In this document: in pieces, positions 1 through 64,000 of the stretch | Position numbering within the stretch: position 1 is the first letter of the stretch | How the letters are laid out: every line of letters starts with the position of its first letter | From: an uncultured Treponema sp. | GTDB taxonomy: Bacteria > Spirochaetota > Spirochaetia > Treponematales > Treponemataceae | Direction of reading: 5' to 3' | Assembly: GCA_947167345.1 (NCBI GenBank) | Contig: CAMVHR010000009.1 | Span: 1 to 64,000 of the forward strand | DNA length: 64,000 bases | The notes under the pieces: model-generated | Databases searched by the model: none | The model's input: only the letters and a program-made list of their open reading frames with translations | Told to the model about the DNA's origin: nothing | Program-made: the position numbers and the translations under genes

Positions 1-58
1 AGAGGACTGGAGGGTCCATAAAAATCGTCAACTAGATTGACAAAAAACATAGGAGAAA

Positions 59-943
59 ATGAGAAAAAAAATATTTGCAATAATACTTTTTATGGGGTGT
101 AATTTGATGGGATTTTCTGATAATAAAATCAAAATAGGTACCGATTTTTTTTCAATAAATGATTTAGATGGAAAAATAGATATTACGCCAATTGTTTATC
201 CTGATAATGGTAAAAATATAGTTTTCCATCAAGATATCGGAAATGAAGAATGTGCATATTTAATACAAGACAGGAATTCATTTGACTATAAATTCTATTT
301 TTATAATTATAGTACATATGAAATTTTTAATGAAGTTCATATTGAAAAGAAGAAAATAAATCATTTCATTGAAAAAATTTATTTTACAAAGAAGTGTTTT
401 TACACTCTAGAAAAAAGCGAACAACAAAAACTGTTAATAAAAAGAAATTTTTGGGGGGATATACAAAAATCTTGGGTATTAAATTTAGATATTTCTGATT
501 CCATAAAATCAATGATAGTTGATGAAAAACAAGATGTTGTTATTTTATCATATGGCAAAGAGAAAAATATTATTATTTATTCTTTGAATAATAATTCAAC
601 AGTTTACAAATGTAATGGAAAATTATTATTTAATATATCAAATGATACTGGAGGTGTTTACTACTCTAACTCGAATAAGCTTATTTTTATTGATTATGAC
701 AAAGAGATAAAAACAAATGTTGTAAATACATTTGTTAAAGCAAACGAGGAAATTGTAGAACTTTTGAAAGTCAATTCAAATTATATTCTTGTAACAGAAA
801 AGCGAAAAGAAAATTATTTTCTATCTGTTGTATTCAATACTTACGATTGGGAAAATAAATATTATTATTGTTCGCTAAAAAATAATATGATAGAAAGTGA
901 GAGGATGTTTTATAAAAAGAAAAAAGGAATTATTTTTAACTAA
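59..943 (+). CDS. AT-rich exported protein of unknown function
   Basis: I do not recognise this 294-residue protein. It starts at an ATG behind a clear AGGAG ribosome site. Residues 1-20 form a signal peptide; the FMGC at 11-14 could be a loose spirochaetal lipobox, so it is either periplasmic or a lipoprotein. The rest is a run of short alternating hydrophobic strands with repeated Tyr/Phe-Ile patterns, which resembles a degenerate beta-propeller (inference only). Base composition is far more AT-rich than the housekeeping genes downstream. It lies just before an orphan Rhs core fragment. In Rhs arrays such AT-rich genes are often tip or immunity cargo, but an exported immunity protein would be unusual, so that role is only a possibility. 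Confidence 0.6.
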   Translation: MRKKIFAIILFMGCNLMGFSDNKIKIGTDFFSINDLDGKIDITPIVYPDNGKNIVFHQDIGNEECAYLIQDRNSFDYKFYFYNYSTYEIFNEVHIEKKKINHFIEKIYFTKKCFYTLEKSEQQKLLIKRNFWGDIQKSWVLNLDISDSIKSMIVDEKQDVVILSYGKEKNIIIYSLNNNSTVYKCNGKLLFNISNDTGGVYYSNSNKLIFIDYDKEIKTNVVNTFVKANEEIVELLKVNSNYILVTEKRKENYFLSVVFNTYDWENKYYYCSLKNNMIESERMFYKKKKGIIFN

Positions 944-1157
944 TTCATTTTGGAAGATTGTAAAATGAACTTGAAATAGTAAAAATAAAAATACCCCGCA
1001 ATTTACAAACCAACAGCTTTCTTCTATTATAATCAGAAGATTGCAAATAGTTCTTTGAAAAAAGCTGCACGGATTGGGAATTGCTGACGGAATCCCTGAA
1101 TAAGAAAAATCGTTAGATTTTTCAAAATCCGTGTGACACATTGCACGGGGATTTTAA
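944..1157. other. Non-coding stretch between accessory genes
   Basis: No gene is visible here. The stretch holds a short hairpin (AAAAATC-gtta-GATTTTT near 1107-1124) nested inside a wider repeat pair, CACGGATT near 1069 and AATCCGTG near 1126. After about 1140 the base composition switches sharply to GC-rich, marking the junction with the Rhs fragment. Confidence 0.4.
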
Positions 1158-2166
1158 GAGGCTTGCCCCTTAGTTGAAGGGGTAGCGGAAAACGCGAATG
1201 CGGTTGGAGCGAGGGGAAGGCTTTCCCCCTTGCATTTCAACTACACCTTCGACTACAAATACGACAGCGAGAAGTACGCGCACAGGCTTTTGAGGGCCGG
1301 CGACCGCCGCTACGAGTACGATGCGAACGGAAACATAGTCCTTGAGCATGACGGGGAAAATACGGACTCGGGAGACGGCGGACGGAGCCACAAAATCAAC
1401 GAGGAAGCCGACAACGTTTACTCCACCGACTACGGCAGGGGGCTTTTCCGCGACACCAGGAACGGCGTGGCAAAGAACGCGAAGTACAGGCGTTACTACA
1501 CCTGGAACGAGAAGAACCAGCTTGTTTCAAGTAGCAACGCGCGGTACACGGTGAACTACATCTACGAACAGGACGGACAGCGGGCGGCAAAGTACACGGC
1601 ACAAAGCGAGACGCTCTACTTCAACAAGATGTGGAGCCACCACACCGACGGCGGGAACGCATACCTTGGCGGCCACAACATCAAGAACATCTACCTCGGC
1701 GAGACTCGCATTGTCACGAAGCTTGCGGCAGGACGGGAGGAAACCGTCCACGAGGAGTTCTACAAGCAGTTCTACTACCACTCAGACCATCTGGGCTCAG
1801 CGGCACTTATTACCGACTACCGGGGAGATGAGTACCAGAGGATTGAATATACGCCTTATGGAGAAATCTGGGTTGAGGAACAGAAGGTTAAGAATGAGGC
1901 TCTAGTTTATCTTCCTTATAAATTTACTGGCAAGGAACGTGATGAAGAGACTGGACTTTATTACTACGGAGCAAGGTACCTGGATCCTAAATTCTCTATC
2001 TGGATGAGTACAGACCCTGCACTTGGCGATTATTTGCCGTCTGCACCTACAAGTGACGATGCTCGTAAACGAAATCAGAACCTTCCTGGTATGGAAGGCT
2101 TGTTTAACACGACAAATTCCCATTTGTCAGGATAGGTTGCAGGCGGATTTGGATGCAGAAAACTGA
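1158..2166 (+). pseudogene. Orphan Rhs core fragment, decayed at the C terminus
   Basis: The frame is open from 1158 but has no convincing start; the recognisable protein begins near 1230. It shows YD-type repeats (YEYDANGN, then YHSDHLGSA) and the Rhs-associated core signature with GKERDEETGLYYYGARYLDP near the end. Full Rhs proteins are over 1000 residues; only about 300 are present. The frame stops at 2135, where a typical core would continue to a YHYAGNNP-like stretch and a DPDG motif. A degraded DLDAEN in another frame at about 2146-2163 suggests the sequence was once longer. GC is high in the first 700 bases and falls towards the 3' end, as usual for Rhs genes. It is probably a silent core left by recombination that exchanges toxin tips. 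Confidence 0.75.
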
Positions 2167-2282
2167 AGTTTTAATATATAAAAATTGCCAAAAATAGTTA
2201 CAGAAATGAACGAATAAATAAATTTTCATTACACTCGCATTTTTCTAATAAAAGCACTATAATAAACAAAGAGGATATATAT

Positions 2283-2528
2283 ATGTCTTATGAAAACATT
2301 GCTCAGGAAACTAAAAAACTTTCTTTCTCAGATCAGCTAAAACTTCTTGCTTATCTTGCTAATATTGTAAAAGAAAGAGAACTTAATAAACAAGAACATT
2401 CTAATCGTTATGATTTTGCAGATACATATCCGAAAGGTTTCTTTGATTTGTTTGGCAGTGATCCAGGTTTTGATCTTGAAGAGCCTGAGGATATTCCCGT
2501 TTCACTTGATGGAGATATAAGTTTTTAA
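2283..2528 (+). CDS. Putative antitoxin of a VapBC-type pair
   Basis: This 81-residue acidic protein lies 3 bases before a PIN-domain toxin gene, the standard antitoxin-toxin order and spacing. The N-terminal half (about 1-40) is predicted helical and resembles the short dimerisation/DNA-binding segment of small antitoxins. The C-terminal half is acidic and probably unfolded until it wraps the toxin. A GAGGA site precedes the ATG and a TATAAT-like box lies about 20 bases upstream. Its antitoxin role is inferred mainly from context, because the sequence itself matches no antitoxin family that I can name with confidence. Autorepression of the pair would be expected but no operator was identified. 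Confidence 0.6.
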   Translation: MSYENIAQETKKLSFSDQLKLLAYLANIVKERELNKQEHSNRYDFADTYPKGFFDLFGSDPGFDLEEPEDIPVSLDGDISF

Positions 2529-2531
2529 ATT

Positions 2532-2933
2532 ATGTACTTTATAGATTCAAATGTTGTCATAGATGCAATTCGAAGTAAATCAGCAAAAATAATTGAAGAA
2601 CATTTTAGAAAAGTTGATTTCTCACAGATAAAAATTCCATCAATTGTCGTAGCAGAATTAGAATATGGCGCAAGGCACAGTGATAATTACGAGAAGAGAA
2701 GAAATCAATACAGAACTTTTTTAAGAGAATTTGAAATAATTCCTTTTACTGATAAAGAATCTGAAATTTATGGCAAAATCCGACAGCAACTGGCAGAAGT
2801 CGGAACTCCGATAGGAGCTAATGATATGCTTATAGCTGCAACGGCTCTTTCCTACAATGCAACAGTGGTAACTCATAATGTCGATGAGTTTTCCAGAATT
2901 CACGAACTTAAACTTGAAGATTGGACAAAATGA
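2532..2933 (+). CDS. vapC: PIN-domain ribonuclease toxin (VapC family)
   Basis: The 133-residue protein has the full PIN layout. Asp5 sits in the N-terminal FIDSNVVIDA strand, Glu42 in VAELEYGA, Asp98 in GANDMLIAA, and Asp118 in THNVDEF. These acidic residues bind the metal used for RNA cleavage, and VapC toxins typically cut tRNA or rRNA. Length is normal for the family and all four positions are intact, so it is probably active. It is the distal gene of a two-gene unit with the putative antitoxin at 2283-2528 and sits in a decayed island, where such modules often persist because they are addictive. Confidence 0.85.
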   Translation: MYFIDSNVVIDAIRSKSAKIIEEHFRKVDFSQIKIPSIVVAELEYGARHSDNYEKRRNQYRTFLREFEIIPFTDKESEIYGKIRQQLAEVGTPIGANDMLIAATALSYNATVVTHNVDEFSRIHELKLEDWTK

Positions 2934-3060
2934 ACTACCATTGGGCAAGCCCCGCGGTATCGTCGAAAGTCACTCTTCAAACTCTGATTCCGTATCCGTC
3001 AATTCTAACCTCGTAAACAAATGAGTTTAAGTTGATTACACTGGTTTCCGAGGTGGAAAA

Positions 3061-3306
3061 ATGAAAGCAATACTGACCAAACCGGAAAAGGAAAGACTTT
3101 TAGAGCAATTTGAAAAGTCAGGAAAAACACATGCACAATTTGCAGAAGAGAACTGACTGAATTTAAAGACATTGTCAAAATGGATTTATGAATGGCATCA
3201 TCAGACTAAGACTACAAACGAAGTAAAATTTGTAGAAATCAAAACGACCGCAACTTGGCGGAGGAAAATTAAATCAATAATTTATGGAAGTCAAAAAAGG
3301 TTATAG
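3061..3306 (+). pseudogene. Insertion-sequence OrfA remnant (IS66/IS3-like)
   Basis: Reading from the ATG at 3061, the frame gives a basic helix-turn-helix protein of about 80 residues with one in-frame TGA at 3154-3156 and a TAG at 3304-3306. The pattern, an amphipathic helix with FEKSGKTHAQFAEEN followed by LKTLSKWIYEW, matches the small DNA-binding OrfA of IS66-type or IS3-type elements. No transposase catalytic gene follows, so the element is dead and truncated. The in-frame stop is most simply a decay mutation. I saw no clear terminal inverted repeats. Confidence 0.6.
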
Positions 3307-4289
3307 GGCAATATGCATTAAAACTATTTCTGTTATCGTATAGGATGGAACTTCTGCCCCCTGTGTTCCTGCGAAAATCTTTGCAATATCTGGCAGTATA
3401 TTAAAGTATATATTTTTAGTTGTAAAGCTTGAGTTTGTTACTGTAAATTTTTCATTATGCTGAAGCGACTTTATTTCTCCACCATATTCCATGTACATGA
3501 AATCGCTATCTGATACTGTACTTCCTTTTCCAGACTGACAAAAAGTATGCTGGCTATACATTGCGGTTTCAGCCTTATATAATACCAGTCTTCATCTGAG
3601 AAACATCTGCCACTATAGTTAAACTGGCTGCAAGGCATTGTTGCCATAATTATCCTTTCAAGTTCAACTGCATTTTCGTATTCCCGTGCTCTGGCACTTT
3701 CCTTTATAACTGAATATAAAAACTTTTTATTTTCTTTTGCCCGCTGACCTGGAACAGAATTCCAAACCTGTCTGATTTTGTTTGCCATTTCTTCTGAAGT
3801 ATGTTTTGAGACATCATTTTCATAAGTTTTAAGAAGTTCTTTTTGGATCCGGCGGACTTCATTAAAATCATTGTTTTCTATCCAAGTGGAAATAACTTCC
3901 GGCATTCCTCCAATGTAGAAATAGTAACGGAGGAATTCTATGAAATTCTGCGAAAATGATTTTACAAGTTCTGAATCTGGATTTTTGGAGTTTATAAGGG
4001 CAGCATACTGTTCTTTTCCTATTGCCATTAGAAATTCTGAAAAAGAAAGGGGATAAAGATTCAAGAAACTGACCTTACCGACAGGGAAAGAAATGCCTTT
4101 GTGTAATGAAACTCCTAAAAGAGAACCCGCACAGATTATGTGATATTCAGGAGCCTGCTCATAGAAGAATTTCAGAGCTGTTATAGCTTTTGGAATATCC
4201 TGTATTTCGCTCACGAAATATTGACGAGTTTTGGGCTTTTTATCACAAAATCCTAATGATATTGTGTAATACTCATCACGAAATGTCAA
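3301..4289 (-). pseudogene. Broken AAA+/DUF4143 ATPase gene
   Basis: The minus strand encodes the middle of an ATPase of the AAA_14 plus DUF4143 type. EIQDIPKAITALK is the Walker B/post-Walker segment, CAGSLLG the sensor region, and SFPVGKVSFLNLYPLSFSEF plus GGMPEV the classic lid. The N terminus with the Walker A loop (about 90 residues) is missing: the frame opens at 4289, only 50 bases from the recF start on the other strand. Near 3640 the DUF4143 homology breaks by frameshift; a short stretch (LVLYKAETA) that fits the expected continuation lies in another frame, and the last part (3301-3561) is scrambled. It is non-functional. The intact family is common in bacterial accessory regions, with unknown role. 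Confidence 0.75.
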
Positions 4290-4338
4290 CGACTCTCCAA
4301 GATTGCAATCAAGAGAAAAAAGAGGTAAACTCTAACTG

Positions 4339-5469
4339 ATGCCTTTTTATTCCGCCTCGTTTGTTAATTTCAGGAACCTCTGTGACAGCACTATAAACCT
4401 GCTGGCAAAAGAGGTTTATTTTATTGGCGAAAATGGACAGGGCAAAAGCAATCTGCTGGAATCGCTTTATTATGCGTCTTACGGTTCTTCTTTCAGGACC
4501 CGTACAGATAGCGAGATTGTGCGCAAAGGCGAAAAAGCCATGAGCGTGCGGTGTATGTTTAAGGAGGAAGAATCCGGTACTACACACACAACGTTCATTG
4601 CCTATGACGGCCAGAACAAAAAGATTGAAAAAGACGGCAAGTTCATTCATGACCGCAAGGAACTCATTAATACAATTCCGTGCGTGCTTTATAATCATGA
4701 CGATTTGGATTTTGCGGTAGGCTCTCCTGAGCGCAGGCGTTTTTTTATTGACCAGTCGCTCAGCATGTATGATGAAATGTACATTGATGTGTCGCGCCGT
4801 TATAAAAAGGTTTTGAAAAGCCGTAATCTGTGTTTGAAGGAAAAGAAATTTAATCTTCTGGATTCCTACGACATTCAGCTTGTGCAGAACGGATTGGAAA
4901 TTCAAAAAAAGCGCAAAAATGCGATTTTTACGTTTAACCAGATTTTTGGAAAATTATATGAAGATGTGTCTGGCATAGGCGGTGTTTCTATCGTGTATCA
5001 TCCTTCATGGAAAAAGACTACGGATGTTCAGGCGGAAGAAAGCATTTACGGCGACAGAAACATTCCTTCTATAGATGAGGTTCTGGACGGCATCCGTTCC
5101 AGACGCGAGGCTGAATTTGTCATGTCTACTACGCTTACAGGACCTCACCGTGACCGCATTACTTTTGCAAAAGATGGTGAAACTTTTGTTCCTACGGCTT
5201 CTACTGGCCAACGGCGTTTGATTGCTCTTTCGCTTCGCACTGCTCAGGCTGTGTTTTACACTCAGGTGACGGGCAAAAAGCCAGTCCTTCTTATGGACGA
5301 TGTAATGCTGGAACTTGACCCCGACAAACGCCAGAAGATTACGGCTCTTTTACCGGCGTATGATCAGCTGTTCTGTACGTTTTTGCCAGGTGAACCTTAT
5401 GAACGCTACAGACACGAAACCACACGAGTGTTCCAAATCAAAAACGGCACCTGGACCGAAAACAAGTAA
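4339..5469 (+). CDS. recF: DNA replication and repair ATPase RecF
   Basis: This 376-residue protein is the SMC-like ATPase that, with RecO and RecR, loads RecA at gaps. The Walker A loop GENGQGKS is at residues 30-37, the ABC-type signature STGQRRL is near residue 290, and Walker B (PVLLMDDVMLELD) follows; all are intact, and length is typical. In Treponema pallidum recF follows dnaA and dnaN. Here the upstream side is instead a decayed island, so the usual neighbour has been separated. Only a weak GAGG lies upstream of the ATG. A small gene and a dciA-like gene follow after about 85 bases with their own promoter-like sequence. Confidence 0.95.
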   Translation: MPFYSASFVNFRNLCDSTINLLAKEVYFIGENGQGKSNLLESLYYASYGSSFRTRTDSEIVRKGEKAMSVRCMFKEEESGTTHTTFIAYDGQNKKIEKDGKFIHDRKELINTIPCVLYNHDDLDFAVGSPERRRFFIDQSLSMYDEMYIDVSRRYKKVLKSRNLCLKEKKFNLLDSYDIQLVQNGLEIQKKRKNAIFTFNQIFGKLYEDVSGIGGVSIVYHPSWKKTTDVQAEESIYGDRNIPSIDEVLDGIRSRREAEFVMSTTLTGPHRDRITFAKDGETFVPTASTGQRRLIALSLRTAQAVFYTQVTGKKPVLLMDDVMLELDPDKRQKITALLPAYDQLFCTFLPGEPYERYRHETTRVFQIKNGTWTENK

Positions 5470-5474
5470 AAACT

Positions 5475-5516
5475 TTTGCATTTTTCCTTGACAATATATT
5501 AATTTCCTTAGACAAT
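5475..5516 (+). promoter_or_regulatory. Promoter for the small gene and dciA-like gene
   Basis: A TTGACA at 5488-5493 is followed after 17 bases by GACAAT at 5511-5516. It overlaps a 16-base string (5475-5490) that recurs exactly at 60010-60025 in front of the Nfn-type genes. Position and hexamers fit a sigma-70 promoter; no start site is known. Confidence 0.5.
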
Positions 5517-5555
5517 TTAAAGACAATCTTTAAAACTCGCTTGGAGGATATCCCT

Positions 5556-5732
5556 TTGAAAGAATTTTACATTTTGGAAGAAAATGACCCAAACTCTTTA
5601 CAGGCAAAGATTTCGGATTTTAACGATTCCATTGCAGATGGCTGGAAGATGGCAAGCATTCAGTATGCTGTAGATCAGGGAAAGTATTCTGTATTTATTG
5701 TGCTCATAAATACGAATAAAACTGATAGCTGA
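5556..5732 (+). CDS. Small conserved-looking protein upstream of DciA
   Basis: The frame encodes about 58 residues from a TTG at 5556, chosen because GGAGGA ends seven bases before it; a TTG at 5541 would overlap that site. The product is soluble and acidic, with two beta-strand-like segments (KEFYILEE and YSVFIVLIN) flanking a helix. I do not recognise the family. It ends two bases before the dciA-like gene, so the two are almost certainly co-transcribed and translationally linked. The strong ribosome site and tight spacing make it a real gene despite its size. Confidence 0.65.
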   Translation: MKEFYILEENDPNSLQAKISDFNDSIADGWKMASIQYAVDQGKYSVFIVLINTNKTDS

Positions 5733-5734
5733 AA

Positions 5735-6286
5735 ATGGACGATTTACAGAATTTTTCCTCTGTCATAAATACTGTTTTCAGCGGAATTCAACTGGATTCT
5801 GGCGGTAAGGCTCATAAAATTTTATCCTCTTGGGAAAAGGTTCTGCTGAGCATAAAGGCATACAATCCCAATGAAGGGCAGAATCTTGTCTCGCACAGCC
5901 GGATAGTGGATTTAAAAAATGGTGTCCTGCTCATAGAGGCTGATCATCCGGGCTGGATTGAGCTTTTGCAGATGCGCAAAAAGTATATCCTTAAGGGAAT
6001 GCAGATGCGTGCTCCTGAACTGGACATAAAGACTCTTGCGTTCAGGCTCAAAGGCAACCGCGGAAATCTGTTTGCCGCATCTTCTTCGGCTCAGGATGTC
6101 CGTGCTGAGCGTGAGCGAATGTTTGCAAAGCTTGATCAGGAAGAGGAGCTTTTGAAGAATTCCAATGTAAATTCGCAGAAAACTGTGAATTCTAATGCTG
6201 TAAATACGAAAAAAAAGCCTTTGCCACCGGAACTTGCATCTATTTTTGCAGATTTGAAGAAAAGCATGTTGACCAATTCCGAATAA
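5735..6286 (+). CDS. dciA: DUF721 protein, DciA-like helicase loader
   Basis: The 183-residue protein carries the DUF721 pattern in residues 20-110: the WEKVLLSI segment, then LKNGVLLIEADHPGWIELLQMRKKYIL and a KTLAFRLKG strand. DUF721 proteins include DciA, which loads the replicative helicase DnaB in bacteria that lack DnaC. The C-terminal part (about 120-183) is charged and low in complexity. Location directly downstream of recF, near other replication-origin-associated genes, matches the arrangement known in T. pallidum, where a DUF721 gene follows recF. The function is inferred from the family; loading activity in spirochaetes is untested as far as I know. Confidence 0.8.
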   Translation: MDDLQNFSSVINTVFSGIQLDSGGKAHKILSSWEKVLLSIKAYNPNEGQNLVSHSRIVDLKNGVLLIEADHPGWIELLQMRKKYILKGMQMRAPELDIKTLAFRLKGNRGNLFAASSSAQDVRAERERMFAKLDQEEELLKNSNVNSQKTVNSNAVNTKKKPLPPELASIFADLKKSMLTNSE

Positions 6287-6343
6287 ATTTGTTATTATAC
6301 ACCCTACTGTATTGTGAATTTATTTTTATAGGAGTCGTTCATT

Positions 6344-6529
6344 ATGTTACGTACATATCAACCAAGCAAAGTGAAACGCAATAGAAAATTTGGCTTCCGC
6401 GCTCGCATGAAGACACGTGGCGGTCGCAAAGTTCTTGCAAGAAGAAGAGCAAAGGGACGCTACAAGCTCACTATTTCTGATGAAAAGAAACCATATCAGA
6501 ATGGAAAGAACCAGACAGCAAAGATGTAG
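6344..6529 (+). CDS. rpmH: Ribosomal protein L34
   Basis: The product begins with the L34 signature [19 protein letters not shown], continues with [16 protein letters not shown], and is strongly basic. The first 46 residues are a complete L34. It then runs on for about 15 extra residues ([16 protein letters not shown]), making 61 in all; typical L34 has 44-50. The extension exists because the reading frame overlaps the start of rnpA. A TAGGAG site lies at a normal distance before the ATG. The rpmH-rnpA-yidD-yidC-jag order is the classic origin-proximal cluster. Confidence 0.97.
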
Positions 6530-6902
6530 CGGATTGGACGTTCACTATGAAGGACGTTTTACTCGTGAAGAACACATAAAGCGTCCGGTGGACTTCCAGA
6601 AAATTTTCAAAACAGGGAAGAAGGTCAGCATAAACGGTGCAAAGCTGTTTTTTATGCTGAATGATATGGAATTTAACCGTATAGGATTCCCCCTCCCCCG
6701 TGGTTACGGCAACGCAGTTCAGAGAAACAGGGCAAAACGCTGTAGCCGTGAAACGTATCGTTTTTACAAATCACACCTGAACACCGGGTATGACATGCTT
6801 CTTTTAGTATATCCCGGAAATGACTCGTTCCTCTCGCGGTGTGAGCAATTTAAGACTTTATGCCAAAAAGCAGGTTTGTTAAAGGATTCAGAGACTTTAT
6901 AG
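6501..6902 (+). CDS. rnpA: Ribonuclease P protein component
   Basis: RnpA binds the RNase P RNA and helps it cut 5' leaders from precursor tRNAs. The fold is visible in [22 protein letters not shown] at the N terminus, [19 protein letters not shown] (the RNR motif) in the centre, and a hydrophobic [10 protein letters not shown] strand. I place the start at the ATG at 6501, giving 133 residues and a 29-base overlap with rpmH; an ATG at 6480 and later non-ATG starts are possible. No independent ribosome site is evident, which suggests coupling to rpmH translation. Confidence 0.9.
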
Positions 6903-7108
6903 TAAAGTGTCTGTGTCTGATGATTCGCTTTTATCAGATTTGCATTTCTCCTCTTTTTCCGGGATGTTGTCGCTTTACGCCTACATGTTCTGCTTATGCA
7001 TTGGAGGCTATTAAAAAGCATGGACCGGTAAGGGGTGTGTATCTTGCATTCCGCAGGATATTAAGATGCAATCCGTATCATGAAGGCGGATACGATCCTG
7101 TCCCTTGA
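6860..7108 (+). CDS. yidD: Membrane protein insertion efficiency factor YidD
   Basis: YidD is a small membrane-associated protein that aids YidC-dependent insertion. The 82 residues contain the family core: an amphipathic helix ([17 protein letters not shown]), then [20 protein letters not shown], and the terminal [18 protein letters not shown]. The conserved cysteines and the CNP motif are all present. The start overlaps the last 43 bases of rnpA and the gene stops 17 bases before yidC, so this is a tightly packed operon. Confidence 0.96.
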
Positions 7109-7125
7109 AAAATAAGGATTTAACT

Positions 7126-8964
7126 ATGGAAATGGATAAGAATACAATTTTAGCTATTGTTTTGAGCGGTGTAGTTCTTATAGGCTGGCTGTTTATAGAT
7201 GCAAAATACATTATGCCGAAGCAGCAGGCAGCCCGTGCACAGCAGGAAACAGAGCTTGCAAAGGAACAGGCAGAAAAAGAGCGCAAGGCTCAGGAGCTTT
7301 CTTCTCTTATTTCTGCTGAAGAAGCCGGTTCAGAGTTGTCTGAATCTGATGAGGATGCGGAAACTTCTGCACAGAATATTCCTGTGCAGGAATATGTAAT
7401 TCAGACTGATAAAATCCGCGTTGTCCTGACTAACCGCGGTGGTGATGTTGTCAGCTATAAGCTGCTTAATCATCTGGATAAGGATACGGGCGAAGGTGTT
7501 GAGATGGTTGACAATATTTCCAGCTCAAACCGTGCATTTTCTCTTGCATTCGGAGATTCAGCTGCTCCTATTGTAAATGAAGCTTTTAATGTAAAAAAAA
7601 TAGACGATTATACGATAGGTTTTTATCGTGATTTTTACAGAAAGAATGATAATGGCGTTCAGCAGAAGTTCCGTCTCGGCAAACTGTACAGCTTTAAGAA
7701 AGATGATTATGCTTTCAAGCTTTCTGTTACCGTAAATTCTGGAGACGGACTTTCTTATACTTTACGTTCTTCTCCTCAGATTGGTCCTCACTTTGACCGC
7801 AGACATAACCGTTACGAAGTTCGCCAGTATCTTGCTTTGAACGGAAGCAAGCGCGTTAAGCCGGGAATGGCTGACAAATATTACAACAAGCCGTACAGCT
7901 GGGCTGGAGTCGGTGGAAAATACTTTACAATTCTTATAAAGCCTGACAGTTCTCAGAAAATGTCTACCGCAGTGCGTACATCTGTTGCAAAGGAAAACGG
8001 CTATGAGAATGCGCAGGTATTTTTGACTCGTAATGCCATTACAGAGAATTCTGTTACAGATGATTACTACATTTATGTAGGTCCTAGAAGTGAGACTGAA
8101 CTTATAAAATACAATTCTTCTGACAAGAATGCATGGGGCTTGATTAATGTTCGCTTTAATCAGGCATTGAATACAAGCGGTTTCTTTTCTGTCATAGAAG
8201 TTGCTCTTAAGTGGGCTATGGAAATGATTTATCGTGTCGTGCACAACTGGGGAATTTCCATAATCATACTTACTATTATATTGAAGATAGTTCTTTTCCC
8301 TCTGAACAAGACGACAGCCCTTGGTTCCGTAAAGATGCAGAAGCTTCAGCCTCAGATAAAATCTTTGCAGGAAAAATACAAGGGTAACCAGCAGAAACTT
8401 CAGGAAGAAACTGCAAAACTGTACAAGCAGGCCGGTTATAATCCTGCGGCAGGTTGTCTGCCTATGGTCTTGCAGATGCTTGTATTGTTTGCCTTGTACA
8501 ATGTGTTTAACAATTACTTTGAGTTCCGTGGCGCAAGCTTTATCAAGGGATGGATTGATGATTTGTCTGTAGGTGACAGCGTGTTTACATGGGAAAAACA
8601 GATTCCATTCCTTTCTCAGTTTACAATGAATACATTCCGCCTGCTTCCATTCATTTACACTGGCTCTCAGTTGCTGAACGGTCTGATTACACAGTATGGT
8701 AATGCTGGCATGGCTGGTCAGTCACAGGCTCAGATGAAGTTCATGATGTATGGTATGCCGTTGATGTTCTTCTTTATGTTCTACAATGTTCCGAGTGGTC
8801 TTTTGCTGTACTGGGCTGTAAGTAATATTCTTCAGATTGGGCAGCAGATGATTATTAACAGAATGGTTAAGAATAGCAAGGCTGAAAGTGAAAACGTAAA
8901 GGTTCTTGATAAGAATTCCCTGAAATTCCAAGGCAAGAAAGGTCATAAAAAAAGCACTCGATAA
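7126..8964 (+). CDS. yidC: Membrane protein insertase YidC
   Basis: YidC inserts membrane proteins alone or with SecYEG. From the ATG at 7126 (AAGGA eight bases upstream; a TTG at 7105 is less likely) the protein has 612 residues. Transmembrane segment 1 is at about residues 5-25, then an acidic Ala/Glu-rich linker, the large periplasmic beta domain (about 85-345), and the conserved five-helix core from about 360, including the charged hairpin with KMQKLQPQIK and YNPAAGCLPM. The C-terminal tail is basic (KKGHKKS), fitting ribosome contact. The size and P1 domain are Gram-negative-like, consistent with a double-membrane spirochaete. Confidence 0.97.
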   Translation: MEMDKNTILAIVLSGVVLIGWLFIDAKYIMPKQQAARAQQETELAKEQAEKERKAQELSSLISAEEAGSELSESDEDAETSAQNIPVQEYVIQTDKIRVVLTNRGGDVVSYKLLNHLDKDTGEGVEMVDNISSSNRAFSLAFGDSAAPIVNEAFNVKKIDDYTIGFYRDFYRKNDNGVQQKFRLGKLYSFKKDDYAFKLSVTVNSGDGLSYTLRSSPQIGPHFDRRHNRYEVRQYLALNGSKRVKPGMADKYYNKPYSWAGVGGKYFTILIKPDSSQKMSTAVRTSVAKENGYENAQVFLTRNAITENSVTDDYYIYVGPRSETELIKYNSSDKNAWGLINVRFNQALNTSGFFSVIEVALKWAMEMIYRVVHNWGISIIILTIILKIVLFPLNKTTALGSVKMQKLQPQIKSLQEKYKGNQQKLQEETAKLYKQAGYNPAAGCLPMVLQMLVLFALYNVFNNYFEFRGASFIKGWIDDLSVGDSVFTWEKQIPFLSQFTMNTFRLLPFIYTGSQLLNGLITQYGNAGMAGQSQAQMKFMMYGMPLMFFFMFYNVPSGLLLYWAVSNILQIGQQMIINRMVKNSKAESENVKVLDKNSLKFQGKKGHKKSTR

Positions 8965-8978
8965 TTAAGGAGATACAG

Positions 8979-9695
8979 ATGATTTACGAATACGAAGGTA
9001 AGACTGAAAAGGATGCAATAGAAAAGGCTGCTCAGGAACTGGGGCTTGAAAAAGACCAGTTTGATGTAGAGATTTTGGAAACCCAGAAAGGTTCTCTTTT
9101 TAAGAAGGGCTATGTAAGAATTCGTGTTCATCCTGTTGACTCACAGGATCATGTTGTGGGTGAATGCGAAGGTTCTGTACCTAATGTTACTGCACGTGCC
9201 CAGAATCCGAGCTTGGTTGCAAATCCTATGCCACAGAATGAGTTTGAGCAGAAGATTGTTGACTTTGTAAAGTCTATGATTACAAAAATGGGCTATGATG
9301 TTACGGTTGAAGTTATGTTCCGTGAGGACAAGAAGATTGGCATTAAGCTTACAAGCTCAAGCTCTCCTATTCTGATAGGCCGCAAGGGAAAGAATCTTGA
9401 TGCAATGCAGCTGCTTACAAATGTTTATGCCGGACATCTTGGTAATGAGGACATGCGCATCATCCTTGACAGCGAAAATTACCGCATTCGCCGTGAAGAA
9501 AGCCTGGTTCGTCTTGCTTATGTTACGGCAGACAAGGTACGTCAGTCAAAGATGTCAGTTTTGCTTGAACCGATGAACCCTTATGAACGTCGTCTCGTAC
9601 ACACTACTTTAAATGATATACCTGATATTGAAACCAAAAGTGAAGGTGATGGTTTATATAAGCAGGTGCGCGTAATTTTTAAGGGCGTGCGCTAA
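8979..9695 (+). CDS. jag: Jag/KhpB RNA-binding protein
   Basis: The 238-residue protein has the three parts of the Jag family. The Jag-N domain is residues 1-50. A KH domain at about 85-155 has its GxxG loop as Gly134-Arg-Lys-Gly137. An R3H domain at about 160-235 contains RREESLVRLA and PMNPYERRLVH. Jag/KhpB (EloR) binds RNA and in Gram-positives influences cell elongation. It follows yidC by 14 bases with AAGGAG before the ATG, the near-universal yidC-jag arrangement. Confidence 0.95.
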   Translation: MIYEYEGKTEKDAIEKAAQELGLEKDQFDVEILETQKGSLFKKGYVRIRVHPVDSQDHVVGECEGSVPNVTARAQNPSLVANPMPQNEFEQKIVDFVKSMITKMGYDVTVEVMFREDKKIGIKLTSSSSPILIGRKGKNLDAMQLLTNVYAGHLGNEDMRIILDSENYRIRREESLVRLAYVTADKVRQSKMSVLLEPMNPYERRLVHTTLNDIPDIETKSEGDGLYKQVRVIFKGVR

Positions 9696-9715
9696 TTTGT
9701 TTATATAAGAGGTGT

Positions 9716-10525
9716 ATGATGAAATTGAAATGTTCCTTGCTACGTGCATTTGTTCTGACAGCCGGCATTTCATTTGCAACTTTGTCCGGGGCTTTTGCAC
9801 TTGAAGCTTCGGCTCTTTTTGATGCAGATACGTATAAAGAACTGAAGGAAAAGGGATATGTAGAAAGAAGCTTTTTCGGAAAAGAAAAGTTTAATCTTTC
9901 CCTTTATCCAGATTCTCCACTTGGCAGAATGGCAAAGGACAACTGGCCTGCAAACAAGGATAATCCGACATTTGTCGTTGAGGAAGCCTATCTTATTTCA
10001 AAAAAAGAACTTGGAAACGGCAACTATGCAAAGACGACGATTGAGTATGCAAGCAAGGTTCTTCGTTCTGTAAGCAAGCTTGAGGGCATTTATTATTATT
10101 CAAACAGCGAAAAAAAAGATGCCGTATTGTATAAGAATGCTTACTGCATCGCAAGTCACAATGATGAGACTCGCGTTGATGACGATACATCCGGCAGTGC
10201 TGAAGGTCTTGTAAAGTATTGTATCCTTGATGACCATACCTTTGGACGTGCGCGCTATACGTTGCATTACAATGAGCGTCCTGATGAAATAAGTGCAAAC
10301 TTTGTGAATATTGATTCATTGAAGCTCGGTCCTATCAAGGGAATTGAACCTGGGAATCTATATATTACTCTTGTTGTCAGTGATTGTGGTGACGATATGC
10401 TTGTGTACTTGGTAACTCAGGCAAAGACTCCTGCCCTTAAGATTATCAAGTCTACAATTTATGATTCTTTCAGTTCACGCCTTGCTGCTATCTATAAATG
10501 GTTCTGCAGTGAGTTTAAAAAATAA
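9716..10525 (+). CDS. Periplasmic protein of unknown function
   Basis: The 269-residue product starts at one of two adjacent ATGs (9716 or 9719) after GAGG. Residues 1-28 form a signal peptide ending near SGAFALEA, so it is probably periplasmic. The mature part has the look of a compact alpha/beta domain with repeated TTIEY, YCILDD and LYITLVVSD strands, without cysteine or metal motifs. It resembles an uncharacterised family seen in treponemes, though I could not verify this. It ends where an ATG for the following reading frame overlaps and lies between jag and the immunophilin lipoprotein, so a role in envelope assembly is plausible but unproven. Confidence 0.65.
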
Positions 10526-10545
10526 TGTCAAGGAGAAGTTTTATA

Positions 10546-11610
10546 ATGAAGAAATTAATTGGAGCATTTCTGTTTGGAATTGTTCTTCTTACATGTGGAG
10601 GATGTAAACCTATGAGTAATTCTAAGGCTTTGAATGGAAAGCAGGGTGTGTTTGCACAGATAACTACATCAAAAGGTGATATTTATGTGGAGTTGTTTTA
10701 CAAAAAGACTCCTCTTACAGTAACAAACTTTGTTGGTCTTGCTGAAGGTACTCTTGATGCCGCAAAGGGCAAAAAATTCTATGACGGTCTTAAATTTCAC
10801 CGCGTTATTGAAGATTTCATGATTCAGGGTGGTGACCCTCGCGGAAACGGAACTGGTGGTCCTGGCTACAGGTTTGCAGATGAGTTTGAAGATGACTTGA
10901 AGTTTGACAAGCCAGGTGTTCTTGCCATGGCAAACGCCGGACCTGGAACAAACGGCAGCCAGTTCTTTATTACCCATGTAAAGACTCCTTGGCTTGACCA
11001 GAAACACACTATTTTTGGACAGGTTGTTGACAATGCAAGCCAGAAAGTAGTAAATGCAATCAAGCAGGGGGATGTAATCAAGAGCATTACTATTCACCGC
11101 CTTGGAGATGAAGCTAAGAACTTTACTGCTACACAGCAGGATTTTGACAAGCTTGCTACTACTGCAACAGCTAAGGCTGAAGCAAAGGCAAAAGCTGCGA
11201 GACAGGCTGCCATTAAGGCTCAGGAAGAGCGTCTTGCTTCTCAGATTGCTGAGATTAACAAGAGGTTCCCTGGTTATACAAAGGATGAAAACGGCATTTT
11301 CTACAAGACAACTAAAGAAGGTAAAGGCGAAAAATGTGGTTCAGGAAAGGCTGTTTCAACAGAATACAAGGGATATCTGGTAGACGGTTCGGTATTTGAC
11401 CAGTCTGCAGGACGTGGCCCTCTTGATTTTGAGACAGGTGCCGGTCAGATGATTCCTGGCTTTGACGTAATGGTTCAGGATATGAAGGTTGGCGAAAAAC
11501 GAACTGTAGTTTTGCCTCCAGACATGGCTTATGGAGAACGCGGTATTCCTGGTGTAATTCCTGCAAGCTCTTATCTTGCATTTGATATTGAACTTGTTTC
11601 TGCAAGATAA
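10546..11610 (+). CDS. Cyclophilin-FKBP fusion peptidyl-prolyl isomerase lipoprotein
   Basis: From the ATG at 10546 (AAGGAGA upstream; an ATG at 10525 would spoil the signal peptide) the product has 354 residues. The signal peptide ends in a loose lipobox at LLTCGGC. Residues about 30-195 are a cyclophilin: [24 protein letters not shown] and NGSQFFITH carry the catalytic Arg/Phe/Gln set. A lysine/alanine-rich coiled linker (about 205-240) leads to an FKBP domain (about 260-354) with [23 protein letters not shown] and [10 protein letters not shown]. Two unrelated proline isomerases in one chain are rare; such dual immunophilins have been noted in treponemes. It is probably a periplasmic folding factor anchored in a membrane. 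Confidence 0.9.
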
Positions 11611-11630
11611 AAGATAAAAATTAATAAAAA

Positions 11631-11659
11631 AAAGCCGGCATGTACGCCGGCTTTTTTTT
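11631..11659 (+). terminator. Bidirectional terminator between convergent operons
   Basis: AAAGCCGGC at 11631-11639 pairs with GCCGGCTTT at 11646-11654 over a six-base loop, with a T-run to 11659 on the plus strand and an A-run upstream that serves the minus strand. Confidence 0.9.
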
Positions 11660-11700
11660 ATCATGTCATTTTATCATGTTAATTGATTACCTTAGACTTG

Positions 11701-12255
11701 TTATTTACCTTGGATATTGTAAACGTATATGTCATAGAAAGAGTTAAACGCTCCTGAACCTAATGTATATTCTTGAATCCATCCTTCTTTATATATTTCC
11801 AAGCGTCCGCTAGAGTCAAGGTATCTGAGCATTTCAGGATGCCCTTCGGCAATTTTGTAAGCTCCCCTTTCAAAATCTGCATGAGGTCCGTTTAATCCCA
11901 TGCATATATTGGGCTTATATTCTACACTCCAGCCGTTTCCTTCTTTTTTTATTTCGCAATTTTTGTAAAGCCTTATAGGTTTGTCTTTTCTTTTCTCGTA
12001 AAGGCTTAATGTCCTTGAAGGTGGCTGCCTGTTTGGAGTGTACTGGTTCCAGTAGGCATCAAAGTCTGCACGAGTTATGTCTTTCCAAGTATAACTGCCG
12101 TTGACTGACGCTGGCATGGAATCTACGATTTCACCAGGATCAGTAAGGTCTCCGATGCTTGGTAAGCTGTCTATTGCGTCATTGATGGTTGATACGCACC
12201 CTGTCATGAACTGCATGATGATGATAAAAAATGCTGCTGTAAGTTTATTTTTCAT
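11701..12255 (-). CDS. Lipoprotein of unknown function
   Basis: The 184-residue product has a signal peptide with a lipobox at QFMTGC (Cys at about residue 20), so it is probably anchored in a membrane. The mature part contains an Asp/Pro-rich stretch and then a compact domain with Trp and Tyr in regular positions (TWKDITRADFDAYWNQY, later WIQEYTLGSGAFNS). I do not recognise the family. Its ATG overlaps the stop of the upstream SH3-domain lipoprotein gene (ATGA), so the two are translationally coupled and likely act together at the envelope. Confidence 0.65.
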   Translation of the reverse strand: MKNKLTAAFFIIIMQFMTGCVSTINDAIDSLPSIGDLTDPGEIVDSMPASVNGSYTWKDITRADFDAYWNQYTPNRQPPSRTLSLYEKRKDKPIRLYKNCEIKKEGNGWSVEYKPNICMGLNGPHADFERGAYKIAEGHPEMLRYLDSSGRLEIYKEGWIQEYTLGSGAFNSFYDIYVYNIQGK

Positions 12256-13121
12256 GGAAGATCTCCTAAATCAAATGCTATCCAGTTTTCTGGAATATAG
12301 TATCTCGGACCTCCGCGTTCTGCGGATGTGTAGCCGCCAAAAATCCATCCTTCGTGCTCTTTGTATGAAATTTTGACCCACCTGTCTGTAATTCCGTCAA
12401 TTGTGTCACTTTCTTCCGTTATGGCTAATGTTTGTACATTAGTTTGTGTCGGGTCGGAATCGCCGGGGCGGATAGTATATACTACAACGTTGTCGTTCAG
12501 GCCAGGCTTTTCCCTTATGTTCAGGTTTTCCCATACGGAGAGCATTTGCTCCATTTTGCGTACTGTCCATGATTTTTCCCCGCAAGAAATTGTTTCAAGT
12601 ATTTCGAAGCGGTTGTTTTCGTATGGATCATTCATGCCTCCAAGAAAGGTGTCGCTGCTGCAAATCCATCCTTCTTGTCCTTCATACTTTATTTTGTACC
12701 AGTGTTCCCCACTGACAGAGCCCCATTCGCTTTTAGGTTCATTAAAACGTCGTATGGCACAAGTTTGCAAGATTTGTGCTGTATCACCGTCCGTAATGAT
12801 TGCTAGTGCTTCATCCCTGTTATGGTCTTTGTACATCGTATGGCCATCTTCAGAAAGCATTTGTCCTATGGTGACATTCATTTCGCACTTCCGGATGATG
12901 GTGCTTACACCATCCTTACTAAAACTGGATAGTATTGTACCGTTGCCGTCAGCATAATTAGGGATATGTTCTTGCATGCCTTTTTGAGGACTGCTGATTG
13001 AAGTTTGATTTTGTATTTCATTCTGTATTTGATTTGATGTTTTTTCTTTGCATGAAAAAAACATAATACAAAGTAATCCTAGTCCAGTTGCTTTTGAAAC
13101 TAGCTTTGCTTTTTTTTTCAT
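12252..13121 (-). CDS. SH3b-domain lipoprotein
   Basis: The 289-residue product has a signal peptide and lipobox (MFFSC, Cys24). After a Gln/Asn-rich linker there are two bacterial SH3-like modules. One at about 95-160 ends in HWYKIKYEGQEGWICSSD; another at about 190-275 starts LNIREKPG and ends RWVKISYKEHEGWIFGGY. Such SH3b domains commonly bind cell-wall peptides or mediate surface contacts; there is no attached enzyme here. The gene overlaps the next lipoprotein gene by four bases. The binding target is unknown. Confidence 0.75.
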   Translation of the reverse strand: MKKKAKLVSKATGLGLLCIMFFSCKEKTSNQIQNEIQNQTSISSPQKGMQEHIPNYADGNGTILSSFSKDGVSTIIRKCEMNVTIGQMLSEDGHTMYKDHNRDEALAIITDGDTAQILQTCAIRRFNEPKSEWGSVSGEHWYKIKYEGQEGWICSSDTFLGGMNDPYENNRFEILETISCGEKSWTVRKMEQMLSVWENLNIREKPGLNDNVVVYTIRPGDSDPTQTNVQTLAITEESDTIDGITDRWVKISYKEHEGWIFGGYTSAERGGPRYYIPENWIAFDLGDLP

Positions 13122-13137
13122 TATATACTCTCTTCCT

Positions 13138-13458
13138 TTATTCTACGACGACCGCCGTACCACTTGCCGTGACCATGAGCATTCCGTTGTCAGAACCGAG
13201 CACTTCATAGTCAATATCTACTCCCACTACAGCATTTGCCCCCATTTTAGAAGCCCTCTGCTGCATTTCCTGAACAGCCTGTTCCCGTGCGGTAATGAGT
13301 TCGTTTTCATACGTTCCTGACCGACCGCCAAAAAAGTTCCGCAGACCTGCTGCCATGTCAGCAATAACATTTACTCCAGAAATTACTTCGCCAAAGACAA
13401 TGCCTTTGTACGCAATAATTCTTTTGCCTTCAATGTTTGGTGTTGTTGTTGCAATCAT
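13138..13458 (-). CDS. YbjQ/UPF0145 family protein
   Basis: The 106-residue protein is a full-length member of the YbjQ (DUF74) family, sometimes labelled heavy-metal-binding. The signature is clear: [20 protein letters not shown] at the start, [31 protein letters not shown] in the centre, and a C-terminal [11 protein letters not shown] strand. The family forms ring-shaped pentamers; its role is not settled. It lies 16 bases upstream of the SH3-domain lipoprotein gene and is likely co-transcribed with it. Confidence 0.9.
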
Positions 13459-13480
13459 TCTTGCCCTCCGTTAAGATAAA

Positions 13481-13522
13481 CATTTTTGCATTTGTGTCGG
13501 TTACTCTGCAAATGCAAAAATG
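13481..13522. terminator. Perfect 13-bp inverted repeat behind the TRAP operon
   Basis: CATTTTTGCATTT at 13481-13493 pairs with AAATGCAAAAATG at 13510-13522 around a 16-base loop. On the minus strand it follows the TRAP permease gene and ends with a T-rich stretch, so it may terminate that operon. It also sits 23 bases upstream of the YbjQ start and could regulate it. Confidence 0.5.
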
Positions 13523-13531
13523 TATTTCAAT

Positions 13532-13573
13532 CGTTGCTATGCAATCGTTGCTATGCAATCGTTGCTATGCAAC
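13532..13573. repeat. Three tandem 14-bp palindromic units
   Basis: CGTTGCTATGCAAT occurs at 13532-13545 and 13546-13559, and with one change at 13560-13573. On the minus strand each unit contains GTTGC-ATA-GCAAC, a mini-hairpin. The array overlaps the stop codon of the TRAP permease gene. Confidence 0.85.
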
Positions 13574-15637
13574 GGCTACTTTTTTTGAACGGATAAGCTC
13601 CAGTGCAACAAGAACTGCAATGACTGCAAGTCCTATAATGTCGGTCTTTGCTTCCGGGATAATGCAGCACAGTCCTGCTGCAATGAATATAAGCCTTTCC
13701 AGAACTGATGATACATTCTTTGCCTTTGCAGAAGCCTTCGTTGCATTGAGGAATCCTGTGTGTCCGAAAGCGTATCCTTCAAGACCTGCACTGATTCCGA
13801 ACATACCGATTACAGCTGTGAGTGTAATGTAGATTATGGAGCCGATATTTGCATCTATCATGAGCATCTGGGGATTGTAAATGAACATATATGGAACAAT
13901 GAATGCACCGATTGCAAGCTTTGTCGCATTCAATGCTGTTTTCATTGGTTTTGCCTTTGCAATGGCAGCTCCTGCAATGGCGGCAAGTGCTACAGGAGGG
14001 GTTATGTCTGCAATGATTCCAAAGTAAAATGCAAACATGTGTGCCGGAAGAATCTGCAATGCCGTAACATCTCCAGCATTTCCGTAAATGCATTTTATTA
14101 TTGCACCTGCTGTAATTGTAGATGTAATCAGATAGTTTGCCGTAGTTGGAGCACCCATGCCCAATATGATGGAAGAAATCATTGTCAGTACAAGAGTGAT
14201 GAAAAGTTTTCCGTGTGCAAGGGCTACAAGTCCCGCACCCATTTTAAGTCCAAGACCTGTAAGTGTTACGACTCCGATAATGATTCCTGCCATGCCACAG
14301 GCAATTGCTACACTGATAATGCTTCTTGCTGTGGCACAAAGTACCTGAATTATGTCATTCATTCCAAAGCGAGGCTTTTTGCCTAATGCAATGTCAGCAA
14401 ACGATGTGCCTATACCTATTATGAGACATGCGAGAATGCCCATAAGTGCAGAATAAGTTGCTGTTTTTCCGCTACACAAGAATACAATGATGATAACCAG
14501 CGGCAAAATCATGTAGCCCTGCTTTAGAAACAGGGGCAGGAAACGCGGCAGCTGGTCGCGTGATAGACCTTTAAGTCCAAGCTTGTGCGCTTCAAGATGA
14601 ACTGTAATGAAGATTCCTGTAAAGTATAAAAGTGCAGGTATGATTGCTGCCTTAATGACTGTTACGTAGCTTACGCCTGTGCTTTCTGCCATAAGGAAAG
14701 CTGCCGCTCCCATGATTGGAGGCATGAGCTGTCCGCCTGTAGATGCCGCTGCTTCTACAGCTCCTGCAAATTCTCCTTTGTAGCCGAGTCTTTTCATCAT
14801 TGGAATGGTGAACGAGCCTGAGCCTACTGTGTTAGAAACAGAACTGCCTGAAACCGTTCCAAGCAATGCGGACGAAAGGACTGCAACCTTTGCAGGCCCT
14901 CCGCTTGCACCTCCTGCAATGGCATTGCACACGTCTATGAAGAACTGTCCTATGCCAGTCTTTTCCAGACATGCTCCAAAAAGAATGAACAGAAAAATAA
15001 ACGTGGAACATGCTCCGATAGGAGTTCCCATGATTCCTTCTGTGGTATAGAAAAGGTGGCTTGTAATTCTTGTAAGGGAGTAGCCGCGGTGATTTAAAAA
15101 TCCTGGCAAATAACGTCCTATGAAGGCATACAAAATGAAGCTCCCTGCTATTATCATGATTGGAAGACCGACAATGCGGCGGCAAGACTCAAACAGAATG
15201 ATTATTCCTATTACACCGATTACAATGTCGAGGCTCGTATATGCACCAGCCCTGCGGACGATGGAATCAAAGTTTGTTATGTAATATATCCATGCACCAG
15301 CTCCAATGAAGGCCAGAGCAACATCATACAAAGGCAGTGTGTTCCTAGGCATTTTCTTTGTTGCAGGAAACAGCAGGAATGCAAGTGCCTGCACGAATGC
15401 AAGATGCGTTGCACGTACCAGCTGAGCCGGAATATGACCGGAAAGAGTTGCGTACAGCTGAAAGGCACAGAATGCTATTGATATAAGGACTGTAATATAC
15501 TGCCGCCAGCATTTATGCTCGCGGTAAGCCTGTTCCCTGTCAAGATCCTGCATGAGCTGCTTCATTTCATCTTCGTTCGTTGTCGGATTGATGATTTCGG
15601 CAAGCTGTTCTGTAGTTTCATCGAAGTTCTTTTTCAT
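13565..15637 (-). CDS. Fused TRAP transporter permease (DctQM, TAXI type)
   Basis: This 690-residue membrane protein fuses the small 4-helix DctQ-like subunit (about residues 40-200) to the large DctM-like subunit (about 210-680), the usual form in TAXI-type TRAP systems. Family motifs in the large part include GSVSNTVGSGSFTIPMMKRLGY, GGQLMPPIMGAAAFLMAE and GMGAPTTANYL. TRAP systems use a sodium or proton gradient to import organic acids or related small molecules. It is the last gene of a three-gene minus-strand operon, 21 bases after the DUF1850 gene. The stop codon falls in a tandem repeat, so the extreme C terminus may vary between strains. Confidence 0.94.
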   Translation of the reverse strand: MKKNFDETTEQLAEIINPTTNEDEMKQLMQDLDREQAYREHKCWRQYITVLISIAFCAFQLYATLSGHIPAQLVRATHLAFVQALAFLLFPATKKMPRNTLPLYDVALAFIGAGAWIYYITNFDSIVRRAGAYTSLDIVIGVIGIIILFESCRRIVGLPIMIIAGSFILYAFIGRYLPGFLNHRGYSLTRITSHLFYTTEGIMGTPIGACSTFIFLFILFGACLEKTGIGQFFIDVCNAIAGGASGGPAKVAVLSSALLGTVSGSSVSNTVGSGSFTIPMMKRLGYKGEFAGAVEAAASTGGQLMPPIMGAAAFLMAESTGVSYVTVIKAAIIPALLYFTGIFITVHLEAHKLGLKGLSRDQLPRFLPLFLKQGYMILPLVIIIVFLCSGKTATYSALMGILACLIIGIGTSFADIALGKKPRFGMNDIIQVLCATARSIISVAIACGMAGIIIGVVTLTGLGLKMGAGLVALAHGKLFITLVLTMISSIILGMGAPTTANYLITSTITAGAIIKCIYGNAGDVTALQILPAHMFAFYFGIIADITPPVALAAIAGAAIAKAKPMKTALNATKLAIGAFIVPYMFIYNPQMLMIDANIGSIIYITLTAVIGMFGISAGLEGYAFGHTGFLNATKASAKAKNVSSVLERLIFIAAGLCCIIPEAKTDIIGLAVIAVLVALELIRSKKVAVA

Positions 15638-15658
15638 TTTTACCTCCCGGTTTTCGTT

Positions 15659-16210
15659 TTATAAGTGTTGTTTTATCATGTAGTCCAGAACAGGCACTTT
15701 CTTTATGGAAAAGACAAGGCTTGTCTGTACTGGAAAAAAATCTTTCAGAAAGTATTCATTTCCGCCAATGGTAATGGAATGTTCTGCTATGACTCCTACT
15801 GCAAGAAGAAAGGAGTCCAGCTCCCTGTTCAAATCGTCAAGTACATATCCTGCGTCTGTTGAAGTGAACGAGCATCCTTCTGTTTCTTCTGGCTCAGGAA
15901 TGCCTGCTCCGTAAGAGACATATTCTGATTTTTTCAGAATGAACGATGATGAACGGTGTCCGCAGCGACATTCATAATAATCATGAATTCTGCCTTTGTT
16001 TACGGAATGTGTATACGAAATGACAAAACCTTCCAGAGCCGGTTTTGAATAAATGTTTTCTGAAAAATTCTTTCTGTCTGCAATTGATACAACCCTGATG
16101 CATGGAAAACATGCAGAAAAGGCAATTATCATAATGCAGAACGAAAGAAGAAACTTAAGAAGCGTCCGCAAATAAGGATGCTTCTTAAGCTCATTGTGTT
16201 GTTTTTTCAA
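15659..16210 (-). CDS. DUF1850 protein of the TAXI-TRAP operon
   Basis: The 183-residue protein has an N-terminal transmembrane segment or signal anchor at about 17-38 and then the DUF1850 pattern: FVISYTHSVNKGRIHDYYE, YVSYGAGIPEPE and a later IGGNEYFLKDFF. DUF1850 proteins are repeatedly found between the solute-binding and permease genes of TAXI-TRAP transporters, as here. The role is not known; an accessory of transport is the usual guess. Spacing is 16 bases to the binding-protein gene upstream and 21 to the permease downstream. Confidence 0.85.
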   Translation of the reverse strand: MKKQHNELKKHPYLRTLLKFLLSFCIMIIAFSACFPCIRVVSIADRKNFSENIYSKPALEGFVISYTHSVNKGRIHDYYECRCGHRSSSFILKKSEYVSYGAGIPEPEETEGCSFTSTDAGYVLDDLNRELDSFLLAVGVIAEHSITIGGNEYFLKDFFPVQTSLVFSIKKVPVLDYMIKQHL

Positions 16211-16226
16211 AGTGGTGGCAGAAATT

Positions 16227-17186
16227 TTACTTTACGTCCAGACCGATTTCTTTATAATACTTTACTGCGCCTGGATGGAAAGGAACAGAAACGCCTGTTA
16301 TTGCTTTCTGTGCAGAAATTTCTTTTCCCTTTGCGTGTGCGGACCCAAGCTCGTCAAGATTTTCAAAGATTGCCTTTGTCATTTCGTAAACGGTCTTTTC
16401 ATCAAGATTCTTGTTTACTGCGAGTGTTGCCTTGATTGCAAGGGCTTCTGTATCTGTGTCTGTTCCCTTGTATGTACCGCCAGGAATTACAGTCTTTGTA
16501 TAGTAACCATATTTTGCCATGATGGCGTCAGCTTCTGCACCCTTTACAGGAATAAGAACGAGTCCTGCTGTAAATGCAAGTTCCTGGAGTGCTGCGTTTG
16601 GAACTCCGGCTGTAACAAAACAAGCGTCCAAAGTACCGTTCTGAATACCTTCTGCAGATTCCTTGAATGAAAGGTTATTCTTTTTGATGTCATCAAAAGT
16701 CATGCCGTAGCCTTCAAAAATCTGCTTTACGTTGAATTCTACGCCAGAACCTGCATCGCCAACAGAAACACGCTTTCCCCTCATGTCAGCTACAGATTTG
16801 ATTCCGCTGTCTTTTGCAGCTGCAATCTGTACTACTTCTGGGTAAAGAGTTCCTATTGAAGCAATGTTTGAAAGCTTTGTTCCGTCAAACATATCCGTTC
16901 CGTTGTATGCATAGTCCATAACGTCGTTCTGTACGATTGCATATTCTGCATCACCCTTGTTTATGAGGCGAAGGTTTTCTGCAGATGCTCCCGTTGACTG
17001 TGCAGTAACGTTCATGTTTTCAATTTTTGTGTTCCACAAGTTTGCGAGGACTCCGCCGAATGCGTAATAGGTTCCGCTTGTTCCTCCTGTTGCCAGAATG
17101 TAGTTCTTCTTTTCTTTACATCCCGTTGTTAAAAAGAGGACTGCTGCAAGAGCTGCGGCTGCCAGTCCCAGAGACTTTCTTTTCAT
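16227..17186 (-). CDS. TAXI-family TRAP solute-binding lipoprotein
   Basis: The 319-residue product has a lipobox (LTTGC, Cys23), so it is tethered in the periplasm. TAXI features follow: ILATGGTSGTYYAFGG at the start of the mature protein, STGASAENLRLINKGDAEYAIVQNDV, and GKRVSVGDAGSGVEFN. TAXI binders capture substrates for TRAP permeases; glutamate is one known ligand, but the ligand here cannot be read from sequence. It is the first gene of the operon and shares an 89-base divergent region with the operon starting at 17306. Confidence 0.93.
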   Translation of the reverse strand: MKRKSLGLAAAALAAVLFLTTGCKEKKNYILATGGTSGTYYAFGGVLANLWNTKIENMNVTAQSTGASAENLRLINKGDAEYAIVQNDVMDYAYNGTDMFDGTKLSNIASIGTLYPEVVQIAAAKDSGIKSVADMRGKRVSVGDAGSGVEFNVKQIFEGYGMTFDDIKKNNLSFKESAEGIQNGTLDACFVTAGVPNAALQELAFTAGLVLIPVKGAEADAIMAKYGYYTKTVIPGGTYKGTDTDTEALAIKATLAVNKNLDEKTVYEMTKAIFENLDELGSAHAKGKEISAQKAITGVSVPFHPGAVKYYKEIGLDVK

Positions 17187-17305
17187 AGCGTTCTCCTTGT
17201 AATAAATTGCATAAATATGCAGTCATTATACAGAAATTTCTTATGCATGTATAGTCTAGTAACGCTCCTTGCTTTATGTTATATTTAGTGAAAATACAGG
17301 AGTTT

Positions 17306-18577
17306 ATGATGTTTAGAAAATTAGTGATTAAGGCTATGAGCCATAAGGCTATTAGCCATAAGGCTATGAGCCTTTTGGTTCTGAGCCTTATGGCTGGCAT
17401 GGATGTCTGTTTTGCGGCAAAAGTTAGGGAAGTTCCGGCTGATGTAGGGCTTGTAAGCATAGATTCCGAGGCTGCAATGTTCCCGGACGGATATAAGATT
17501 ACGAAGGTAACTCTTCTATATAAGAAAAAACTTGAGCCGTCTTCTGTAACTGTTGATGATTACGAAGTTCAGGGACAGATTATTGACTCTGTTGAAGTCA
17601 ATGGCACTAAGGTCACTATTAATCTTGACACTTCTAATGTCTGGTATCCTGAACACCCGGATTTTAAGTATGACAATGATCGCAATACGTTCGGAAAATA
17701 TGCCGTTGTAACCCAGAAAGGCGATGTAACTGTTGCAGACGGAAAGTCCGTCTATACAGGACCTGCTACAATAACAAGTGAAAAAAACAAGGAACCTAAA
17801 TTGTTCAAGCAGTTCTGGGATAAAACTTATCATGATGATGAAACTGAGCTTGAAATTCGTTATGCTCTTTTTACGCCAGAACGTTACAGCGAAGGCTGGA
17901 GTTATCCTATCGTCGTGTTCATCCCTGATTCTCGTGCAACGACTAACATCAGCAAGGCTACATTGCTTCAGGGAATGGGCGGATATATTTGGGCAACAGA
18001 AGAAGAGCAGAAAAAGCAGCAGGCTTTTGTCGTTGCAATTCAGTATCCAAAGTATACAGAAAAAAAGTACGGACCTCTTGTAACAGGCGACGGTAGCTGG
18101 ACTCCAGGGCTTGAAGCAATTTGCCGTTTGATTCAGAAAGAATTCGCAAACTCTCGTGCTTCACGAACAAGGGTTTATGGTGTGGGACAGGGTGAAGGAG
18201 CTGCGGCAAACCTGCTGATTGGTCAGAAATATCCGTCATTTTATGCTGCTCAGGTTGCAATTTCCCCAATATACGAAATTAAAAATCTCGACGCTCTGAG
18301 TACAGAAAAACTTTGGATTATGGTTTCTTCAAAAGACCGTCAGTCTTACGATTCCATGGAAAAGTCTCTGCGACCTTGGATAGGCGATTCTGTAAATCTG
18401 AGCAAGGAAACGTGGAATGTAGATTTGAGTTCTGAAGAATTTGAGAATGCTGCCCTTAAACAGAAGAACAAAGGTCTTCCGAACAATTATACTGTTATTG
18501 ATGGTGGCTGCCGCGAATATACATGGTGCATAGGCACTGGCATTGAGCAAATCCGCGACTGGCTTATGGCGCAGTAA
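17306..18577 (+). CDS. Esterase-like alpha/beta hydrolase lacking catalytic residues
   Basis: From the ATG at 17306 (CAGGAG upstream) this is a 423-residue exported protein. The signal peptide is lengthened by a tandem repeat (three KA[MI]SH-like units, residues 9-23). An Ig-like N-terminal part (about 40-150) precedes an alpha/beta hydrolase domain resembling secreted feruloyl/PHB-type esterases. In those enzymes the nucleophile elbow reads GQSMGG and the catalytic His sits in a GGH motif near the C terminus. Here the elbow is GQGEGA (Gly296 instead of Ser) and the His motif is GGC (Cys402). Unless catalysis is unconventional, it is a pseudoenzyme, perhaps a carbohydrate binder or regulator. 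It heads a five-gene run. Confidence 0.75.
   Translation: MMFRKLVIKAMSHKAISHKAMSLLVLSLMAGMDVCFAAKVREVPADVGLVSIDSEAAMFPDGYKITKVTLLYKKKLEPSSVTVDDYEVQGQIIDSVEVNGTKVTINLDTSNVWYPEHPDFKYDNDRNTFGKYAVVTQKGDVTVADGKSVYTGPATITSEKNKEPKLFKQFWDKTYHDDETELEIRYALFTPERYSEGWSYPIVVFIPDSRATTNISKATLLQGMGGYIWATEEEQKKQQAFVVAIQYPKYTEKKYGPLVTGDGSWTPGLEAICRLIQKEFANSRASRTRVYGVGQGEGAAANLLIGQKYPSFYAAQVAISPIYEIKNLDALSTEKLWIMVSSKDRQSYDSMEKSLRPWIGDSVNLSKETWNVDLSSEEFENAALKQKNKGLPNNYTVIDGGCREYTWCIGTGIEQIRDWLMAQ
17330..17374 (+). repeat. Three 15-bp repeats inside a signal-peptide coding region
   Basis: AAGGCTATGAGCCAT and two near-copies start at 17330, 17345 and 17360. Each contains the mini-palindrome GGCT-atg-AGCC. Because the unit is a multiple of three, gain or loss of copies would change signal-peptide length without a frameshift. 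Confidence 0.85.
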
Positions 18578-18595
18578 CTCATTGACTAAATTTGC

Positions 18596-19258
18596 ATGAC
18601 TGCAATTGAATCTTTATGGTTTTGTGGTGCTGTATGCCTTTTGCTTGCATCCTGTGCATCAACACCCAAGCCTCGTTCTGATTCACTAAATACCGCTCTT
18701 ACCGTTTCTGATGCATCTGTGTCAACTTTAGAAACTTCTGAAGATGAGGAAATGCTTTCGGAATGCAATTATGTTGACGATTTGAACGGCGTGTGGGAAT
18801 GCACTGATGGTACGGGGTTTATTTATCCCTTTAATGCAGATTCAAAATCTTATCTTCTCTATCATGGTTCATGGAAAGATGTAACCAATGAACTTTCATC
18901 ACTTGCAAAATCACAAGGGCTGACTATAGATGAATTGTGGCAAAAACGCCATAGCCTGTATAGCTGGAAAAATTCCAAGACAGGTAAGGAAATGCAGATG
19001 CCTGCATCAGATGAAAATGGTGTAGAAAAAGGAATTAAATTTTACCGGCAATCTGGTCATATATACATCCGTGATGAATATTTGATAACGGAATTTGTTT
19101 TGGGCAGGAATCTACGCTATTTTCTTATGTCTCAGGACGGCATGTACTTTAAGACTGGTAAGGTTCTGCATCTTTTTAGTAGAGTATTCCCAGACATGAA
19201 TAATTCTGGAAAAAAGTATGTGAAAAAATCTGTTGAGGATCAGAACCGTGTACAGTAG
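18596..19258 (+). CDS. Lipoprotein of unknown function
   Basis: The 220-residue product has a short signal peptide with a strong lipobox (LLLASC, Cys20). The mature protein has a Ser/Thr/Glu-rich linker to about residue 60 and then a compact domain beginning NGVWECTDGTGFIYPF, a pattern common in small lipocalin-like or beta-barrel ligand domains (speculative). It starts 19 bases after the pseudo-esterase and its 3' end overlaps possible upstream starts of the patatin gene, so it belongs to the same transcript. No ribosome site is obvious, which suggests translational coupling. Confidence 0.7.
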   Translation: MTAIESLWFCGAVCLLLASCASTPKPRSDSLNTALTVSDASVSTLETSEDEEMLSECNYVDDLNGVWECTDGTGFIYPFNADSKSYLLYHGSWKDVTNELSSLAKSQGLTIDELWQKRHSLYSWKNSKTGKEMQMPASDENGVEKGIKFYRQSGHIYIRDEYLITEFVLGRNLRYFLMSQDGMYFKTGKVLHLFSRVFPDMNNSGKKYVKKSVEDQNRVQ

Positions 19259-19259
19259 A

Positions 19260-20138
19260 ATGGCAGCTTTGTTTTTCATGATGTTTTTATTTTCTCCTGT
19301 AAATGCTTTCTGTGAAGAATATGGACTTGTTCTTGCCGGTGGTGGTGGAAAGGGTGCGTATGAAGTCGGAGTCTGGAAGGCAATGACTGATTATGGTGTT
19401 GCACAGAAAGTAACTGCAATTTCAGGTACAAGCGTAGGCGGACTTAACGGGGCTTTGTTCTGCTGTTATGGCAGCGACATTGATTCGATAGAAGACGTAT
19501 GGCTGAACATGGTTCCTTCTGCCCTTACGTACAATGATGAACTCATTTCGCAGATTGGACTTGAAAGCATAATAAATGCCATGCCTCTTTATAGGGTAAA
19601 GGAAAGGCTTTACCCGCAGGTTACGGTGACGGCTGTACGAGACCGTTATAAGATTGCAAAATATCTTATGGCAAATATTTTTGGTGAAAGCTATGCATGC
19701 CGATTTGTGCTTAACGATGAACAGGATGTTGACGAAATAAAAAAAGAGCTTCTTGCTACTGCTGCTTTCCCGGTAATATGCAATTCAGTACTTTTGAAGG
19801 ATGGTTTTTACTATATCGATGGAGGTGGAGATACTGCCTATGGTGGTGACAATGTGCCCCTTACACCTATAATTGAAAAAAATCCGCATATAAACAACAT
19901 TATCATTGTGTATCTGGAAGGCATGGAATCTTTGAAAAATAGGGTTCGGGCAATAGATTATGACGATAAGAATTTAATAGAAGTTATTCCTTCAATAGAA
20001 CTTGGAGGCTTGTTTGAAGGAACAACAAATTTTTCTGTACGCCGCATTCGTCTTCTCATAAGGCAGGGCTATGAAGATGCTGAGAAAATCTTTAAGGCAA
20101 AAGGGTTTTCAAAAGTCTCTTCATATTGGTTTGAATGA
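19260..20138 (+). CDS. Patatin-like phospholipase
   Basis: Patatin-like proteins hydrolyse acyl esters of lipids with a Ser-Asp dyad. From the ATG at 19260 (TTG 19233 and GTG 19248 are possible earlier starts) the product has 292 residues with a signal peptide. The mature N terminus shows the oxyanion loop GGGGKGAYEVG, then the nucleophile elbow GTSVGG. The catalytic Asp is in IDGGGDTAYGGDNVPL. All key residues are intact, so it is probably an active exported lipase. It sits in one run with lipoprotein and XpaC/TelA genes, hinting at envelope maintenance or stress. Confidence 0.88.
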   Translation: MAALFFMMFLFSPVNAFCEEYGLVLAGGGGKGAYEVGVWKAMTDYGVAQKVTAISGTSVGGLNGALFCCYGSDIDSIEDVWLNMVPSALTYNDELISQIGLESIINAMPLYRVKERLYPQVTVTAVRDRYKIAKYLMANIFGESYACRFVLNDEQDVDEIKKELLATAAFPVICNSVLLKDGFYYIDGGGDTAYGGDNVPLTPIIEKNPHINNIIIVYLEGMESLKNRVRAIDYDDKNLIEVIPSIELGGLFEGTTNFSVRRIRLLIRQGYEDAEKIFKAKGFSKVSSYWFE

Positions 20139-20160
20139 AAATAATTGCAAGGGGAAAGTT

Positions 20161-21336
20161 ATGAATAATACGGATATTTTTAAATATGGCGAGGAAATAT
20201 TAAATAGCATAAATAAAGCTACCGAATCAGGAGATTTTTCAAATCTTGCCAGAGATGTAAAGGCTTCCCTTGGAAGTGCTGCGTCATCATTAGGTTCTGT
20301 CATAACATCTGAAATAATGGGAACAAGAGAAAGAACTCCGTTCTTTTCAGTCAGGGTCAACAAGTACAGCACCCGAATTGTCAGCCTTGTTAAGATTGTT
20401 TTGGGCTCGTTCATTGATTTTATTGCGACGCTCGTTCTTTTGGGAGATCTTGTTCTTATTGGAGACAAAGAGACTGGGGCTGGAGAACATATAGGTTTTT
20501 GGATTTTTTCCGGACTAGCTTTGCTAGGAGGAACATCCTTGATTATGTCAGGAAAAAGAAAGCAGAAGCTTGTAAAAGACTTTTTCCACTTCGGTAAGAT
20601 TGTTGGCAACAGATCATATATTACGATTAAGGAACTTTCTGACAAAACAGGAAAAACACTTGAATATGTAGTGTATCAGATAAAGCGCATGAAAGCTTTG
20701 GGCTATCTGCCTTATGCCGTGCTTGACAAGGAAGATACAACACTGATGCTCACTGATGAAGTTTATAAAGAGTACTTAAAAAGCAAGGCATATAATACAA
20801 CGTCACGTAAAAGTTCTCATTCAAAAAAGAATTCTGGTACGGACAAAAATGCTTCAAGTGTGCAACCGGATGAAAAAGCTCCAAAGTCTTATTTTACCAT
20901 TGACGAAAATCTGCCAAAAGATGTTAAGAGCATTCTAAAAGATGGAAACGAATATTTAAACAAAATCCGCTATTTTAATGATTTGATTCCTGATACAGAA
21001 AGCATGTCCGATAAGCTTTATACGCTTGAAGCGACAGCCCTTTCAATCTTTAAGAAACTAAAGGAAAATCCTGATATTGCAGGAGACCTGCGAAAGTTTA
21101 TGTCATATTATCTTCCTACAACAGAAAGGCTTTTGCAAAGTTATGTAGATTTGCGAAAGGAAGGTAAGTCTCTTGAAAACATTACAAAGGCACAAAAGGA
21201 AATTGAAGATGCGACAGATGTTATAAACAGTGCCTTTGTAAACTTGCTTAATCAGCTTTTTGAAAGTACATCCTGGGATATTTCAGCGGACATTAGTGTA
21301 ATGAAGACGATGATGAAGCAGGATGCGCTTTTATAA
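20161..21336 (+). CDS. XpaC-like membrane protein
   Basis: The start is the ATG at 20161, preceded by AAGGGGAAAG, giving 391 residues. There is a helical N-terminal part, two transmembrane segments at about 75-95 and 108-128, then a winged-helix-like section (ITIKELSDKTGKTLEYVVYQIKRMKALGYLPYAV). The C-terminal helical domain (about 230-385) resembles the XpaC family, named after a Bacillus protein tied to chloro-indolyl phosphate hydrolysis. XpaC and TelA genes are regularly paired, and here TelA starts 14 bases downstream. The biochemical role is not known. Confidence 0.8.
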   Translation: MNNTDIFKYGEEILNSINKATESGDFSNLARDVKASLGSAASSLGSVITSEIMGTRERTPFFSVRVNKYSTRIVSLVKIVLGSFIDFIATLVLLGDLVLIGDKETGAGEHIGFWIFSGLALLGGTSLIMSGKRKQKLVKDFFHFGKIVGNRSYITIKELSDKTGKTLEYVVYQIKRMKALGYLPYAVLDKEDTTLMLTDEVYKEYLKSKAYNTTSRKSSHSKKNSGTDKNASSVQPDEKAPKSYFTIDENLPKDVKSILKDGNEYLNKIRYFNDLIPDTESMSDKLYTLEATALSIFKKLKENPDIAGDLRKFMSYYLPTTERLLQSYVDLRKEGKSLENITKAQKEIEDATDVINSAFVNLLNQLFESTSWDISADISVMKTMMKQDALL

Positions 21337-21349
21337 ATAGGAGTGAATT

Positions 21350-22516
21350 ATGGAATTTGAAACAGGAACACCAGACTTGACCTTAACACCAAACTTGACT
21401 TTTGGTGCACCGGATGCGGAATCTTCAACCCCAGCTATTGCAACATCTGCTACTGTACAAGCTGTTGAAGAAGATAAAATAAAAGAAGAAATTGTTCTTA
21501 CTGAGGAAGAAAAAGCTCAGGTTGAAGCATTTTCAAAGCAGATTGATTTATCAAATTCAAATGCTATTTTAAACTATGGTTCTGGAGCACAGAAAAAGCT
21601 TTCTCTGTTTTCCGAAAAGGCACTCTCTGCTGTTCGTACCAAGGACACAGGACCTGTCAACGACCTGATAATAAACCTCATGAGCGAGCTTAAGGGGTTT
21701 GAGGTTGACGAAAAAGAAACTGGTCTCAAGGCCTTGTTCAAAAAAGGTGCGAATAAGCTTGCCACACTGAAAGCAAAGTATGCAAAGGTTGAGACTAATG
21801 TAAATGTAATTACTACAGAACTAGAAAATCATGAAGTTACATTGCTTAAAGATATCGCCATGCTTGATCAGATGTATCAGGCAAACCTGGCATATTTTAA
21901 AGAGCTTTCCATGTATATTTTTGCCGGAAAGAAAAAACTTGAGGAAACAAGAAGCGTAGAACTTGCCAATATGCACAAAAAGGCTACGGAGTCTGGGCTG
22001 GCAGAAGATGCTCAGGCTGCAAGGGATTTGGCGGCTATGTGCGACCGCTTTGAAAAGAAAATTTACGATTTGGAACTCACCAAGACAATAGCTCTTCAGG
22101 GCGGTCCGCAGATACGAATGGTGCAGAGCAGTGACACTGAAATGGTTGAAAAAATCCGCTCCACTATCGTAAACGTCATTCCAATGTGGAAAAATCAGAT
22201 GGTGATAGCCATAGGTGTGGAACATTCAAATCAGGCTGCAAAGGCTCAGCGTGCAGTTTCAGACATGACGAACGAGCTTCTTAAGAAAAATGCCGATGCT
22301 CTGAAGATGGCAACCATAGAAACTGCCAAGGAGTCCGAGCGTGGCATTGTAGATCTTGAGACTATAAAGCATACGAACGAGCAGCTTATCAGCACGATGG
22401 ATGAGGTCCTTAGAATTCAGGCCGAGGGCAAGGAGAGACGCCGCACCGCAGAGAAGGAACTTGCTCAGATTGAGCAGGAATTAAAGGCGAAGATGTTGCA
22501 GGCATCAAAATCTTAA
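21350..22516 (+). CDS. telA: TelA family protein (toxic anion resistance)
   Basis: The 388-residue cytoplasmic protein is helical through most of its length after a Pro/Thr-rich N terminus (1-40). It shows the TelA features: IDLSNSNAILNYGSGAQKKL near 65-85, long coiled-coil segments, and IPMWKNQMVIAIGVEHSNQAAKAQRAVSDMTNELLKKNA near 275-315. The family was linked to tellurite and antimicrobial tolerance, but its general job is unsettled and probably concerns envelope stress. TAGGAG precedes the ATG. It is the last gene of the 17306-22516 run. Confidence 0.9.
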   Translation: MEFETGTPDLTLTPNLTFGAPDAESSTPAIATSATVQAVEEDKIKEEIVLTEEEKAQVEAFSKQIDLSNSNAILNYGSGAQKKLSLFSEKALSAVRTKDTGPVNDLIINLMSELKGFEVDEKETGLKALFKKGANKLATLKAKYAKVETNVNVITTELENHEVTLLKDIAMLDQMYQANLAYFKELSMYIFAGKKKLEETRSVELANMHKKATESGLAEDAQAARDLAAMCDRFEKKIYDLELTKTIALQGGPQIRMVQSSDTEMVEKIRSTIVNVIPMWKNQMVIAIGVEHSNQAAKAQRAVSDMTNELLKKNADALKMATIETAKESERGIVDLETIKHTNEQLISTMDEVLRIQAEGKERRRTAEKELAQIEQELKAKMLQASKS

Positions 22517-22675
22517 GTTTTTAAACTTTTTACGGTAAAAAAGTACACTTTTTTGAAATGCTTTAGAAAAATTCAAAAAAAGTTGAACATAAATTCATAA
22601 AATTTTACATGTACTTCTTGTTCCTCCTGACATATACTAAAACCATAAAAGTTATGTTCTTAGGAGGAACTCAAT

Positions 22676-23701
22676 ATGAAATTAAAGAAACTTGTTGCTG
22701 TTTCATTGGTGGCTGCTCTTGCAGTAAGTTCAATGTTCGCTGCTAAAGCAAAAAAACAGAAGAAAGCAAAAAAAGGTAAGACAGCTGCATCTAAGCTGAT
22801 TACTGTTGGATATGCACAGGTTGGTGCAGAATCAGACTGGCGTCTTGCTAATACACAGTCTTTCAAAGACACATTCGTAGAAGCAAACGGATACAAATTG
22901 ATTTTTGATGATGCTCAGCAGAAGCAGGAAAACCAGATTAAGGCAATCCGTAACTTCATCCAGCAGGAAGTTGACTACATCGTAGTTGCTCCAGTTGTTG
23001 AGACAGGTTGGGAAACAGTTCTTCAGGAAGCAAAAAAAGCTGGCATTCCAGTTATCCTTTCTGACCGTATGATGAAAGTATCTGATGACAGCCTGTACAC
23101 AGCATGGGTTGGCGGAAACTTCCTTAAAGAAGGTCAGGACGGATGTAAGTGGCTTGAAGCATATCTTAAGTCAGTAGGACGCGACAAGGAAACAATCAAC
23201 ATTGTTGACCTCCAGGGAACAATTGGTGCTTCTGCACAGATTGGACGTACACAGGGACTCGAAGAAGCTGTTAAGGCTCACAGCAACTGGAAGATTGTTG
23301 CACAGCAGACAGGTGAATTCACACAGTCAAAGGGACAGGAAGTTATGGAATCTATCCTGAAGTCTGTTTCAAAGATTGATGTTGTATATGCAGAAAACGA
23401 CAACATGGCTTGGGGTGCAATCGACGCAATCAAGGCTGCTGGTAAGGTTCCTGGAAAAGACATCATCATCATCTGTTTCGATGCTGTACACGAATCATTC
23501 AACAGAATGATCAACGGTGAAATCAACTGTGCTGTAGAATGTAACCCACTCCACGGTCCACGTACAGCAGAAATCATCCAGAAGCTTGAAAAGAAGCAGA
23601 AGGTTGAAAAGATTCAGTACGTAACAGAATTGGTATTCGACAAGAATGGTGTTGGCGGAGCTTTGAAGGCTGCTGATGAGCTTCCAAACCGCAAATACTA
23701 A
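22676..23701 (+). CDS. ytfQ: Sugar ABC transporter binding protein (YtfQ-like)
   Basis: The 341-residue periplasmic binding protein resembles E. coli YtfQ, which binds galactofuranose. A cleavable signal peptide ends near MFAAKA, followed by an odd lysine-rich linker (AKKQKKAKKGKTAASK). The mature part has the family strings VGYAQVGAESDWR, DDAQQKQENQIKAIRNFI, PVVETGWETVLQEAKKAGIPVI and CFDAVHESFNRMINGEINC. The ribosome site TTAGGAGG is strong and codons are biased to the preferred set, so expression is probably high. A terminator-like hairpin follows before the ATPase gene. The actual sugar is inferred only from the family. Confidence 0.9.
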   Translation: MKLKKLVAVSLVAALAVSSMFAAKAKKQKKAKKGKTAASKLITVGYAQVGAESDWRLANTQSFKDTFVEANGYKLIFDDAQQKQENQIKAIRNFIQQEVDYIVVAPVVETGWETVLQEAKKAGIPVILSDRMMKVSDDSLYTAWVGGNFLKEGQDGCKWLEAYLKSVGRDKETINIVDLQGTIGASAQIGRTQGLEEAVKAHSNWKIVAQQTGEFTQSKGQEVMESILKSVSKIDVVYAENDNMAWGAIDAIKAAGKVPGKDIIIICFDAVHESFNRMINGEINCAVECNPLHGPRTAEIIQKLEKKQKVEKIQYVTELVFDKNGVGGALKAADELPNRKY

Positions 23702-23730
23702 TTCCTTAGTGTAAAGTTTGTATAGCCGTA

Positions 23731-23766
23731 AGCCGGAGCAGAATATATTTCACTCCGGCTTTTATT
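23731..23766 (+). terminator. Intercistronic terminator after ytfQ
   Basis: AGCCGGAG at 23731-23738 pairs with CTCCGGCT at 23753-23760 and is followed by a T-rich tail. Between a binding-protein gene and its ATPase gene, it likely lets only part of transcription continue, giving excess binding protein. Confidence 0.85.
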
Positions 23767-23788
23767 TTCAAAAAAAGAAGGTGTGATG

Positions 23789-25306
23789 ATGGAAAATGAT
23801 GTTCTGCTTTCAATGAAAAATATATCCATGACATTCCCTGGAGTAAAAGCCCTGCAAAACGTAGATTTTACGCTCTGTCAGGGTGAAATTCATGCACTCA
23901 TGGGTGAAAACGGAGCTGGAAAAAGTACTCTTATCAAAGTTCTTACGGGTGTTCATACTCGTGATTCGGGGGAAATATATCTTGAGGGCAAAGAAATAAA
24001 CAACCATTCTCCTGAAGAGGCTCAGATGAATGGTATCAGTACTGTGTTCCAGGAAGTAAACTTGTGCCCTAATATTTCCGTAGCAGAAAACATTTTTGCA
24101 GGACACGAACCTAGAACAAAGTTTTTTTCTGTTGACTGGAAGCAGATGAATGTAAAGGCAAGGGAAATTCTTTCTTATGTAGGTCTTGACGACATAGACG
24201 TAACCCGTGCCCTTGGAGAATATTCCGTTGCAATCCAGCAGATGGTTGCTATTGCACGTGCCGTTAATTTTGACTGTAAGGTTCTGATTCTTGACGAACC
24301 TACTTCTTCTCTTGATGATCATGAAGTAGAAAACCTTTTCAACGTAATGAAGCAGCTTAAGGCTGACGGAAAGGGAATTATATTTGTTACTCACTTCCTT
24401 GAACAGGTGTATGCTGTATGTGACAAGATTACTGTTCTTCGTAACGGAGAACTTGAAGGTCAGCATACTGTAAGTGAACTGCCTCGCCTTAAACTGGTAC
24501 AGGCAATGCTTGGACATGAAGTAAAGGAACTTGATTCCTTGCATAACAACAATAAAATCAGCGACAAAAATGATGTTCCTGAAATAATAAAGGCTGTCGC
24601 TCTGACTCATGATGGTACAATCAAGCCATTTGACGTAACGATAAAGAAAGGCGAAGTTGTCGGTCTGACAGGTCTTTTGGGCTCTGGTCGTTCAGAAATG
24701 GTTCGTGCCATATACGGTGCTGACAAACCTGATGGAGGACAGCTGTTCTTTAACGGAAAGGAACTGAAGGCAAAAGCTCCTATCGATTCTATAAAGCGTG
24801 GCATGGCTTACCTGCCTGAAGACAGAAAAGCCGAAAGCATTATTGCAGATTTGACAATCCGCGAAAACATGATGATTGCCTTGCAGGCAAAGACTGGTGT
24901 ATTCAAGCTTTTGCCTATGGCAAAACAGTTGGAGCTTACAAACAAATACATCAAGGCCTTGAACATAAAAACTCCGTCATCGGAAACTCTCATAAAGCAG
25001 CTTTCTGGCGGTAATCAGCAGAAAGTTATTATTGGTCGATGGCTTGTAACTCATCCTGAATTCCTTATTCTTGATGAGCCTACACGCGGTATTGATGTTG
25101 GAACAAAGACTGAAATTCAGAAACTGGTAATCAAGCTGGCAGAAGAAGGCATGACCGTCGTGTTTATCAGTTCTGAGATTGAAGAAATGCTCCGTACTGT
25201 AAACAAGCTTTGTGTTCTTCGTGACGGTGCCAAGGTCGGGGAATTGAAAAACGAAGGCCTTACGCAGGAAGATGTCATGAAGGCAATTGCAGGAGGTAAC
25301 CAATAA
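23789..25306 (+). CDS. ytfR: Sugar ABC transporter ATPase (YtfR-like, two domains)
   Basis: The protein of about 505 residues has two ABC domains. The first has GENGAGKST (about residues 40-48), a degenerate signature in the family style and LILDEPTSSLDD as Walker B. The second has the altered Walker A GLLGSGRSE, the signature LSGGNQQKV, and LILDEPTRGIDVGTK. This is the standard monosaccharide-type ATPase. The GTG at 23783 and ATGs at 23786 and 23789 are all possible; I favour 23789 because it is seven bases from AGAAGG. It overlaps the next gene by one base. Confidence 0.93.
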   Translation: MENDVLLSMKNISMTFPGVKALQNVDFTLCQGEIHALMGENGAGKSTLIKVLTGVHTRDSGEIYLEGKEINNHSPEEAQMNGISTVFQEVNLCPNISVAENIFAGHEPRTKFFSVDWKQMNVKAREILSYVGLDDIDVTRALGEYSVAIQQMVAIARAVNFDCKVLILDEPTSSLDDHEVENLFNVMKQLKADGKGIIFVTHFLEQVYAVCDKITVLRNGELEGQHTVSELPRLKLVQAMLGHEVKELDSLHNNNKISDKNDVPEIIKAVALTHDGTIKPFDVTIKKGEVVGLTGLLGSGRSEMVRAIYGADKPDGGQLFFNGKELKAKAPIDSIKRGMAYLPEDRKAESIIADLTIRENMMIALQAKTGVFKLLPMAKQLELTNKYIKALNIKTPSSETLIKQLSGGNQQKVIIGRWLVTHPEFLILDEPTRGIDVGTKTEIQKLVIKLAEEGMTVVFISSEIEEMLRTVNKLCVLRDGAKVGELKNEGLTQEDVMKAIAGGNQ

Positions 25307-26388
25307 TGGCAGGTAAAAACATGGATGTAACTTCTGTTATAGGAAAGATAAAGAAAAGTACGCTGCTGTTCCCTATTGCAGCACTTATTCTGATGTTTAT
25401 AGTCAATGTCATTATTACACCAGATTTCTTTAAAATTTCCATTAACAACGGTGTTCTTTACGGATTCATCATTGACGTATTGAACCGTTCAAGTGAGCTT
25501 ATAATTTTGGCAGTCGGCATGACTCTTGTTGTCGCTTCGTCTCGCGGTACGGATATTTCCGTTGGTGCAGTCATGGCTGTGTCCGGTGCAATTATCGTAC
25601 GTCTGTTGGGAAGCAGCTATGACGGATATGCAATGGCTTTGCCTCTCGCAATCTTCTTTGGAATTTTGGGAGGCCTTGCCTGTGGTGCATTCAACGGACT
25701 TCTTGTAGCCCGCTTTAACATTCAGCCGATGGTTGCAACGTTGATTCTGTATACTGCAGGACGCGGAATTGCACAGCTTATCAGTTCTACAGAAAATGCA
25801 ACAGGCGTTATCCTGTATGTCCGCATGGAATCATTTAAATGGATTGGAGGATTCCTGCCGGGAGTTGTAGTTCCGACACCTATCTTCATTGCAATCCTGT
25901 TCGTAATCCTTACGCAGCTGTTTTTGACAAAGACTGCTTTTTCTACATACATTCAGACTGTAGGAATCAACCCTAAGGCAGGTCGCCTTGTCGGAATCAA
26001 CTCCGTGCTGGTCATGTTCTTCTGCTATCTGTTCTGTGGATTGAGCTCTGGCGTTGCAGGACTCATTGCTTCAAGCCGCATCTATTCAAGTGACGCAAAC
26101 AACATTGGCCTTAACCTTGAAATGGATGCAATCCTTGCCGTTGCATTGGGAGGAAACAGTCTTGGAGGCGGTAAGTTCAACATGGCGGGTTCAATAATTG
26201 GCGCCGTTACAATCCAGTGCCTTACAACTAGCTTGTATGCAATGGGTGTTTCTGCTGACCAGCTGCCGGTTTATAAGGCTGTCGTAGTTATTCTTATTGT
26301 TTTGATGCAGTCTCCTGTCTTTAAGAAATGGCGGGCAGAAATGAAACTTCGCAAACAGAATGCTAAAACTATAGGAGAAGCAAAATGA
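25306..26388 (+). CDS. ytfT: Sugar ABC transporter permease (YtfT-like)
   Basis: This 360-residue permease has about 8-10 transmembrane helices and the family motif of ribose/galactofuranose-type channels: GMTLVVASSRGTDISVGAVMAVSGA in the N-terminal half, FNIQPMVATLILYTAGRGIAQ, and ILAVALGGNSLGGGKFNMAGS near residue 285. It is the first of two different permeases that probably form a heterodimer with the YtfR-like ATPase. The ATG overlaps the ytfR stop by one base, and it overlaps the next permease by four bases. Confidence 0.92.
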   Translation: MAGKNMDVTSVIGKIKKSTLLFPIAALILMFIVNVIITPDFFKISINNGVLYGFIIDVLNRSSELIILAVGMTLVVASSRGTDISVGAVMAVSGAIIVRLLGSSYDGYAMALPLAIFFGILGGLACGAFNGLLVARFNIQPMVATLILYTAGRGIAQLISSTENATGVILYVRMESFKWIGGFLPGVVVPTPIFIAILFVILTQLFLTKTAFSTYIQTVGINPKAGRLVGINSVLVMFFCYLFCGLSSGVAGLIASSRIYSSDANNIGLNLEMDAILAVALGGNSLGGGKFNMAGSIIGAVTIQCLTTSLYAMGVSADQLPVYKAVVVILIVLMQSPVFKKWRAEMKLRKQNAKTIGEAK

Positions 26389-27434
26389 GCAATCCATTAT
26401 TAAGTCTTGCAAATAAAAGAAAAAAGCTTGACAGCAGTAACTTTTTGCTGTTCGTAACAATATGTCTGTTTGTCGCAATGTACATACTCGGCATTATCAT
26501 TTATCATGATGTCGGATTTGGACGTACTCAGATATTCCTGAACATGCTCATTGACAATGCGGGTCTTTTGATTGCAGCTTCGGGCATGACGATGGTCATG
26601 ATTACTGGTGGAATTGATATTTCTGTCGGTTCTGTAATTGGTCTTGTCTGTATGATTCTTTCGTACAGCATGGAAAGAATGGGATTCAATGCCCTTACAT
26701 CAATAGCAATTGTCCTTTTGTTCGGTGTTGTGTTCGGAGCTTTCCAGGGATGGCTCGTTTCATATATGGAACTTCAGCCGTTCATCATTACGCTTGCCGG
26801 TCTGTTCGGATGCCGCGGCATTACTGCCATAATCAGTTCTGAGCAGATTGCAATTACCAAAAGCGAGGGGTTCCTTGCATTCGCAAAGGTTGACATAAAT
26901 CTTCCTTCGTTCCTTGGATATTACAACAGGCGCGGAAACCTCATTGTTCCGTTCATTCATCCGAGCGTAATCATAGCTGTCATTACGGTTTTCATAATGT
27001 GGTATGTACTTAAGTACACCCGTTTTGGACGCAATCTTTACGCAATCGGCGGTAACGAGCAGTCCGCATTGCTCATGGGTATCAACGTCAAAAAGACAAA
27101 GTTCATTGCCTACATGGTTGAAGGTTTCCTTGCTTCTCTTGCAGGTTTTGTATTCTGTCTGAATACGACTGCAGGCTTCGTTGAACAGGCCCGTGGATTT
27201 GAAATGGAAGCCATATCTTCTGCCGTTATCGGTGGTACAATGCTGACCGGAGGCGTAGGTTCAGTCATTGGAACGATATTCGGAGTTTTGATCAAAGCAA
27301 CTATTGAGACATTGATACGCTGTCAGGGTACATTGTCTTCTTGGTGGAATAAGATTGTTCTTTCTGTTATTCTTTGTTTCTTTATTGTTCTTCAGAGCGT
27401 CATTATCATGTCAAAGAACAAGGGTAAAAAGTAG
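26385..27434 (+). CDS. yjfF: Sugar ABC transporter permease (YjfF-like)
   Basis: The 349-residue second permease of the same importer carries ASGMTMVMITGGIDISVGSVIGLVCM, LQPFIITLAGLFGCRGI and FEMEAISSAVIGGTMLTGGVGS, matching YjfF-type subunits. The order ytfQ-ytfR-ytfT-yjfF is the same as in E. coli. The start overlaps ytfT by four bases (ATGA). A strong terminator follows at 27479-27513, closing the transport operon before the sensor genes. Confidence 0.92.
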   Translation: MSNPLLSLANKRKKLDSSNFLLFVTICLFVAMYILGIIIYHDVGFGRTQIFLNMLIDNAGLLIAASGMTMVMITGGIDISVGSVIGLVCMILSYSMERMGFNALTSIAIVLLFGVVFGAFQGWLVSYMELQPFIITLAGLFGCRGITAIISSEQIAITKSEGFLAFAKVDINLPSFLGYYNRRGNLIVPFIHPSVIIAVITVFIMWYVLKYTRFGRNLYAIGGNEQSALLMGINVKKTKFIAYMVEGFLASLAGFVFCLNTTAGFVEQARGFEMEAISSAVIGGTMLTGGVGSVIGTIFGVLIKATIETLIRCQGTLSSWWNKIVLSVILCFFIVLQSVIIMSKNKGKK

Positions 27435-27478
27435 GACATTCTAAAAAATTATCTAAAAACTGTTCCGTTTTTTCCTCT

Positions 27479-27513
27479 GCCGGAAAGAGCTGTCCCTCTT
27501 TCCGGCTTTTTTA
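27479..27513 (+). terminator. Terminator of the ytf-type operon
   Basis: GCCGGAAAGAG at 27479-27489 pairs with CTCTTTCCGGC at 27496-27506, an 11-bp perfect stem, followed by seven T residues. Confidence 0.92.
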
Positions 27514-27533
27514 TTATAGGATATACTTTGTGT

Positions 27534-28559
27534 ATGAGTAAAAAAAATCATTATCTGAGTAATATTCTTGTCTGTACGGTAGCTTTTGCTGCATTATTTC
27601 TTGCTTCATGTTCAAAGCCTGCTCCCAAGGAACAGAATGAGCCAGATTCTGTACATGATAAAATAATCGTAGGCTTTTCACAGATTGGAGCAGAAAGTGC
27701 ATGGCGCATTTTTAATTCAAAGTCTATGCAGGCTGCCGCAGATAAGGAAGGCATTCAGCTTCTGTTTTCCAATGCAGAGCAGAAGCAGGAAAATCAGATA
27801 AAGGCAATCCGCTCATTCATTATGTATCAGGTTGACGTAATTGTGTTTGTGCCTATTGTTCAGAACGGGTGGGATTTAGTTCTCAAGGATGCAAAGGATG
27901 CCGGCATTCCTGTAATTATATGTGACAGAAAAATAGTTACCGAAGATGAATCTCTTTATGCCGGTTACATCGGTACTGACAGTGCCGAGGAAGGGCGGAA
28001 TGCCGCAAAATTCCTTCAGAGAAAATATGAAGGAGCTGAACATTTGGTGCGCATTCTTGAAATTCGCGGTACAGACGGTTCTTCGGCATCTGACGACAGA
28101 ATGAAGGGCTTTCATGAAATCATCGATATGGATAAAAGGTTTTCCATTGTATACAGCGAAAGCGGTGACTTTATGCGTTCGCGCGGAAAAGAAATTGCAC
28201 GGAACATTCTGAACCAGAATAACAATCGCCTTGTAGTTGACGGAAATCCGATCGATGTAATTCTTTCTGCAAACGATGGCATGACGCTTGGCTTTCTTGA
28301 AGTCCTTGACGAGCACGGCATAAAGACTGGTTCTGACATCACTGTCGTTACTTTTGATGCCCAGCAGGAAGCAATTGACCGACTTGTGGCAGGGCAGATA
28401 AACTGTGTTGTTGAATGTAATCCTGACATTGGAATGCAGGTAATGTCCCTTGTCAAGAAAGTTGCCGCACACGAGTACATTCCTCGAAGCACTCATGTTG
28501 CGGAACGGGTTTTTTCAGAGTTTGACAATCTTTCAGACATTGAACCCAGAGGATACTGA
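27534..28559 (+). CDS. Second YtfQ-like sugar-binding lipoprotein, probable sensor
   Basis: The 341-residue protein is a paralogue of the binder at 22676 (VGFSQIGAESAWR, NAEQKQENQIKAIRSFI, TFDAQQEAIDRLVAGQINC). It differs in being a lipoprotein (ALFLASC, Cys about 25) and in lying outside the transport operon, seven bases upstream of a histidine kinase. In clostridial XylFII-LytS systems a separate sugar-binding protein docks on the kinase to report ligand. The layout here suggests the same: a periplasmic ligand sensor rather than a transport binder. That is inference; it could also feed the transporter. Confidence 0.85.
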   Translation: MSKKNHYLSNILVCTVAFAALFLASCSKPAPKEQNEPDSVHDKIIVGFSQIGAESAWRIFNSKSMQAAADKEGIQLLFSNAEQKQENQIKAIRSFIMYQVDVIVFVPIVQNGWDLVLKDAKDAGIPVIICDRKIVTEDESLYAGYIGTDSAEEGRNAAKFLQRKYEGAEHLVRILEIRGTDGSSASDDRMKGFHEIIDMDKRFSIVYSESGDFMRSRGKEIARNILNQNNNRLVVDGNPIDVILSANDGMTLGFLEVLDEHGIKTGSDITVVTFDAQQEAIDRLVAGQINCVVECNPDIGMQVMSLVKKVAAHEYIPRSTHVAERVFSEFDNLSDIEPRGY

Positions 28560-28565
28560 TTTATC

Positions 28566-30035
28566 ATGAAAAGAAAACCTACAAGCATTCGCATAAGCCT
28601 CTGGTCATCATTTATCGTCATAATCTGCTTCATGATGATTCCTGCAATTTATTCCATCATAACATTCCGGCTGCACACATCCAGATATGACAGGATCATT
28701 GCAAACGCAAGTCTTGCAAACCAGTTGCGCTACATTGCCAAGGTCGAGATACAGGATGAGATATGGGACATCGTTGCAGGACTCATTCCTTTTAACGACG
28801 GACGCCAGTATTTTATGCTGCGCGAAGTACGTGTCGGCATTGCCGAAATGCAGAAGTCGTCTGCAAAGACTGGAGCCACCAAGGAACTTTTGAGTGTCGC
28901 ATCACGTACCGAAAAGACTCTAGAAAAATATGTAAGCCTGCTTGAGACTCAAATGACAAACAACGCATCTGTTGCTGACAATCAGAACGTAATGGAACAG
29001 ATACGAATTGTATCTTCGCTGCTTGATGATACGCTTCAGAAATTCATTATGTCTGAGATTGAAAGCGCGTCACGCGTAAATTCACAGATTCATCAGGCTT
29101 CAATGTGCCTTTCAATAATTCAGATTATAGTATCGCTTTTGGCTCTGATTATTGCCGTGTATGCGTCTACTGCATTGTACCGCATAATCCGAAAACCAAT
29201 CAGCGATATGGAAATGCATTCTTCAAAGATTGCAAAAGGAGAGCTTTCTGCACGTGTTGAACGCCCTAACGTACTGGAGCTGGATCATCTTGCCGCAAAC
29301 CTGAACGTCATGGCAGTGCGCATTCAGGAACTGCTGAACGAAAACATAAAGGAGCAGAAAAACCTTCAGAAAGCTGAGATGCGAACCTTGCAGGCCCAGA
29401 TAACTCCCCATTTTCTGTACAACACATTTGATACTATAATCTGGCTTGCCGAAGCAGAGGAAACGGAAGAAGTCATTGAAGTTACCAAAGCCTTTTCCCA
29501 GTTCTTCCGCATATCGCTCAGCAAGGGGCACGACTGGATAACCGTGGATCAGGAACTTGAACACGTAAAAAGTTATCTGACCATACAGAAAATCCGCTAT
29601 GCAAATATTCTTTCATATAGCATTGAGGTTGATGAAGGAATCGGTTCCGTCCCTATGCTCAAGCTTCTTTTGCAGCCGCTTGTTGAAAATGCAATTTATC
29701 ACGGCATAAAGAACAAGAGGGGCAGGGGGAACATTTCCCTTGTCGCAAGAAAAATCGATGCATTCGGCATGAAAGACGGCGGCATCTATTTTTCTGTAAG
29801 TGATGACGGAATCGGCTTTACGCCGGAACGCCTTACTGAAGTGTGGGCTGAACTGCACCAAAAGACAGATACTGAAAATCTAAAGGTTTACGGACTTTAT
29901 AATGTTAACAAAAGGCTTGGTTTGTATTATGATAAAAAAGTTTCCTTGTTCATAGAGAGCGAGTACGGGAAAGGAACCCGCATTTCGTTTACCATTCCGG
30001 TAAATGTCAATGTTTCGGAGGTGAGAAGTGTATAG
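28566..30035 (+). CDS. Sensor histidine kinase, YesM/LytS type
   Basis: The 489-residue kinase has transmembrane helices at about 13-33 and 180-205 flanking a helical periplasmic domain of about 145 residues. A HAMP-like linker (205-260) leads to a His_kinase core: the phosphoacceptor in QITPHFLYNTFD, an N box LLQPLVENAIYHGIK and the G boxes DDGIGF and GKGTRIS. This class signals to AraC-type regulators of sugar uptake. The periplasmic domain has no recognisable sugar-binding fold, which fits sensing through the lipoprotein encoded just upstream. It overlaps the response-regulator gene by eight bases. Confidence 0.92.
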   Translation: MKRKPTSIRISLWSSFIVIICFMMIPAIYSIITFRLHTSRYDRIIANASLANQLRYIAKVEIQDEIWDIVAGLIPFNDGRQYFMLREVRVGIAEMQKSSAKTGATKELLSVASRTEKTLEKYVSLLETQMTNNASVADNQNVMEQIRIVSSLLDDTLQKFIMSEIESASRVNSQIHQASMCLSIIQIIVSLLALIIAVYASTALYRIIRKPISDMEMHSSKIAKGELSARVERPNVLELDHLAANLNVMAVRIQELLNENIKEQKNLQKAEMRTLQAQITPHFLYNTFDTIIWLAEAEETEEVIEVTKAFSQFFRISLSKGHDWITVDQELEHVKSYLTIQKIRYANILSYSIEVDEGIGSVPMLKLLLQPLVENAIYHGIKNKRGRGNISLVARKIDAFGMKDGGIYFSVSDDGIGFTPERLTEVWAELHQKTDTENLKVYGLYNVNKRLGLYYDKKVSLFIESEYGKGTRISFTIPVNVNVSEVRSV

Positions 30036-31605
30036 CGTTTTTATAGTTGATGACGAGATGCTTGTAAGGGAAGGGCTTCGCAGCAAGATTGACTGGGAAC
30101 ATTCTGCATTTACGTTTGCAGGCGAAGCCGGTGACGGAGAAATAGCCCTTTCAATGATACAGGACATCAAGCCTGACATTTTGATTACGGATATAAGAAT
30201 GCCGTTCATGGACGGACTTGAACTTGCAAAGAACGTCAAAAAGCTTCAGCCATGGATAAGGATAATAATTCTTTCTGGACATGATGAATTTGACTATGCA
30301 AAGCAGGCCATTTCCATTGGCGTAGAAGAGTATCTTTTAAAGCCGTTTACCCTGGAAGATGTTACAGGCAGCCTGAACAAGGTTGCAGCTTCTTTGGACA
30401 AGCAGAAGCAGGAGTTTTCGGACATAAGCCGCCTTAAGAGCGAGCTTGAGTCCAGTAATGTCCTTGCCCGTGAAAAAATGCTGAGCGATCTTGTTTTGGG
30501 AGTGCTGGATTCCAGCACTGCAATACACAGGGCTTCTGACTTCAACATAAACCTTATTTCGCATTATTACATTGTAACAGTGAGTGAAATTCATCCTAAA
30601 GACGGTGATGTAAATCTTTTGATTGCGGCAAAATCCTATATAATGTCCTTTGCCGGCGGACGCAACGACATTATTGGATTTTTTATTTCTCCGAATACGT
30701 TTGTTTCAATAATAAAGGGAAACGAAATGGAGCTTTGCGAGGAAGATGCCTTTGCCATTGCCGATTCCCTTAAGCATGAAGTTTCCAAGGCAGACGGCAC
30801 CACTCTTGTTACTGCAATTGGTTCTGTAGTGGAACATACCGCGAACATCAAGAACTCGTTCCGCGAGGCTTCTGAAATTCTTAAGCAGACAAATTTTGTT
30901 GACAAGAACAAAGTAATCAGTGCGAATGACATTGCGAAAAAAGAAGACTCGCAGATTGTCCTGCAGGAAAATGACCCCCTTGTTGACCGCCTGAATTATG
31001 CGGATGAAAGCGAGATTGATCAGATTATAACAGAATACATTGCCCTTCTTGGTGAAAACACTGAGCATTTTTCAATCATTGCTTCGTATCTTCTTGTAGA
31101 TGTCATCATGGCTGTTTCCAAAGTCATAGAAGATTTGGGCGGAGACGTAAAGAGCGTAATGCCTGAAATCCTTTCCCACTCTTTTGTTGATAATGCGGTT
31201 CAGAATCAGGATGTGTTCATTGCTGAAATAAAAAGGGTCCTTTCCATGCTGATTAAATTCCGCGATTCGCGCGTGCAGGGGCGGTATGCGGACATTATCC
31301 TCAGGGCAAAAAAATACATTGAGACAAACTATGCAAATCCTGACATTTGCTTAAGGATGACTGCCGAAGCCGTCAACTTTAGCCCGAATCATTTCAGTAC
31401 GATTTTTTCGCAGGACTGTGGCGTTACGTTTATTGAGTACCTCACGAGCATTCGCGTAGGTCAGGCCAAAAAGCTTTTGAAAAACTCCGACATGAAGAGC
31501 GCGGACATTGCTTATGAAGTGGGCTTTAATGACCCTCATTACTTTAGCTTTATCTTTAAAAAGGTAACCGGCATGTCACCGCGTGAGTGGCGCAATAAAG
31601 AGTAA
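30028..31605 (+). CDS. Response regulator, YesN/AraC type
   Basis: The start is a GTG at 30028 after GGAGGTGAG. The 525-residue protein has a receiver domain (1-120) with the acidic pair Asp8-Asp9, phospho-acceptor Asp55 in ILITDIRMP, and Lys near 105 in YLLKPF. A long helical middle (about 130-415) follows, and an AraC-type double helix-turn-helix occupies the last 100 residues (FSPNHFSTIFSQDCG and SADIAYEVGFNDPHYFSFIFKKVTGMSPREWR). It is expected to activate the neighbouring ytf-type transport operon. The binding site cannot be named from sequence alone. Confidence 0.93.
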   Translation: MYSVFIVDDEMLVREGLRSKIDWEHSAFTFAGEAGDGEIALSMIQDIKPDILITDIRMPFMDGLELAKNVKKLQPWIRIIILSGHDEFDYAKQAISIGVEEYLLKPFTLEDVTGSLNKVAASLDKQKQEFSDISRLKSELESSNVLAREKMLSDLVLGVLDSSTAIHRASDFNINLISHYYIVTVSEIHPKDGDVNLLIAAKSYIMSFAGGRNDIIGFFISPNTFVSIIKGNEMELCEEDAFAIADSLKHEVSKADGTTLVTAIGSVVEHTANIKNSFREASEILKQTNFVDKNKVISANDIAKKEDSQIVLQENDPLVDRLNYADESEIDQIITEYIALLGENTEHFSIIASYLLVDVIMAVSKVIEDLGGDVKSVMPEILSHSFVDNAVQNQDVFIAEIKRVLSMLIKFRDSRVQGRYADIILRAKKYIETNYANPDICLRMTAEAVNFSPNHFSTIFSQDCGVTFIEYLTSIRVGQAKKLLKNSDMKSADIAYEVGFNDPHYFSFIFKKVTGMSPREWRNKE

Positions 31606-31623
31606 AATTCATTTGAAATTTAT

Positions 31624-31652
31624 TTGACAGCTTGAAAATCTCGTGTTAGCCT
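31624..31652 (+). promoter_or_regulatory. Promoter of a short transcript unit
   Basis: TTGACA at 31624-31629 is a perfect -35 box, followed after 17 bases by TAGCCT. With the terminator at 31802-31840 it defines a transcript of about 180 bases that is separate from both flanking genes. Confidence 0.55.
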
Positions 31653-31719
31653 GTTATTTTTATAAACTCTCCAAATTATCAGTAAAAAAGTTGAAATATT
31701 AAAACTGAGGAGGTCTTTT

Positions 31720-31752
31720 ATGCGAAAGATTTGTTGCGTAAAAGACTTTTAG
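31720..31752 (+). CDS. Ten-codon reading frame with its start in a hairpin
   Basis: An ATG at 31720 is preceded by an excellent GAGGAGG site and reads MRKICCVKDF before TAG. GTCTTTTATGCG (31713-31724) can pair with TGCGTAAAAGAC (31735-31746), allowing two G-T pairs, so the start codon and part of the ribosome site fall in a 12-bp stem. The tiny product matches no family known to me. It could be a leader peptide, a small toxin-like peptide or a non-translated structure. Confidence 0.4.
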   Translation: MRKICCVKDF

Positions 31753-31801
31753 GCTCTCATAAAATTATTTGCCGAAACACACTGTAATGCAGTAAATTAA
31801 A

Positions 31802-31840
31802 GCCGTCGGAATTTGTTTTCTGACGGCGTTTTTATTTTAT
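31802..31840 (+). terminator. Terminator closing the short transcript unit
   Basis: GCCGTCGG at 31802-31809 pairs with CTGACGGC at 31820-31827 with one G-T pair, followed by a T-rich tail. It lies 177 bases upstream of the zinc peptidase gene and could work as an attenuator or as the end of an independent small RNA. Confidence 0.85.
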
Positions 31841-31870
31841 TGTTCCATGAGCTTGTGCGGCTCTAAGATT

Positions 31871-32000
31871 TTGCGACACAATTTCTTTAAAGTTTGTGAC
31901 GCAATTTCTTAAGTATTTGTGACGCAACTTCTTAAGTATTTGCGACACAATTTCTTAAGTATTTGCATCGCAATTTCTTTAGACTTTGTGACAGCATTTG
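31871..32000 (+). repeat. Six tandem 23-bp repeats upstream of a zinc peptidase
   Basis: The unit is close to TTTGTGACGCAATTTCTTAAG plus TA. The GAC-like core recurs at 31875, 31898, 31921, 31944, 31967 and 31990, exactly 23 bases apart. Each unit has two small palindromic elements, TTG(T/C)GAC(G/A)CAA and CTTAAG. The outer copies are the most diverged. The array ends 17 bases before the ATG at 32017, so it is probably an operator array or a source of promoter variation. Confidence 0.9.
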
Positions 32001-32016
32001 TTATAGGAGATTTTTT

Positions 32017-32730
32017 ATGTTCATTGATTCAACATATCTTATTTTTGTATTGCCTGCCGTAATATTAAGCCTTATCGCTCAATATATGGTAAAAAACCGA
32101 TTTGCATCCTACAGCAGGGTAATGAGCAGACGAGGCGTGACCGGAGCACAGGCTGCAGCCCTTCTGCTCCGTGCCAACGGCATTACTGACGTGAATATTC
32201 AGCACATAAGTGGCTCGCTTACAGACAACTATAATCCCAGCACTAAAATACTCAGTTTGAGTGACAGCACATATTCAAGTACTTCAATTGCCGCAATCGG
32301 TGTTGCCGCCCATGAGACAGGTCACGCCATTCAGCACAATGTCGGCTATGCCCCACTGGCATTGAGAAGCTCCCTTGTTCCTGCCGCAAACATAGGTTCA
32401 CGCTTTGGGCCTGCAATGGCAATTCTGGGCATAATGTTTGGGGCCAGCTCCCAGTCTGCCGCTGGAATCTGGCAGCTTGTAACGCAAATAGGGCTTATTC
32501 TCTTTACGGCAGCCGTTGCTTTCTATATAATAACGCTCCCTGTAGAATTTGATGCCTCTCACAGAGCCTTGAAAATACTGCGCGAAACGGGCACTCTTGA
32601 AGGTGAGGAGCTTTCCGGCGCAAGAAAAGTTCTGTGGGCTGCCGCAATGACGTATGTAGCTTCCGCCCTTACCGCTGTCGGAAACTTAATCCGCCTTGTC
32701 ATTTTAAGCAACAGCCGCCGCCGCAGATAA
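32017..32730 (+). CDS. Membrane zinc metallopeptidase (YugP family)
   Basis: From the ATG at 32017 (TAGGAGA six bases upstream) the protein has 237 residues. It has an N-terminal membrane helix (5-25), the zinc site HETGHAIQH (HExxH) near residues 100-108, two central membrane helices, and a conserved FDASHRALKIL stretch supplying the third ligand region. This is the YugP/Zn_peptidase_2 family of integral membrane peptidases with unknown substrates. All metal ligands look intact. The upstream region is unusual, with a tandem repeat array and a separate small transcript. Confidence 0.92.
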   Translation: MFIDSTYLIFVLPAVILSLIAQYMVKNRFASYSRVMSRRGVTGAQAAALLLRANGITDVNIQHISGSLTDNYNPSTKILSLSDSTYSSTSIAAIGVAAHETGHAIQHNVGYAPLALRSSLVPAANIGSRFGPAMAILGIMFGASSQSAAGIWQLVTQIGLILFTAAVAFYIITLPVEFDASHRALKILRETGTLEGEELSGARKVLWAAAMTYVASALTAVGNLIRLVILSNSRRRR

Positions 32731-32794
32731 TAGAGTCTGTTTCAAAACCTGTCTTTCTTGTAATCATTCATGTTTCTTGTTAAAATCTTGAGTT

Positions 32795-33130
32795 ATGATG
32801 GAATTAACAAGCAAACAGCGTAAAGTATTGGAAAAAGCTGCTCATTCACTGGAGCCGGTCGTAATTGTCGGACAAAACGGTGTTACAGATTCTCTGGTTG
32901 ACATGACAAAAGAGCAGCTTAAGCAGCATGAGCTGATAAAAGTAAAATTCAACGAATTCAAAGATGAAAAACAGCCTCTTTCTGTACAGCTTGCACAAGA
33001 CTGCGGTGCGACTCTTGTACGCATAATCGGTAATGTCGCCATTCTGTATCTGGAAAGCGAAGAAGAAGATAAACGCAAGTATGCTAAGCCTCTTGCCAAA
33101 GCTGCTGTAAAAGCTGGGATCGGAGAATAA
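32795..33130 (+). CDS. yhbY: CRM/YhbY-domain RNA-binding protein
   Basis: The 111-residue protein is a single CRM domain: LTSKQRKVLEKAAHSLEPVV, then the GQNGVTD loop (GxxG-like) and IKVKFNEF. YhbY proteins bind pre-ribosomal particles and assist 50S assembly. Length is typical. Two adjacent ATGs (32795 and 32798) are possible starts. The C-terminal basic tail (KRKYAKPLAKAAVKAG) fits rRNA contact. Confidence 0.92.
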   Translation: MMELTSKQRKVLEKAAHSLEPVVIVGQNGVTDSLVDMTKEQLKQHELIKVKFNEFKDEKQPLSVQLAQDCGATLVRIIGNVAILYLESEEEDKRKYAKPLAKAAVKAGIGE

Positions 33131-33146
33131 GGACTTTAAAAAAATG

Positions 33147-33180
33147 ACGGACCGCTGTAAGGAGGAGACCAGCGGTCCGT
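33147..33180 (+). other. Perfect 11-bp hairpin with a Shine-Dalgarno loop
   Basis: ACGGACCGCTG at 33147-33157 pairs perfectly with CAGCGGTCCGT at 33170-33180. The 12-base loop is TAAGGAGGAGAC, an ideal anti-16S sequence with no usable start codon next to it (the next ATG, 33188, is followed at once by TGA). No T-run follows, so it is not a standard terminator. Confidence 0.6.
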
Positions 33181-33303
33181 AAAAGAAATGTGAACATTAA
33201 AAAAATTGTTCTCTGCTACTGTGTATACTATATCTAAGAATACAAAACAAGTCAATACTTTTTGTATGAAAATATTGCGGTTTTTCGCAAGGAGTGTAAT
33301 TTT

Positions 33304-34020
33304 ATGTCAGAAGTTTGTAAAAAGGTCGGAATAATAGGAGCTATGGACATTGAAGTGAAAATGCTTCGTCAGGAACTTGCAGATGCAAAAGAGTCTTGCG
33401 CAGGAGGCCTTGTTTTTGTTGAAGGCATTTTGAACGGCACATCCGTAGTCATCGTCAAGTCTGGCATTGGAAAAGTTAATGCGGCCTTGTGTACACAGCT
33501 TTTGGCTTTGAAATTCGGTGTTACGCATGTAATAAACACAGGTATTGCAGGAGCAATGGCTTCGGGGCTGAAAGTTCTTGACTTTGTTGTGTCTGAAGAT
33601 GCCCTGTATCACGATTTTGATACGACAGGCTTTGGCTACAAGCCTACCGTCATTCCGCAGATGGACTGCTCTGATTTTAAGGCTGACGAGTCTATGGTAA
33701 AGGCTGCTGTTTCTGCATTCGGTTCCCTAAAGGAAGCGGAAGGTCATTCTTTAATAAAAGGACGCATTGCAAGCGGCGACCAGTTTATATCTTCAAAGGA
33801 GCAGAAAGAAAAAATTCGCTCGGTGTGCAGTTCTGCATGTGTTGAAATGGAAGGAGCGGCCATAGCGCAAGCTTGTTACATAAACAAGGTGCCGTTTGTA
33901 ATCATTCGCTGCATGAGTGACATGGCTGACGATAACGGAGAAAATACATACAACTTTAATGAAGAAGCTGCTGCCGGATTAAGTGCTTCGTTAGTAAAAA
34001 GTATGTTGCCATTGTTTTAA
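33304..34020 (+). CDS. mtnN: 5'-methylthioadenosine/S-adenosylhomocysteine nucleosidase
   Basis: The enzyme removes adenine from S-adenosylhomocysteine and methylthioadenosine, the first step of methyl-donor recycling. From the ATG at 33304 (AAGGAG upstream) the protein has 238 residues. Key motifs are GIIGAMDIEVKML at the start, SGIGKVNAALCTQ, INTGIAGAM, the SGDQF motif, VEMEGAAIAQ (catalytic Glu) and RCMSDMAD (catalytic Asp). All look intact. luxS follows after 50 bases, so the two-step Pfs/LuxS route is complete. Confidence 0.95.
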   Translation: MSEVCKKVGIIGAMDIEVKMLRQELADAKESCAGGLVFVEGILNGTSVVIVKSGIGKVNAALCTQLLALKFGVTHVINTGIAGAMASGLKVLDFVVSEDALYHDFDTTGFGYKPTVIPQMDCSDFKADESMVKAAVSAFGSLKEAEGHSLIKGRIASGDQFISSKEQKEKIRSVCSSACVEMEGAAIAQACYINKVPFVIIRCMSDMADDNGENTYNFNEEAAAGLSASLVKSMLPLF

Positions 34021-34070
34021 TGTGAAAAATACTGTAGATTCAATAGTATAGAAGTTTCAAGGAGTTTAAC

Positions 34071-34550
34071 ATGGCTGAAAAAAAATATAATGTAGACAGT
34101 TTTAATCTTGACCACACGAAAGTAACGGCTCCGTTTGTTCGTGTGGCAGCAAAAAAGACAGGTAAAAAGGGCGACATGATTACAAAATTTGATATCCGTT
34201 TTTGCCAGCCTAACAAGGAATTCATGACGACAGGTGCAATTCATACTCTTGAACACCTGATTGCAGAATATATCCGCGATGAGATTCCAGAAGATGTAAT
34301 TGACTTTAGCCCTATGGGATGCAGGACCGGCTTTTATTTTACTCTGTGGGGTGACTATGACGAAGAGACAATTGCAAAAAAACTTGTAAACGTCTTGAAG
34401 AAAGTGGCCGTATGGGACAAGCCTGTTCCTGCGACAACAGAAGTTGAATGCGGCAATTATCGTGACCATGATCTTGAAGGTGCAAAGCTCTATGCCAAAA
34501 AATGGGTTGAGGGCATAGAGTCTAAGGGCTGGAACTGCTACAAGAACTAA
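34071..34550 (+). CDS. luxS: S-ribosylhomocysteine lyase LuxS
   Basis: LuxS cleaves S-ribosylhomocysteine to homocysteine and the precursor of autoinducer-2. The 159-residue protein has the metal site HTLEHL (His-Glu-His near residues 57-61), the catalytic Cys in FSPMGCRTGFY and the third ligand in ECGNYRDH. Length and all ligands are normal. AAGGAG precedes the ATG. Together with the upstream nucleosidase it recycles the products of methylation and may yield a quorum signal; a true signalling role cannot be judged from sequence. Confidence 0.96.
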   Translation: MAEKKYNVDSFNLDHTKVTAPFVRVAAKKTGKKGDMITKFDIRFCQPNKEFMTTGAIHTLEHLIAEYIRDEIPEDVIDFSPMGCRTGFYFTLWGDYDEETIAKKLVNVLKKVAVWDKPVPATTEVECGNYRDHDLEGAKLYAKKWVEGIESKGWNCYKN

Positions 34551-34563
34551 CGGGAACTGATAT

Positions 34564-34932
34564 ATGTCAAAAGATCAGGGACTTTTGAAAAAGATATTAA
34601 GTCCGTTTTTTAAAAAGAACAAGGTTACCGATTTGGGGCTGGTTGGCGACATCCGTTCATCAATAGGTAACTTTGCCCTTAAGACTACATCTCTTAATAA
34701 TTCTTACGAGGCGGAAAAGGCTGTTGTTTCTAATCTTGTGAATGAAGCAAACGGTCTTTTCCCCTTGGATAACATCAATGCCGTAAAGTTTGAGCAGGAC
34801 ATTCTGATTAAGCTTACGGAAGTAAGTTCTGCATGTGATGTCCTTCTTTCAACTGGACGTGCGGACGAATTTAAAAAACAGTTGACTTCTCTGGAAACGC
34901 TCATAAGGCAGCGGAAGGCTATGGCTGATTAA
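34564..34932 (+). CDS. Small cytoplasmic protein of unknown function
   Basis: The 122-residue protein is predicted to be helical, with a basic N terminus (KKILSPFFKKNK) and several amphipathic helices, and no membrane segment or signal peptide. I do not recognise the family. It starts 14 bases after luxS and ends 30 bases before the DUF1538 gene, so it is probably in the same transcript. Nothing in the sequence ties it to methyl recycling. Confidence 0.6.
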   Translation: MSKDQGLLKKILSPFFKKNKVTDLGLVGDIRSSIGNFALKTTSLNNSYEAEKAVVSNLVNEANGLFPLDNINAVKFEQDILIKLTEVSSACDVLLSTGRADEFKKQLTSLETLIRQRKAMAD

Positions 34933-34962
34933 TTCCGATGTTTTGGGTGAGTGGGGATTTAG

Positions 34963-36507
34963 ATGAATTTTTTTGAAAAATACAAGGAAACTCTTTCTTC
35001 CGTTCTGCCTGTAATGATTATCGTCCTTGTTCTTGGGGTTACTATTGTTCCTCTGGGAGCAGGAATCCTTGTTCGATTTGTTGCAGGTGGATTTCTTCTT
35101 ATATTTGGACTGACCCTTTTTCTTGCCGGCGTAGACTTGGGCATTCTGCCTGTAGGCGAGCGATGTGGTGCGGCTCTTACGGCGAAGAGGAACCTTTCGC
35201 TGCTTTTGGGCGTGTCGTTTTTAATAGGTGTTCTTGTAACTGTTGCAGAGCCGGATGTTCAGGTGCTGGCAGATCAGATAAAAAGCGTTGCTTCTTCTGT
35301 AAATAAGTGGGCTTTGATTTTTATGATTGCCGCCGGCATTGGTCTGTTTGTCGTTGTGGGGCTGTTACGGACAATTCTTTCTTTAAAGCTAAAATATGTT
35401 CTGATTGTAGCATATACCGCTGTGTTTGCCATTGCTTTTTTGTGTCCTAAAGAATTTCAGGGAGTTGCCTTTGATGCAGGAGGGGCTACAACGGGACCTA
35501 TGACAGTGCCTTTCATTATGGCTTTGGGCGTTGGTGTTGCGGCAGTCCGTTCCAAGGGCTTGCATGGAAATGCTCATTCTGACAGTTCTGACGATTCCTT
35601 TGGACTGACAGGCATTGCCTCTGTTGGCCCTGTGGCGGCTGTCTGTGTATATGGCATTCTGCTTAACTGTATGGGTGGTTTGCCTCAGGAAAACGGAGCC
35701 GCATCTGCCAGTGTTGAAGGTGGTGTGGGGCATGCAGTGTCTGAAGGCCTTAACCTTAAAATATTTGCAGAACTGCTTCCTGAAGAAATTAAGGAAGTGA
35801 GCATGGCTCTTTTACCTCTTGTAATCATGTTTGCATCTTTTCAGTTTTTTCTTTTAAAGATGCCTCCTGTACAGTTTAGGCGCGTGCTCAAAGGTCTTGC
35901 ATACAGTTTTATAGGGCTTGTAATTTTTCTTACTGGTGTAAACGGTGGTTTTATGCCGGCAGGGCAGACTTTAGGGCTTGTTCTAGGCGAGAGGGCTTGT
36001 GCTGACGGTGGAATCTGGATAGGGCTACTTACTGTGACAGGTGTCTTGTTCGGGGCTGTTGTTGTTTGTGCAGAGCCTGCGGTGTGGGTTTTGACGGAAC
36101 AGGTTGAGCAGGTAAGCGGTGGCACAATACGAAGAAAGGCCATGCTTTTTGCATTGTCGGCAGGTGTTGCAATTTCGATCGGATTGAGTATGCTGCGCAT
36201 TATGTATGGGTTCAGCCTTTGGTATGTTCTTGTGCCGGGGTATGCACTTTCGCTTGTCTTGTCTCTTTTTTGTCCGCCTATGTTTGTTGGAATTGCCTTT
36301 GACTCTGGCGGTGTAGCTTCTGGCCCTATGACCAGTACTTTTATTCTTTCATTTACGCTTGGTGCGGCTGCTGGAAGTGCAGGCGGCATGTCCGGTGGTT
36401 CTGCAGCGGATGCATTCGGAGTCATTGCTCTTGTTGCGATGACTCCTCTAATTGCAATTCAGATGCTTGGGCTTGTATTTAAAATCAAGACTAAGAAGGA
36501 GTCATGA
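34963..36507 (+). CDS. DUF1538 membrane protein, duplicated
   Basis: The 514-residue protein has about 12-14 transmembrane segments in two homologous halves. Matching strings recur: VAFDAGGATTGPMTVPFIMALGVGVA near residue 170 and IAFDSGGVASGPMTSTFILSFTLGAA near 450, plus two copies of a VAEPDVQVL/CAEPAVWVL motif. This is the DUF1538 family of presumed transporters of unknown substrate. The PII-like gene overlaps its stop by four bases, suggesting that the PII-like protein controls its activity, as PII-type proteins do for AmtB. Confidence 0.88.
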   Translation: MNFFEKYKETLSSVLPVMIIVLVLGVTIVPLGAGILVRFVAGGFLLIFGLTLFLAGVDLGILPVGERCGAALTAKRNLSLLLGVSFLIGVLVTVAEPDVQVLADQIKSVASSVNKWALIFMIAAGIGLFVVVGLLRTILSLKLKYVLIVAYTAVFAIAFLCPKEFQGVAFDAGGATTGPMTVPFIMALGVGVAAVRSKGLHGNAHSDSSDDSFGLTGIASVGPVAAVCVYGILLNCMGGLPQENGAASASVEGGVGHAVSEGLNLKIFAELLPEEIKEVSMALLPLVIMFASFQFFLLKMPPVQFRRVLKGLAYSFIGLVIFLTGVNGGFMPAGQTLGLVLGERACADGGIWIGLLTVTGVLFGAVVVCAEPAVWVLTEQVEQVSGGTIRRKAMLFALSAGVAISIGLSMLRIMYGFSLWYVLVPGYALSLVLSLFCPPMFVGIAFDSGGVASGPMTSTFILSFTLGAAAGSAGGMSGGSAADAFGVIALVAMTPLIAIQMLGLVFKIKTKKES

Positions 36508-37163
36508 TGAGCAGATTCAGACTTTTAGTAAGCATTGTTCCTCATAACATGGCGGAGCTTATTTCCAATGCGGCTGTGTCTGCTGGAAGTTTTGGCGGAA
36601 CTGTTGCGATGGGGCGAGGCATAAGTGCCAATGCATTTATTGCTGCCCTTGGCATTGGGGATTCCATGAAGGATATTGTTTATATTTTGACTGAGGATCA
36701 GAATCACAGGGCGATCTGTAAGGCTATTGAAGATGTCTGTCAGAAAAAGCACAGGGGCTTTGGAATGATGTTTTGCCTTGATGCGGACAGCATGACAAAG
36801 GCAGGAAATGTAACCCACAGTTCTTTGCAAGGAGGTGCCGGTATGGCAAATGATGTTGAGCGAGACCTTATAACTGTAATAATTAACAAAGGTTATGCGG
36901 ATGATGCAATGGCTGCGGCCCGCAAAGCTGGTGCTGGTGGCGGTACGGTTATTAATGCAAGGGGAACGGCTCGTGAAGATGATGCCAAGTTTTTTGGCAT
37001 GCATATTGTTCCCGAAAAAGAAATGCTCTGCATGGTTGTGGAGCATGAGAAAAAAGAATCTGTGCTTGAAGCCATCCGCACTTTGCCGTGTCTTGCAGAA
37101 CCAGGGAGTGGCATTGCATACTGTTCTGGCGTGAGTGAGTTTGTAATGCTCGGAAAAAAATGA
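36504..37163 (+). CDS. Tandem PII-like regulatory protein
   Basis: The 219-residue protein looks like two PII-type ferredoxin-like folds in one chain. The second (about 115-219) is clearer: LITVIINKGYADDAMAAARKAGAGGGTVINARG, then a short T-loop-like part and MHIVPEKEMLCMVVEHEKKESVLEAI. The first (about 5-100) has FRLLVSIVPHNMAELISNAAVSAGSFGGTVAMGRG. PII proteins sense nucleotides and 2-oxoglutarate and bind transporters. Ordinary PII has one domain of about 112 residues and forms trimers, so a fused pair is unusual. It overlaps both the DUF1538 gene and birA by four bases. Confidence 0.82.
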   Translation: MMSRFRLLVSIVPHNMAELISNAAVSAGSFGGTVAMGRGISANAFIAALGIGDSMKDIVYILTEDQNHRAICKAIEDVCQKKHRGFGMMFCLDADSMTKAGNVTHSSLQGGAGMANDVERDLITVIINKGYADDAMAAARKAGAGGGTVINARGTAREDDAKFFGMHIVPEKEMLCMVVEHEKKESVLEAIRTLPCLAEPGSGIAYCSGVSEFVMLGKK

Positions 37164-38008
37164 ATGATGTAAATGATGTGTTTGATGCTCAGTCATTCTG
37201 GGATTGCTTTTCAAGATATGAACCTGCCTGTCCCCTGAAAAAAGAGTTGTTGTCTGTCTATGATGTTATAGACAGTACTAATTCGGAGCTTATGAGGCGT
37301 GTTCAGAATGCTAGTGATGATTGTGTAAGGAACATGCACAGAATGGTTGTGGCCTCTGCTTCTCAAACGGCAGGAAAAGGTCGTGTAGGCAGGTCTTTTT
37401 ACTCACCGGATAAGACTGGCATATATTTTAGTTTTCTTTATGCTCCCGAAAAGTCTGTCTCTGATCCTGCTCAATATACTGTTGCCACTGTTGTCGGCGT
37501 ATGCAGGGCTATAGAAGCTTTGTTTAATGTTGAGACTCAGATAAAATGGGTGAACGACATCTATGTATGGGGCAGGAAGGTTTGCGGCATTTTGACAGAA
37601 GGGGTGTTTAATCCTGAACGGGCGGCTGTGGAAGCTGTTATTGTAGGCATTGGCATAAATATCCTTGCTGGTGAGGCTATGCCTGAGGAGCTTCGCAGTA
37701 AGGTGGGCGGTATTGTCGGTAATGGCGGCAAGACTGGTGTCATGCGTGCACAACTGCTTGCCCGATCGATATATGATATATATAATATCCTGGATGGTGG
37801 TCTGGACTTTATGCCAGGTTACAGGCAGCGTTTCATGTTGTCTGGAAAGAAGGTTACTGTTACGCCTTTAATTGGAGACAACAAGACTTGCTATGAGGCT
37901 GTGGCTCTCGGGGTGACCGATGATGCCGGTCTTGAGGTCATGCTTTCTGATGGAGTGCGGCAAGTATTGCACGCAGGCGAAGTGAGCCTGCATGGAGCAG
38001 ATGAGTAA
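37160..38008 (+). CDS. birA: Biotin-protein ligase (no HTH domain)
   Basis: BirA joins biotin to carboxylases in two steps via biotinyl-AMP. The 282-residue enzyme has YDVIDSTNSELMRR near residue 35, the nucleotide loop GKGRVGRSF (GRGRRGR in E. coli), KWVNDIYV and KVCGILTEG, followed by GIGINI. The C-terminal cap is present. There is no N-terminal helix-turn-helix, so it is the monofunctional type and does not repress biotin genes. It overlaps the PII-like gene by four bases. Confidence 0.94.
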   Translation: MNDVNDVFDAQSFWDCFSRYEPACPLKKELLSVYDVIDSTNSELMRRVQNASDDCVRNMHRMVVASASQTAGKGRVGRSFYSPDKTGIYFSFLYAPEKSVSDPAQYTVATVVGVCRAIEALFNVETQIKWVNDIYVWGRKVCGILTEGVFNPERAAVEAVIVGIGINILAGEAMPEELRSKVGGIVGNGGKTGVMRAQLLARSIYDIYNILDGGLDFMPGYRQRFMLSGKKVTVTPLIGDNKTCYEAVALGVTDDAGLEVMLSDGVRQVLHAGEVSLHGADE

Positions 38009-38039
38009 AGGGGATTTGTGTTGTAAGGAGATAAATATA

Positions 38040-40202
38040 ATGTTGAAAAAAAAAATTTTATTAACAAAAGAATTTTTTATATGTACGATTTTTTTTATTG
38101 TTGCTGTATGTATAAGGTTTTTTTTTAGTGATTTCGTAAAAACGATTCATGGTTATCCGGATGAACTTATGTATTATGGTTCTGCCAGAAGTCTGTTTAT
38201 TGGCGGAGATCTTTCGATTCGTAATATAACATCGAATTTCCAAAAAATTGGTTACAGTATTTTTTTAGCTCCTTTGTTTTTTATAAAAAATGGATTTTTA
38301 CGAATAAAGCTTATAAGCTTGGTTAACTGTGTGATTATGTCTTTATCTGCATTTCCAGCTATGGGAATTGGACGAGAATTAAAACTTGGAAACAAAGGAA
38401 CTTTTTTTTTCATTTTTCTTACACTATTCTGGCCTGACATGGCAACTTCTATGTCTTTTATGTCAGAAATTTTGTATTGGCCCTTGTGTCTGTTCTTTAT
38501 ATGGTTGTGGATTTACAGTTGTCGGATTCAGAAGTGGTGGGCTTTTGTTTTTCTGGCTTTTCTGTGTTATGCAGGTTATTTATGCAAGGAAATTTTTCTT
38601 GCATTTTTTATTGTTGCTGCGATTTTCCCAGTCATAAGTCCTATTGTAAATTTTTTGTACGAACATAATTGCAGAAAAAAACTAATATCTTACTTTTTAA
38701 AAGTATCGTTTATCAATACAGGAATATTTGTTGTTGTATTTTTAGCACTACATGCTGTATTTAAGCTAATCTTTTTTAAGGGTGTTGACAGTTCTTATAG
38801 TAATGCTTTAGTTCCCTCCATTAAAAATTCTTATGATTTTTTCTATATGATTAAGGCTTTTCTTATCTATATGTCAGCTGTAATAATGGCGGTTTGTGTT
38901 TTTCCTGTTGTATATCCTGCTATATATTACAAGAGACTTTTTAAAGAATGTCGGAATCTGTTTGTGTTTTCCTTATTGACCATTTTAATAGTTGCTGTAA
39001 CTGTTTCGTATACTATTTCTGCAAAGGAAGATTTGGGATCTCTTATGCCGAAGTTACACATGCGATATTTTGCTCCTTCTCTGATAATACTTATGGCTGT
39101 GTTTTTGAGGACATGTCAGGAAAATCTTGTTGATAAGAATAATTTTGTACTTGTCAATTCTATTCTTCTGTTTGTTCTTATTTTTATTGGGGTTGTATTT
39201 AAGGGATTTATATCTTTGCCTTGTACTCTTTCATGGTATAAGATTCCTCAAAAATTATTCCCTACAATAGACAGAGGCTATGAGTTTGTTTTACGGCCGT
39301 ATGTCATTGTGATTAATTTTTGCTTTACAGTGGCTGTATTAGTATTACATTTTATAAAGGAAAAAGGAGGAACAAAATTGTTTCTTAAACTTTTTATGAT
39401 TTTGAATTGTATGCTTCTGTTAGTTAGTAATATAATTTCTATAAAAAGTTTTAAAGATGGTTATTCTGCAGATAAAAATATAATAAATGAATTGCAAAAG
39501 CTTAATGATTTTTTTTCTACTGCTGCGGAGAAATCACATGTTCTTTATATTTCTGCAGGAAATCTTGCAAGTGAGAACGGATATTTTGATACGTATTTTG
39601 ATAGTATTCAAAATCTCTATTTTGTTAGGGAAGATGATGTTCTTTGTAAGGATACTGCTGTTTCAGACGTAGGTTTTAGAGAGCCAGAGAGTAATAAACT
39701 GTATGTGATTCCAAGAATTGATTACATTATAATTCCTTCAACACTTTCTCTTGAATGTGAAAATGCACTCATTAGGGATGACTTGGGAGGAAGGTATTAT
39801 GCTGTATATGAGAATATAAATCCTTTCAGAGTCTCAATAGTTCAAAGGTCGAATAGGATGGTTAGCTTTGACTGGAATATATCTGTTTCAAATGGTTTTG
39901 ACAGAGATGGAGTACGATATCTTAATTGTGGAGGAAGTTCCTATGGGCCTTATTGGCATTTGCAAAAAGGTTCTTATGAGATAGAAATAAAAGGGGTGTC
40001 TTTGGATGGAGCTGATATAACTTTGTATTCATCAAAAGGTGCTGTGAGTTATCCGTTTGAGGCAGTCCGTTCTGATTCTAAAATTTCAATAAAATTTACA
40101 TTGGATTCAGATGTTGATAATTTTGAAATATATATAAAGAATAAGTATTCGAAGACTCTAGAGATGCATTCTCTTCATTTAAATGCTGTAGGCTTGCCAT
40201 GA
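38040..40202 (+). CDS. Multi-pass membrane protein, probable lipid-linked sugar transferase
   Basis: From the ATG at 38040 (TAAGGAG upstream) the protein has about 720 residues. There are some 11-12 transmembrane helices to about residue 500, then a soluble domain (about 510-720) rich in beta strands. An early acidic loop, IHGYPDELMYYGSARSLF, has the Asp-Glu typical of GT-C transferases such as ArnT/PMT, which use polyprenyl-phosphate sugars. The gene is very AT-rich with long T-runs, unlike birA before it. It is followed by a GT2 enzyme, a DUF2304 protein and an ArnE/F-like protein, a familiar set for building and flipping a lipid-linked sugar. Catalytic assignment is moderate. Confidence 0.7.
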   Translation: MLKKKILLTKEFFICTIFFIVAVCIRFFFSDFVKTIHGYPDELMYYGSARSLFIGGDLSIRNITSNFQKIGYSIFLAPLFFIKNGFLRIKLISLVNCVIMSLSAFPAMGIGRELKLGNKGTFFFIFLTLFWPDMATSMSFMSEILYWPLCLFFIWLWIYSCRIQKWWAFVFLAFLCYAGYLCKEIFLAFFIVAAIFPVISPIVNFLYEHNCRKKLISYFLKVSFINTGIFVVVFLALHAVFKLIFFKGVDSSYSNALVPSIKNSYDFFYMIKAFLIYMSAVIMAVCVFPVVYPAIYYKRLFKECRNLFVFSLLTILIVAVTVSYTISAKEDLGSLMPKLHMRYFAPSLIILMAVFLRTCQENLVDKNNFVLVNSILLFVLIFIGVVFKGFISLPCTLSWYKIPQKLFPTIDRGYEFVLRPYVIVINFCFTVAVLVLHFIKEKGGTKLFLKLFMILNCMLLLVSNIISIKSFKDGYSADKNIINELQKLNDFFSTAAEKSHVLYISAGNLASENGYFDTYFDSIQNLYFVREDDVLCKDTAVSDVGFREPESNKLYVIPRIDYIIIPSTLSLECENALIRDDLGGRYYAVYENINPFRVSIVQRSNRMVSFDWNISVSNGFDRDGVRYLNCGGSSYGPYWHLQKGSYEIEIKGVSLDGADITLYSSKGAVSYPFEAVRSDSKISIKFTLDSDVDNFEIYIKNKYSKTLEMHSLHLNAVGLP

Positions 40203-40210
40203 TATATAGT

Positions 40211-40240
40211 TTGACATTTCATTGTGTGATATACTAATAT
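40211..40240 (+). promoter_or_regulatory. Possible internal promoter of the glycan island
   Basis: TTGACA at 40211-40216 is followed after 18 bases by TAATAT at 40235-40240. It would drive the glycosyltransferase gene independently of the large membrane protein gene, but it would leave almost no leader. Confidence 0.4.
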
Positions 40241-40259
40241 AATGTGAGGAGTGACTTGT

Positions 40260-40979
40260 TTGTCTAAGATTTTGCTGATAATTCCTTCATATAATGAAGA
40301 AAAAAATATAAAGAAGCTGTTTGATTCCATTTGCCAATACAATGATTCTCATGAGCAAAAATATGATGTTCTTTTTATAAATGATGGCTCTAAAGACAAT
40401 ACGGAACAGCAGCTGTGTTTGCATGACTGTAATCATGTGACACTTATTCAGAATCTCGGCATAGGTGGTGCAGTCCAGACTGGATACAAATATGCTCTGG
40501 AACATAATTATGATATTGCAATTCAGATGGACGGAGATGGTCAGCATGATGTAAATTGTGTAGAGAACATAATTAGACCAATACAAGAAGGTACTGCGAA
40601 TTTAGTTATAGGCTCTCGTTTTATAGATTCTTCATCAAGTAAATTTAAGTCATCTGCATTTAGAAGGCTTGGAATAAAATTAATTTCTATGGCAATAAGA
40701 ATGAAAACTGGAAAGCGGATATATGATACGACATCAGGATTCAGGGCTGCTGATTATTCGATTATAAAGGAATTTGCATCAAGTTATCCAACGGAATATC
40801 CTGAGCCTGTATCAACAACATTTGTGTTGAAAAACGGTTATAAGGTTGATGAAGTTGCCGTCTCCATGTATGAGAGGGAAAACGGAGTCTCTTCTATACG
40901 ATCTTGGAAGAATATATATTATATGATAAATGTAATTCTATCTATTATTTTGTTAAAAGGAAAACTGAAGAATGATTAA
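40260..40979 (+). CDS. Polyprenyl-phosphate glycosyltransferase (GT2, Dpm1-like)
   Basis: The start is probably the TTG at 40260, ten bases after GAGGA (GTG 40251 is too close), giving about 239 residues. It shows the GT2 strings LLIIPSYNEEKNIKKLFD, FINDGSKDNTEQ and the metal motif MDGDGQHD, then FRAADYSIIKEFA. This subfamily (dolichol-phosphate mannose synthase-like) places a sugar on polyprenyl phosphate. No membrane tail is obvious, so it depends on partners. It overlaps the DUF2304 gene by eight bases, a very common pairing. Confidence 0.88.
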   Translation: MSKILLIIPSYNEEKNIKKLFDSICQYNDSHEQKYDVLFINDGSKDNTEQQLCLHDCNHVTLIQNLGIGGAVQTGYKYALEHNYDIAIQMDGDGQHDVNCVENIIRPIQEGTANLVIGSRFIDSSSSKFKSSAFRRLGIKLISMAIRMKTGKRIYDTTSGFRAADYSIIKEFASSYPTEYPEPVSTTFVLKNGYKVDEVAVSMYERENGVSSIRSWKNIYYMINVILSIILLKGKLKND

Positions 40980-41328
40980 CTTAAATCTACGGATATTATT
41001 AATGATTGTTGGAGTTCTAGTTTTTTGGTTCACCCTGAAGTTTGTGAGTGAAGATGTTTTGCCTGTTAAGTATTCTCTTTTTTGGCTTTTATCTGCAATT
41101 TTGATTTTTCTTGTAGGGGCTGTTCCTGAGTTTATAGGATGTTTAACGACTCTTGTTGGTTTTGAAACAACCTCAAATCTTGTTGTTGGTGTCATACTTT
41201 TTATTTTACTGATAATATCTCTTATTTTGACAATAATTGTTTCAAAACAAAAAAAACAGATAATACTTCTTATTCAAGAAGTTTCTCTGCTGAAAAAGAA
41301 AAATATGAATGATATGACAAAGAAATAA
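40972..41328 (+). CDS. DUF2304 small membrane protein
   Basis: The 118-residue protein has three transmembrane helices (about 5-25, 34-55 and 68-92) and a short charged coiled tail (KQKKQIILLIQEVSLLKKK), the DUF2304 layout. DUF2304 proteins accompany Dpm1-like glycosyltransferases and probably anchor them. It overlaps the GT2 gene by eight bases and is followed by a four-helix flippase-like protein. Confidence 0.78.
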   Translation: MINLNLRILLMIVGVLVFWFTLKFVSEDVLPVKYSLFWLLSAILIFLVGAVPEFIGCLTTLVGFETTSNLVVGVILFILLIISLILTIIVSKQKKQIILLIQEVSLLKKKNMNDMTKK

Positions 41329-41361
41329 TCTTGATAATAAAGGATTTTGTAAGCGAAAAGT

Positions 41362-41712
41362 ATGAAAAATATTTTTTTTTGTGTTGCATATATGATTCTG
41401 TCTCTTAGCGGATTGACTTTTATAAAATTGGGAGGGCAGTCGCATGTTTTAGGTATTCATATAGGGCATTTTGTTATTAGTCTAAAAACTTTTATTGGAA
41501 TTTTTTTTTATGGACTTAGTTTTTTACTATATACATTTGTTATATCAAGAATGCAATTGAGTATTATTATTCCATTGCTTACGGCAATTAACTGTATAGC
41601 TATTGTAGCTATAGGAATTAGTTTTTTTAAGGAAGTAATAAATTTAGGACAGATTATAGGAATAAGTATTATAGTTATAGGCGTGTTCGTTATGGGGATA
41701 TTTTCAAAATGA
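41362..41712 (+). CDS. EamA/SMR-type four-helix protein (ArnE/F-like)
   Basis: The 116-residue protein has four transmembrane helices in the SMR/EamA pattern, with the helix-3 motif LSIIIPLLTAINCIAIVAIG and a conserved Glu near residue 92 (FFKEVINLGQIIG). ArnE/ArnF proteins of this type flip undecaprenyl-linked aminoarabinose. In this cluster a role in flipping the lipid-linked sugar made by the GT2 enzyme is the best guess. It is the last plus-strand gene of the island. Confidence 0.7.
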   Translation: MKNIFFCVAYMILSLSGLTFIKLGGQSHVLGIHIGHFVISLKTFIGIFFYGLSFLLYTFVISRMQLSIIIPLLTAINCIAIVAIGISFFKEVINLGQIIGISIIVIGVFVMGIFSK

Positions 41713-41735
41713 AATATTAATGAACATAATAAATC

Positions 41736-42536
41736 TTATCGTTGTTTGTTTTTTATATTGCCATTCATAATTGATAATTTATTGTTTGACAGTTTTCCAG
41801 CTAATACTTGATTAAAAATATTAAAAGCTCTTATAAAATTGACTAAATAAGGATATTTTATTCCATTATTTTTTAATACATTGGTTGATTCTGTAAAACT
41901 TTTTTTATAACCTTTTAATCCATCTGTACTAATGCCTCCACTTCTCATATATACTAAACAATCTTTTATATAAGACAATTTGACTCTATTTTTCATAATT
42001 CTAATCATAAAATCGTAATCTGAAGCAATTTTATAATCTAAGTTATAATTTCCATACTTATTATATATTTTTTTTTGTAAATAAAGTGTTGGATGTGGTG
42101 GATACCATCCTAGCTTATAATTACCTTTTTTGGCTTTAAATTTTCTGATTATTCTATTTAAATTTTTATCTAATATATAAAGGTTTGAATAAGTCCCTTC
42201 ACAATTAGTTTTTTCAAAAGTTTTTACTATTTTGTAAAATACATTTTCATGTGCTAATATATCATCTGAATTTAGAATCCCTATAATATCTCCTGTGGAA
42301 TTCTTAATACCCTTATTCATTGCATCAAAAATTCCTTTGTCTTTCTCTGAAATTACTTTAATTTTATTTGTAAATTTTAATTTATATTTTTTTATTATTT
42401 CTAAAGTGTTGTCTTTTGAGCCCCCATCGACAATTATATATTCATAATTAGTATAAGTTTGATTTAAAATAGATTTTAATGTGTCTTCTATAGTTTTAGC
42501 TGAATTGTAGCAAACTGTTATTATAGAAATTTTCAT
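41736..42536 (-). CDS. GT2 family glycosyltransferase
   Basis: The 266-residue enzyme has a GT-A fold: ISIITVCYNSAKTIEDTLKSIL, DGGSKDNTL, then GDIIGILNSDDIL (the metal motif) and ASDYDFMIRIM. It resembles colanic-acid-type and LPS-type transferases. It is extremely AT-rich with Lys/Asn/Ile bias, more so than its plus-strand neighbours, so it was probably acquired separately. It is convergent with the flippase-like gene, 23 bases away. Confidence 0.88.
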   Translation of the reverse strand: MKISIITVCYNSAKTIEDTLKSILNQTYTNYEYIIVDGGSKDNTLEIIKKYKLKFTNKIKVISEKDKGIFDAMNKGIKNSTGDIIGILNSDDILAHENVFYKIVKTFEKTNCEGTYSNLYILDKNLNRIIRKFKAKKGNYKLGWYPPHPTLYLQKKIYNKYGNYNLDYKIASDYDFMIRIMKNRVKLSYIKDCLVYMRSGGISTDGLKGYKKSFTESTNVLKNNGIKYPYLVNFIRAFNIFNQVLAGKLSNNKLSIMNGNIKNKQR

Positions 42537-42783
42537 AATTCCACTTACTCCTTAATTTTAGAATAAAAAAGTTTAGGGATAGTATTTTATAGTGTAATGA
42601 ATAAAAAAGCTATAATTAAAAATGGTGATTTTCTAGAAAATATTGCATTAGATCTGCCTTTTCTATAGTTGTATTGAATGCAGTGAGATTTGCTGGTACT
42701 CAAAAATTCTAGCCTTGATAGTATAAAACATGCATGTTATAATAAAACGATATTGTTTTTATTCGGATTAACTGGAGAAATGC
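42537..42783. other. Intergenic spacer with a short gene-like fragment
   Basis: An ATG at 42597 opens 23 codons (beginning MNKKAIIKNGDF) before TAG at 42666-42668. It looks like the N terminus of a lost AT-rich gene, but it has no match known to me. The rest is AT-rich promoter territory for the gene at 42784. Confidence 0.4.
42715..42743 (+). promoter_or_regulatory. Sigma-70-type promoter of the 570-residue protein gene
   Basis: TTGATA at 42715-42720 is separated by 17 bases from a perfect TATAAT at 42738-42743. It gives a leader of about 35 bases to the ATG at 42784. Confidence 0.75.
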
Positions 42784-44496
42784 ATGGGCGATATTGATGA
42801 AAGGGTTGCGTCTTTACTGGATGATGTAACTGACGAAACAAATGATACTGAGAATGACAGCTTTCCTATGAATTTTGATGAAAGTGAGCCTTCTGGAAAC
42901 TCTATGTCCGCAGACAGTGGTTCTTCAAGGGTTGTAAAGAAAGCTCCTATTGGTGATGCAAATGTTTCTGAAGTTGACTTGTCTGTAAGAACTTTTGCAC
43001 CTGTTGAAAAATATTTTGAAGATGAACCGAATGCGGTTTATAATGATCCTGCCTATTACAAGACCACTCTTGGCGGAGAAGGTGAAGAAGCTCAGCGACT
43101 GCATCAGTTGCTTGTAAAGTATCTGAACTGTGCAGATCCTAAAGATCGTCCAGTATACCGACAGCAGATGGTTTCGTCTTACTGGAACTTCTTGCGCTCA
43201 CTTGCTGTAAAGGTTGTTAATCTGAAAATGCCTTTGTGCAAGCGGCTTGCAATGCGTTTTGGAGTAGTGCTCCCGTCTTTGTTCAGCCCTGAACAGAAAG
43301 ATTTCTTTTCACGAGCCATTCTTGATAATGTTACAGGTGAGCCTGTGCTTTACATGGACGAATGGATTCGAGAGATTGCAGTTGGAAAAATGAAACCAAG
43401 CCAGACCGATGAATTGCCTACAAAAGGCTCTGGTAGTGCCACTGCCGAGCAGCAGCGTCTTCAGGGACTGGTAGGTAAGAACACTGGAAAAATTCAAAGC
43501 GTAAACAGCCTTCTTTCAATGAAAGAAGGTCAGCGTACAAATCTTGAGCTTGATTTGAAAGAAAAAGCACTTTCTTTGTGTGAACATGATCCTATTTACG
43601 GAATGGAGCCTCCTCATACACGTCCATATTCTGATATTCAGAAAAAAGCTTTTTCAGAGATAAGCAATATAATGCGTACCTTGCAAAAGCTGGACAAGGA
43701 AATTTGTGCAAACTTAAAGGAGCTTGAAGAAGCAAACGAGAATATCAATCACCTGAATGAACTTTCTGAAAATCTTGCCTCTACATCTGGAGTTGCGGCA
43801 AATACGGTAAGTTCAGAAGACATTCTTGCAGAAATGACCACGGTGCGTCAGATGGCAAAAATGACTTGTGGCCGACAGGGAAACCAGTTCCCGATATTTA
43901 CGAGGGAATTCTTCCATTGTATGCCTGCCGGTACGGGATTCCGTGAAAATGTTTTGCGCGAACTGGCATGGATAGAGTCAATAGATCCTAACTGCTTTGT
44001 TCGTATTCATAAAAACATGCCGAATAGAATTGTTCCTTATACCTTGCTTGTTCCTTCTTACGGAGATTCCGGTTTCTGCTGGGAGCCGTTTGACCGCTAC
44101 AACCGCATTTCGAGCCGCGGACGCATTGTAATTCCAATGTATCCAAAGGATTTGAAGATTGCATGTATTACTGCTGTCGGTGACTTGCGCTGGCAGGTTG
44201 CAAAGGAAAAGGCTTCGTTTGACTGGATGTCAGACGGACTTACCGGTAACTATTATCAGTACATTGAGTCTAAGAAGCTCAAGGGTGACTTAAAGAAGTT
44301 CTTCATAGATGACTACATTCTGTGGATTACTAAGGAATCGAACGGTACTCAGAAGCTTGAAAAAGAAGTTCGTGCAATTTTCTGGCGCTATTTGCCGTTC
44401 CCACAGGAAACAAAGGACAACCTTAAGAAGATGAGTCCTGCGTATCAGGAACTGTATCAGCGTGACATTAACCGTAGCATGAGCGATGGTTATTAA
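42784..44496 (+). CDS. Large cytoplasmic protein of unknown function
   Basis: I do not recognise this 570-residue protein. It has an acidic, probably disordered N terminus (1-65), a helical domain (about 95-210) with paired Trp/Tyr, a coiled-coil middle (about 225-335, for example KEGQRTNLELDLKEKALS), and a C-terminal globular domain (about 355-565) rich in Trp and aromatic residues (RIHKNMPNRIVPYTLLVPSYGDSGFCWEPFDRYNR). No signal peptide or membrane segment is seen. It has its own strong promoter and terminator, so it is a single-gene unit. It looks like a treponeme-specific conserved protein. Confidence 0.75.
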   Translation: MGDIDERVASLLDDVTDETNDTENDSFPMNFDESEPSGNSMSADSGSSRVVKKAPIGDANVSEVDLSVRTFAPVEKYFEDEPNAVYNDPAYYKTTLGGEGEEAQRLHQLLVKYLNCADPKDRPVYRQQMVSSYWNFLRSLAVKVVNLKMPLCKRLAMRFGVVLPSLFSPEQKDFFSRAILDNVTGEPVLYMDEWIREIAVGKMKPSQTDELPTKGSGSATAEQQRLQGLVGKNTGKIQSVNSLLSMKEGQRTNLELDLKEKALSLCEHDPIYGMEPPHTRPYSDIQKKAFSEISNIMRTLQKLDKEICANLKELEEANENINHLNELSENLASTSGVAANTVSSEDILAEMTTVRQMAKMTCGRQGNQFPIFTREFFHCMPAGTGFRENVLRELAWIESIDPNCFVRIHKNMPNRIVPYTLLVPSYGDSGFCWEPFDRYNRISSRGRIVIPMYPKDLKIACITAVGDLRWQVAKEKASFDWMSDGLTGNYYQYIESKKLKGDLKKFFIDDYILWITKESNGTQKLEKEVRAIFWRYLPFPQETKDNLKKMSPAYQELYQRDINRSMSDGY

Positions 44497-44526
44497 TAGC
44501 GTGAAAAATACCAGACCTTAAAAAAG

Positions 44527-44559
44527 GGCAGAGGAATTTTTATTCTTCTGCCTTTTTTT
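44527..44559 (+). terminator. Terminator of the 570-residue protein gene
   Basis: GGCAGAGGAA at 44527-44536 pairs with TTCTTCTGCC at 44543-44552 (one G-T pair), then seven T residues. Confidence 0.92.
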
Positions 44560-44612
44560 ATAGTATTTTAAATTATGTATCAATTTTTTTTGTTATATAT
44601 CAAAAAAAATAT

Positions 44613-44641
44613 TTGACAAGGTTAAAATTCTAGGTGATAAT
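44613..44641 (+). promoter_or_regulatory. Promoter of the AraN-type binding protein operon
   Basis: A perfect TTGACA at 44613-44618, a 17-base spacer and GATAAT at 44636-44641 make a strong promoter. The leader to the ATG at 44721 is about 72 bases. Confidence 0.75.
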
Positions 44642-44720
44642 ATATCTATAAAGATGAATAGAAATCAATTTTTATTGATATAATTTATCGTTTATTGCAT
44701 AAAATTTAGGAGGATATTTT

Positions 44721-46115
44721 ATGAAAATGACAGTTAAAACTGCTGCTGCTGTCTTTGGCATTGCCGCTTTTTTGCTTTCTGCATTTACTGGATGCGGTGG
44801 AAAAAAGACAGTGTCCGACACTTCTTCGTCTGGAAATGATGCCGCAGCTCAGGCAGAAAGCACAGAGATTAAACCTGATGCAATTTCAACAGTAGGACCT
44901 GCTAACGGTACAAAGCTTGAACTTTGGACATTCGCAGATCTTCACTGCCAGCACTATGCCGAAATGCTCGGAAAATGGAATGCTGAACACCCTGACAAGC
45001 AGATTCAGATTACATTTACAACATATCCTTATGCGGACATGCACAACAAGCTGATTATGGCAACTCAGACCGGACAGGGAGCTCCAGATTTAGTTGATGT
45101 TGAAATCAGCCAGTTCCCTAATTTTACTTTAGGAACAGTTCCATTTGTAGAAATGGATAAGTATATTGAGCCTTACAAGAACAACGTTGTTACATCACGT
45201 CTTGACATTTACAGTGCAAACGGAAAGCGCTATGGAATTCCTTTCCATGTTGGTGCAACTGTAATGTACTATGATGATGAACTTCTTTCTAAATATGGCA
45301 TTGACTATCGTACAATTGAAACTTGGGATGATTTTGAAAAGGCTGGTCTTAAGCTTAAGGAAGCTTCTGGCGGAACAGTTCACATGACTGGTGTTGATAC
45401 TGGTGGAACAGACTGGCTGTGGCTTTCCATGGCAGAACATAATCAGGACTGGACTGATGCAAACGGTCATGCTGACATCAGAATTTCTGGCGTTTCTGAC
45501 ATGATAAAGATGCAGCAGAGATGGGTTTCTGAAGGCATTGCTTATCCTACTCCGGGTGGACAGATTGACACAGAAGCCGGTTATGCAACAGTTGGTGATG
45601 AAAAGGTTGCCGCATTCCCTAAGGCTTTGTGGTACATGAGCCGCTTCCTTAACTATATTCCAGATCAGAAAGGCAAATGGGCAATTGCTCCATGCCCTGT
45701 ATACAAGAAGGGACAGCCTCGTTCTGTAGGTATTGGTGGAACAGGTACTGTTGTTTCAAAGCAGTCTAAGCATCAGGAACTTGCTGCAGAATTCCTTGTT
45801 TATGCAAAACTTTCACTTGAAGGTGAAAAGCTTATTTGGGAAGTTCTTGGATTTGATCCTGTAAACACAGACATGTGGGATGAAAAGGACTTGACTCATA
45901 ACCCTAATAACAAGTATGTTGCATACTTCCGTACAAATCCATTCGATGTCCTCAATGAGATTAAGAGTGAAATCAAAGGTATTAAGGCTACACATATCAG
46001 TTCTGCAATTAATGAGCAGATTAACTTGAATGTTTTGAATAACTGTCTTGAACAGAATGCTGATGTTGATGCTGAACTTCAGGCTGCTCAGGATGAAATT
46101 GATCTTGAACAGTAA
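44721..46115 (+). CDS. Oligosaccharide ABC transporter binding lipoprotein
   Basis: The 464-residue product has a signal peptide with lipobox (SAFTGC, Cys26) and a Ser/Ala-rich linker. The mature part is a cluster-B binding protein (MalE/AraN-like): LELWTFADLHCQHYAEMLGKWN, TYPYADMHNKLIMATQTGQGAPDLVDVE, GKRYGIPFHVGATVMYYDDELLSKYGI. AGGAGG precedes the ATG and the promoter is strong. A hairpin separates it from the permeases. AraN-type systems import arabino-oligosaccharides, which would suit a pectin user, but the ligand is not provable here. Confidence 0.9.
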   Translation: MKMTVKTAAAVFGIAAFLLSAFTGCGGKKTVSDTSSSGNDAAAQAESTEIKPDAISTVGPANGTKLELWTFADLHCQHYAEMLGKWNAEHPDKQIQITFTTYPYADMHNKLIMATQTGQGAPDLVDVEISQFPNFTLGTVPFVEMDKYIEPYKNNVVTSRLDIYSANGKRYGIPFHVGATVMYYDDELLSKYGIDYRTIETWDDFEKAGLKLKEASGGTVHMTGVDTGGTDWLWLSMAEHNQDWTDANGHADIRISGVSDMIKMQQRWVSEGIAYPTPGGQIDTEAGYATVGDEKVAAFPKALWYMSRFLNYIPDQKGKWAIAPCPVYKKGQPRSVGIGGTGTVVSKQSKHQELAAEFLVYAKLSLEGEKLIWEVLGFDPVNTDMWDEKDLTHNPNNKYVAYFRTNPFDVLNEIKSEIKGIKATHISSAINEQINLNVLNNCLEQNADVDAELQAAQDEIDLEQ

Positions 46116-46144
46116 TTGACTGAGGTTTCCTCTGTAGAATAGCG

Positions 46145-46192
46145 AAAGGTCTGGAATGCTGACTCGAAAAGGAATTCCAGACCTTTTTTTTT
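46145..46192 (+). terminator. Intercistronic terminator after the binding-protein gene
   Basis: AAAGGTCTGGAAT at 46145-46157 pairs with ATTCCAGACCTTT at 46174-46186, a 13-bp perfect stem with a long T-run. Read-through would supply the permeases at a lower level. Confidence 0.93.
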
Positions 46193-46201
46193 GAGGTTGA
46201 C

Positions 46202-47104
46202 ATGAAAAAAAATAATATCTCCAGTTTTATATATTCTTGGAAAGTTGCCCCGTATGTGTTTGTACTACCGTTTATTCTCAGTCTGCTTGTATTCTGGGTG
46301 TATCCTCTGGCAAGTTCCATAATGATGAGTTTTCAGAATATCCTTCCAGGTCAGATTGACTGGATTGGATTTAAAAATTATACGAAGCTTCTGAAAGACA
46401 AAACTTTTTATATGGCTGTGCAGAACAGCTTCATATACATGGTCATTACATGTGCGCTGCTCATTCCTTTTCCCATGTTGTTTGCAACAATAATGAACAG
46501 TGCCTTTATGAAGGCAAAAAATGTCTACAAAGCAATTCTTTATATTCCGGCCCTGACTTCGGTTGTTGTTGCCGGTACAATTTTTGGCTTTATGTTCAGT
46601 GAGCTCGACGGCTCTGCTGCAAACCAGTTCCTTCATTACCTTGGCTTTGGGTCTATAAAATGGCTCAAGATTAGGGCTACCGGATGGTTTGCAATGGTTT
46701 TGTTGTGCTGCTGGCGCTGGACGGGAGTCAACATGTTGTACTTCCTTTCGGGACTGCAATCTATTGATGATTCTCTTTACGAATCCGCCAATATTGACGG
46801 TGCTTCAAAATGGCAGCAGTTCTGGTTCATAACATTCCCTCTGCTTAAGCCGACTAGCATCTATGTTCTTACGATAAGCATTTATGCAGGTCTTGCAATG
46901 TTCCTTGAAAGCTACATGATGTGGGGCGGAAACAGCTCTCCTAAGAATATAGGTCTTACCATTGTAGGCTATCTGTATAGGCGTGGTATTGAAAAGAACC
47001 AGATGGGGTATGCAAGTGCAGTTGGAATTGTGCTCCTTTTGATTGCTCTTTTGATTAACGTTATTCAGCTTGTACTGAATGGTACATTCAAGAAGGAGAA
47101 GTAA
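46202..47104 (+). CDS. ABC sugar permease, AraP/MalF type
   Basis: The 300-residue permease has six transmembrane helices. The cytoplasmic EAA loop is YESANIDGASKWQQFWFITFPLLKPT near residues 193-218, the site that docks the ATPase. It opens a two-permease pair and starts only ten bases after the end of the terminator T-run, so expression depends on read-through or on a hidden start site. No ATPase gene lies near. Confidence 0.92.
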   Translation: MKKNNISSFIYSWKVAPYVFVLPFILSLLVFWVYPLASSIMMSFQNILPGQIDWIGFKNYTKLLKDKTFYMAVQNSFIYMVITCALLIPFPMLFATIMNSAFMKAKNVYKAILYIPALTSVVVAGTIFGFMFSELDGSAANQFLHYLGFGSIKWLKIRATGWFAMVLLCCWRWTGVNMLYFLSGLQSIDDSLYESANIDGASKWQQFWFITFPLLKPTSIYVLTISIYAGLAMFLESYMMWGGNSSPKNIGLTIVGYLYRRGIEKNQMGYASAVGIVLLLIALLINVIQLVLNGTFKKEK

Positions 47105-47105
47105 T

Positions 47106-48014
47106 ATGGCATATTCTGTTGTAAAAACTCATAAATTGCACAGCATGAAGACCCAGGGAACGGTTGGAACAACACTTTCCCTGCTGATGTTTACAATCAT
47201 TTCTGTTTTGGTTCTGTATCCGCTTGTGGCTGCACTGCTTGCTTCGTTCCGTCCAGGACAGGAGTTGATGCGTTACGGATTGAATTTGAATCCTAATCCG
47301 AAAGGTCTTACAATAAACAATTACATCTATCTGTTCACGCAGAAAGCTTTTCAGGGAGGTGAATGGGTAAAAGTTCCTCACCGCTATTTTATGTGGTACA
47401 AGAACAGCATTTTCCTTACGTTCATTTCTGTTGTCTGTCAGCTGTTTATCTGCTATGTCGTTGCATACGGACTGACAATGTATGAGTACAGGTTGAAGAA
47501 TGTTCTGTTTTTCATTGTCATTGCAACAATGATGGTTCCTGGTGTCATCCTTATGCTGCCTTTGTATCAGGAGATAATAAGCCTGCATCTGATTAACAAG
47601 ACTGCCGGTGTAATACTGCCGGGAGTATGCGGAGCTTCAACAATATTCTTTTTCAGGCAGTTCATGACAGGTCTTCCAAAGGAATTGCTTGATGCAGGAC
47701 GCATTGACGGTGCGAATGAATACCGCATCTGCTTTACAATAATGATGCCTTTGGCTAAGCCGGCATTCGGAGCAATGGCTATTCTGTCTTCAATGGGTAC
47801 GTGGAACGATATGCTTTGGCCTATGCTTGTATATCGCGATGCAGCGAAGTTTACTCTTCCGATAGGACTGAATACGCTTTTGTCTCCTTATGGAAACAAT
47901 TATGACTTGCTCATTGCAGGTTCTTGCTTTTCTGTTGTCCCTCTGCTGATTGTATTCTTTGCTTTCCAAAGATACTTTATAGGCGGCATGACCGCAGGTG
48001 CTGTGAAAGGCTAA
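47106..48014 (+). CDS. ABC sugar permease, AraQ/MalG type
   Basis: From the ATG at 47106 (AAGGAGA upstream, overlapping the end of the previous gene) this 302-residue permease has six transmembrane helices and the EAA loop LDAGRIDGANEYRICFTIMMPLAKPAFG. The N-terminal DPGQE-like motif reads FRPGQELM. It forms a heterodimer with the upstream permease. As in Bacillus, an ATPase of the MsmX type encoded elsewhere probably powers the system. Confidence 0.92.
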   Translation: MAYSVVKTHKLHSMKTQGTVGTTLSLLMFTIISVLVLYPLVAALLASFRPGQELMRYGLNLNPNPKGLTINNYIYLFTQKAFQGGEWVKVPHRYFMWYKNSIFLTFISVVCQLFICYVVAYGLTMYEYRLKNVLFFIVIATMMVPGVILMLPLYQEIISLHLINKTAGVILPGVCGASTIFFFRQFMTGLPKELLDAGRIDGANEYRICFTIMMPLAKPAFGAMAILSSMGTWNDMLWPMLVYRDAAKFTLPIGLNTLLSPYGNNYDLLIAGSCFSVVPLLIVFFAFQRYFIGGMTAGAVKG

Positions 48015-48017
48015 AAA

Positions 48018-48046
48018 AAAGCCACCGTTTATCGGTGGCTTTTTGC
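48018..48046. terminator. Bidirectional terminator
   Basis: AAAGCCACCG at 48018-48027 pairs with CGGTGGCTTT at 48033-48042, with A and T runs on the two sides. It serves the convergent permease and minus-strand lspA operons. Confidence 0.9.
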
Positions 48047-48047
48047 T

Positions 48048-48437
48048 TTATTTTTCAGATTCCCATTCATCTTCGTCAGGTAAAACTGATTTTGGCATGA
48101 CCGTTTTCGGCTTTTCTTCTTCTTTTTGCTGCTGTGAGCGTGATGATAAATGGCTGAACCTTCGTCCGCTAAGCCTTTCGTCAAGCTTGTCCGCAATCTT
48201 GTATTTTTTTACTATTTTGTCAGAAATCTTCGCATAAAGGAACAGACTCAAAATCATTCCTCCGATAAAGCAGAACATCCAGTCGGCAACGATTATGTTT
48301 GCATCATTTATATGAATGACATATCGTAGTAATAAAGACGTACCTACCAAAAGAATTGTAATGATTGAAACTGTAAAAATTATGTTTGCAAGGGTAGATA
48401 TTAGAAGAAAAAGAAGGGTAAAGTTTCTTTTGTTCAT
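48048..48437 (-). CDS. Small membrane protein downstream of lspA
   Basis: The 129-residue protein has two transmembrane helices (about 7-36 and 50-68) followed by a charged cytoplasmic tail rich in Lys, Gln and Glu. I do not recognise the family. Its start lies three bases after the lspA stop, so it is the second gene of the lspA operon. It may be a treponemal conserved membrane protein; nothing further is visible. Confidence 0.65.
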   Translation of the reverse strand: MNKRNFTLLFLLISTLANIIFTVSIITILLVGTSLLLRYVIHINDANIIVADWMFCFIGGMILSLFLYAKISDKIVKKYKIADKLDERLSGRRFSHLSSRSQQQKEEEKPKTVMPKSVLPDEDEWESEK

Positions 48438-48440
48438 TGT

Positions 48441-49016
48441 TTAGGCCTCCTGTTTTTTTGATGCGGCTGCATGGCTGTCAGATTTTATCTGAAGGATGAA
48501 TGCCAGTACAAAAAGAATGCCGCACACTACAACTACTGCATCTGCAACATTGAATGTCGGCCATCGTTCCATGCCAAGAATTCCAAAGAAATAGCAGTCA
48601 ATAAAGTCTACCACCCCGTCAGGGCGTAAAAAGCGGTCTATGAGATTGCCTATGCCACCGCCCAAAATGCCGCAGATTGACCATCTCTGAAGTCGTGTAA
48701 ATTCATTGTTTCTAAAATATATTGCAAATATTATGGCTATTACGATGAGAGGGGCAAAGGCAAAAAGAATCCTGCGTGCGTTGAGTGAAAAGGAGCTGCC
48801 CAGACTGAATGCTATTGCCTTGTTGCGTACATGAATGATGCGGATGTAATCGCCTGCTACGCGAATGATTCCTTCACTGGAAAACAGTGTTGTAAGAGGA
48901 ATGTATTTTACAATTAGGGATTTTGTTATCTGGTCAATAATTATGACTGTAACGGTAAGGATGAGGGGCAGCAGCTTGAAACTAAGCGACTGTCTTTTGT
49001 TTAACGTATCTTGCAT
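48441..49016 (-). CDS. lspA: Lipoprotein signal peptidase II
   Basis: LspA cleaves lipoprotein signal peptides, an essential job in a lipoprotein-rich spirochaete. The 191-residue protein has four transmembrane helices. The first catalytic Asp lies in [25 protein letters not shown] and the second in [14 protein letters not shown], with the first-helix [14 protein letters not shown] motif. All are intact. It is divergent from tex across 129 bases. Confidence 0.95.
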
Positions 49017-49145
49017 GGCATAAGTATAATGAAGATGCGTTGTAAAGTCTACTTTTGGAACAAAAAACTTCTATGGTTCACATTTTTTGGAAAAAAAAAG
49101 AACTCTCTTGCGAAACCGGCTTTTTTTTCGTAAAATACAGACCTT

Positions 49146-51530
49146 ATGGAATTTACACAGGAACAGATTGACGCACTTTCAGTCAATGAAGTTGAAATTA
49201 TGAAAAAGATAGCTGATGAGCTTAACATCCGTGTTAATCAAGTCAGCGCTGTAATCAGCTTGGTACAGGAAGGCTGTACCATACCTTTCATTGCCCGTTA
49301 CCGCAAAGAAAAACATGGTTCTCTTGATGAACTTCAGGTAAGGGAATGTGACCACCTTTTTACTTCCTATAAAAACTTAGAAGAACGCCGTCTGGAGATT
49401 ATTCGCGGCATATTTGGACAGAACAAGCTTACGGAAACGCTTTACAATGCAGCCATGACAGCAAAAACCCTTACAGAACTTGAAGACCTGTGGGCTCCGT
49501 TCAAGAAAAAGAAGAAGACACGCGGTATGGTTGCCGCTGAAAAAGGCCTTGAACCTTTGGCAGATGTTATGTCAGAGATGGATGCCGATTCTTTTGAAAA
49601 GAAAGCTGAAGAGTTTGTAAAGACGGACGCAGAGCATCCTGAGCTTGATGTTGCCACTGTGCAGGATGCAATTAAGGGTGCTCAGGACATTGTTGCCGAG
49701 CGCATAAGTCAGGACACGAAAAACAGAGAATCTATCCATGAACTGTATATGGCTACAGGCACAATCGTTACAAAGGGAATTGTTCCTGACGGACAGGATG
49801 CCGAAACTGCTGAAAAGACTTCTACATATAAGATGTACTGGGACTTCAGCGAGGCTTTGAATCAGGTAAAGCCTCACCGCATTCTTGCAATCAACCGTGC
49901 AGAGCGCGAAGGTGCGCTTGAAGTATCTCTTGATGTTGATGTAGAAGCTGCCGTAAAGGAAACCCAGAAAAGAAACAAGTCATCGAACAAATATTACAAT
50001 GAGGCTGTTGAAGACGGTGTAGTTCGTCTTTTGAGTCCTGCTGTTTTGCGTGAAATTCGCAGTGACGAAAGCGACGAGGCGGACGAACACGGTATAGGCA
50101 TTTTCAGTGAGAACCTTAAGAACCTGCTTATGACTCAGCCAATCAAGGGAAGCCGCGTTCTTGGTGTGGACCCTGGAATCCGTACAGGTACAAAGTGTGC
50201 CGCGCTTGATGAGACTGGTAAGTATCTTGGTTACTTCCTGATAAAGCAGGTTGCGGCTCCAGACGAAGCCTACAACATGCTCAAAGTTGCCATCAAGAAG
50301 TATGACATCCAGGTTGTTGCCGTCGGTAATGGTACCGGAAGTCAGGAAGTACAGGCAATAGTAAGCAAGGTTATAAGCGAGAATTACCCTGATGTTCGCT
50401 ACACAGTCGTTGATGAGTCTGGTGCATCAGTATACAGTGCAAGCGACATTGCCCGTGAGGAATTCCCGGAACTTGACTTGACAATCAGGGGTGCAATAAG
50501 CATGGGGCGCCGTCTGCAGGATCCTTTGGCAGAACTTGTAAAGATTGATCCGAAGGCTATTGGCGTAGGTCTTTATCAGCATGACGTAAATCAGAAAAAG
50601 CTTTCTGACACATTGGATGAAGTTGTTGGTTCTGTTGTAAATCAAGTCGGCGTAAACCTTAACACTGCTTCTGCTTCGTTGCTCAAATATGTTTCTGGCA
50701 TTAACTCTTCTCTTGCAAAGAAGATTGTTGCTTATCGCGATGCAAACGGAAAAATTACCAGCCGCGATGACCTTAAGAAGGTTAGCGGATTAGGTCCCAA
50801 GGCATTTGAGCAGTGCGCAGGATTCCTTAAGATCCCGGAAAGTTCCAATCCTCTGGACAATACATGGGTGCACCCTGAAAACTATGCCGTTGCAAAGGAG
50901 ATTCTTCCTTATGTACAGAAAAACGAAAAGCTTTCAGCAGAGGCAAGAAAGCAGCTTGAAGAAAAGTACGGTGTTGGTGAGACTACAATAAATGATATTG
51001 TGGAGGAACTTGCAAAGCCTAACCGAGACCCTCGTGACGGATACCCTGCACCAATCATGCAGAAAGGTGTTGTTGCTTTTGAAGATTTGAAAGTGGGCAT
51101 GAAAGTTACAGGCAAAATCAGGAATGTCGTTGACTTTGGTGCGTTCGTAGATATTGGTTTGCATGAGACTGGGCTTATACACATAAGCGAGTTGAGCGAC
51201 AACTTTGTTTCTGATCCTATGGATGTAATTAAGGTTGGCGATGTAAAGGAATTTACAATCATTGACCTTGATATGGACAGAAAGAGAATCAGTCTTAGTC
51301 TTAAGTCTGATGCTGCAAACCGCGGTGCTGCAGGTGGTTCTGGTGCAGATAAAAAGCCTGGTGCAAAGCGTGTTGTCGTGGTAAAGAAGGGTAGTGGTGC
51401 TTCTTCATCTTCATCATCTGCAAGACCTGCACAGAAAAATACTGGCGGGCGTGGTGAGCGTCAGAACCTCGGCAGTGATGACGGAATGTACTACAATCCA
51501 TTCGCCGCATTGCTTAAAAACAAAAGATAA
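49146..51530 (+). CDS. tex: Tex-family RNA-binding transcription factor
   Basis: The 794-residue protein follows the Tex plan. A helical N-terminal region has the IPFIARYRKEKHGSLDE motif (about 40-56). A YqgF-like nuclease fold (about 330-460) has VLGVDPGIRTGTKCA. Helix-hairpin-helix motifs lie at about 500-570 (NTASASLLKYVSGI, VSGLGPKAFEQCAGFL), and an S1 RNA-binding domain at about 645-715 (GKIRNVVDFGAFVDIGLHE). A Gly/Ser-rich basic tail ends it. Tex helps processive transcription and RNA handling. No ribosome site is obvious at the ATG. A terminator follows at 51554. Confidence 0.95.
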   Translation: MEFTQEQIDALSVNEVEIMKKIADELNIRVNQVSAVISLVQEGCTIPFIARYRKEKHGSLDELQVRECDHLFTSYKNLEERRLEIIRGIFGQNKLTETLYNAAMTAKTLTELEDLWAPFKKKKKTRGMVAAEKGLEPLADVMSEMDADSFEKKAEEFVKTDAEHPELDVATVQDAIKGAQDIVAERISQDTKNRESIHELYMATGTIVTKGIVPDGQDAETAEKTSTYKMYWDFSEALNQVKPHRILAINRAEREGALEVSLDVDVEAAVKETQKRNKSSNKYYNEAVEDGVVRLLSPAVLREIRSDESDEADEHGIGIFSENLKNLLMTQPIKGSRVLGVDPGIRTGTKCAALDETGKYLGYFLIKQVAAPDEAYNMLKVAIKKYDIQVVAVGNGTGSQEVQAIVSKVISENYPDVRYTVVDESGASVYSASDIAREEFPELDLTIRGAISMGRRLQDPLAELVKIDPKAIGVGLYQHDVNQKKLSDTLDEVVGSVVNQVGVNLNTASASLLKYVSGINSSLAKKIVAYRDANGKITSRDDLKKVSGLGPKAFEQCAGFLKIPESSNPLDNTWVHPENYAVAKEILPYVQKNEKLSAEARKQLEEKYGVGETTINDIVEELAKPNRDPRDGYPAPIMQKGVVAFEDLKVGMKVTGKIRNVVDFGAFVDIGLHETGLIHISELSDNFVSDPMDVIKVGDVKEFTIIDLDMDRKRISLSLKSDAANRGAAGGSGADKKPGAKRVVVVKKGSGASSSSSSARPAQKNTGGRGERQNLGSDDGMYYNPFAALLKNKR

Positions 51531-51553
51531 AATCATATAAAATAAGAAAAAAA

Positions 51554-51583
51554 AAGGAAGGTCGTGTTGACCTTCCTTTTTTT
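51554..51583 (+). terminator. Terminator after tex
   Basis: AAGGAAGGTC at 51554-51563 pairs with GACCTTCCTT at 51569-51578 around a five-base loop, followed by a T-run. Confidence 0.92.
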
Positions 51584-51737
51584 ATCTATGGGTTACGGAT
51601 TTGTTGAAAAATTGGCACTGCTTGGTGTCCAATTGAAATTCTTTTACAAATTCAAATTCTCCTGTTACAATTTAATAATGTTTATGAAATGTTTCTGTGC
51701 AATATTGCCCAGTCTACCGATAAATTAAAGAAGTAGG

Positions 51738-52787
51738 ATGCAATATATGACAAAGATTGAATTTTCCAAGTTTTTACGAAAAATTCCAAAGGCAGAACTG
51801 CACCTGCATTTGGAGGCAGTTATCAGTAAAGAAACTATCCGCAGATTCTACCTGCGCAAGAATCCGGGACTTACCGGGGAACAGGTGGAAGGTGAGATAT
51901 CAAAGCTTTTTACCTATTCAGATTTGAATGGTTTTATACAGTCATACCTTTCGGTGCAGGGGCTTTACGAAAGCCCTGCCGATTTTGATCATGTGTTTGA
52001 TGATCTTAGGGACTATCTTTTGCGGAACGGCATTACCTATGCAGAAGTTTTTGCCGCACCTAGCGCATTTATAAAAAACGGGTGGAATTTTTCAGAGCTT
52101 GTAAAGGTCTATCACAGAAATATTCTTAGAATTCAGTCAGAAGCCAATATAAAAGTAAGGCTTTTGGTAGATGTTTCGCGTACGTTTGGCTTTGAAAATG
52201 CGGAAAAGAACCTTCAGCTGCTGCTTGCTAACAGAATTCCGGAAATAATAGGTATTGGACTTGGTGGTTCTGAGCAGAAGGGACCTGCAAGGCTTTTTGG
52301 TGACGTATTTGATAAGGCTCGAAAGAACGGCCTTTTTACAGTAGCCCATGCAGGCGAAGATGTTGATGCCCAGTCCGTATGGGATGCCATGGATATCCTT
52401 CATTCTGCCAGAATAGGACACGGTGTTTCTTCTTTTCAGGATGAAAAACTTATGAAAGTGCTTGCCGAACGTAAGATTCCTCTTGACGTATGTCCTACGA
52501 GTAATGTCTTCACAAAGAAATATGTAAGGACTCTTTCGGAACATCCTGTACGCATGTTCTTTGAAAAGGGAATTGTCGTAACGCTGAACAGTGATGATCC
52601 TCTTTTCTTCGGTGTCGAAGTTTTAGATGAATACTGGAACGCATACTCGCAGATGGGCTTTAGCGAAGAAGACATAAAGCAGGTTGTAAAAAACTCCTTT
52701 ATGGCATCATTCCTTAGCGAGGAGGAAAAGGCTGCTTCACTAAAGTCTGTCGATGTAGCATGGGAAAAAACTAAGCAGGAGACGTGA
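51738..52787 (+). CDS. Adenosine deaminase-family amidohydrolase
   Basis: The 349-residue enzyme is a TIM-barrel purine deaminase. Metal-binding AELHLHLEAV is near residues 19-28, followed by the HAGED motif, the RIGHG loop and NSDDPLFF (catalytic Asp). Classical adenosine deaminases read HLDGS/HLDGA at the first site; here it is HLEAV, so the substrate may be shifted (adenine-type or modified nucleosides). It converts the nucleoside to inosine-type product. The chemoreceptor gene begins five bases after its stop, so the two are probably co-transcribed, which could link purine metabolism with chemotaxis. Confidence 0.85.
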   Translation: MQYMTKIEFSKFLRKIPKAELHLHLEAVISKETIRRFYLRKNPGLTGEQVEGEISKLFTYSDLNGFIQSYLSVQGLYESPADFDHVFDDLRDYLLRNGITYAEVFAAPSAFIKNGWNFSELVKVYHRNILRIQSEANIKVRLLVDVSRTFGFENAEKNLQLLLANRIPEIIGIGLGGSEQKGPARLFGDVFDKARKNGLFTVAHAGEDVDAQSVWDAMDILHSARIGHGVSSFQDEKLMKVLAERKIPLDVCPTSNVFTKKYVRTLSEHPVRMFFEKGIVVTLNSDDPLFFGVEVLDEYWNAYSQMGFSEEDIKQVVKNSFMASFLSEEEKAASLKSVDVAWEKTKQET

Positions 52788-52791
52788 ATAG

Positions 52792-54552
52792 ATGTTTTTT
52801 CAGAGAAATGCAAAAACACATAGCGTAAAAAGTAAAAGGCTTTTTCTTAATATGTTTATGCCTCTTATAGTCATTGCCATTGTAAGTGGTGCTGTTCTAG
52901 CCTTTGTTTCAGAAAGCATTATAAAACGGTACGTTCAGGCTGAAGCACTCCTTTCTATCGAAGAACTTAACAATAAAATCTATTTATATTTTTCACCGGT
53001 ACAGCTGACTGTCAGCAATTTTGCAAAGGCGGCAGAAAAGAACGATGATGAAGATGTTCTTAAAAATACTCTGTATTCGCTTGCAGAAGGAATCGATTTT
53101 TCTAACGGTCTTTACTTTGGTACAAAAATCAGTCGATTCAAAAAAAAAGGAATGTATCTTGACAGTACAGGCTGGGATCCTCCGCGTTCTTGGGAACCGG
53201 CAGAGCGTCCTTGGTTTCAGGGGGCTGAGGCTGACGGAAGGGCAATCCATTTTGAAGAACCTTACGTTGACGAGCAGACAGGAGATTTGTGCGTAACTGT
53301 TGCAAAATCCGTTTATGCAAGTAGTGGCAAGATATTCGGTGTTGTTGCCGTAGACTTGATGATGAATGAAATATCTACAATGGTTAAGGATGTTACGGTT
53401 TCTGAACATGGATCTGTCTATTTGGTTACTTCTGACGGTAAATACTTAACAAATTCTGATTCTGAAAAGATAATGACTGCAAACTATTTTGATGACTCTG
53501 CAATAGTGGAGACTGCGTCATCTTATCTTGACGGAAGAATGAGGGCTTTTGTCTCTAATGGACGATATTATGCCGTGGGTAAAATTGGTGAAACGCCGTG
53601 GTTTGTGGTTGCCGAAGGTCCCATGTCTGACTTCAGCAGGAACTTTTATAATATAATTATTGTGTTTGAAATCTTGATCATCATGATGAGTATAGTTTTT
53701 GCAGTTTTTAATCTGTGGACCATAACCAGACTGCGTAATGCAGACCGCACTACGGGGCAGCAGATTTTTACCGAGATGCAGGGGCTTGTGGCTTCTTCTA
53801 AGGAGAATGCTGCCACTGCTCAAGATCAAAGTGCTGCTGTAAAAGAGATTGTTACTACGATGGAAGATAACACTGCCCTTTCCGAAGACATTTCCAAAAA
53901 GATAAAGGCTGTGTCCAGTGTAGCCGCTAAGACTAATGAAGACGTTTCTGACGGAGTTTTGTATCTTGAAGCTAATGTAAGTAAACTGCACGAAATTGCT
54001 GATGCCAATCAGACTACGATCGGTGGCATTAGGTCTTTGGGGGACAAGATAGAAAACATCTGGGACATTGTAAGCCTTATCAATTCTGTTGCTGATCAGG
54101 CAAAGATTATTGCATTTAATGCTGAGCTTGAAGCAAGCAGTGCTGGTGAGGCAGGAAAGAATTTCCATATAGTAGCTACCGAAATCCGTCGCCTTGCGGA
54201 TGGTATTATTGATGGTACTAAGGAAATAAAAGATCGTATTACGGAAATTCAGCAGAGTTCCGATACTCTTATCCTTGCAAGTGAAAGCGGGACTGAAAAG
54301 ATTCAGGAAGGCGTTGACAATGCAAAGAGTCTTGAAGAGCGTTTTTCCAGCATAAAGAATGCGTCTGAAGTTACTGCGGACAGTGCTGAAAGCATTACTA
54401 CCATAATTCAGCAGCAGGCACTTGCAAGCGAGCAGATTCTTATTACGCTTAAGCAGATTGCGGCAGGTGTTGATAAGTTTAAAGGCGCGACTGAAAGCAT
54501 TTCCCATGCTTCTCAAAAATTGCAGGTAATAGCTGAAGAACTTGGTAATTAG
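52792..54552 (+). CDS. Chemoreceptor 1 (dCache-like, HAMP-less)
   Basis: This 586-residue methyl-accepting chemotaxis protein has transmembrane helices at about 20-42 and 285-310. Between them is a periplasmic double-Cache-like sensor with WDPPRSWEPAERPWFQGA and PYVDEQTGDLCVTVAKSVY. The cytoplasmic hairpin runs from about 315 to the end, with about 130 residues on either side of the tip, leaving no room for a HAMP domain. The tip reads QAKIIAFNAELEASSAGEAGKNFH where most receptors have QTNLLALNAAIEAARAGE. It is the first of four receptors in a row. Confidence 0.9.
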   Translation: MFFQRNAKTHSVKSKRLFLNMFMPLIVIAIVSGAVLAFVSESIIKRYVQAEALLSIEELNNKIYLYFSPVQLTVSNFAKAAEKNDDEDVLKNTLYSLAEGIDFSNGLYFGTKISRFKKKGMYLDSTGWDPPRSWEPAERPWFQGAEADGRAIHFEEPYVDEQTGDLCVTVAKSVYASSGKIFGVVAVDLMMNEISTMVKDVTVSEHGSVYLVTSDGKYLTNSDSEKIMTANYFDDSAIVETASSYLDGRMRAFVSNGRYYAVGKIGETPWFVVAEGPMSDFSRNFYNIIIVFEILIIMMSIVFAVFNLWTITRLRNADRTTGQQIFTEMQGLVASSKENAATAQDQSAAVKEIVTTMEDNTALSEDISKKIKAVSSVAAKTNEDVSDGVLYLEANVSKLHEIADANQTTIGGIRSLGDKIENIWDIVSLINSVADQAKIIAFNAELEASSAGEAGKNFHIVATEIRRLADGIIDGTKEIKDRITEIQQSSDTLILASESGTEKIQEGVDNAKSLEERFSSIKNASEVTADSAESITTIIQQQALASEQILITLKQIAAGVDKFKGATESISHASQKLQVIAEELGN

Positions 54553-54575
54553 TCGAAAAAATGTGAGGCATAAAT

Positions 54576-56357
54576 ATGAACATGTTAAAAAGTAAAAAAG
54601 AGATTGAAAGACTTCCTTTTCAGGCTGTGGCTGTCATTTTTTCTGCCATTCTTGCAATTATGCTTATTGTAAGTGCCGTTTTTATTACAAAAAGGGCAAG
54701 GTCAAATTTTGAAAAGACAACCCACAAAGAGCTTGCACAATTCTGCAAGAATATGAAGCTTCAGTTTGAACGCGGTTTGGATGAGCAGATTGCACTTGCA
54801 ATGCAGATGGCTAAATCGCCTGTCATCATCAAGCATTTTGAAGATCCTTCTGATGACAAATATCAGGATGAGGCATTTGATGAAGTTGAGGCCTATCAGG
54901 ATTCGTTTTTAAGCAAACTGTCATTTTTGATTTGTGATAAAGATCTTCGTTATTATTCAAACAGTAAGTATTTGTATACACTGGACAAGGAGGATCCTTC
55001 TAGTGCTTGGTACATACATGCTATGAACTCAAAAAAGGCGTATGAATTTGACGTTGACTATGATATTGGACTAAAACAGACCTTCATGTGGGTCAACGGC
55101 ATTGTCCGCAATCAGAAAGGCAAGTTTCTTGGACTCATAGGCACAGGTATTCCTATTTCTCAATTTGTAGATTCCCTTTATTTGGATTTGCCTGAAGATT
55201 ATTCAATGTACATTTTTAACTCATCGCTTGAAACAACAGGTTCTACAGATTTGCAGCATCTTGAAAACAAGGTTCCCATTACGGATGTCATTGTGGATTT
55301 TAAAGGACGTGAAGAGGAACTTAAGGCATTAAAAGAAACTTTTATAGATGATGAAAACACCGTATATTCGCTTAAGCCTCTTGAAGAAATTGGCTGGACT
55401 ATTGTTGTTTCAAAGAATTATACAGTTAGTGCCTTTATTGAAGGGGCATTGGTTCCTGCTTCGGTTTGTCTTGTAATACTTGTTTTTATTTTTCTTATAT
55501 TCTTTATCTTTTTTAGAATCCATTTGCTCCAATCTAATGAAAAAAATATTGGAAACTCCATTCTTGAAGAAATGGAGAAACTTGCAGACTCTTCAAAAGA
55601 TACGGCTGCTACAGCTCAGGATCAGAGTGCGGCTGTCAAGGAAATTGTTGCCACAATGGAAGACAATACTTCTTTGTCCGAGAGTATATCTAAGAAGATA
55701 AAAGATGTGTCTGGAGTGGCAAGCAAGACTTGTGAAGATGTGTCAGACGGTGTTTCATACCTGGAGTCTAATGTTAAGCAGCTGCATGAAATTGCTGATG
55801 CCAACAACAGTACGATTGACGGAATAAGGGCATTAGGTGAAAAAATAGAGAATATTTGGGATATTGTCAGTCTTATTAACTCTGTTGCTGATCAGGCAAA
55901 GATCATTGCGTTCAATGCAGAGCTTGAAGCTAGCAGTGCTGGAGACGCCGGAAAAAATTTCCACATAGTTGCAAGTGAAATCCGTCGCCTTGCAGATGGC
56001 ATAATCGACGGCACAAAAGAGATTAAGGCTCGGATAAATGAGATTCAACAAAGTTCAGACAGTCTCATTCTTGCCAGCGAAAGCGGAACTGAAAAAATAA
56101 ATGAAGGTGTTGACAAAGCTCGAACTCTTGAAGAGAGATTTGCAAGCATAAAGAATGCTTCTGAAATGACGGCATCAAGCGCAGGAGACATTACTACGAT
56201 AATACAGCAACAGGCAGAAGCTAGCGAACAGATTCTTATTACGCTAAGGCAAATTGCTTTTGGTGTAGATAAATTTAAAGGTGCTACGGAAAGCATTTCA
56301 AAAACTTCCCAGAAACTTAAGGATATAGCGGAGAATCTTTCAAAAGGAGGGATGTGA
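54576..56357 (+). CDS. Chemoreceptor 2 (dCache-like, HAMP-less)
   Basis: This 593-residue receptor has membrane helices at about 15-36 and 290-315, and a periplasmic sensor with SAWYIHAMNSKKAYEFDVDYDIGLKQTFMWVNGIVR and a GLIGTGIPISQFVDSL stretch, a typical Cache arrangement. The signalling hairpin is nearly identical to receptor 1 and has the same unusual tip. The sensor domain differs strongly from receptor 1, so it probably detects a different ligand. It starts 23 bases after receptor 1 and overlaps receptor 3 by four bases. Confidence 0.9.
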   Translation: MNMLKSKKEIERLPFQAVAVIFSAILAIMLIVSAVFITKRARSNFEKTTHKELAQFCKNMKLQFERGLDEQIALAMQMAKSPVIIKHFEDPSDDKYQDEAFDEVEAYQDSFLSKLSFLICDKDLRYYSNSKYLYTLDKEDPSSAWYIHAMNSKKAYEFDVDYDIGLKQTFMWVNGIVRNQKGKFLGLIGTGIPISQFVDSLYLDLPEDYSMYIFNSSLETTGSTDLQHLENKVPITDVIVDFKGREEELKALKETFIDDENTVYSLKPLEEIGWTIVVSKNYTVSAFIEGALVPASVCLVILVFIFLIFFIFFRIHLLQSNEKNIGNSILEEMEKLADSSKDTAATAQDQSAAVKEIVATMEDNTSLSESISKKIKDVSGVASKTCEDVSDGVSYLESNVKQLHEIADANNSTIDGIRALGEKIENIWDIVSLINSVADQAKIIAFNAELEASSAGDAGKNFHIVASEIRRLADGIIDGTKEIKARINEIQQSSDSLILASESGTEKINEGVDKARTLEERFASIKNASEMTASSAGDITTIIQQQAEASEQILITLRQIAFGVDKFKGATESISKTSQKLKDIAENLSKGGM

Positions 56358-58141
56358 ATTTGATTAATAAAATAAAAAAGATTTTGTTCGGTAAGGCAAG
56401 CTTAATTCCGGCTGTAATGATTTTTAGCTCGGCTCTGATTTTTTTTGTAGTATATAAGGTGATTTTAAATCAGTCGGTTGAAAGAAATTTAATTCAGTTG
56501 CTTCGCGAGGAAGTGAACCAGAAGGGCATTATGATGGAAGATTATCTTCAACCAGAGATTGCCCTTGCAAAAAAACTTGCTACGTCTCCAACTGTCATTC
56601 AGTTTTTTAAGAATCCTAATAGCAAAGAAAACAGAAGACGCGCGATGGCTGAATTCCAGAGTTTCAGCGATGCCTTTACTTCGCACAGGGTTTTTTGGGC
56701 GAATGATAAAGATAAGGAATTCTGGAGTAATATGGAATATTCTTATACCATAGATCCTGACAGTCCTAATGACTATTGGTATGGCATGACCCTTTACAAG
56801 ACAGAAGTTTACAATTTTAACATAAATTTCAATCCTGAGATGGGCATTACTTGCTTGTGGCTTAATGGTGTTGTTCGCGATGAAAGCGGAGTCCCAATCG
56901 GTATGGCAGGAACTGGAATTGAGCTTGATAACTTTATTGCAAAGAGTTATGAGACCATTGAAGACGGACTGAAAATGTATTTCTTTAACAGCGATAAGGA
57001 AATTACGGGAGCAAGAGACAAACAGGTTCTTGTTGACAAGACTCTCATAGATACCATTTATTCCCAGCGTCTGGATTTTGAAAATCTTATGGAAAAGGCT
57101 AGGAATCTTGCACATAATGGCGGTAGCCTTTACAGTTTTAAAATCAGTTCTGCAGAATATGGAGCAATACGCTATCTGCCAAGTTACGGATGGTATCTTT
57201 TTGCAACGGCATCTGTGAGTGTTGGAAAACAGAAAGGTATTGGGTCTCTGTTTATAGGAATGGTTCTTGTGTACCTTGTGTTCTGTGCGTTTGTGATTTT
57301 TATTGCAAAACTCAGGAACATGATGGAAAAAGACCGTGCCGCAAGTTACCGTCTGTTAGACGAAACTCAGAGCCTTGCAGTATTGTCTAAAGAAAATGCG
57401 GAAACTGCACAGAACCAGAACGTTGCTGTAAAAGAAGTTGTTGCGACAATGGAAGACAATACTGCATTGTCTGAAGACATATCAAGGAAAATCAAGGATG
57501 TTGCAAGTGTCGCTTCTAAAACCAGCAATGATGTTGCAAAGGGTGTGTCTTATCTTGATGAAAATGTCCGCCATCTGCACGAGATTGCAGCTGCAAACAA
57601 TGCTACAATCGAAGGAATCAAGTCTTTGGGTGATAAGATAGAAAACATTTGGGATATCGTAAGCCTTATTAATTCCGTTGCAGACCAGGCAAAGATTATT
57701 GCGTTCAATGCAGAGCTTGAAGCCAGTACTGCTGGTGAGGCTGGCAAAAACTTTCATATAGTTGCGAGTGAAATTCGTCGCCTTGCTGACGGAATCATAG
57801 ATGGTACTAAAGAGATAAAAGACAGTATTAGCGAGATTCAGCAGAGTTCGGACACTCTGATACTTACTAGTGAAAGTGGAACTGAAAAGATAAAGACTGG
57901 TGTTGAGAATGCAAAAAATCTCGGCGAAAGGTTTAGCAGCATAAAGAATGCTTCTGAAATAACAGCTGACAGTGCCGTTGACATTACTACGATTATTCAG
58001 CAGCAGGTTCATGCCAGTGAGCAGATTTTGACAACCCTTAGGCAGATAGCTGGAGGCGTAGAAAAATTTACTCAGGCAACGGGAAGCATTTCATCTGCTT
58101 CTGAAAATGTTAAGCGGATTTCAGAAGAGCTTGGAAAATAG
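56354..58141 (+). CDS. Chemoreceptor 3 (dCache-like, HAMP-less)
   Basis: This 595-residue receptor has membrane helices at about 18-38 and 297-320. The sensor is closest to receptor 2 (DYWYGMTLYKTEVYNFNINFNPEMGITCLWLNGVVRDE and GMAGTGIELDNFI), so 2 and 3 are duplicates with diverged ligand pockets. The signalling domain again lacks HAMP and carries the QAKIIAFNAELEAS tip. A GGAGG site precedes the ATG, which overlaps the previous stop. Confidence 0.9.
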   Translation: MNLINKIKKILFGKASLIPAVMIFSSALIFFVVYKVILNQSVERNLIQLLREEVNQKGIMMEDYLQPEIALAKKLATSPTVIQFFKNPNSKENRRRAMAEFQSFSDAFTSHRVFWANDKDKEFWSNMEYSYTIDPDSPNDYWYGMTLYKTEVYNFNINFNPEMGITCLWLNGVVRDESGVPIGMAGTGIELDNFIAKSYETIEDGLKMYFFNSDKEITGARDKQVLVDKTLIDTIYSQRLDFENLMEKARNLAHNGGSLYSFKISSAEYGAIRYLPSYGWYLFATASVSVGKQKGIGSLFIGMVLVYLVFCAFVIFIAKLRNMMEKDRAASYRLLDETQSLAVLSKENAETAQNQNVAVKEVVATMEDNTALSEDISRKIKDVASVASKTSNDVAKGVSYLDENVRHLHEIAAANNATIEGIKSLGDKIENIWDIVSLINSVADQAKIIAFNAELEASTAGEAGKNFHIVASEIRRLADGIIDGTKEIKDSISEIQQSSDTLILTSESGTEKIKTGVENAKNLGERFSSIKNASEITADSAVDITTIIQQQVHASEQILTTLRQIAGGVEKFTQATGSISSASENVKRISEELGK

Positions 58142-58149
58142 GAGGTTTT

Positions 58150-59673
58150 ATGAAAGCGTATTCACGATATCTTGTTACGATATGTACCACAACGTTTATT
58201 GGTGTTTTTTTCTTGCGAATTTACCACTATGGATTTATTTACAGGTTTCCGTCAGAAATTATTTTGGGGTGTGTCCCGACTATATTGATTACGCTCTCGC
58301 TAATAGCAATTTGTTCTTTTGTTCAAAAGCCTATTTTGACAAAGTTTGAAAAAATTATAGATAAGGGAAAAATCAATCAGAAGTCTCTTACTCAAAATGA
58401 CATTGAAGAGTGCATGAAAAGTTACAGGCATTATGACATTGTAATAATTGTAGCACACATAGCAGGATTCCTTGTTGGCGCAGGTTCTACTTCAATCATA
58501 ACATCCATAAAGGGCGTTGCACCTTTTAGTCTGGTAACCTTCATCCTTATAGAGCTTCAGTCTGTTGGCGTTGGTTTTATGTGCTATACCATAAACAATG
58601 TTCTTGTAAAGCGTCTGTACATGACTCAGTGCATGCGAAACATCGGAATTAAGCTTAGTGATAATCTTGCTCGCGTGCAGAATGTTGCCGTCGGAGCGTG
58701 TATTTATGTATCTGCAATGAATATGATTACTATTCCTTACAATCTTCTGATGCACCCTGTTGAAAACGGTTTTGCTCTGTTCCTTAGGTACGGTGTTATC
58801 GGCTTGATTTTTAACTTTATTGCCTGTGCAGCTGTATACACAGTTATTGCAAGGCGCATACAGAATACAGAAAGAAAAGTAAGCAGCAATCTTCTTGCAG
58901 AAACAAAAACCCTTGCGAATGCGACTAAGGAAAATGCTGAAAGCAGTCAGAATCAGAGTGCGGCAGTCAAGGAGATTGTTGCTACTATGCATGATTCAAC
59001 TGAACTTGCCGGAAACATTGGTGAAAAAATCAAGCAGGTTTCAGCTCTTGCAGAAAAGTCTCGCGATGCAGTTCAGGCTGGCAGCGAAGCTTTGCAGAAT
59101 AATGTAAAGGAGCTTTTGGACATTAAAAATACAAACATGCTTACTATAGAGGGTATCAGGGATCTTGGCAAAAAAATTAACGGAATCTGGAACATTGTAA
59201 CCATTATAAATACTGTTGCTGATCAGACTAAAATCATTGCATTTAATGCAGAGCTTGAAGCTAGTACGGCAGGTGAGGCTGGAAAGAATTTCCACATTGT
59301 TGCTACTGAAATCCGTCGCCTGTCTGACAACATCATTGACAGCATTAAGGAAATTAGGGAAATAATAAATGAAATTCAGCGCGCATCCGATTCCCTTATA
59401 TTGGATAGTGAAAAAGGAACCAAGCAGATTGATTCTGGCTGTGAGAGTGCAAAATCTCTCGAAAGTGGCTTTGAAAGCATAATGGCTTCGTCAAAAGCTA
59501 CAGCAGACAGTTCTCGTGAAATAATAGATTATGTAGGACAACTTACGTATTCAAGCGAACAGATTTTCATTACATTGCAGCAGATTGCACATGGAATAGA
59601 AAGCTTTACTAGGAATACGGCTGATATTTCTGCAGCATCAGAGAATGTCAAGGACATTGCAAGTCTGTTGTAA
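58150..59673 (+). CDS. Chemoreceptor 4 with a six-helix membrane sensor
   Basis: This 507-residue receptor differs from its neighbours. The N-terminal part (about 1-245) has six predicted transmembrane helices with short loops and no periplasmic Cache domain, so any stimulus must be sensed in or at the membrane. A cytoplasmic loop (about 75-95) links helices 2 and 3. The signalling hairpin has the same tip (QTKIIAFNAELEASTAGEAGKNFH). It starts nine bases after receptor 3 with AGGAGG. The sensor family is not one I recognise. Confidence 0.88.
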   Translation: MKAYSRYLVTICTTTFIGVFFLRIYHYGFIYRFPSEIILGCVPTILITLSLIAICSFVQKPILTKFEKIIDKGKINQKSLTQNDIEECMKSYRHYDIVIIVAHIAGFLVGAGSTSIITSIKGVAPFSLVTFILIELQSVGVGFMCYTINNVLVKRLYMTQCMRNIGIKLSDNLARVQNVAVGACIYVSAMNMITIPYNLLMHPVENGFALFLRYGVIGLIFNFIACAAVYTVIARRIQNTERKVSSNLLAETKTLANATKENAESSQNQSAAVKEIVATMHDSTELAGNIGEKIKQVSALAEKSRDAVQAGSEALQNNVKELLDIKNTNMLTIEGIRDLGKKINGIWNIVTIINTVADQTKIIAFNAELEASTAGEAGKNFHIVATEIRRLSDNIIDSIKEIREIINEIQRASDSLILDSEKGTKQIDSGCESAKSLESGFESIMASSKATADSSREIIDYVGQLTYSSEQIFITLQQIAHGIESFTRNTADISAASENVKDIASLL

Positions 59674-59697
59674 TTCTTGCAGTAGTAAGAATGAGCA

Positions 59698-59906
59698 TAA
59701 AAAAACCGCCAGCTTGTGGCGGTTTATAGATTGCCAAACTTCATTGTGGAAGGGCAATTAATGAAATGATTTTCCTGCTTTTCATACCGCAGGCGGGGTG
59801 TTAATACTTAACCGACTCCCAAGGAGTCAGGCCTCTTTGTCGGAAACTGCATAACGCCTCCTTATCGTATAGCAGGTGTAAGTCCTCATCTCTTTCCTTG
59901 CTATAC
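59698..59906 (-). ncRNA. Candidate structured non-coding or dual-function RNA
   Basis: On the minus strand a promoter (59912-59939) and a strong terminator (AAACCGCC/GGCGGTTT at 59703-59725 with seven U residues) bound an RNA of about 209 bases. Predicted local hairpins are GUAUAGCA...UGCUAUAC at the 5' end, GACUCC-UUG-GGAGUC, CCUGC...GCAGG and UUGCC-CUUC...GAAG-UUU-GGCAA. It contains several GGA motifs and a 14-codon reading frame with a perfect ribosome site. It is convergent with the chemoreceptor genes and divergent from the Nfn-type genes. I compared it by eye with 6S RNA, tmRNA, RNase P RNA and SRP RNA and saw no match. Confidence 0.7.
59808..59852 (-). CDS. Fourteen-codon reading frame inside the candidate RNA
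   Basis: On the minus strand AAGGAGG (59857-59863) lies four bases before an ATG at 59852 that reads MQFPTKRPDSLGVG and then TAA. The site is a perfect anti-16S match. Much of the coding part overlaps the GACUCC/GGAGUC hairpin, so translation and folding would compete. It may be a small peptide gene, a regulatory leader or chance. Confidence 0.35.
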   Translation of the reverse strand: MQFPTKRPDSLGVG

Positions 59907-59911
59907 TTTAA

Positions 59912-59939
59912 ATATTATCACAGCTTTAAAAAAAAGCAA
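59912..59939 (-). promoter_or_regulatory. Promoter of the candidate RNA
   Basis: Reading the minus strand, TTGCTT (59939-59934) and TAATAT (59917-59912) are 16 bases apart, and a TG one base before the -10 box makes it an extended -10 promoter. The expected start is near 59906. Confidence 0.6.
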
Positions 59940-59969
59940 GAGTTATTTTTAATAAAATCTCATAAATTA

Positions 59970-59998
59970 TTCACTAAACTTCTGCATTATTGTATAAT
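59970..59998 (+). promoter_or_regulatory. Promoter of the Nfn-type operon
   Basis: TTCACT at 59970-59975 and a perfect TATAAT at 59993-59998 are 17 bases apart. The leader to the ATG at 60052 is about 47 bases and contains the 16-base string also seen at 5475-5490. Confidence 0.7.
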
Positions 59999-60051
59999 CA
60001 CTGCATAAATTTGCATTTTTCCTTGTAAACTTTTAGTGTAAGGGTGAATAT

Positions 60052-60906
60052 ATGAACAAAATCCTCGAAAAGAGACAGCTCTCTGAGAATGTCTTTTACA
60101 TGAAATTTGAAGCTGCCGACATTGCAAAAAACCGCAAGGCTGGTCAGTTCCTTATTGTGCAGGTTGACTCAGACCTTGGCGAACGCATTCCGCTTACAAT
60201 TGCGGATGCAAACGCAGAAGAAGGATGGGTTGCCATTGCTTTCCAGCCAGTTGGAGCATCTACATACAAACTTGCCCAGCTGAACGCAGGCGATTATCTT
60301 GCTGGAGTGCTCGGTCCTTTGGGAACTCCTTCAGAAATCAATAAATATGACCGTCCTGTTGTGTGCGTTGGAGGCGGTTTTGGAACTGCTCCACTGTATC
60401 CTATTGTACAGGCTCTTAAAGCTGCTGGTAACAAAGTCATCCTTATTGAAGGTGCCCGAACAAAAGACCTTTTGATTTTTGTTGACGAAATGAAAGCTGT
60501 TTGTGATGAAGTAATTATCTGTACGGACGATGGAAGTGCAGGTGAAAAATGCGTTACAACAGTTCCTCTTGAAAGATTGTGTCAGAGCGATGTTCCTCCT
60601 GCAGAAGTTATTGCAATTGGACCTCCTATAATGATGAAGTTCTGTGCTTTGACAACAAAGAAATATAACATCAAGACAACAGTTTCCCTTAATACAATCA
60701 TGATTGACGGAACAGGTATGTGCGGTGGCTGCCGTGTTTCTGTTGGCGGAGAGACAAAGTTTGTTTGCGTTGACGGTCCTGATTTTGATGCACATCAGGT
60801 TGACTGGGACAATATGATGCTCCGCATGAAGTCATTCAAGCCTCAGGAAACAGAAGCCTTCCATAAATGCAAGATGGAGATGGAAGCGGCAAAGCTTGCA
60901 AAATAA
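60052..60906 (+). CDS. Ferredoxin-NADP reductase-type subunit (NfnA/SudB-like)
   Basis: The 284-residue subunit has an FAD-binding barrel (1-100, with AGQFLIVQVDSDLGERIPLTI), an NAD(P)-binding part with VCVGGGFGTAPLYPIVQAL, and a C-terminal [2Fe-2S] motif in GTGMCGGCRVSVGGETKFVCVDGP. These are features of the small subunit of electron-bifurcating transhydrogenase NfnAB or sulfide dehydrogenase. Paired with the next gene it probably exchanges electrons among NADH, ferredoxin and NADPH, a typical step in anaerobic fermenters. TAAGG precedes the ATG. Confidence 0.88.
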   Translation: MNKILEKRQLSENVFYMKFEAADIAKNRKAGQFLIVQVDSDLGERIPLTIADANAEEGWVAIAFQPVGASTYKLAQLNAGDYLAGVLGPLGTPSEINKYDRPVVCVGGGFGTAPLYPIVQALKAAGNKVILIEGARTKDLLIFVDEMKAVCDEVIICTDDGSAGEKCVTTVPLERLCQSDVPPAEVIAIGPPIMMKFCALTTKKYNIKTTVSLNTIMIDGTGMCGGCRVSVGGETKFVCVDGPDFDAHQVDWDNMMLRMKSFKPQETEAFHKCKMEMEAAKLAK

Positions 60907-60917
60907 GGGAGAATAAA

Positions 60918-62420
60918 ATGTCAGAACATATCAGTGCTGAAAAATTAGCAGAAATTGGAAAAACAGAATATGCAAAGATTCAGGAGAAGGTAGCTTCTGC
61001 TCCTTTGGGCAACAAAGACCGCATGGCAATTCCACAGCAGGAAATGCCATCTGGAGAGCCTTTGGTTCGCGCACGTCAGATGACAGAAGTAGCTCTTGGA
61101 TATACAAAGGAACAGGCTGTTGTAGAAGCAAACCGCTGTCTCCAGTGCAAGAATAAGCCTTGTGTTTCAGGATGTCCTGTAAACGTACAGATTCCTGAGT
61201 TTATTGCAGAAGTTGCCAAGGGTGAATTCAAAAAAGCTGTAGACATCATTAAGCAGACAAACCTGCTTCCTGCAATTTGTGGACGCGTATGCCCTCAGGA
61301 AAAACAGTGTCAGGGCCAGTGTACTGTTGGTAAAGTATATAAAGATGCGGAAAAGGCTGTAAGCATTGGCCGCTTGGAACGCTTTGTTGCAGATTATGAG
61401 CGCGAGAACAAGCTTGAAACCGTTGCAGCTGTAGCAGCTCCTACAGGAAAGAAGGTTGCTGTTATTGGTTCTGGTCCTGCTGGTCTTACTGTAGCAGCAG
61501 ACTGCCGCCGTGCTGGTCATGATGTAACAGTGTTCGAGGCTTTCCAGAAAGCTGGTGGTGTTATGGTTTACGGAATTCCTGAGTTCCGTCTGCCAAAGTC
61601 AATTGTTCAGAATGAAGTTTCTAACCTTGAAAAGATGGGTGTTAAGTTTGAGTACAACTATCTTGTTGGTCGCACATCTACAATTCAGCAGTTCCTTACA
61701 GAAAAAGGCTTTGATGCCGCATTCGTAGGAACTGGTGCGGGGCTTCCAAAGTTCTTTGGCATTCCTGGTGAAAACTACATTGGTGTATTCAGTGCAAACG
61801 AGTATCTTACCCGCGCAAACCTTATGAAGGCTTACCTTAAAGACAAGGCTGACACTCCTTACTACGAGGCAAAGACTGTTGTAGTCTGTGGCGGTGGTAA
61901 CGTTGCAATGGATGCTTCCCGCATGGCTTTGCGTCTGGGTGCAGAAAAGGTTTACATTGTTTACCGCCGTACTCAGAATGAGCTTCCTGCACGTCGCGAA
62001 GAAGTTGCCCACGCAATGGAAGAGGGCGTAGAATTCAAGTTCCTTGAAAACCCTGTTGAGATTTTGGGTGATAAGGAGACTGGCAAGGTAACAGGCATTA
62101 AGGCATTAAGCTACGAGCTTGGAGAACCAGATGCTTCTGGTCGCCGCAGACCTGTTGCAATTGAAGGCAGTGAGCATGAAATTCCATGTGACGCTGTTAT
62201 TGTTGCTCTTGGCAACAATTCAAACCCTCTCATTCCAAAGACAACACCAGAAATCAAGACAGACCCTCACGGTCACATTACTGTTGACGAAAATCAGGCT
62301 ACAAGCATGACAAAAGTTTGGGCTGGCGGAGACATTGTTCTTGGTGCTGCAACAGTTATTCTTGCAATGGGTGAAGGCCGCAAAGCCGCCGCTGCAATAA
62401 ATGAATATCTGGCAAAATAA
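60918..62420 (+). CDS. NADPH-dependent flavin oxidoreductase large subunit (NfnB/GltA-like)
   Basis: From the ATG at 60918 (AAGGGAGA upstream) the protein has 500 residues. The N-terminal [4Fe-4S] region has CLQCKNKPCVSGCPVNVQIP and CGRVCPQEKQCQGQC. The FAD fold starts with VAVIGSGPAGLTVAADC and the NADPH fold with VVVCGGGNVAMDASRMALRLG; the end has AGGDIVLGAATVILAMGEGRKAA. This fits either the large subunit of NfnAB or a glutamate synthase small-subunit homologue. The adjacent NfnA-like gene, 11 bases away, favours the bifurcating transhydrogenase. Confidence 0.9.
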   Translation: MSEHISAEKLAEIGKTEYAKIQEKVASAPLGNKDRMAIPQQEMPSGEPLVRARQMTEVALGYTKEQAVVEANRCLQCKNKPCVSGCPVNVQIPEFIAEVAKGEFKKAVDIIKQTNLLPAICGRVCPQEKQCQGQCTVGKVYKDAEKAVSIGRLERFVADYERENKLETVAAVAAPTGKKVAVIGSGPAGLTVAADCRRAGHDVTVFEAFQKAGGVMVYGIPEFRLPKSIVQNEVSNLEKMGVKFEYNYLVGRTSTIQQFLTEKGFDAAFVGTGAGLPKFFGIPGENYIGVFSANEYLTRANLMKAYLKDKADTPYYEAKTVVVCGGGNVAMDASRMALRLGAEKVYIVYRRTQNELPARREEVAHAMEEGVEFKFLENPVEILGDKETGKVTGIKALSYELGEPDASGRRRPVAIEGSEHEIPCDAVIVALGNNSNPLIPKTTPEIKTDPHGHITVDENQATSMTKVWAGGDIVLGAATVILAMGEGRKAAAAINEYLAK

Positions 62421-62438
62421 GGCTTAGTTTTATATCTG

Positions 62439-62474
62439 AAAAAGGCTGTCTGAAAGGTTTGAGGCAGCCTTTTT
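62439..62474 (+). terminator. Terminator of the Nfn-type operon
   Basis: AAAGGCTG at 62441-62448 pairs with CAGCCTTT at 62465-62472, followed by T residues and preceded by an A-run. Confidence 0.88.
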
Positions 62475-62522
62475 CATTAGTTAATTTGCTTTTCAAAGAC
62501 ATGTATGCTATACTAGGTTATC

Positions 62523-63533
62523 ATGTTGGAATTGAGTGTAAATTCGAAATCACCAGCTGCAATAGCGGCTGCATTAAAAAAAATACACGAGATGTCTATG
62601 ACGGGGGCAATAGAAAAGAATACTCCCATTCATATTACTCTTGAAGCAGGTTTGTATCGTGAAAGCGTGCGGTATAATCTTTCCAATCCCTTGATTATTG
62701 AAGGTTCTTCCCACATAAAGGCAAAAGACTGCGTAATTCAGGCAGATAACTGTGAAGCCTTTAGAAAAGGGGTTGCAAACAGATCTGTTTTTTCTATTGG
62801 TCCAAACGTAACAAGTATAACAATCCGTAATCTTTCAATTATTAACACCCATACAAAATCAATTATGGAAGGTAACACGCTCAGAGACAGTGCCGAAGCC
62901 CTTGCTTGGGATAATGATTCTGGCGTTCTGAAGGTTGAAGGTGTTCATCTTGAAGGTCGGCAGAATACCCTTTATGTCAGGGGAATGTCATGGTTTAAAG
63001 ACTGCTATATTTCAGGTGATACAGATTTTATTTATGGTGAGCCTGTAACAGCTTTTCTTGAAAACTGTACAGTTCATGTTCGGGAAGATAACCGTGGTGA
63101 CTTTAACGGATATGCAGTTATGTGCCGAGCTTCTGCCGATAATAAGGGATTTGTTTTTTCTGACTGCACCTTTACAGCTGATAAAAGGCGCAAGTCAAAA
63201 CTGTTTGTTTACAGAACTGCTGGAAAAGGTTCTGCAACTACAAAGCGTGACTGGGACAGTGTAGCCTTTGTAAACTGCACGATGAGTGATCTGTTTGAGC
63301 AGGAACTTGTCTGGGACGATGACATGAACTTGGATGTGTATCCACGAGGAAACGCAATGACGGGAATTCGTGAGTATAATACGCGTGTTGTAAATGCAGA
63401 CGGTGTTTCAGAACCGGCAGATACTGCATTGCGTAATGTAAAGACTTATTCTTTGACCGAGGATGATTATTTTAACGGTTATGCAAGCCGTTATCTTATC
63501 TTGAAAAATACTCCATTTGAGGAAAAATCATGA
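62523..63533 (+). CDS. CE8 pectinesterase-family protein, intracellular and divergent
   Basis: The 336-residue protein has the right-handed beta-helix pattern of family CE8 with repeated ITIRNLSI-type rungs. Active PMEs have catalytic Asp residues in QDT and DFIFG motifs and an Arg in LGRPW. Here the second Asp is present (Asp168 in GDTDFIYGEP), but the first is Asn148 in GRQNTLYV, and LGRPW is replaced by a VYRTAGKG stretch. No signal peptide is seen, so it works in the cytoplasm, perhaps on imported oligogalacturonides or another ester. It overlaps kdgK by four bases, tying it to uronate catabolism. Confidence 0.85.
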   Translation: MLELSVNSKSPAAIAAALKKIHEMSMTGAIEKNTPIHITLEAGLYRESVRYNLSNPLIIEGSSHIKAKDCVIQADNCEAFRKGVANRSVFSIGPNVTSITIRNLSIINTHTKSIMEGNTLRDSAEALAWDNDSGVLKVEGVHLEGRQNTLYVRGMSWFKDCYISGDTDFIYGEPVTAFLENCTVHVREDNRGDFNGYAVMCRASADNKGFVFSDCTFTADKRRKSKLFVYRTAGKGSATTKRDWDSVAFVNCTMSDLFEQELVWDDDMNLDVYPRGNAMTGIREYNTRVVNADGVSEPADTALRNVKTYSLTEDDYFNGYASRYLILKNTPFEEKS

Positions 63534-64000
63534 AAGTTGTGACATTTGGTGAACTGATGCTTCGGCTGGAACCTGCTGGTTATTATCGATTTGTGCAGGT
63601 AGATACAATGACATCTACATTTGGTGGGGCAGAAGCAAATGTTGCAGTTTCCCTTGCCAATTATGGCATGAATTCCGTTTACGTTACTAAACTTCCTAAG
63701 CACGAAATTGGTCAGAGTGCGGTAAATAATTTGCGTCGTTACGGAGTCTGTACTGATTATATAGTGCGTGGTGGAGAAAGGCTTGGCATCTATTACAATG
63801 AAAGGGGAGCGAGCCAGCGCGGTTCAAAGTGCATTTACGACCGTGCCCATTCTGCCATTGCTGAAGCAAAACCTGAGGACTTTGACTGGAAAACAATATT
63901 GAAGGACTGCTCTTGGTTCCACATTACGGGTGTAACACCTGCACTGGGCGGAAACCTGCCGGATATCTGTCTTGAAGCATGTAAGACTGCAAAGGAAATG
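63530..64000 (+). CDS. kdgK: 2-keto-3-deoxygluconate kinase, N-terminal part
   Basis: The gene starts at an ATG overlapping the pectinesterase stop and runs off the window. The visible 157 residues are a PfkB-family sugar kinase: KVVTFGELMLRLEP, FGGAEANVAVSLANYG, RYGVCTDYIVRGG and GASQRGSKCIYDRAHSA. The RAHSAIA string and Arg-rich region match KDG kinases, which phosphorylate the 2-keto-3-deoxygluconate formed from pectin uronates. The catalytic C-terminal GAGD motif lies beyond the window. Confidence 0.9.
   Translation, partial: MKVVTFGELMLRLEPAGYYRFVQVDTMTSTFGGAEANVAVSLANYGMNSVYVTKLPKHEIGQSAVNNLRRYGVCTDYIVRGGERLGIYYNERGASQRGSKCIYDRAHSAIAEAKPEDFDWKTILKDCSWFHITGVTPALGGNLPDICLEACKTAKEM

Follow-up and report, generated by a model that had tools for sequence, protein, structure and literature searches.

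Within the 64,000-nucleotide stretch of uncultured Treponema DNA that was analyzed (the window), the minus strand from 59939 to 59698 reads directly as a complete small transcription unit. What kind of RNA does this unit encode, and what might that RNA do? The first-pass annotation had described an extended -10 promoter, about 209 foldable bases and a terminator, and had offered a regulator sponge, a dual-function RNA or an undescribed treponemal class as possible identities. The sequence, its fold and its homologues bear out the unit as described. Its features are as follows, all on the minus strand.

59912-59939, promoter: -35 TTGCTT (59939-59934), 16 nt spacer, TG (59920-59919) and TAATAT (59917-59912)
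59867-59906, 5' domain, placed by covariation, with GGA kept in the loop
59906-59899/59874-59867, helix P1 of the 5' domain
59897-59896/59876-59875, GG-CC pairing within the 5' domain
59894-59892/59882-59880, inner stem of the 5' domain
59891-59883, 9-nt loop AGAUGAGGA of the 5' domain, with GGA at 59885-59883
59857-59863, Shine-Dalgarno AAGGAGG, doubling as the second GGA site, from the sequence
59808-59852, mini-ORF of 14 codons plus stop, MQFPTKRPDSLGVG, from the stop position and synonymous third positions
59814-59828, hairpin 2 inside the ORF, GACUCC/GGAGUC, from covariation
59774-59799, hairpin 3 (stem 59793-59789/59778-59774) and H-type pseudoknot (ACC 59799-59797 to loop GGU 59788-59786), from loop-upstream pairing in homologues
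59731-59757, hairpin 4 with a 3-nt 3' bulge, UUGCC CUUC / GAAG UUU GGCAA, from the fold and alignment inspection
59699-59725, intrinsic terminator, AAACCGCC-loop-GGCGGUUU plus U tract, from the fold

A free-standing RNA gene absent from Rfam

The promoter motif, with its extended -10 TG(A)TAATAT at 59920-59912 of the minus strand, and its spacing are identical across all close homologues, and by its sequence this is a sigma-70-type promoter that belongs to the RNA gene itself. We infer that the unit is transcribed, with a predicted start at about 59907-59905 (minus strand) and an RNA length of about 205-209 nt. The 209 nt fold at -63.7 kcal/mol versus a mean of -49.6 for shuffled sequences (z = -3.07). 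An 8-bp terminator followed by seven U residues had been proposed; the stem is indeed 8-9 bp (59725-59703) and the T run is in place (59705-59699), but three of its seven Ts are able to pair in the stem. All 121 copies examined have a terminator-like hairpin with a T run, which in most of them lies 196-226 nt beyond the point where the model match begins.

When the minus strand of the unit was searched against Rfam, no family reached its gathering score and the weak matches (E up to 10) were chance-like; the CsrB/RsmZ models did not match the RNA, and five further member loci gave nothing near threshold. 6S RNA was rejected, as the genome gave no RF00013 match and the fold is a chain of hairpins rather than a long rod with a central bubble. 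tmRNA was likewise rejected, as neither a tRNA nor a tmRNA was found within the window. The earlier impression that the RNA resembles no familiar housekeeping RNA thus holds, and the RNA, conserved in relatives as set out below, is on sequence grounds a real, undescribed family absent from Rfam. Of the outcomes named in the first-pass annotation as counting against it, neither a lack of conservation in relatives nor a match to a housekeeping family was encountered.

Distribution within the genus

When the unit was compared with 59 relatives by BLAST, 19 genomes gave matches, and every one of them belongs to the same genus. From 20 BLAST-found copies we built a covariance model, R1, that covers the 5' half of the RNA; it located the RNA in 94 of 196 same-genus genomes, or about half, and some of these carry two to four copies; covariance-model E-values are rough, and absence from a genome is not firm because most of the genomes are metagenome assemblies. 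Within the family, the same model found the RNA in 4 of 20 genera, and the other sampled members of the order gave no match. A DNA pattern search returned Treponema bryantii, T. zioleckii, T. saccharophilum and strains JC4 and C6A8 as named carriers, together with many ruminant metagenome-assembled genomes.

About 88 of the 94 R1-positive genomes carry what we call class A. The remainder, which gave the weakest R1 matches (G078, G114, G124, G133, G181 and G196), belong to a sister class B having a different 5' stem and a peptide start of MEPIEL or MEPTK, which model R2 placed in 8 genomes. None of the 196 genomes holds both classes (chance about 0.008 if they were independent, with relatedness uncorrected). 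At the class B loci L255, L256 and L257, the frame has six codons (MEPIEL) and the pseudoknot, AAACCG/CGGUUU, is long. An intermediate, read by hand at L262 (G186), has the 3' half of class B and a class-A-like peptide, MLPTKRTCRIEA. Note that a weak match in another genus (L152, G281 C22, genus g37) shows the same plan of Shine-Dalgarno, hairpin-containing frame MENPPEIECLSEAKN and terminator with another 5' part, and may perhaps represent a third class.

Covariation of the fold

Covarying base pairs in relatives had been suggested as a check, and they were found. Covariation computed from the aligned copies is strong in the 5' hairpin and in hairpin 2, where 84% of pairs are standard (pair counts on A1) and 59 doubly changed cells were counted versus 21.7 in shuffles and 2 to 12 with slid partners. 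In hairpin 2, both sides have changed at five of the six pairs. Because the linkers misalign, RNAalifold over the whole length of 52 diverse copies gave no useful information, and hairpin 3 and its pseudoknot were therefore tested by landmarks, whereas hairpin 4, which recurs in homologues with its 3-nt bulge, rests on inspection of the alignment. Pseudoknot pairing of at least 3 bp was present in 46 of 56 homologues, a count that exceeds all 1000 shuffles (mean 33, maximum 42). The 3' pseudoknot is thus supported at the level of sequence pairing, with AAACCG/CGGUUU as its class B form.

A putative two-site CsrA target

The loop of the 5' hairpin retains GGA in 61 of 65 non-redundant copies while the stem changes. 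Its variants besides AGAUGAGGA, namely AGUUGGGAG and AAUACAGGAGGC, keep the GGA, as does class B with its other stems and loops (UAUUGGAUU, UAUAGGAUU). Together with the GGA of the Shine-Dalgarno, this gives the layout of a two-site CsrA target, in which a hairpin loop carries A(N)GGA and the Shine-Dalgarno supplies the other GGA. The protein gene that would be repressed in leaders of the hag, flaA or flaB type was looked for and not found; the 14-16 codon frame is followed by the terminator. Among relatives, csrA was found in 35 of 39 and fliW in 28 of 30. The CsrA of this genome keeps L4, R6, V42 and R44, which we take to be contact positions as in E. coli CsrA.

We favor the reading, at a rough probability of 0.4, that this RNA is translated and acts in trans by binding and titrating CsrA, because of the conserved GGA layout, the presence of csrA and fliW, the parallel with the Campylobacter flaA_mini RNA considered below and the varying neighbors of the gene. 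One CsrA dimer would bridge the loop GGA and the Shine-Dalgarno GGA about 20 nt downstream, and the RNA would in this way mimic a CsrA-repressed flagellin leader in trans and so titrate the protein. Ribosomes initiating on the mini-ORF would compete for the Shine-Dalgarno, such that decoy activity would drop when initiation is efficient, and the ORF hairpin, pseudoknot, hairpin 4 and terminator may stabilize the 3' end and stop ribosomes there. Binding, titration and ribosome competition are steps that we infer.

A sponge of the CsrB type, with many sites, was ruled out because the RNA as a whole is not enriched in GGA (4.6 per RNA versus 4.2 in dinucleotide shuffles), although it is in A(N)GGA (4.08 versus 2.62). 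What survives of the proposed regulator sponge is the plausible pair of a GGA loop and a Shine-Dalgarno GGA. Given the lack of total GGA enrichment, each RNA could hold no more than one or two CsrA dimers, and it would therefore have to be abundant to titrate the protein. Two further facts speak against a decoy: csrA is near-universal in the genus and the RNA is present in only about half of the genomes, and a pure decoy needs neither a conserved peptide start nor a conserved ORF length. The 5' loop could serve another partner than CsrA.

One flagellin leader of this genome shares the layout of the RNA, with AGGA in a hairpin loop and GGAGGA as the Shine-Dalgarno. At this locus (L244, G000 C38), a perfect hairpin, GGGUAAAA-AGGA-UUUUACCC, lies upstream of the flagellin start and is followed by the Shine-Dalgarno AUGGAGGA; judged by these motifs it is likely a CsrA target. 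CsrA sites near flagellin Shine-Dalgarnos have been predicted in T. denticola (PMC9481697).

Selection on the mini-ORF

As first described, the Shine-Dalgarno (59863-59857) is followed by four bases, an ATG at 59852 and 14 codons up to TAA at 59810-59808, and comparison of 58 non-redundant copies now indicates that this frame is selected. In 44 of the 58 copies the mini-frame stops after 14-16 codons, which the other two frames do in 4 and 2; the mini-frame stays open beyond codon 10 in 54, compared with 27 and 36. All three stop codons are in use (TAA 24, TAG 24 and TGA 10). Nearly all copies have GGAGG or GGGAG 4-6 nt upstream of the ATG; in a 16S search for the anti-Shine-Dalgarno, one of four genomes gave a match. 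The peptide begins MQ(F/I/Y)PTK with silent variation at third positions (CAA/CAG, AAA/AAG), and whole codons are lost in frame to give MLPTK via TTA, TTG or CTG. As this start is conserved and residues 7-14 are not, the frame, its length and the first six residues matter and the rest of the peptide does not. By these evolutionary criteria, a peptide of 14-16 residues is translated. Conservation of the unit, seen in its genus-wide occurrence, covarying helices and selected reading frame, is far beyond chance.

These data also give the chief rival its substance, namely that the RNA is a dual-function RNA of the SR1 or SgrS type in which the micropeptide or base-pairing by the 3' half is the main activity and CsrA contact is secondary. 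On sequence evidence the RNA has what defines a dual-function sRNA, its own promoter and terminator and a translated small ORF, and the selected frame, with its fixed stop position, three stop codons and synonymous changes, speaks for the peptide. The peptide start moreover survives codon loss and reaches class B as MEPTK by way of an MLPTKR intermediate, and B. subtilis SR1 is an ORF-bearing sRNA whose base-pairing is aided by CsrA (PMC8501984). However, residues 7 onward follow hairpin 2 and show no conservation as protein, the nucleotides of the CCG codon never vary, and in a few lineages the frame ends after six codons (MRSPEI, MEPIEL). We regard this rival as possible but on the doubtful side. 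The dual-function RNA suggested at first thus gains a frame translated by evolutionary criteria, a support that does not extend to a function of the peptide.

The strong Shine-Dalgarno at 4-6 nt spacing, the fixed ORF length, the end of the frame just past hairpin 2 and the pseudoknot shortly downstream would also suit an RNA directed at the ribosome, either a sensor resembling a leader peptide or an initiation decoy, in which ribosome stalling or termination at the end of the mini-ORF, beside the pseudoknot, refolds the RNA. Against this, there is no downstream gene to control, since the terminator follows and the neighbor may lie on either strand. Moreover, the loop of distant members retains GGA and not the Shine-Dalgarno-like GGAGG, and therefore CsrA fits better than a mimic that binds ribosomes. 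We consider a ribosome-directed RNA unlikely.

Variable neighbors and a relocating cassette

In the window, a chemoreceptor gene ending at 59673 converges on the RNA, and a divergent gene for a ferredoxin-NADP reductase-like protein starts at 60052 on the other flank. The position between chemotaxis and redox genes was therefore correctly described, but as a clue it is incidental because the neighbors differ between genomes. Three tandem chemoreceptor-like genes with similar signaling domains occupy 54576-59673. Across copies the neighbors are of mixed orientation, and 110 neighbor genes have no relative among the other neighbors. As the neighbors vary in kind and in strand, the RNA would act in trans.

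Among 37 pairs of copies of at least 90% identity with known neighbors, 18 have no neighboring gene in common, and in those pairs the similarity extends from about -43, at the -35, to about +210, at the terminator. In T. zioleckii kT3, two copies, L014 (C20:4055-4152) and L015 (C6:51815-51912), are 98% identical over 265 nt. Their likeness begins at the -35 and ends shortly after the terminator, between unrelated flanks, with no obvious target duplication and no visible recombinase, and from this likeness the unit seems to copy itself or to be copied. Since near-identical copies lie by unrelated genes and their similarity stops at the -35 on one side and at the terminator on the other, it is as a compact cassette that the unit relocates. 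We also looked in relatives, by way of the FNR gene, for a clean empty site at the window locus and found none, because G001 and other genomes lose synteny at the intergenic region.

Such relocation, together with up to four copies per genome, raises the possibility of a selfish RNA gene, a unit that copies itself from promoter to terminator and has no host function. This we judge very unlikely. Long-term covariation and frame conservation imply function at the RNA and peptide levels, and no associated recombinase was identified. A mobile-element origin was rejected, as the RNA had no match in phage, plasmid or IMG/VR viral-contig collections. Least credible of all is a cis-acting leader or riboswitch of a neighboring gene, which a structured RNA ending in a terminator might suggest but which we reject because no downstream gene in the same orientation is conserved (the one in the window is convergent, and over all copies they lie on either strand in similar numbers and belong to unrelated families) and the terminator is constitutive in form.

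Discussion

Descriptions of CsrA antagonist RNAs come mainly from Gammaproteobacteria, and homologues of these RNAs are missing from many bacteria that have CsrA (PMC4894983). If the favored reading of a CsrA decoy is true, a widespread spirochete family would fill this gap and link control of motility to translation. Should CsrA turn out not to be the partner, this is still a small RNA that is deeply conserved, unannotated and, by evolutionary criteria, translated into a micropeptide. The way it relocates, as a bare promoter-to-terminator unit, is already unusual. As the RNA is present in cultured species, it is directly testable. The boldest form of the decoy reading, a natural mini-mRNA whose trapping of CsrA is gated by its own 14-codon translation, which would be the first spirochete CsrA-antagonist RNA and would have spread through gut Treponema as a promoter-to-terminator cassette, is one that we hold to be improbable as a whole.

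The HMP2 candidate structured RNAs (PMC8040213) are likewise computational and likewise from Treponema. Those named in the main text of that survey lie directly upstream of ribosomal protein genes, whereas the present RNA is free-standing; novelty is judged here on these main-text candidates, and earlier surveys of structured RNAs may hold an unnamed prediction of it. With CsrB/CsrC and RsmX/Y/Z, which are known from Gammaproteobacteria, the RNA shares the proposed end effect, CsrA titration through GGA hairpin loops, but these RNAs have many GGA loops and no ORF, whereas the Treponema RNA has one loop plus the Shine-Dalgarno. SR1P of B. subtilis, at 39 residues, is longer than the Treponema peptide. 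SR1 itself (PMC8501984) is also a structured small RNA having its own promoter, a translated small ORF and a link to CsrA; it acts by base-pairing to ahrC and kinA mRNA and has no sequence or Rfam match to the Treponema RNA. In Campylobacter the CsrA binding sites of flaA are two GGA hairpins of the leader, and an engineered flaA_mini RNA of about 250 nt, consisting of the leader, 17 codons and a terminator, titrates CsrA (PMC4894983). The C. jejuni flaA leader and flaA_mini share with the Treponema RNA a loop GGA in a 5' hairpin and a second GGA near the Shine-Dalgarno, and flaA_mini further shares a short frame (17 codons there) followed by a terminator, a length of about 200-250 nt and the ability to act in trans. 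Whereas flaA_mini is artificial and derives from a flagellin mRNA, the Treponema RNA is a natural gene with a structured 3' half and a peptide.
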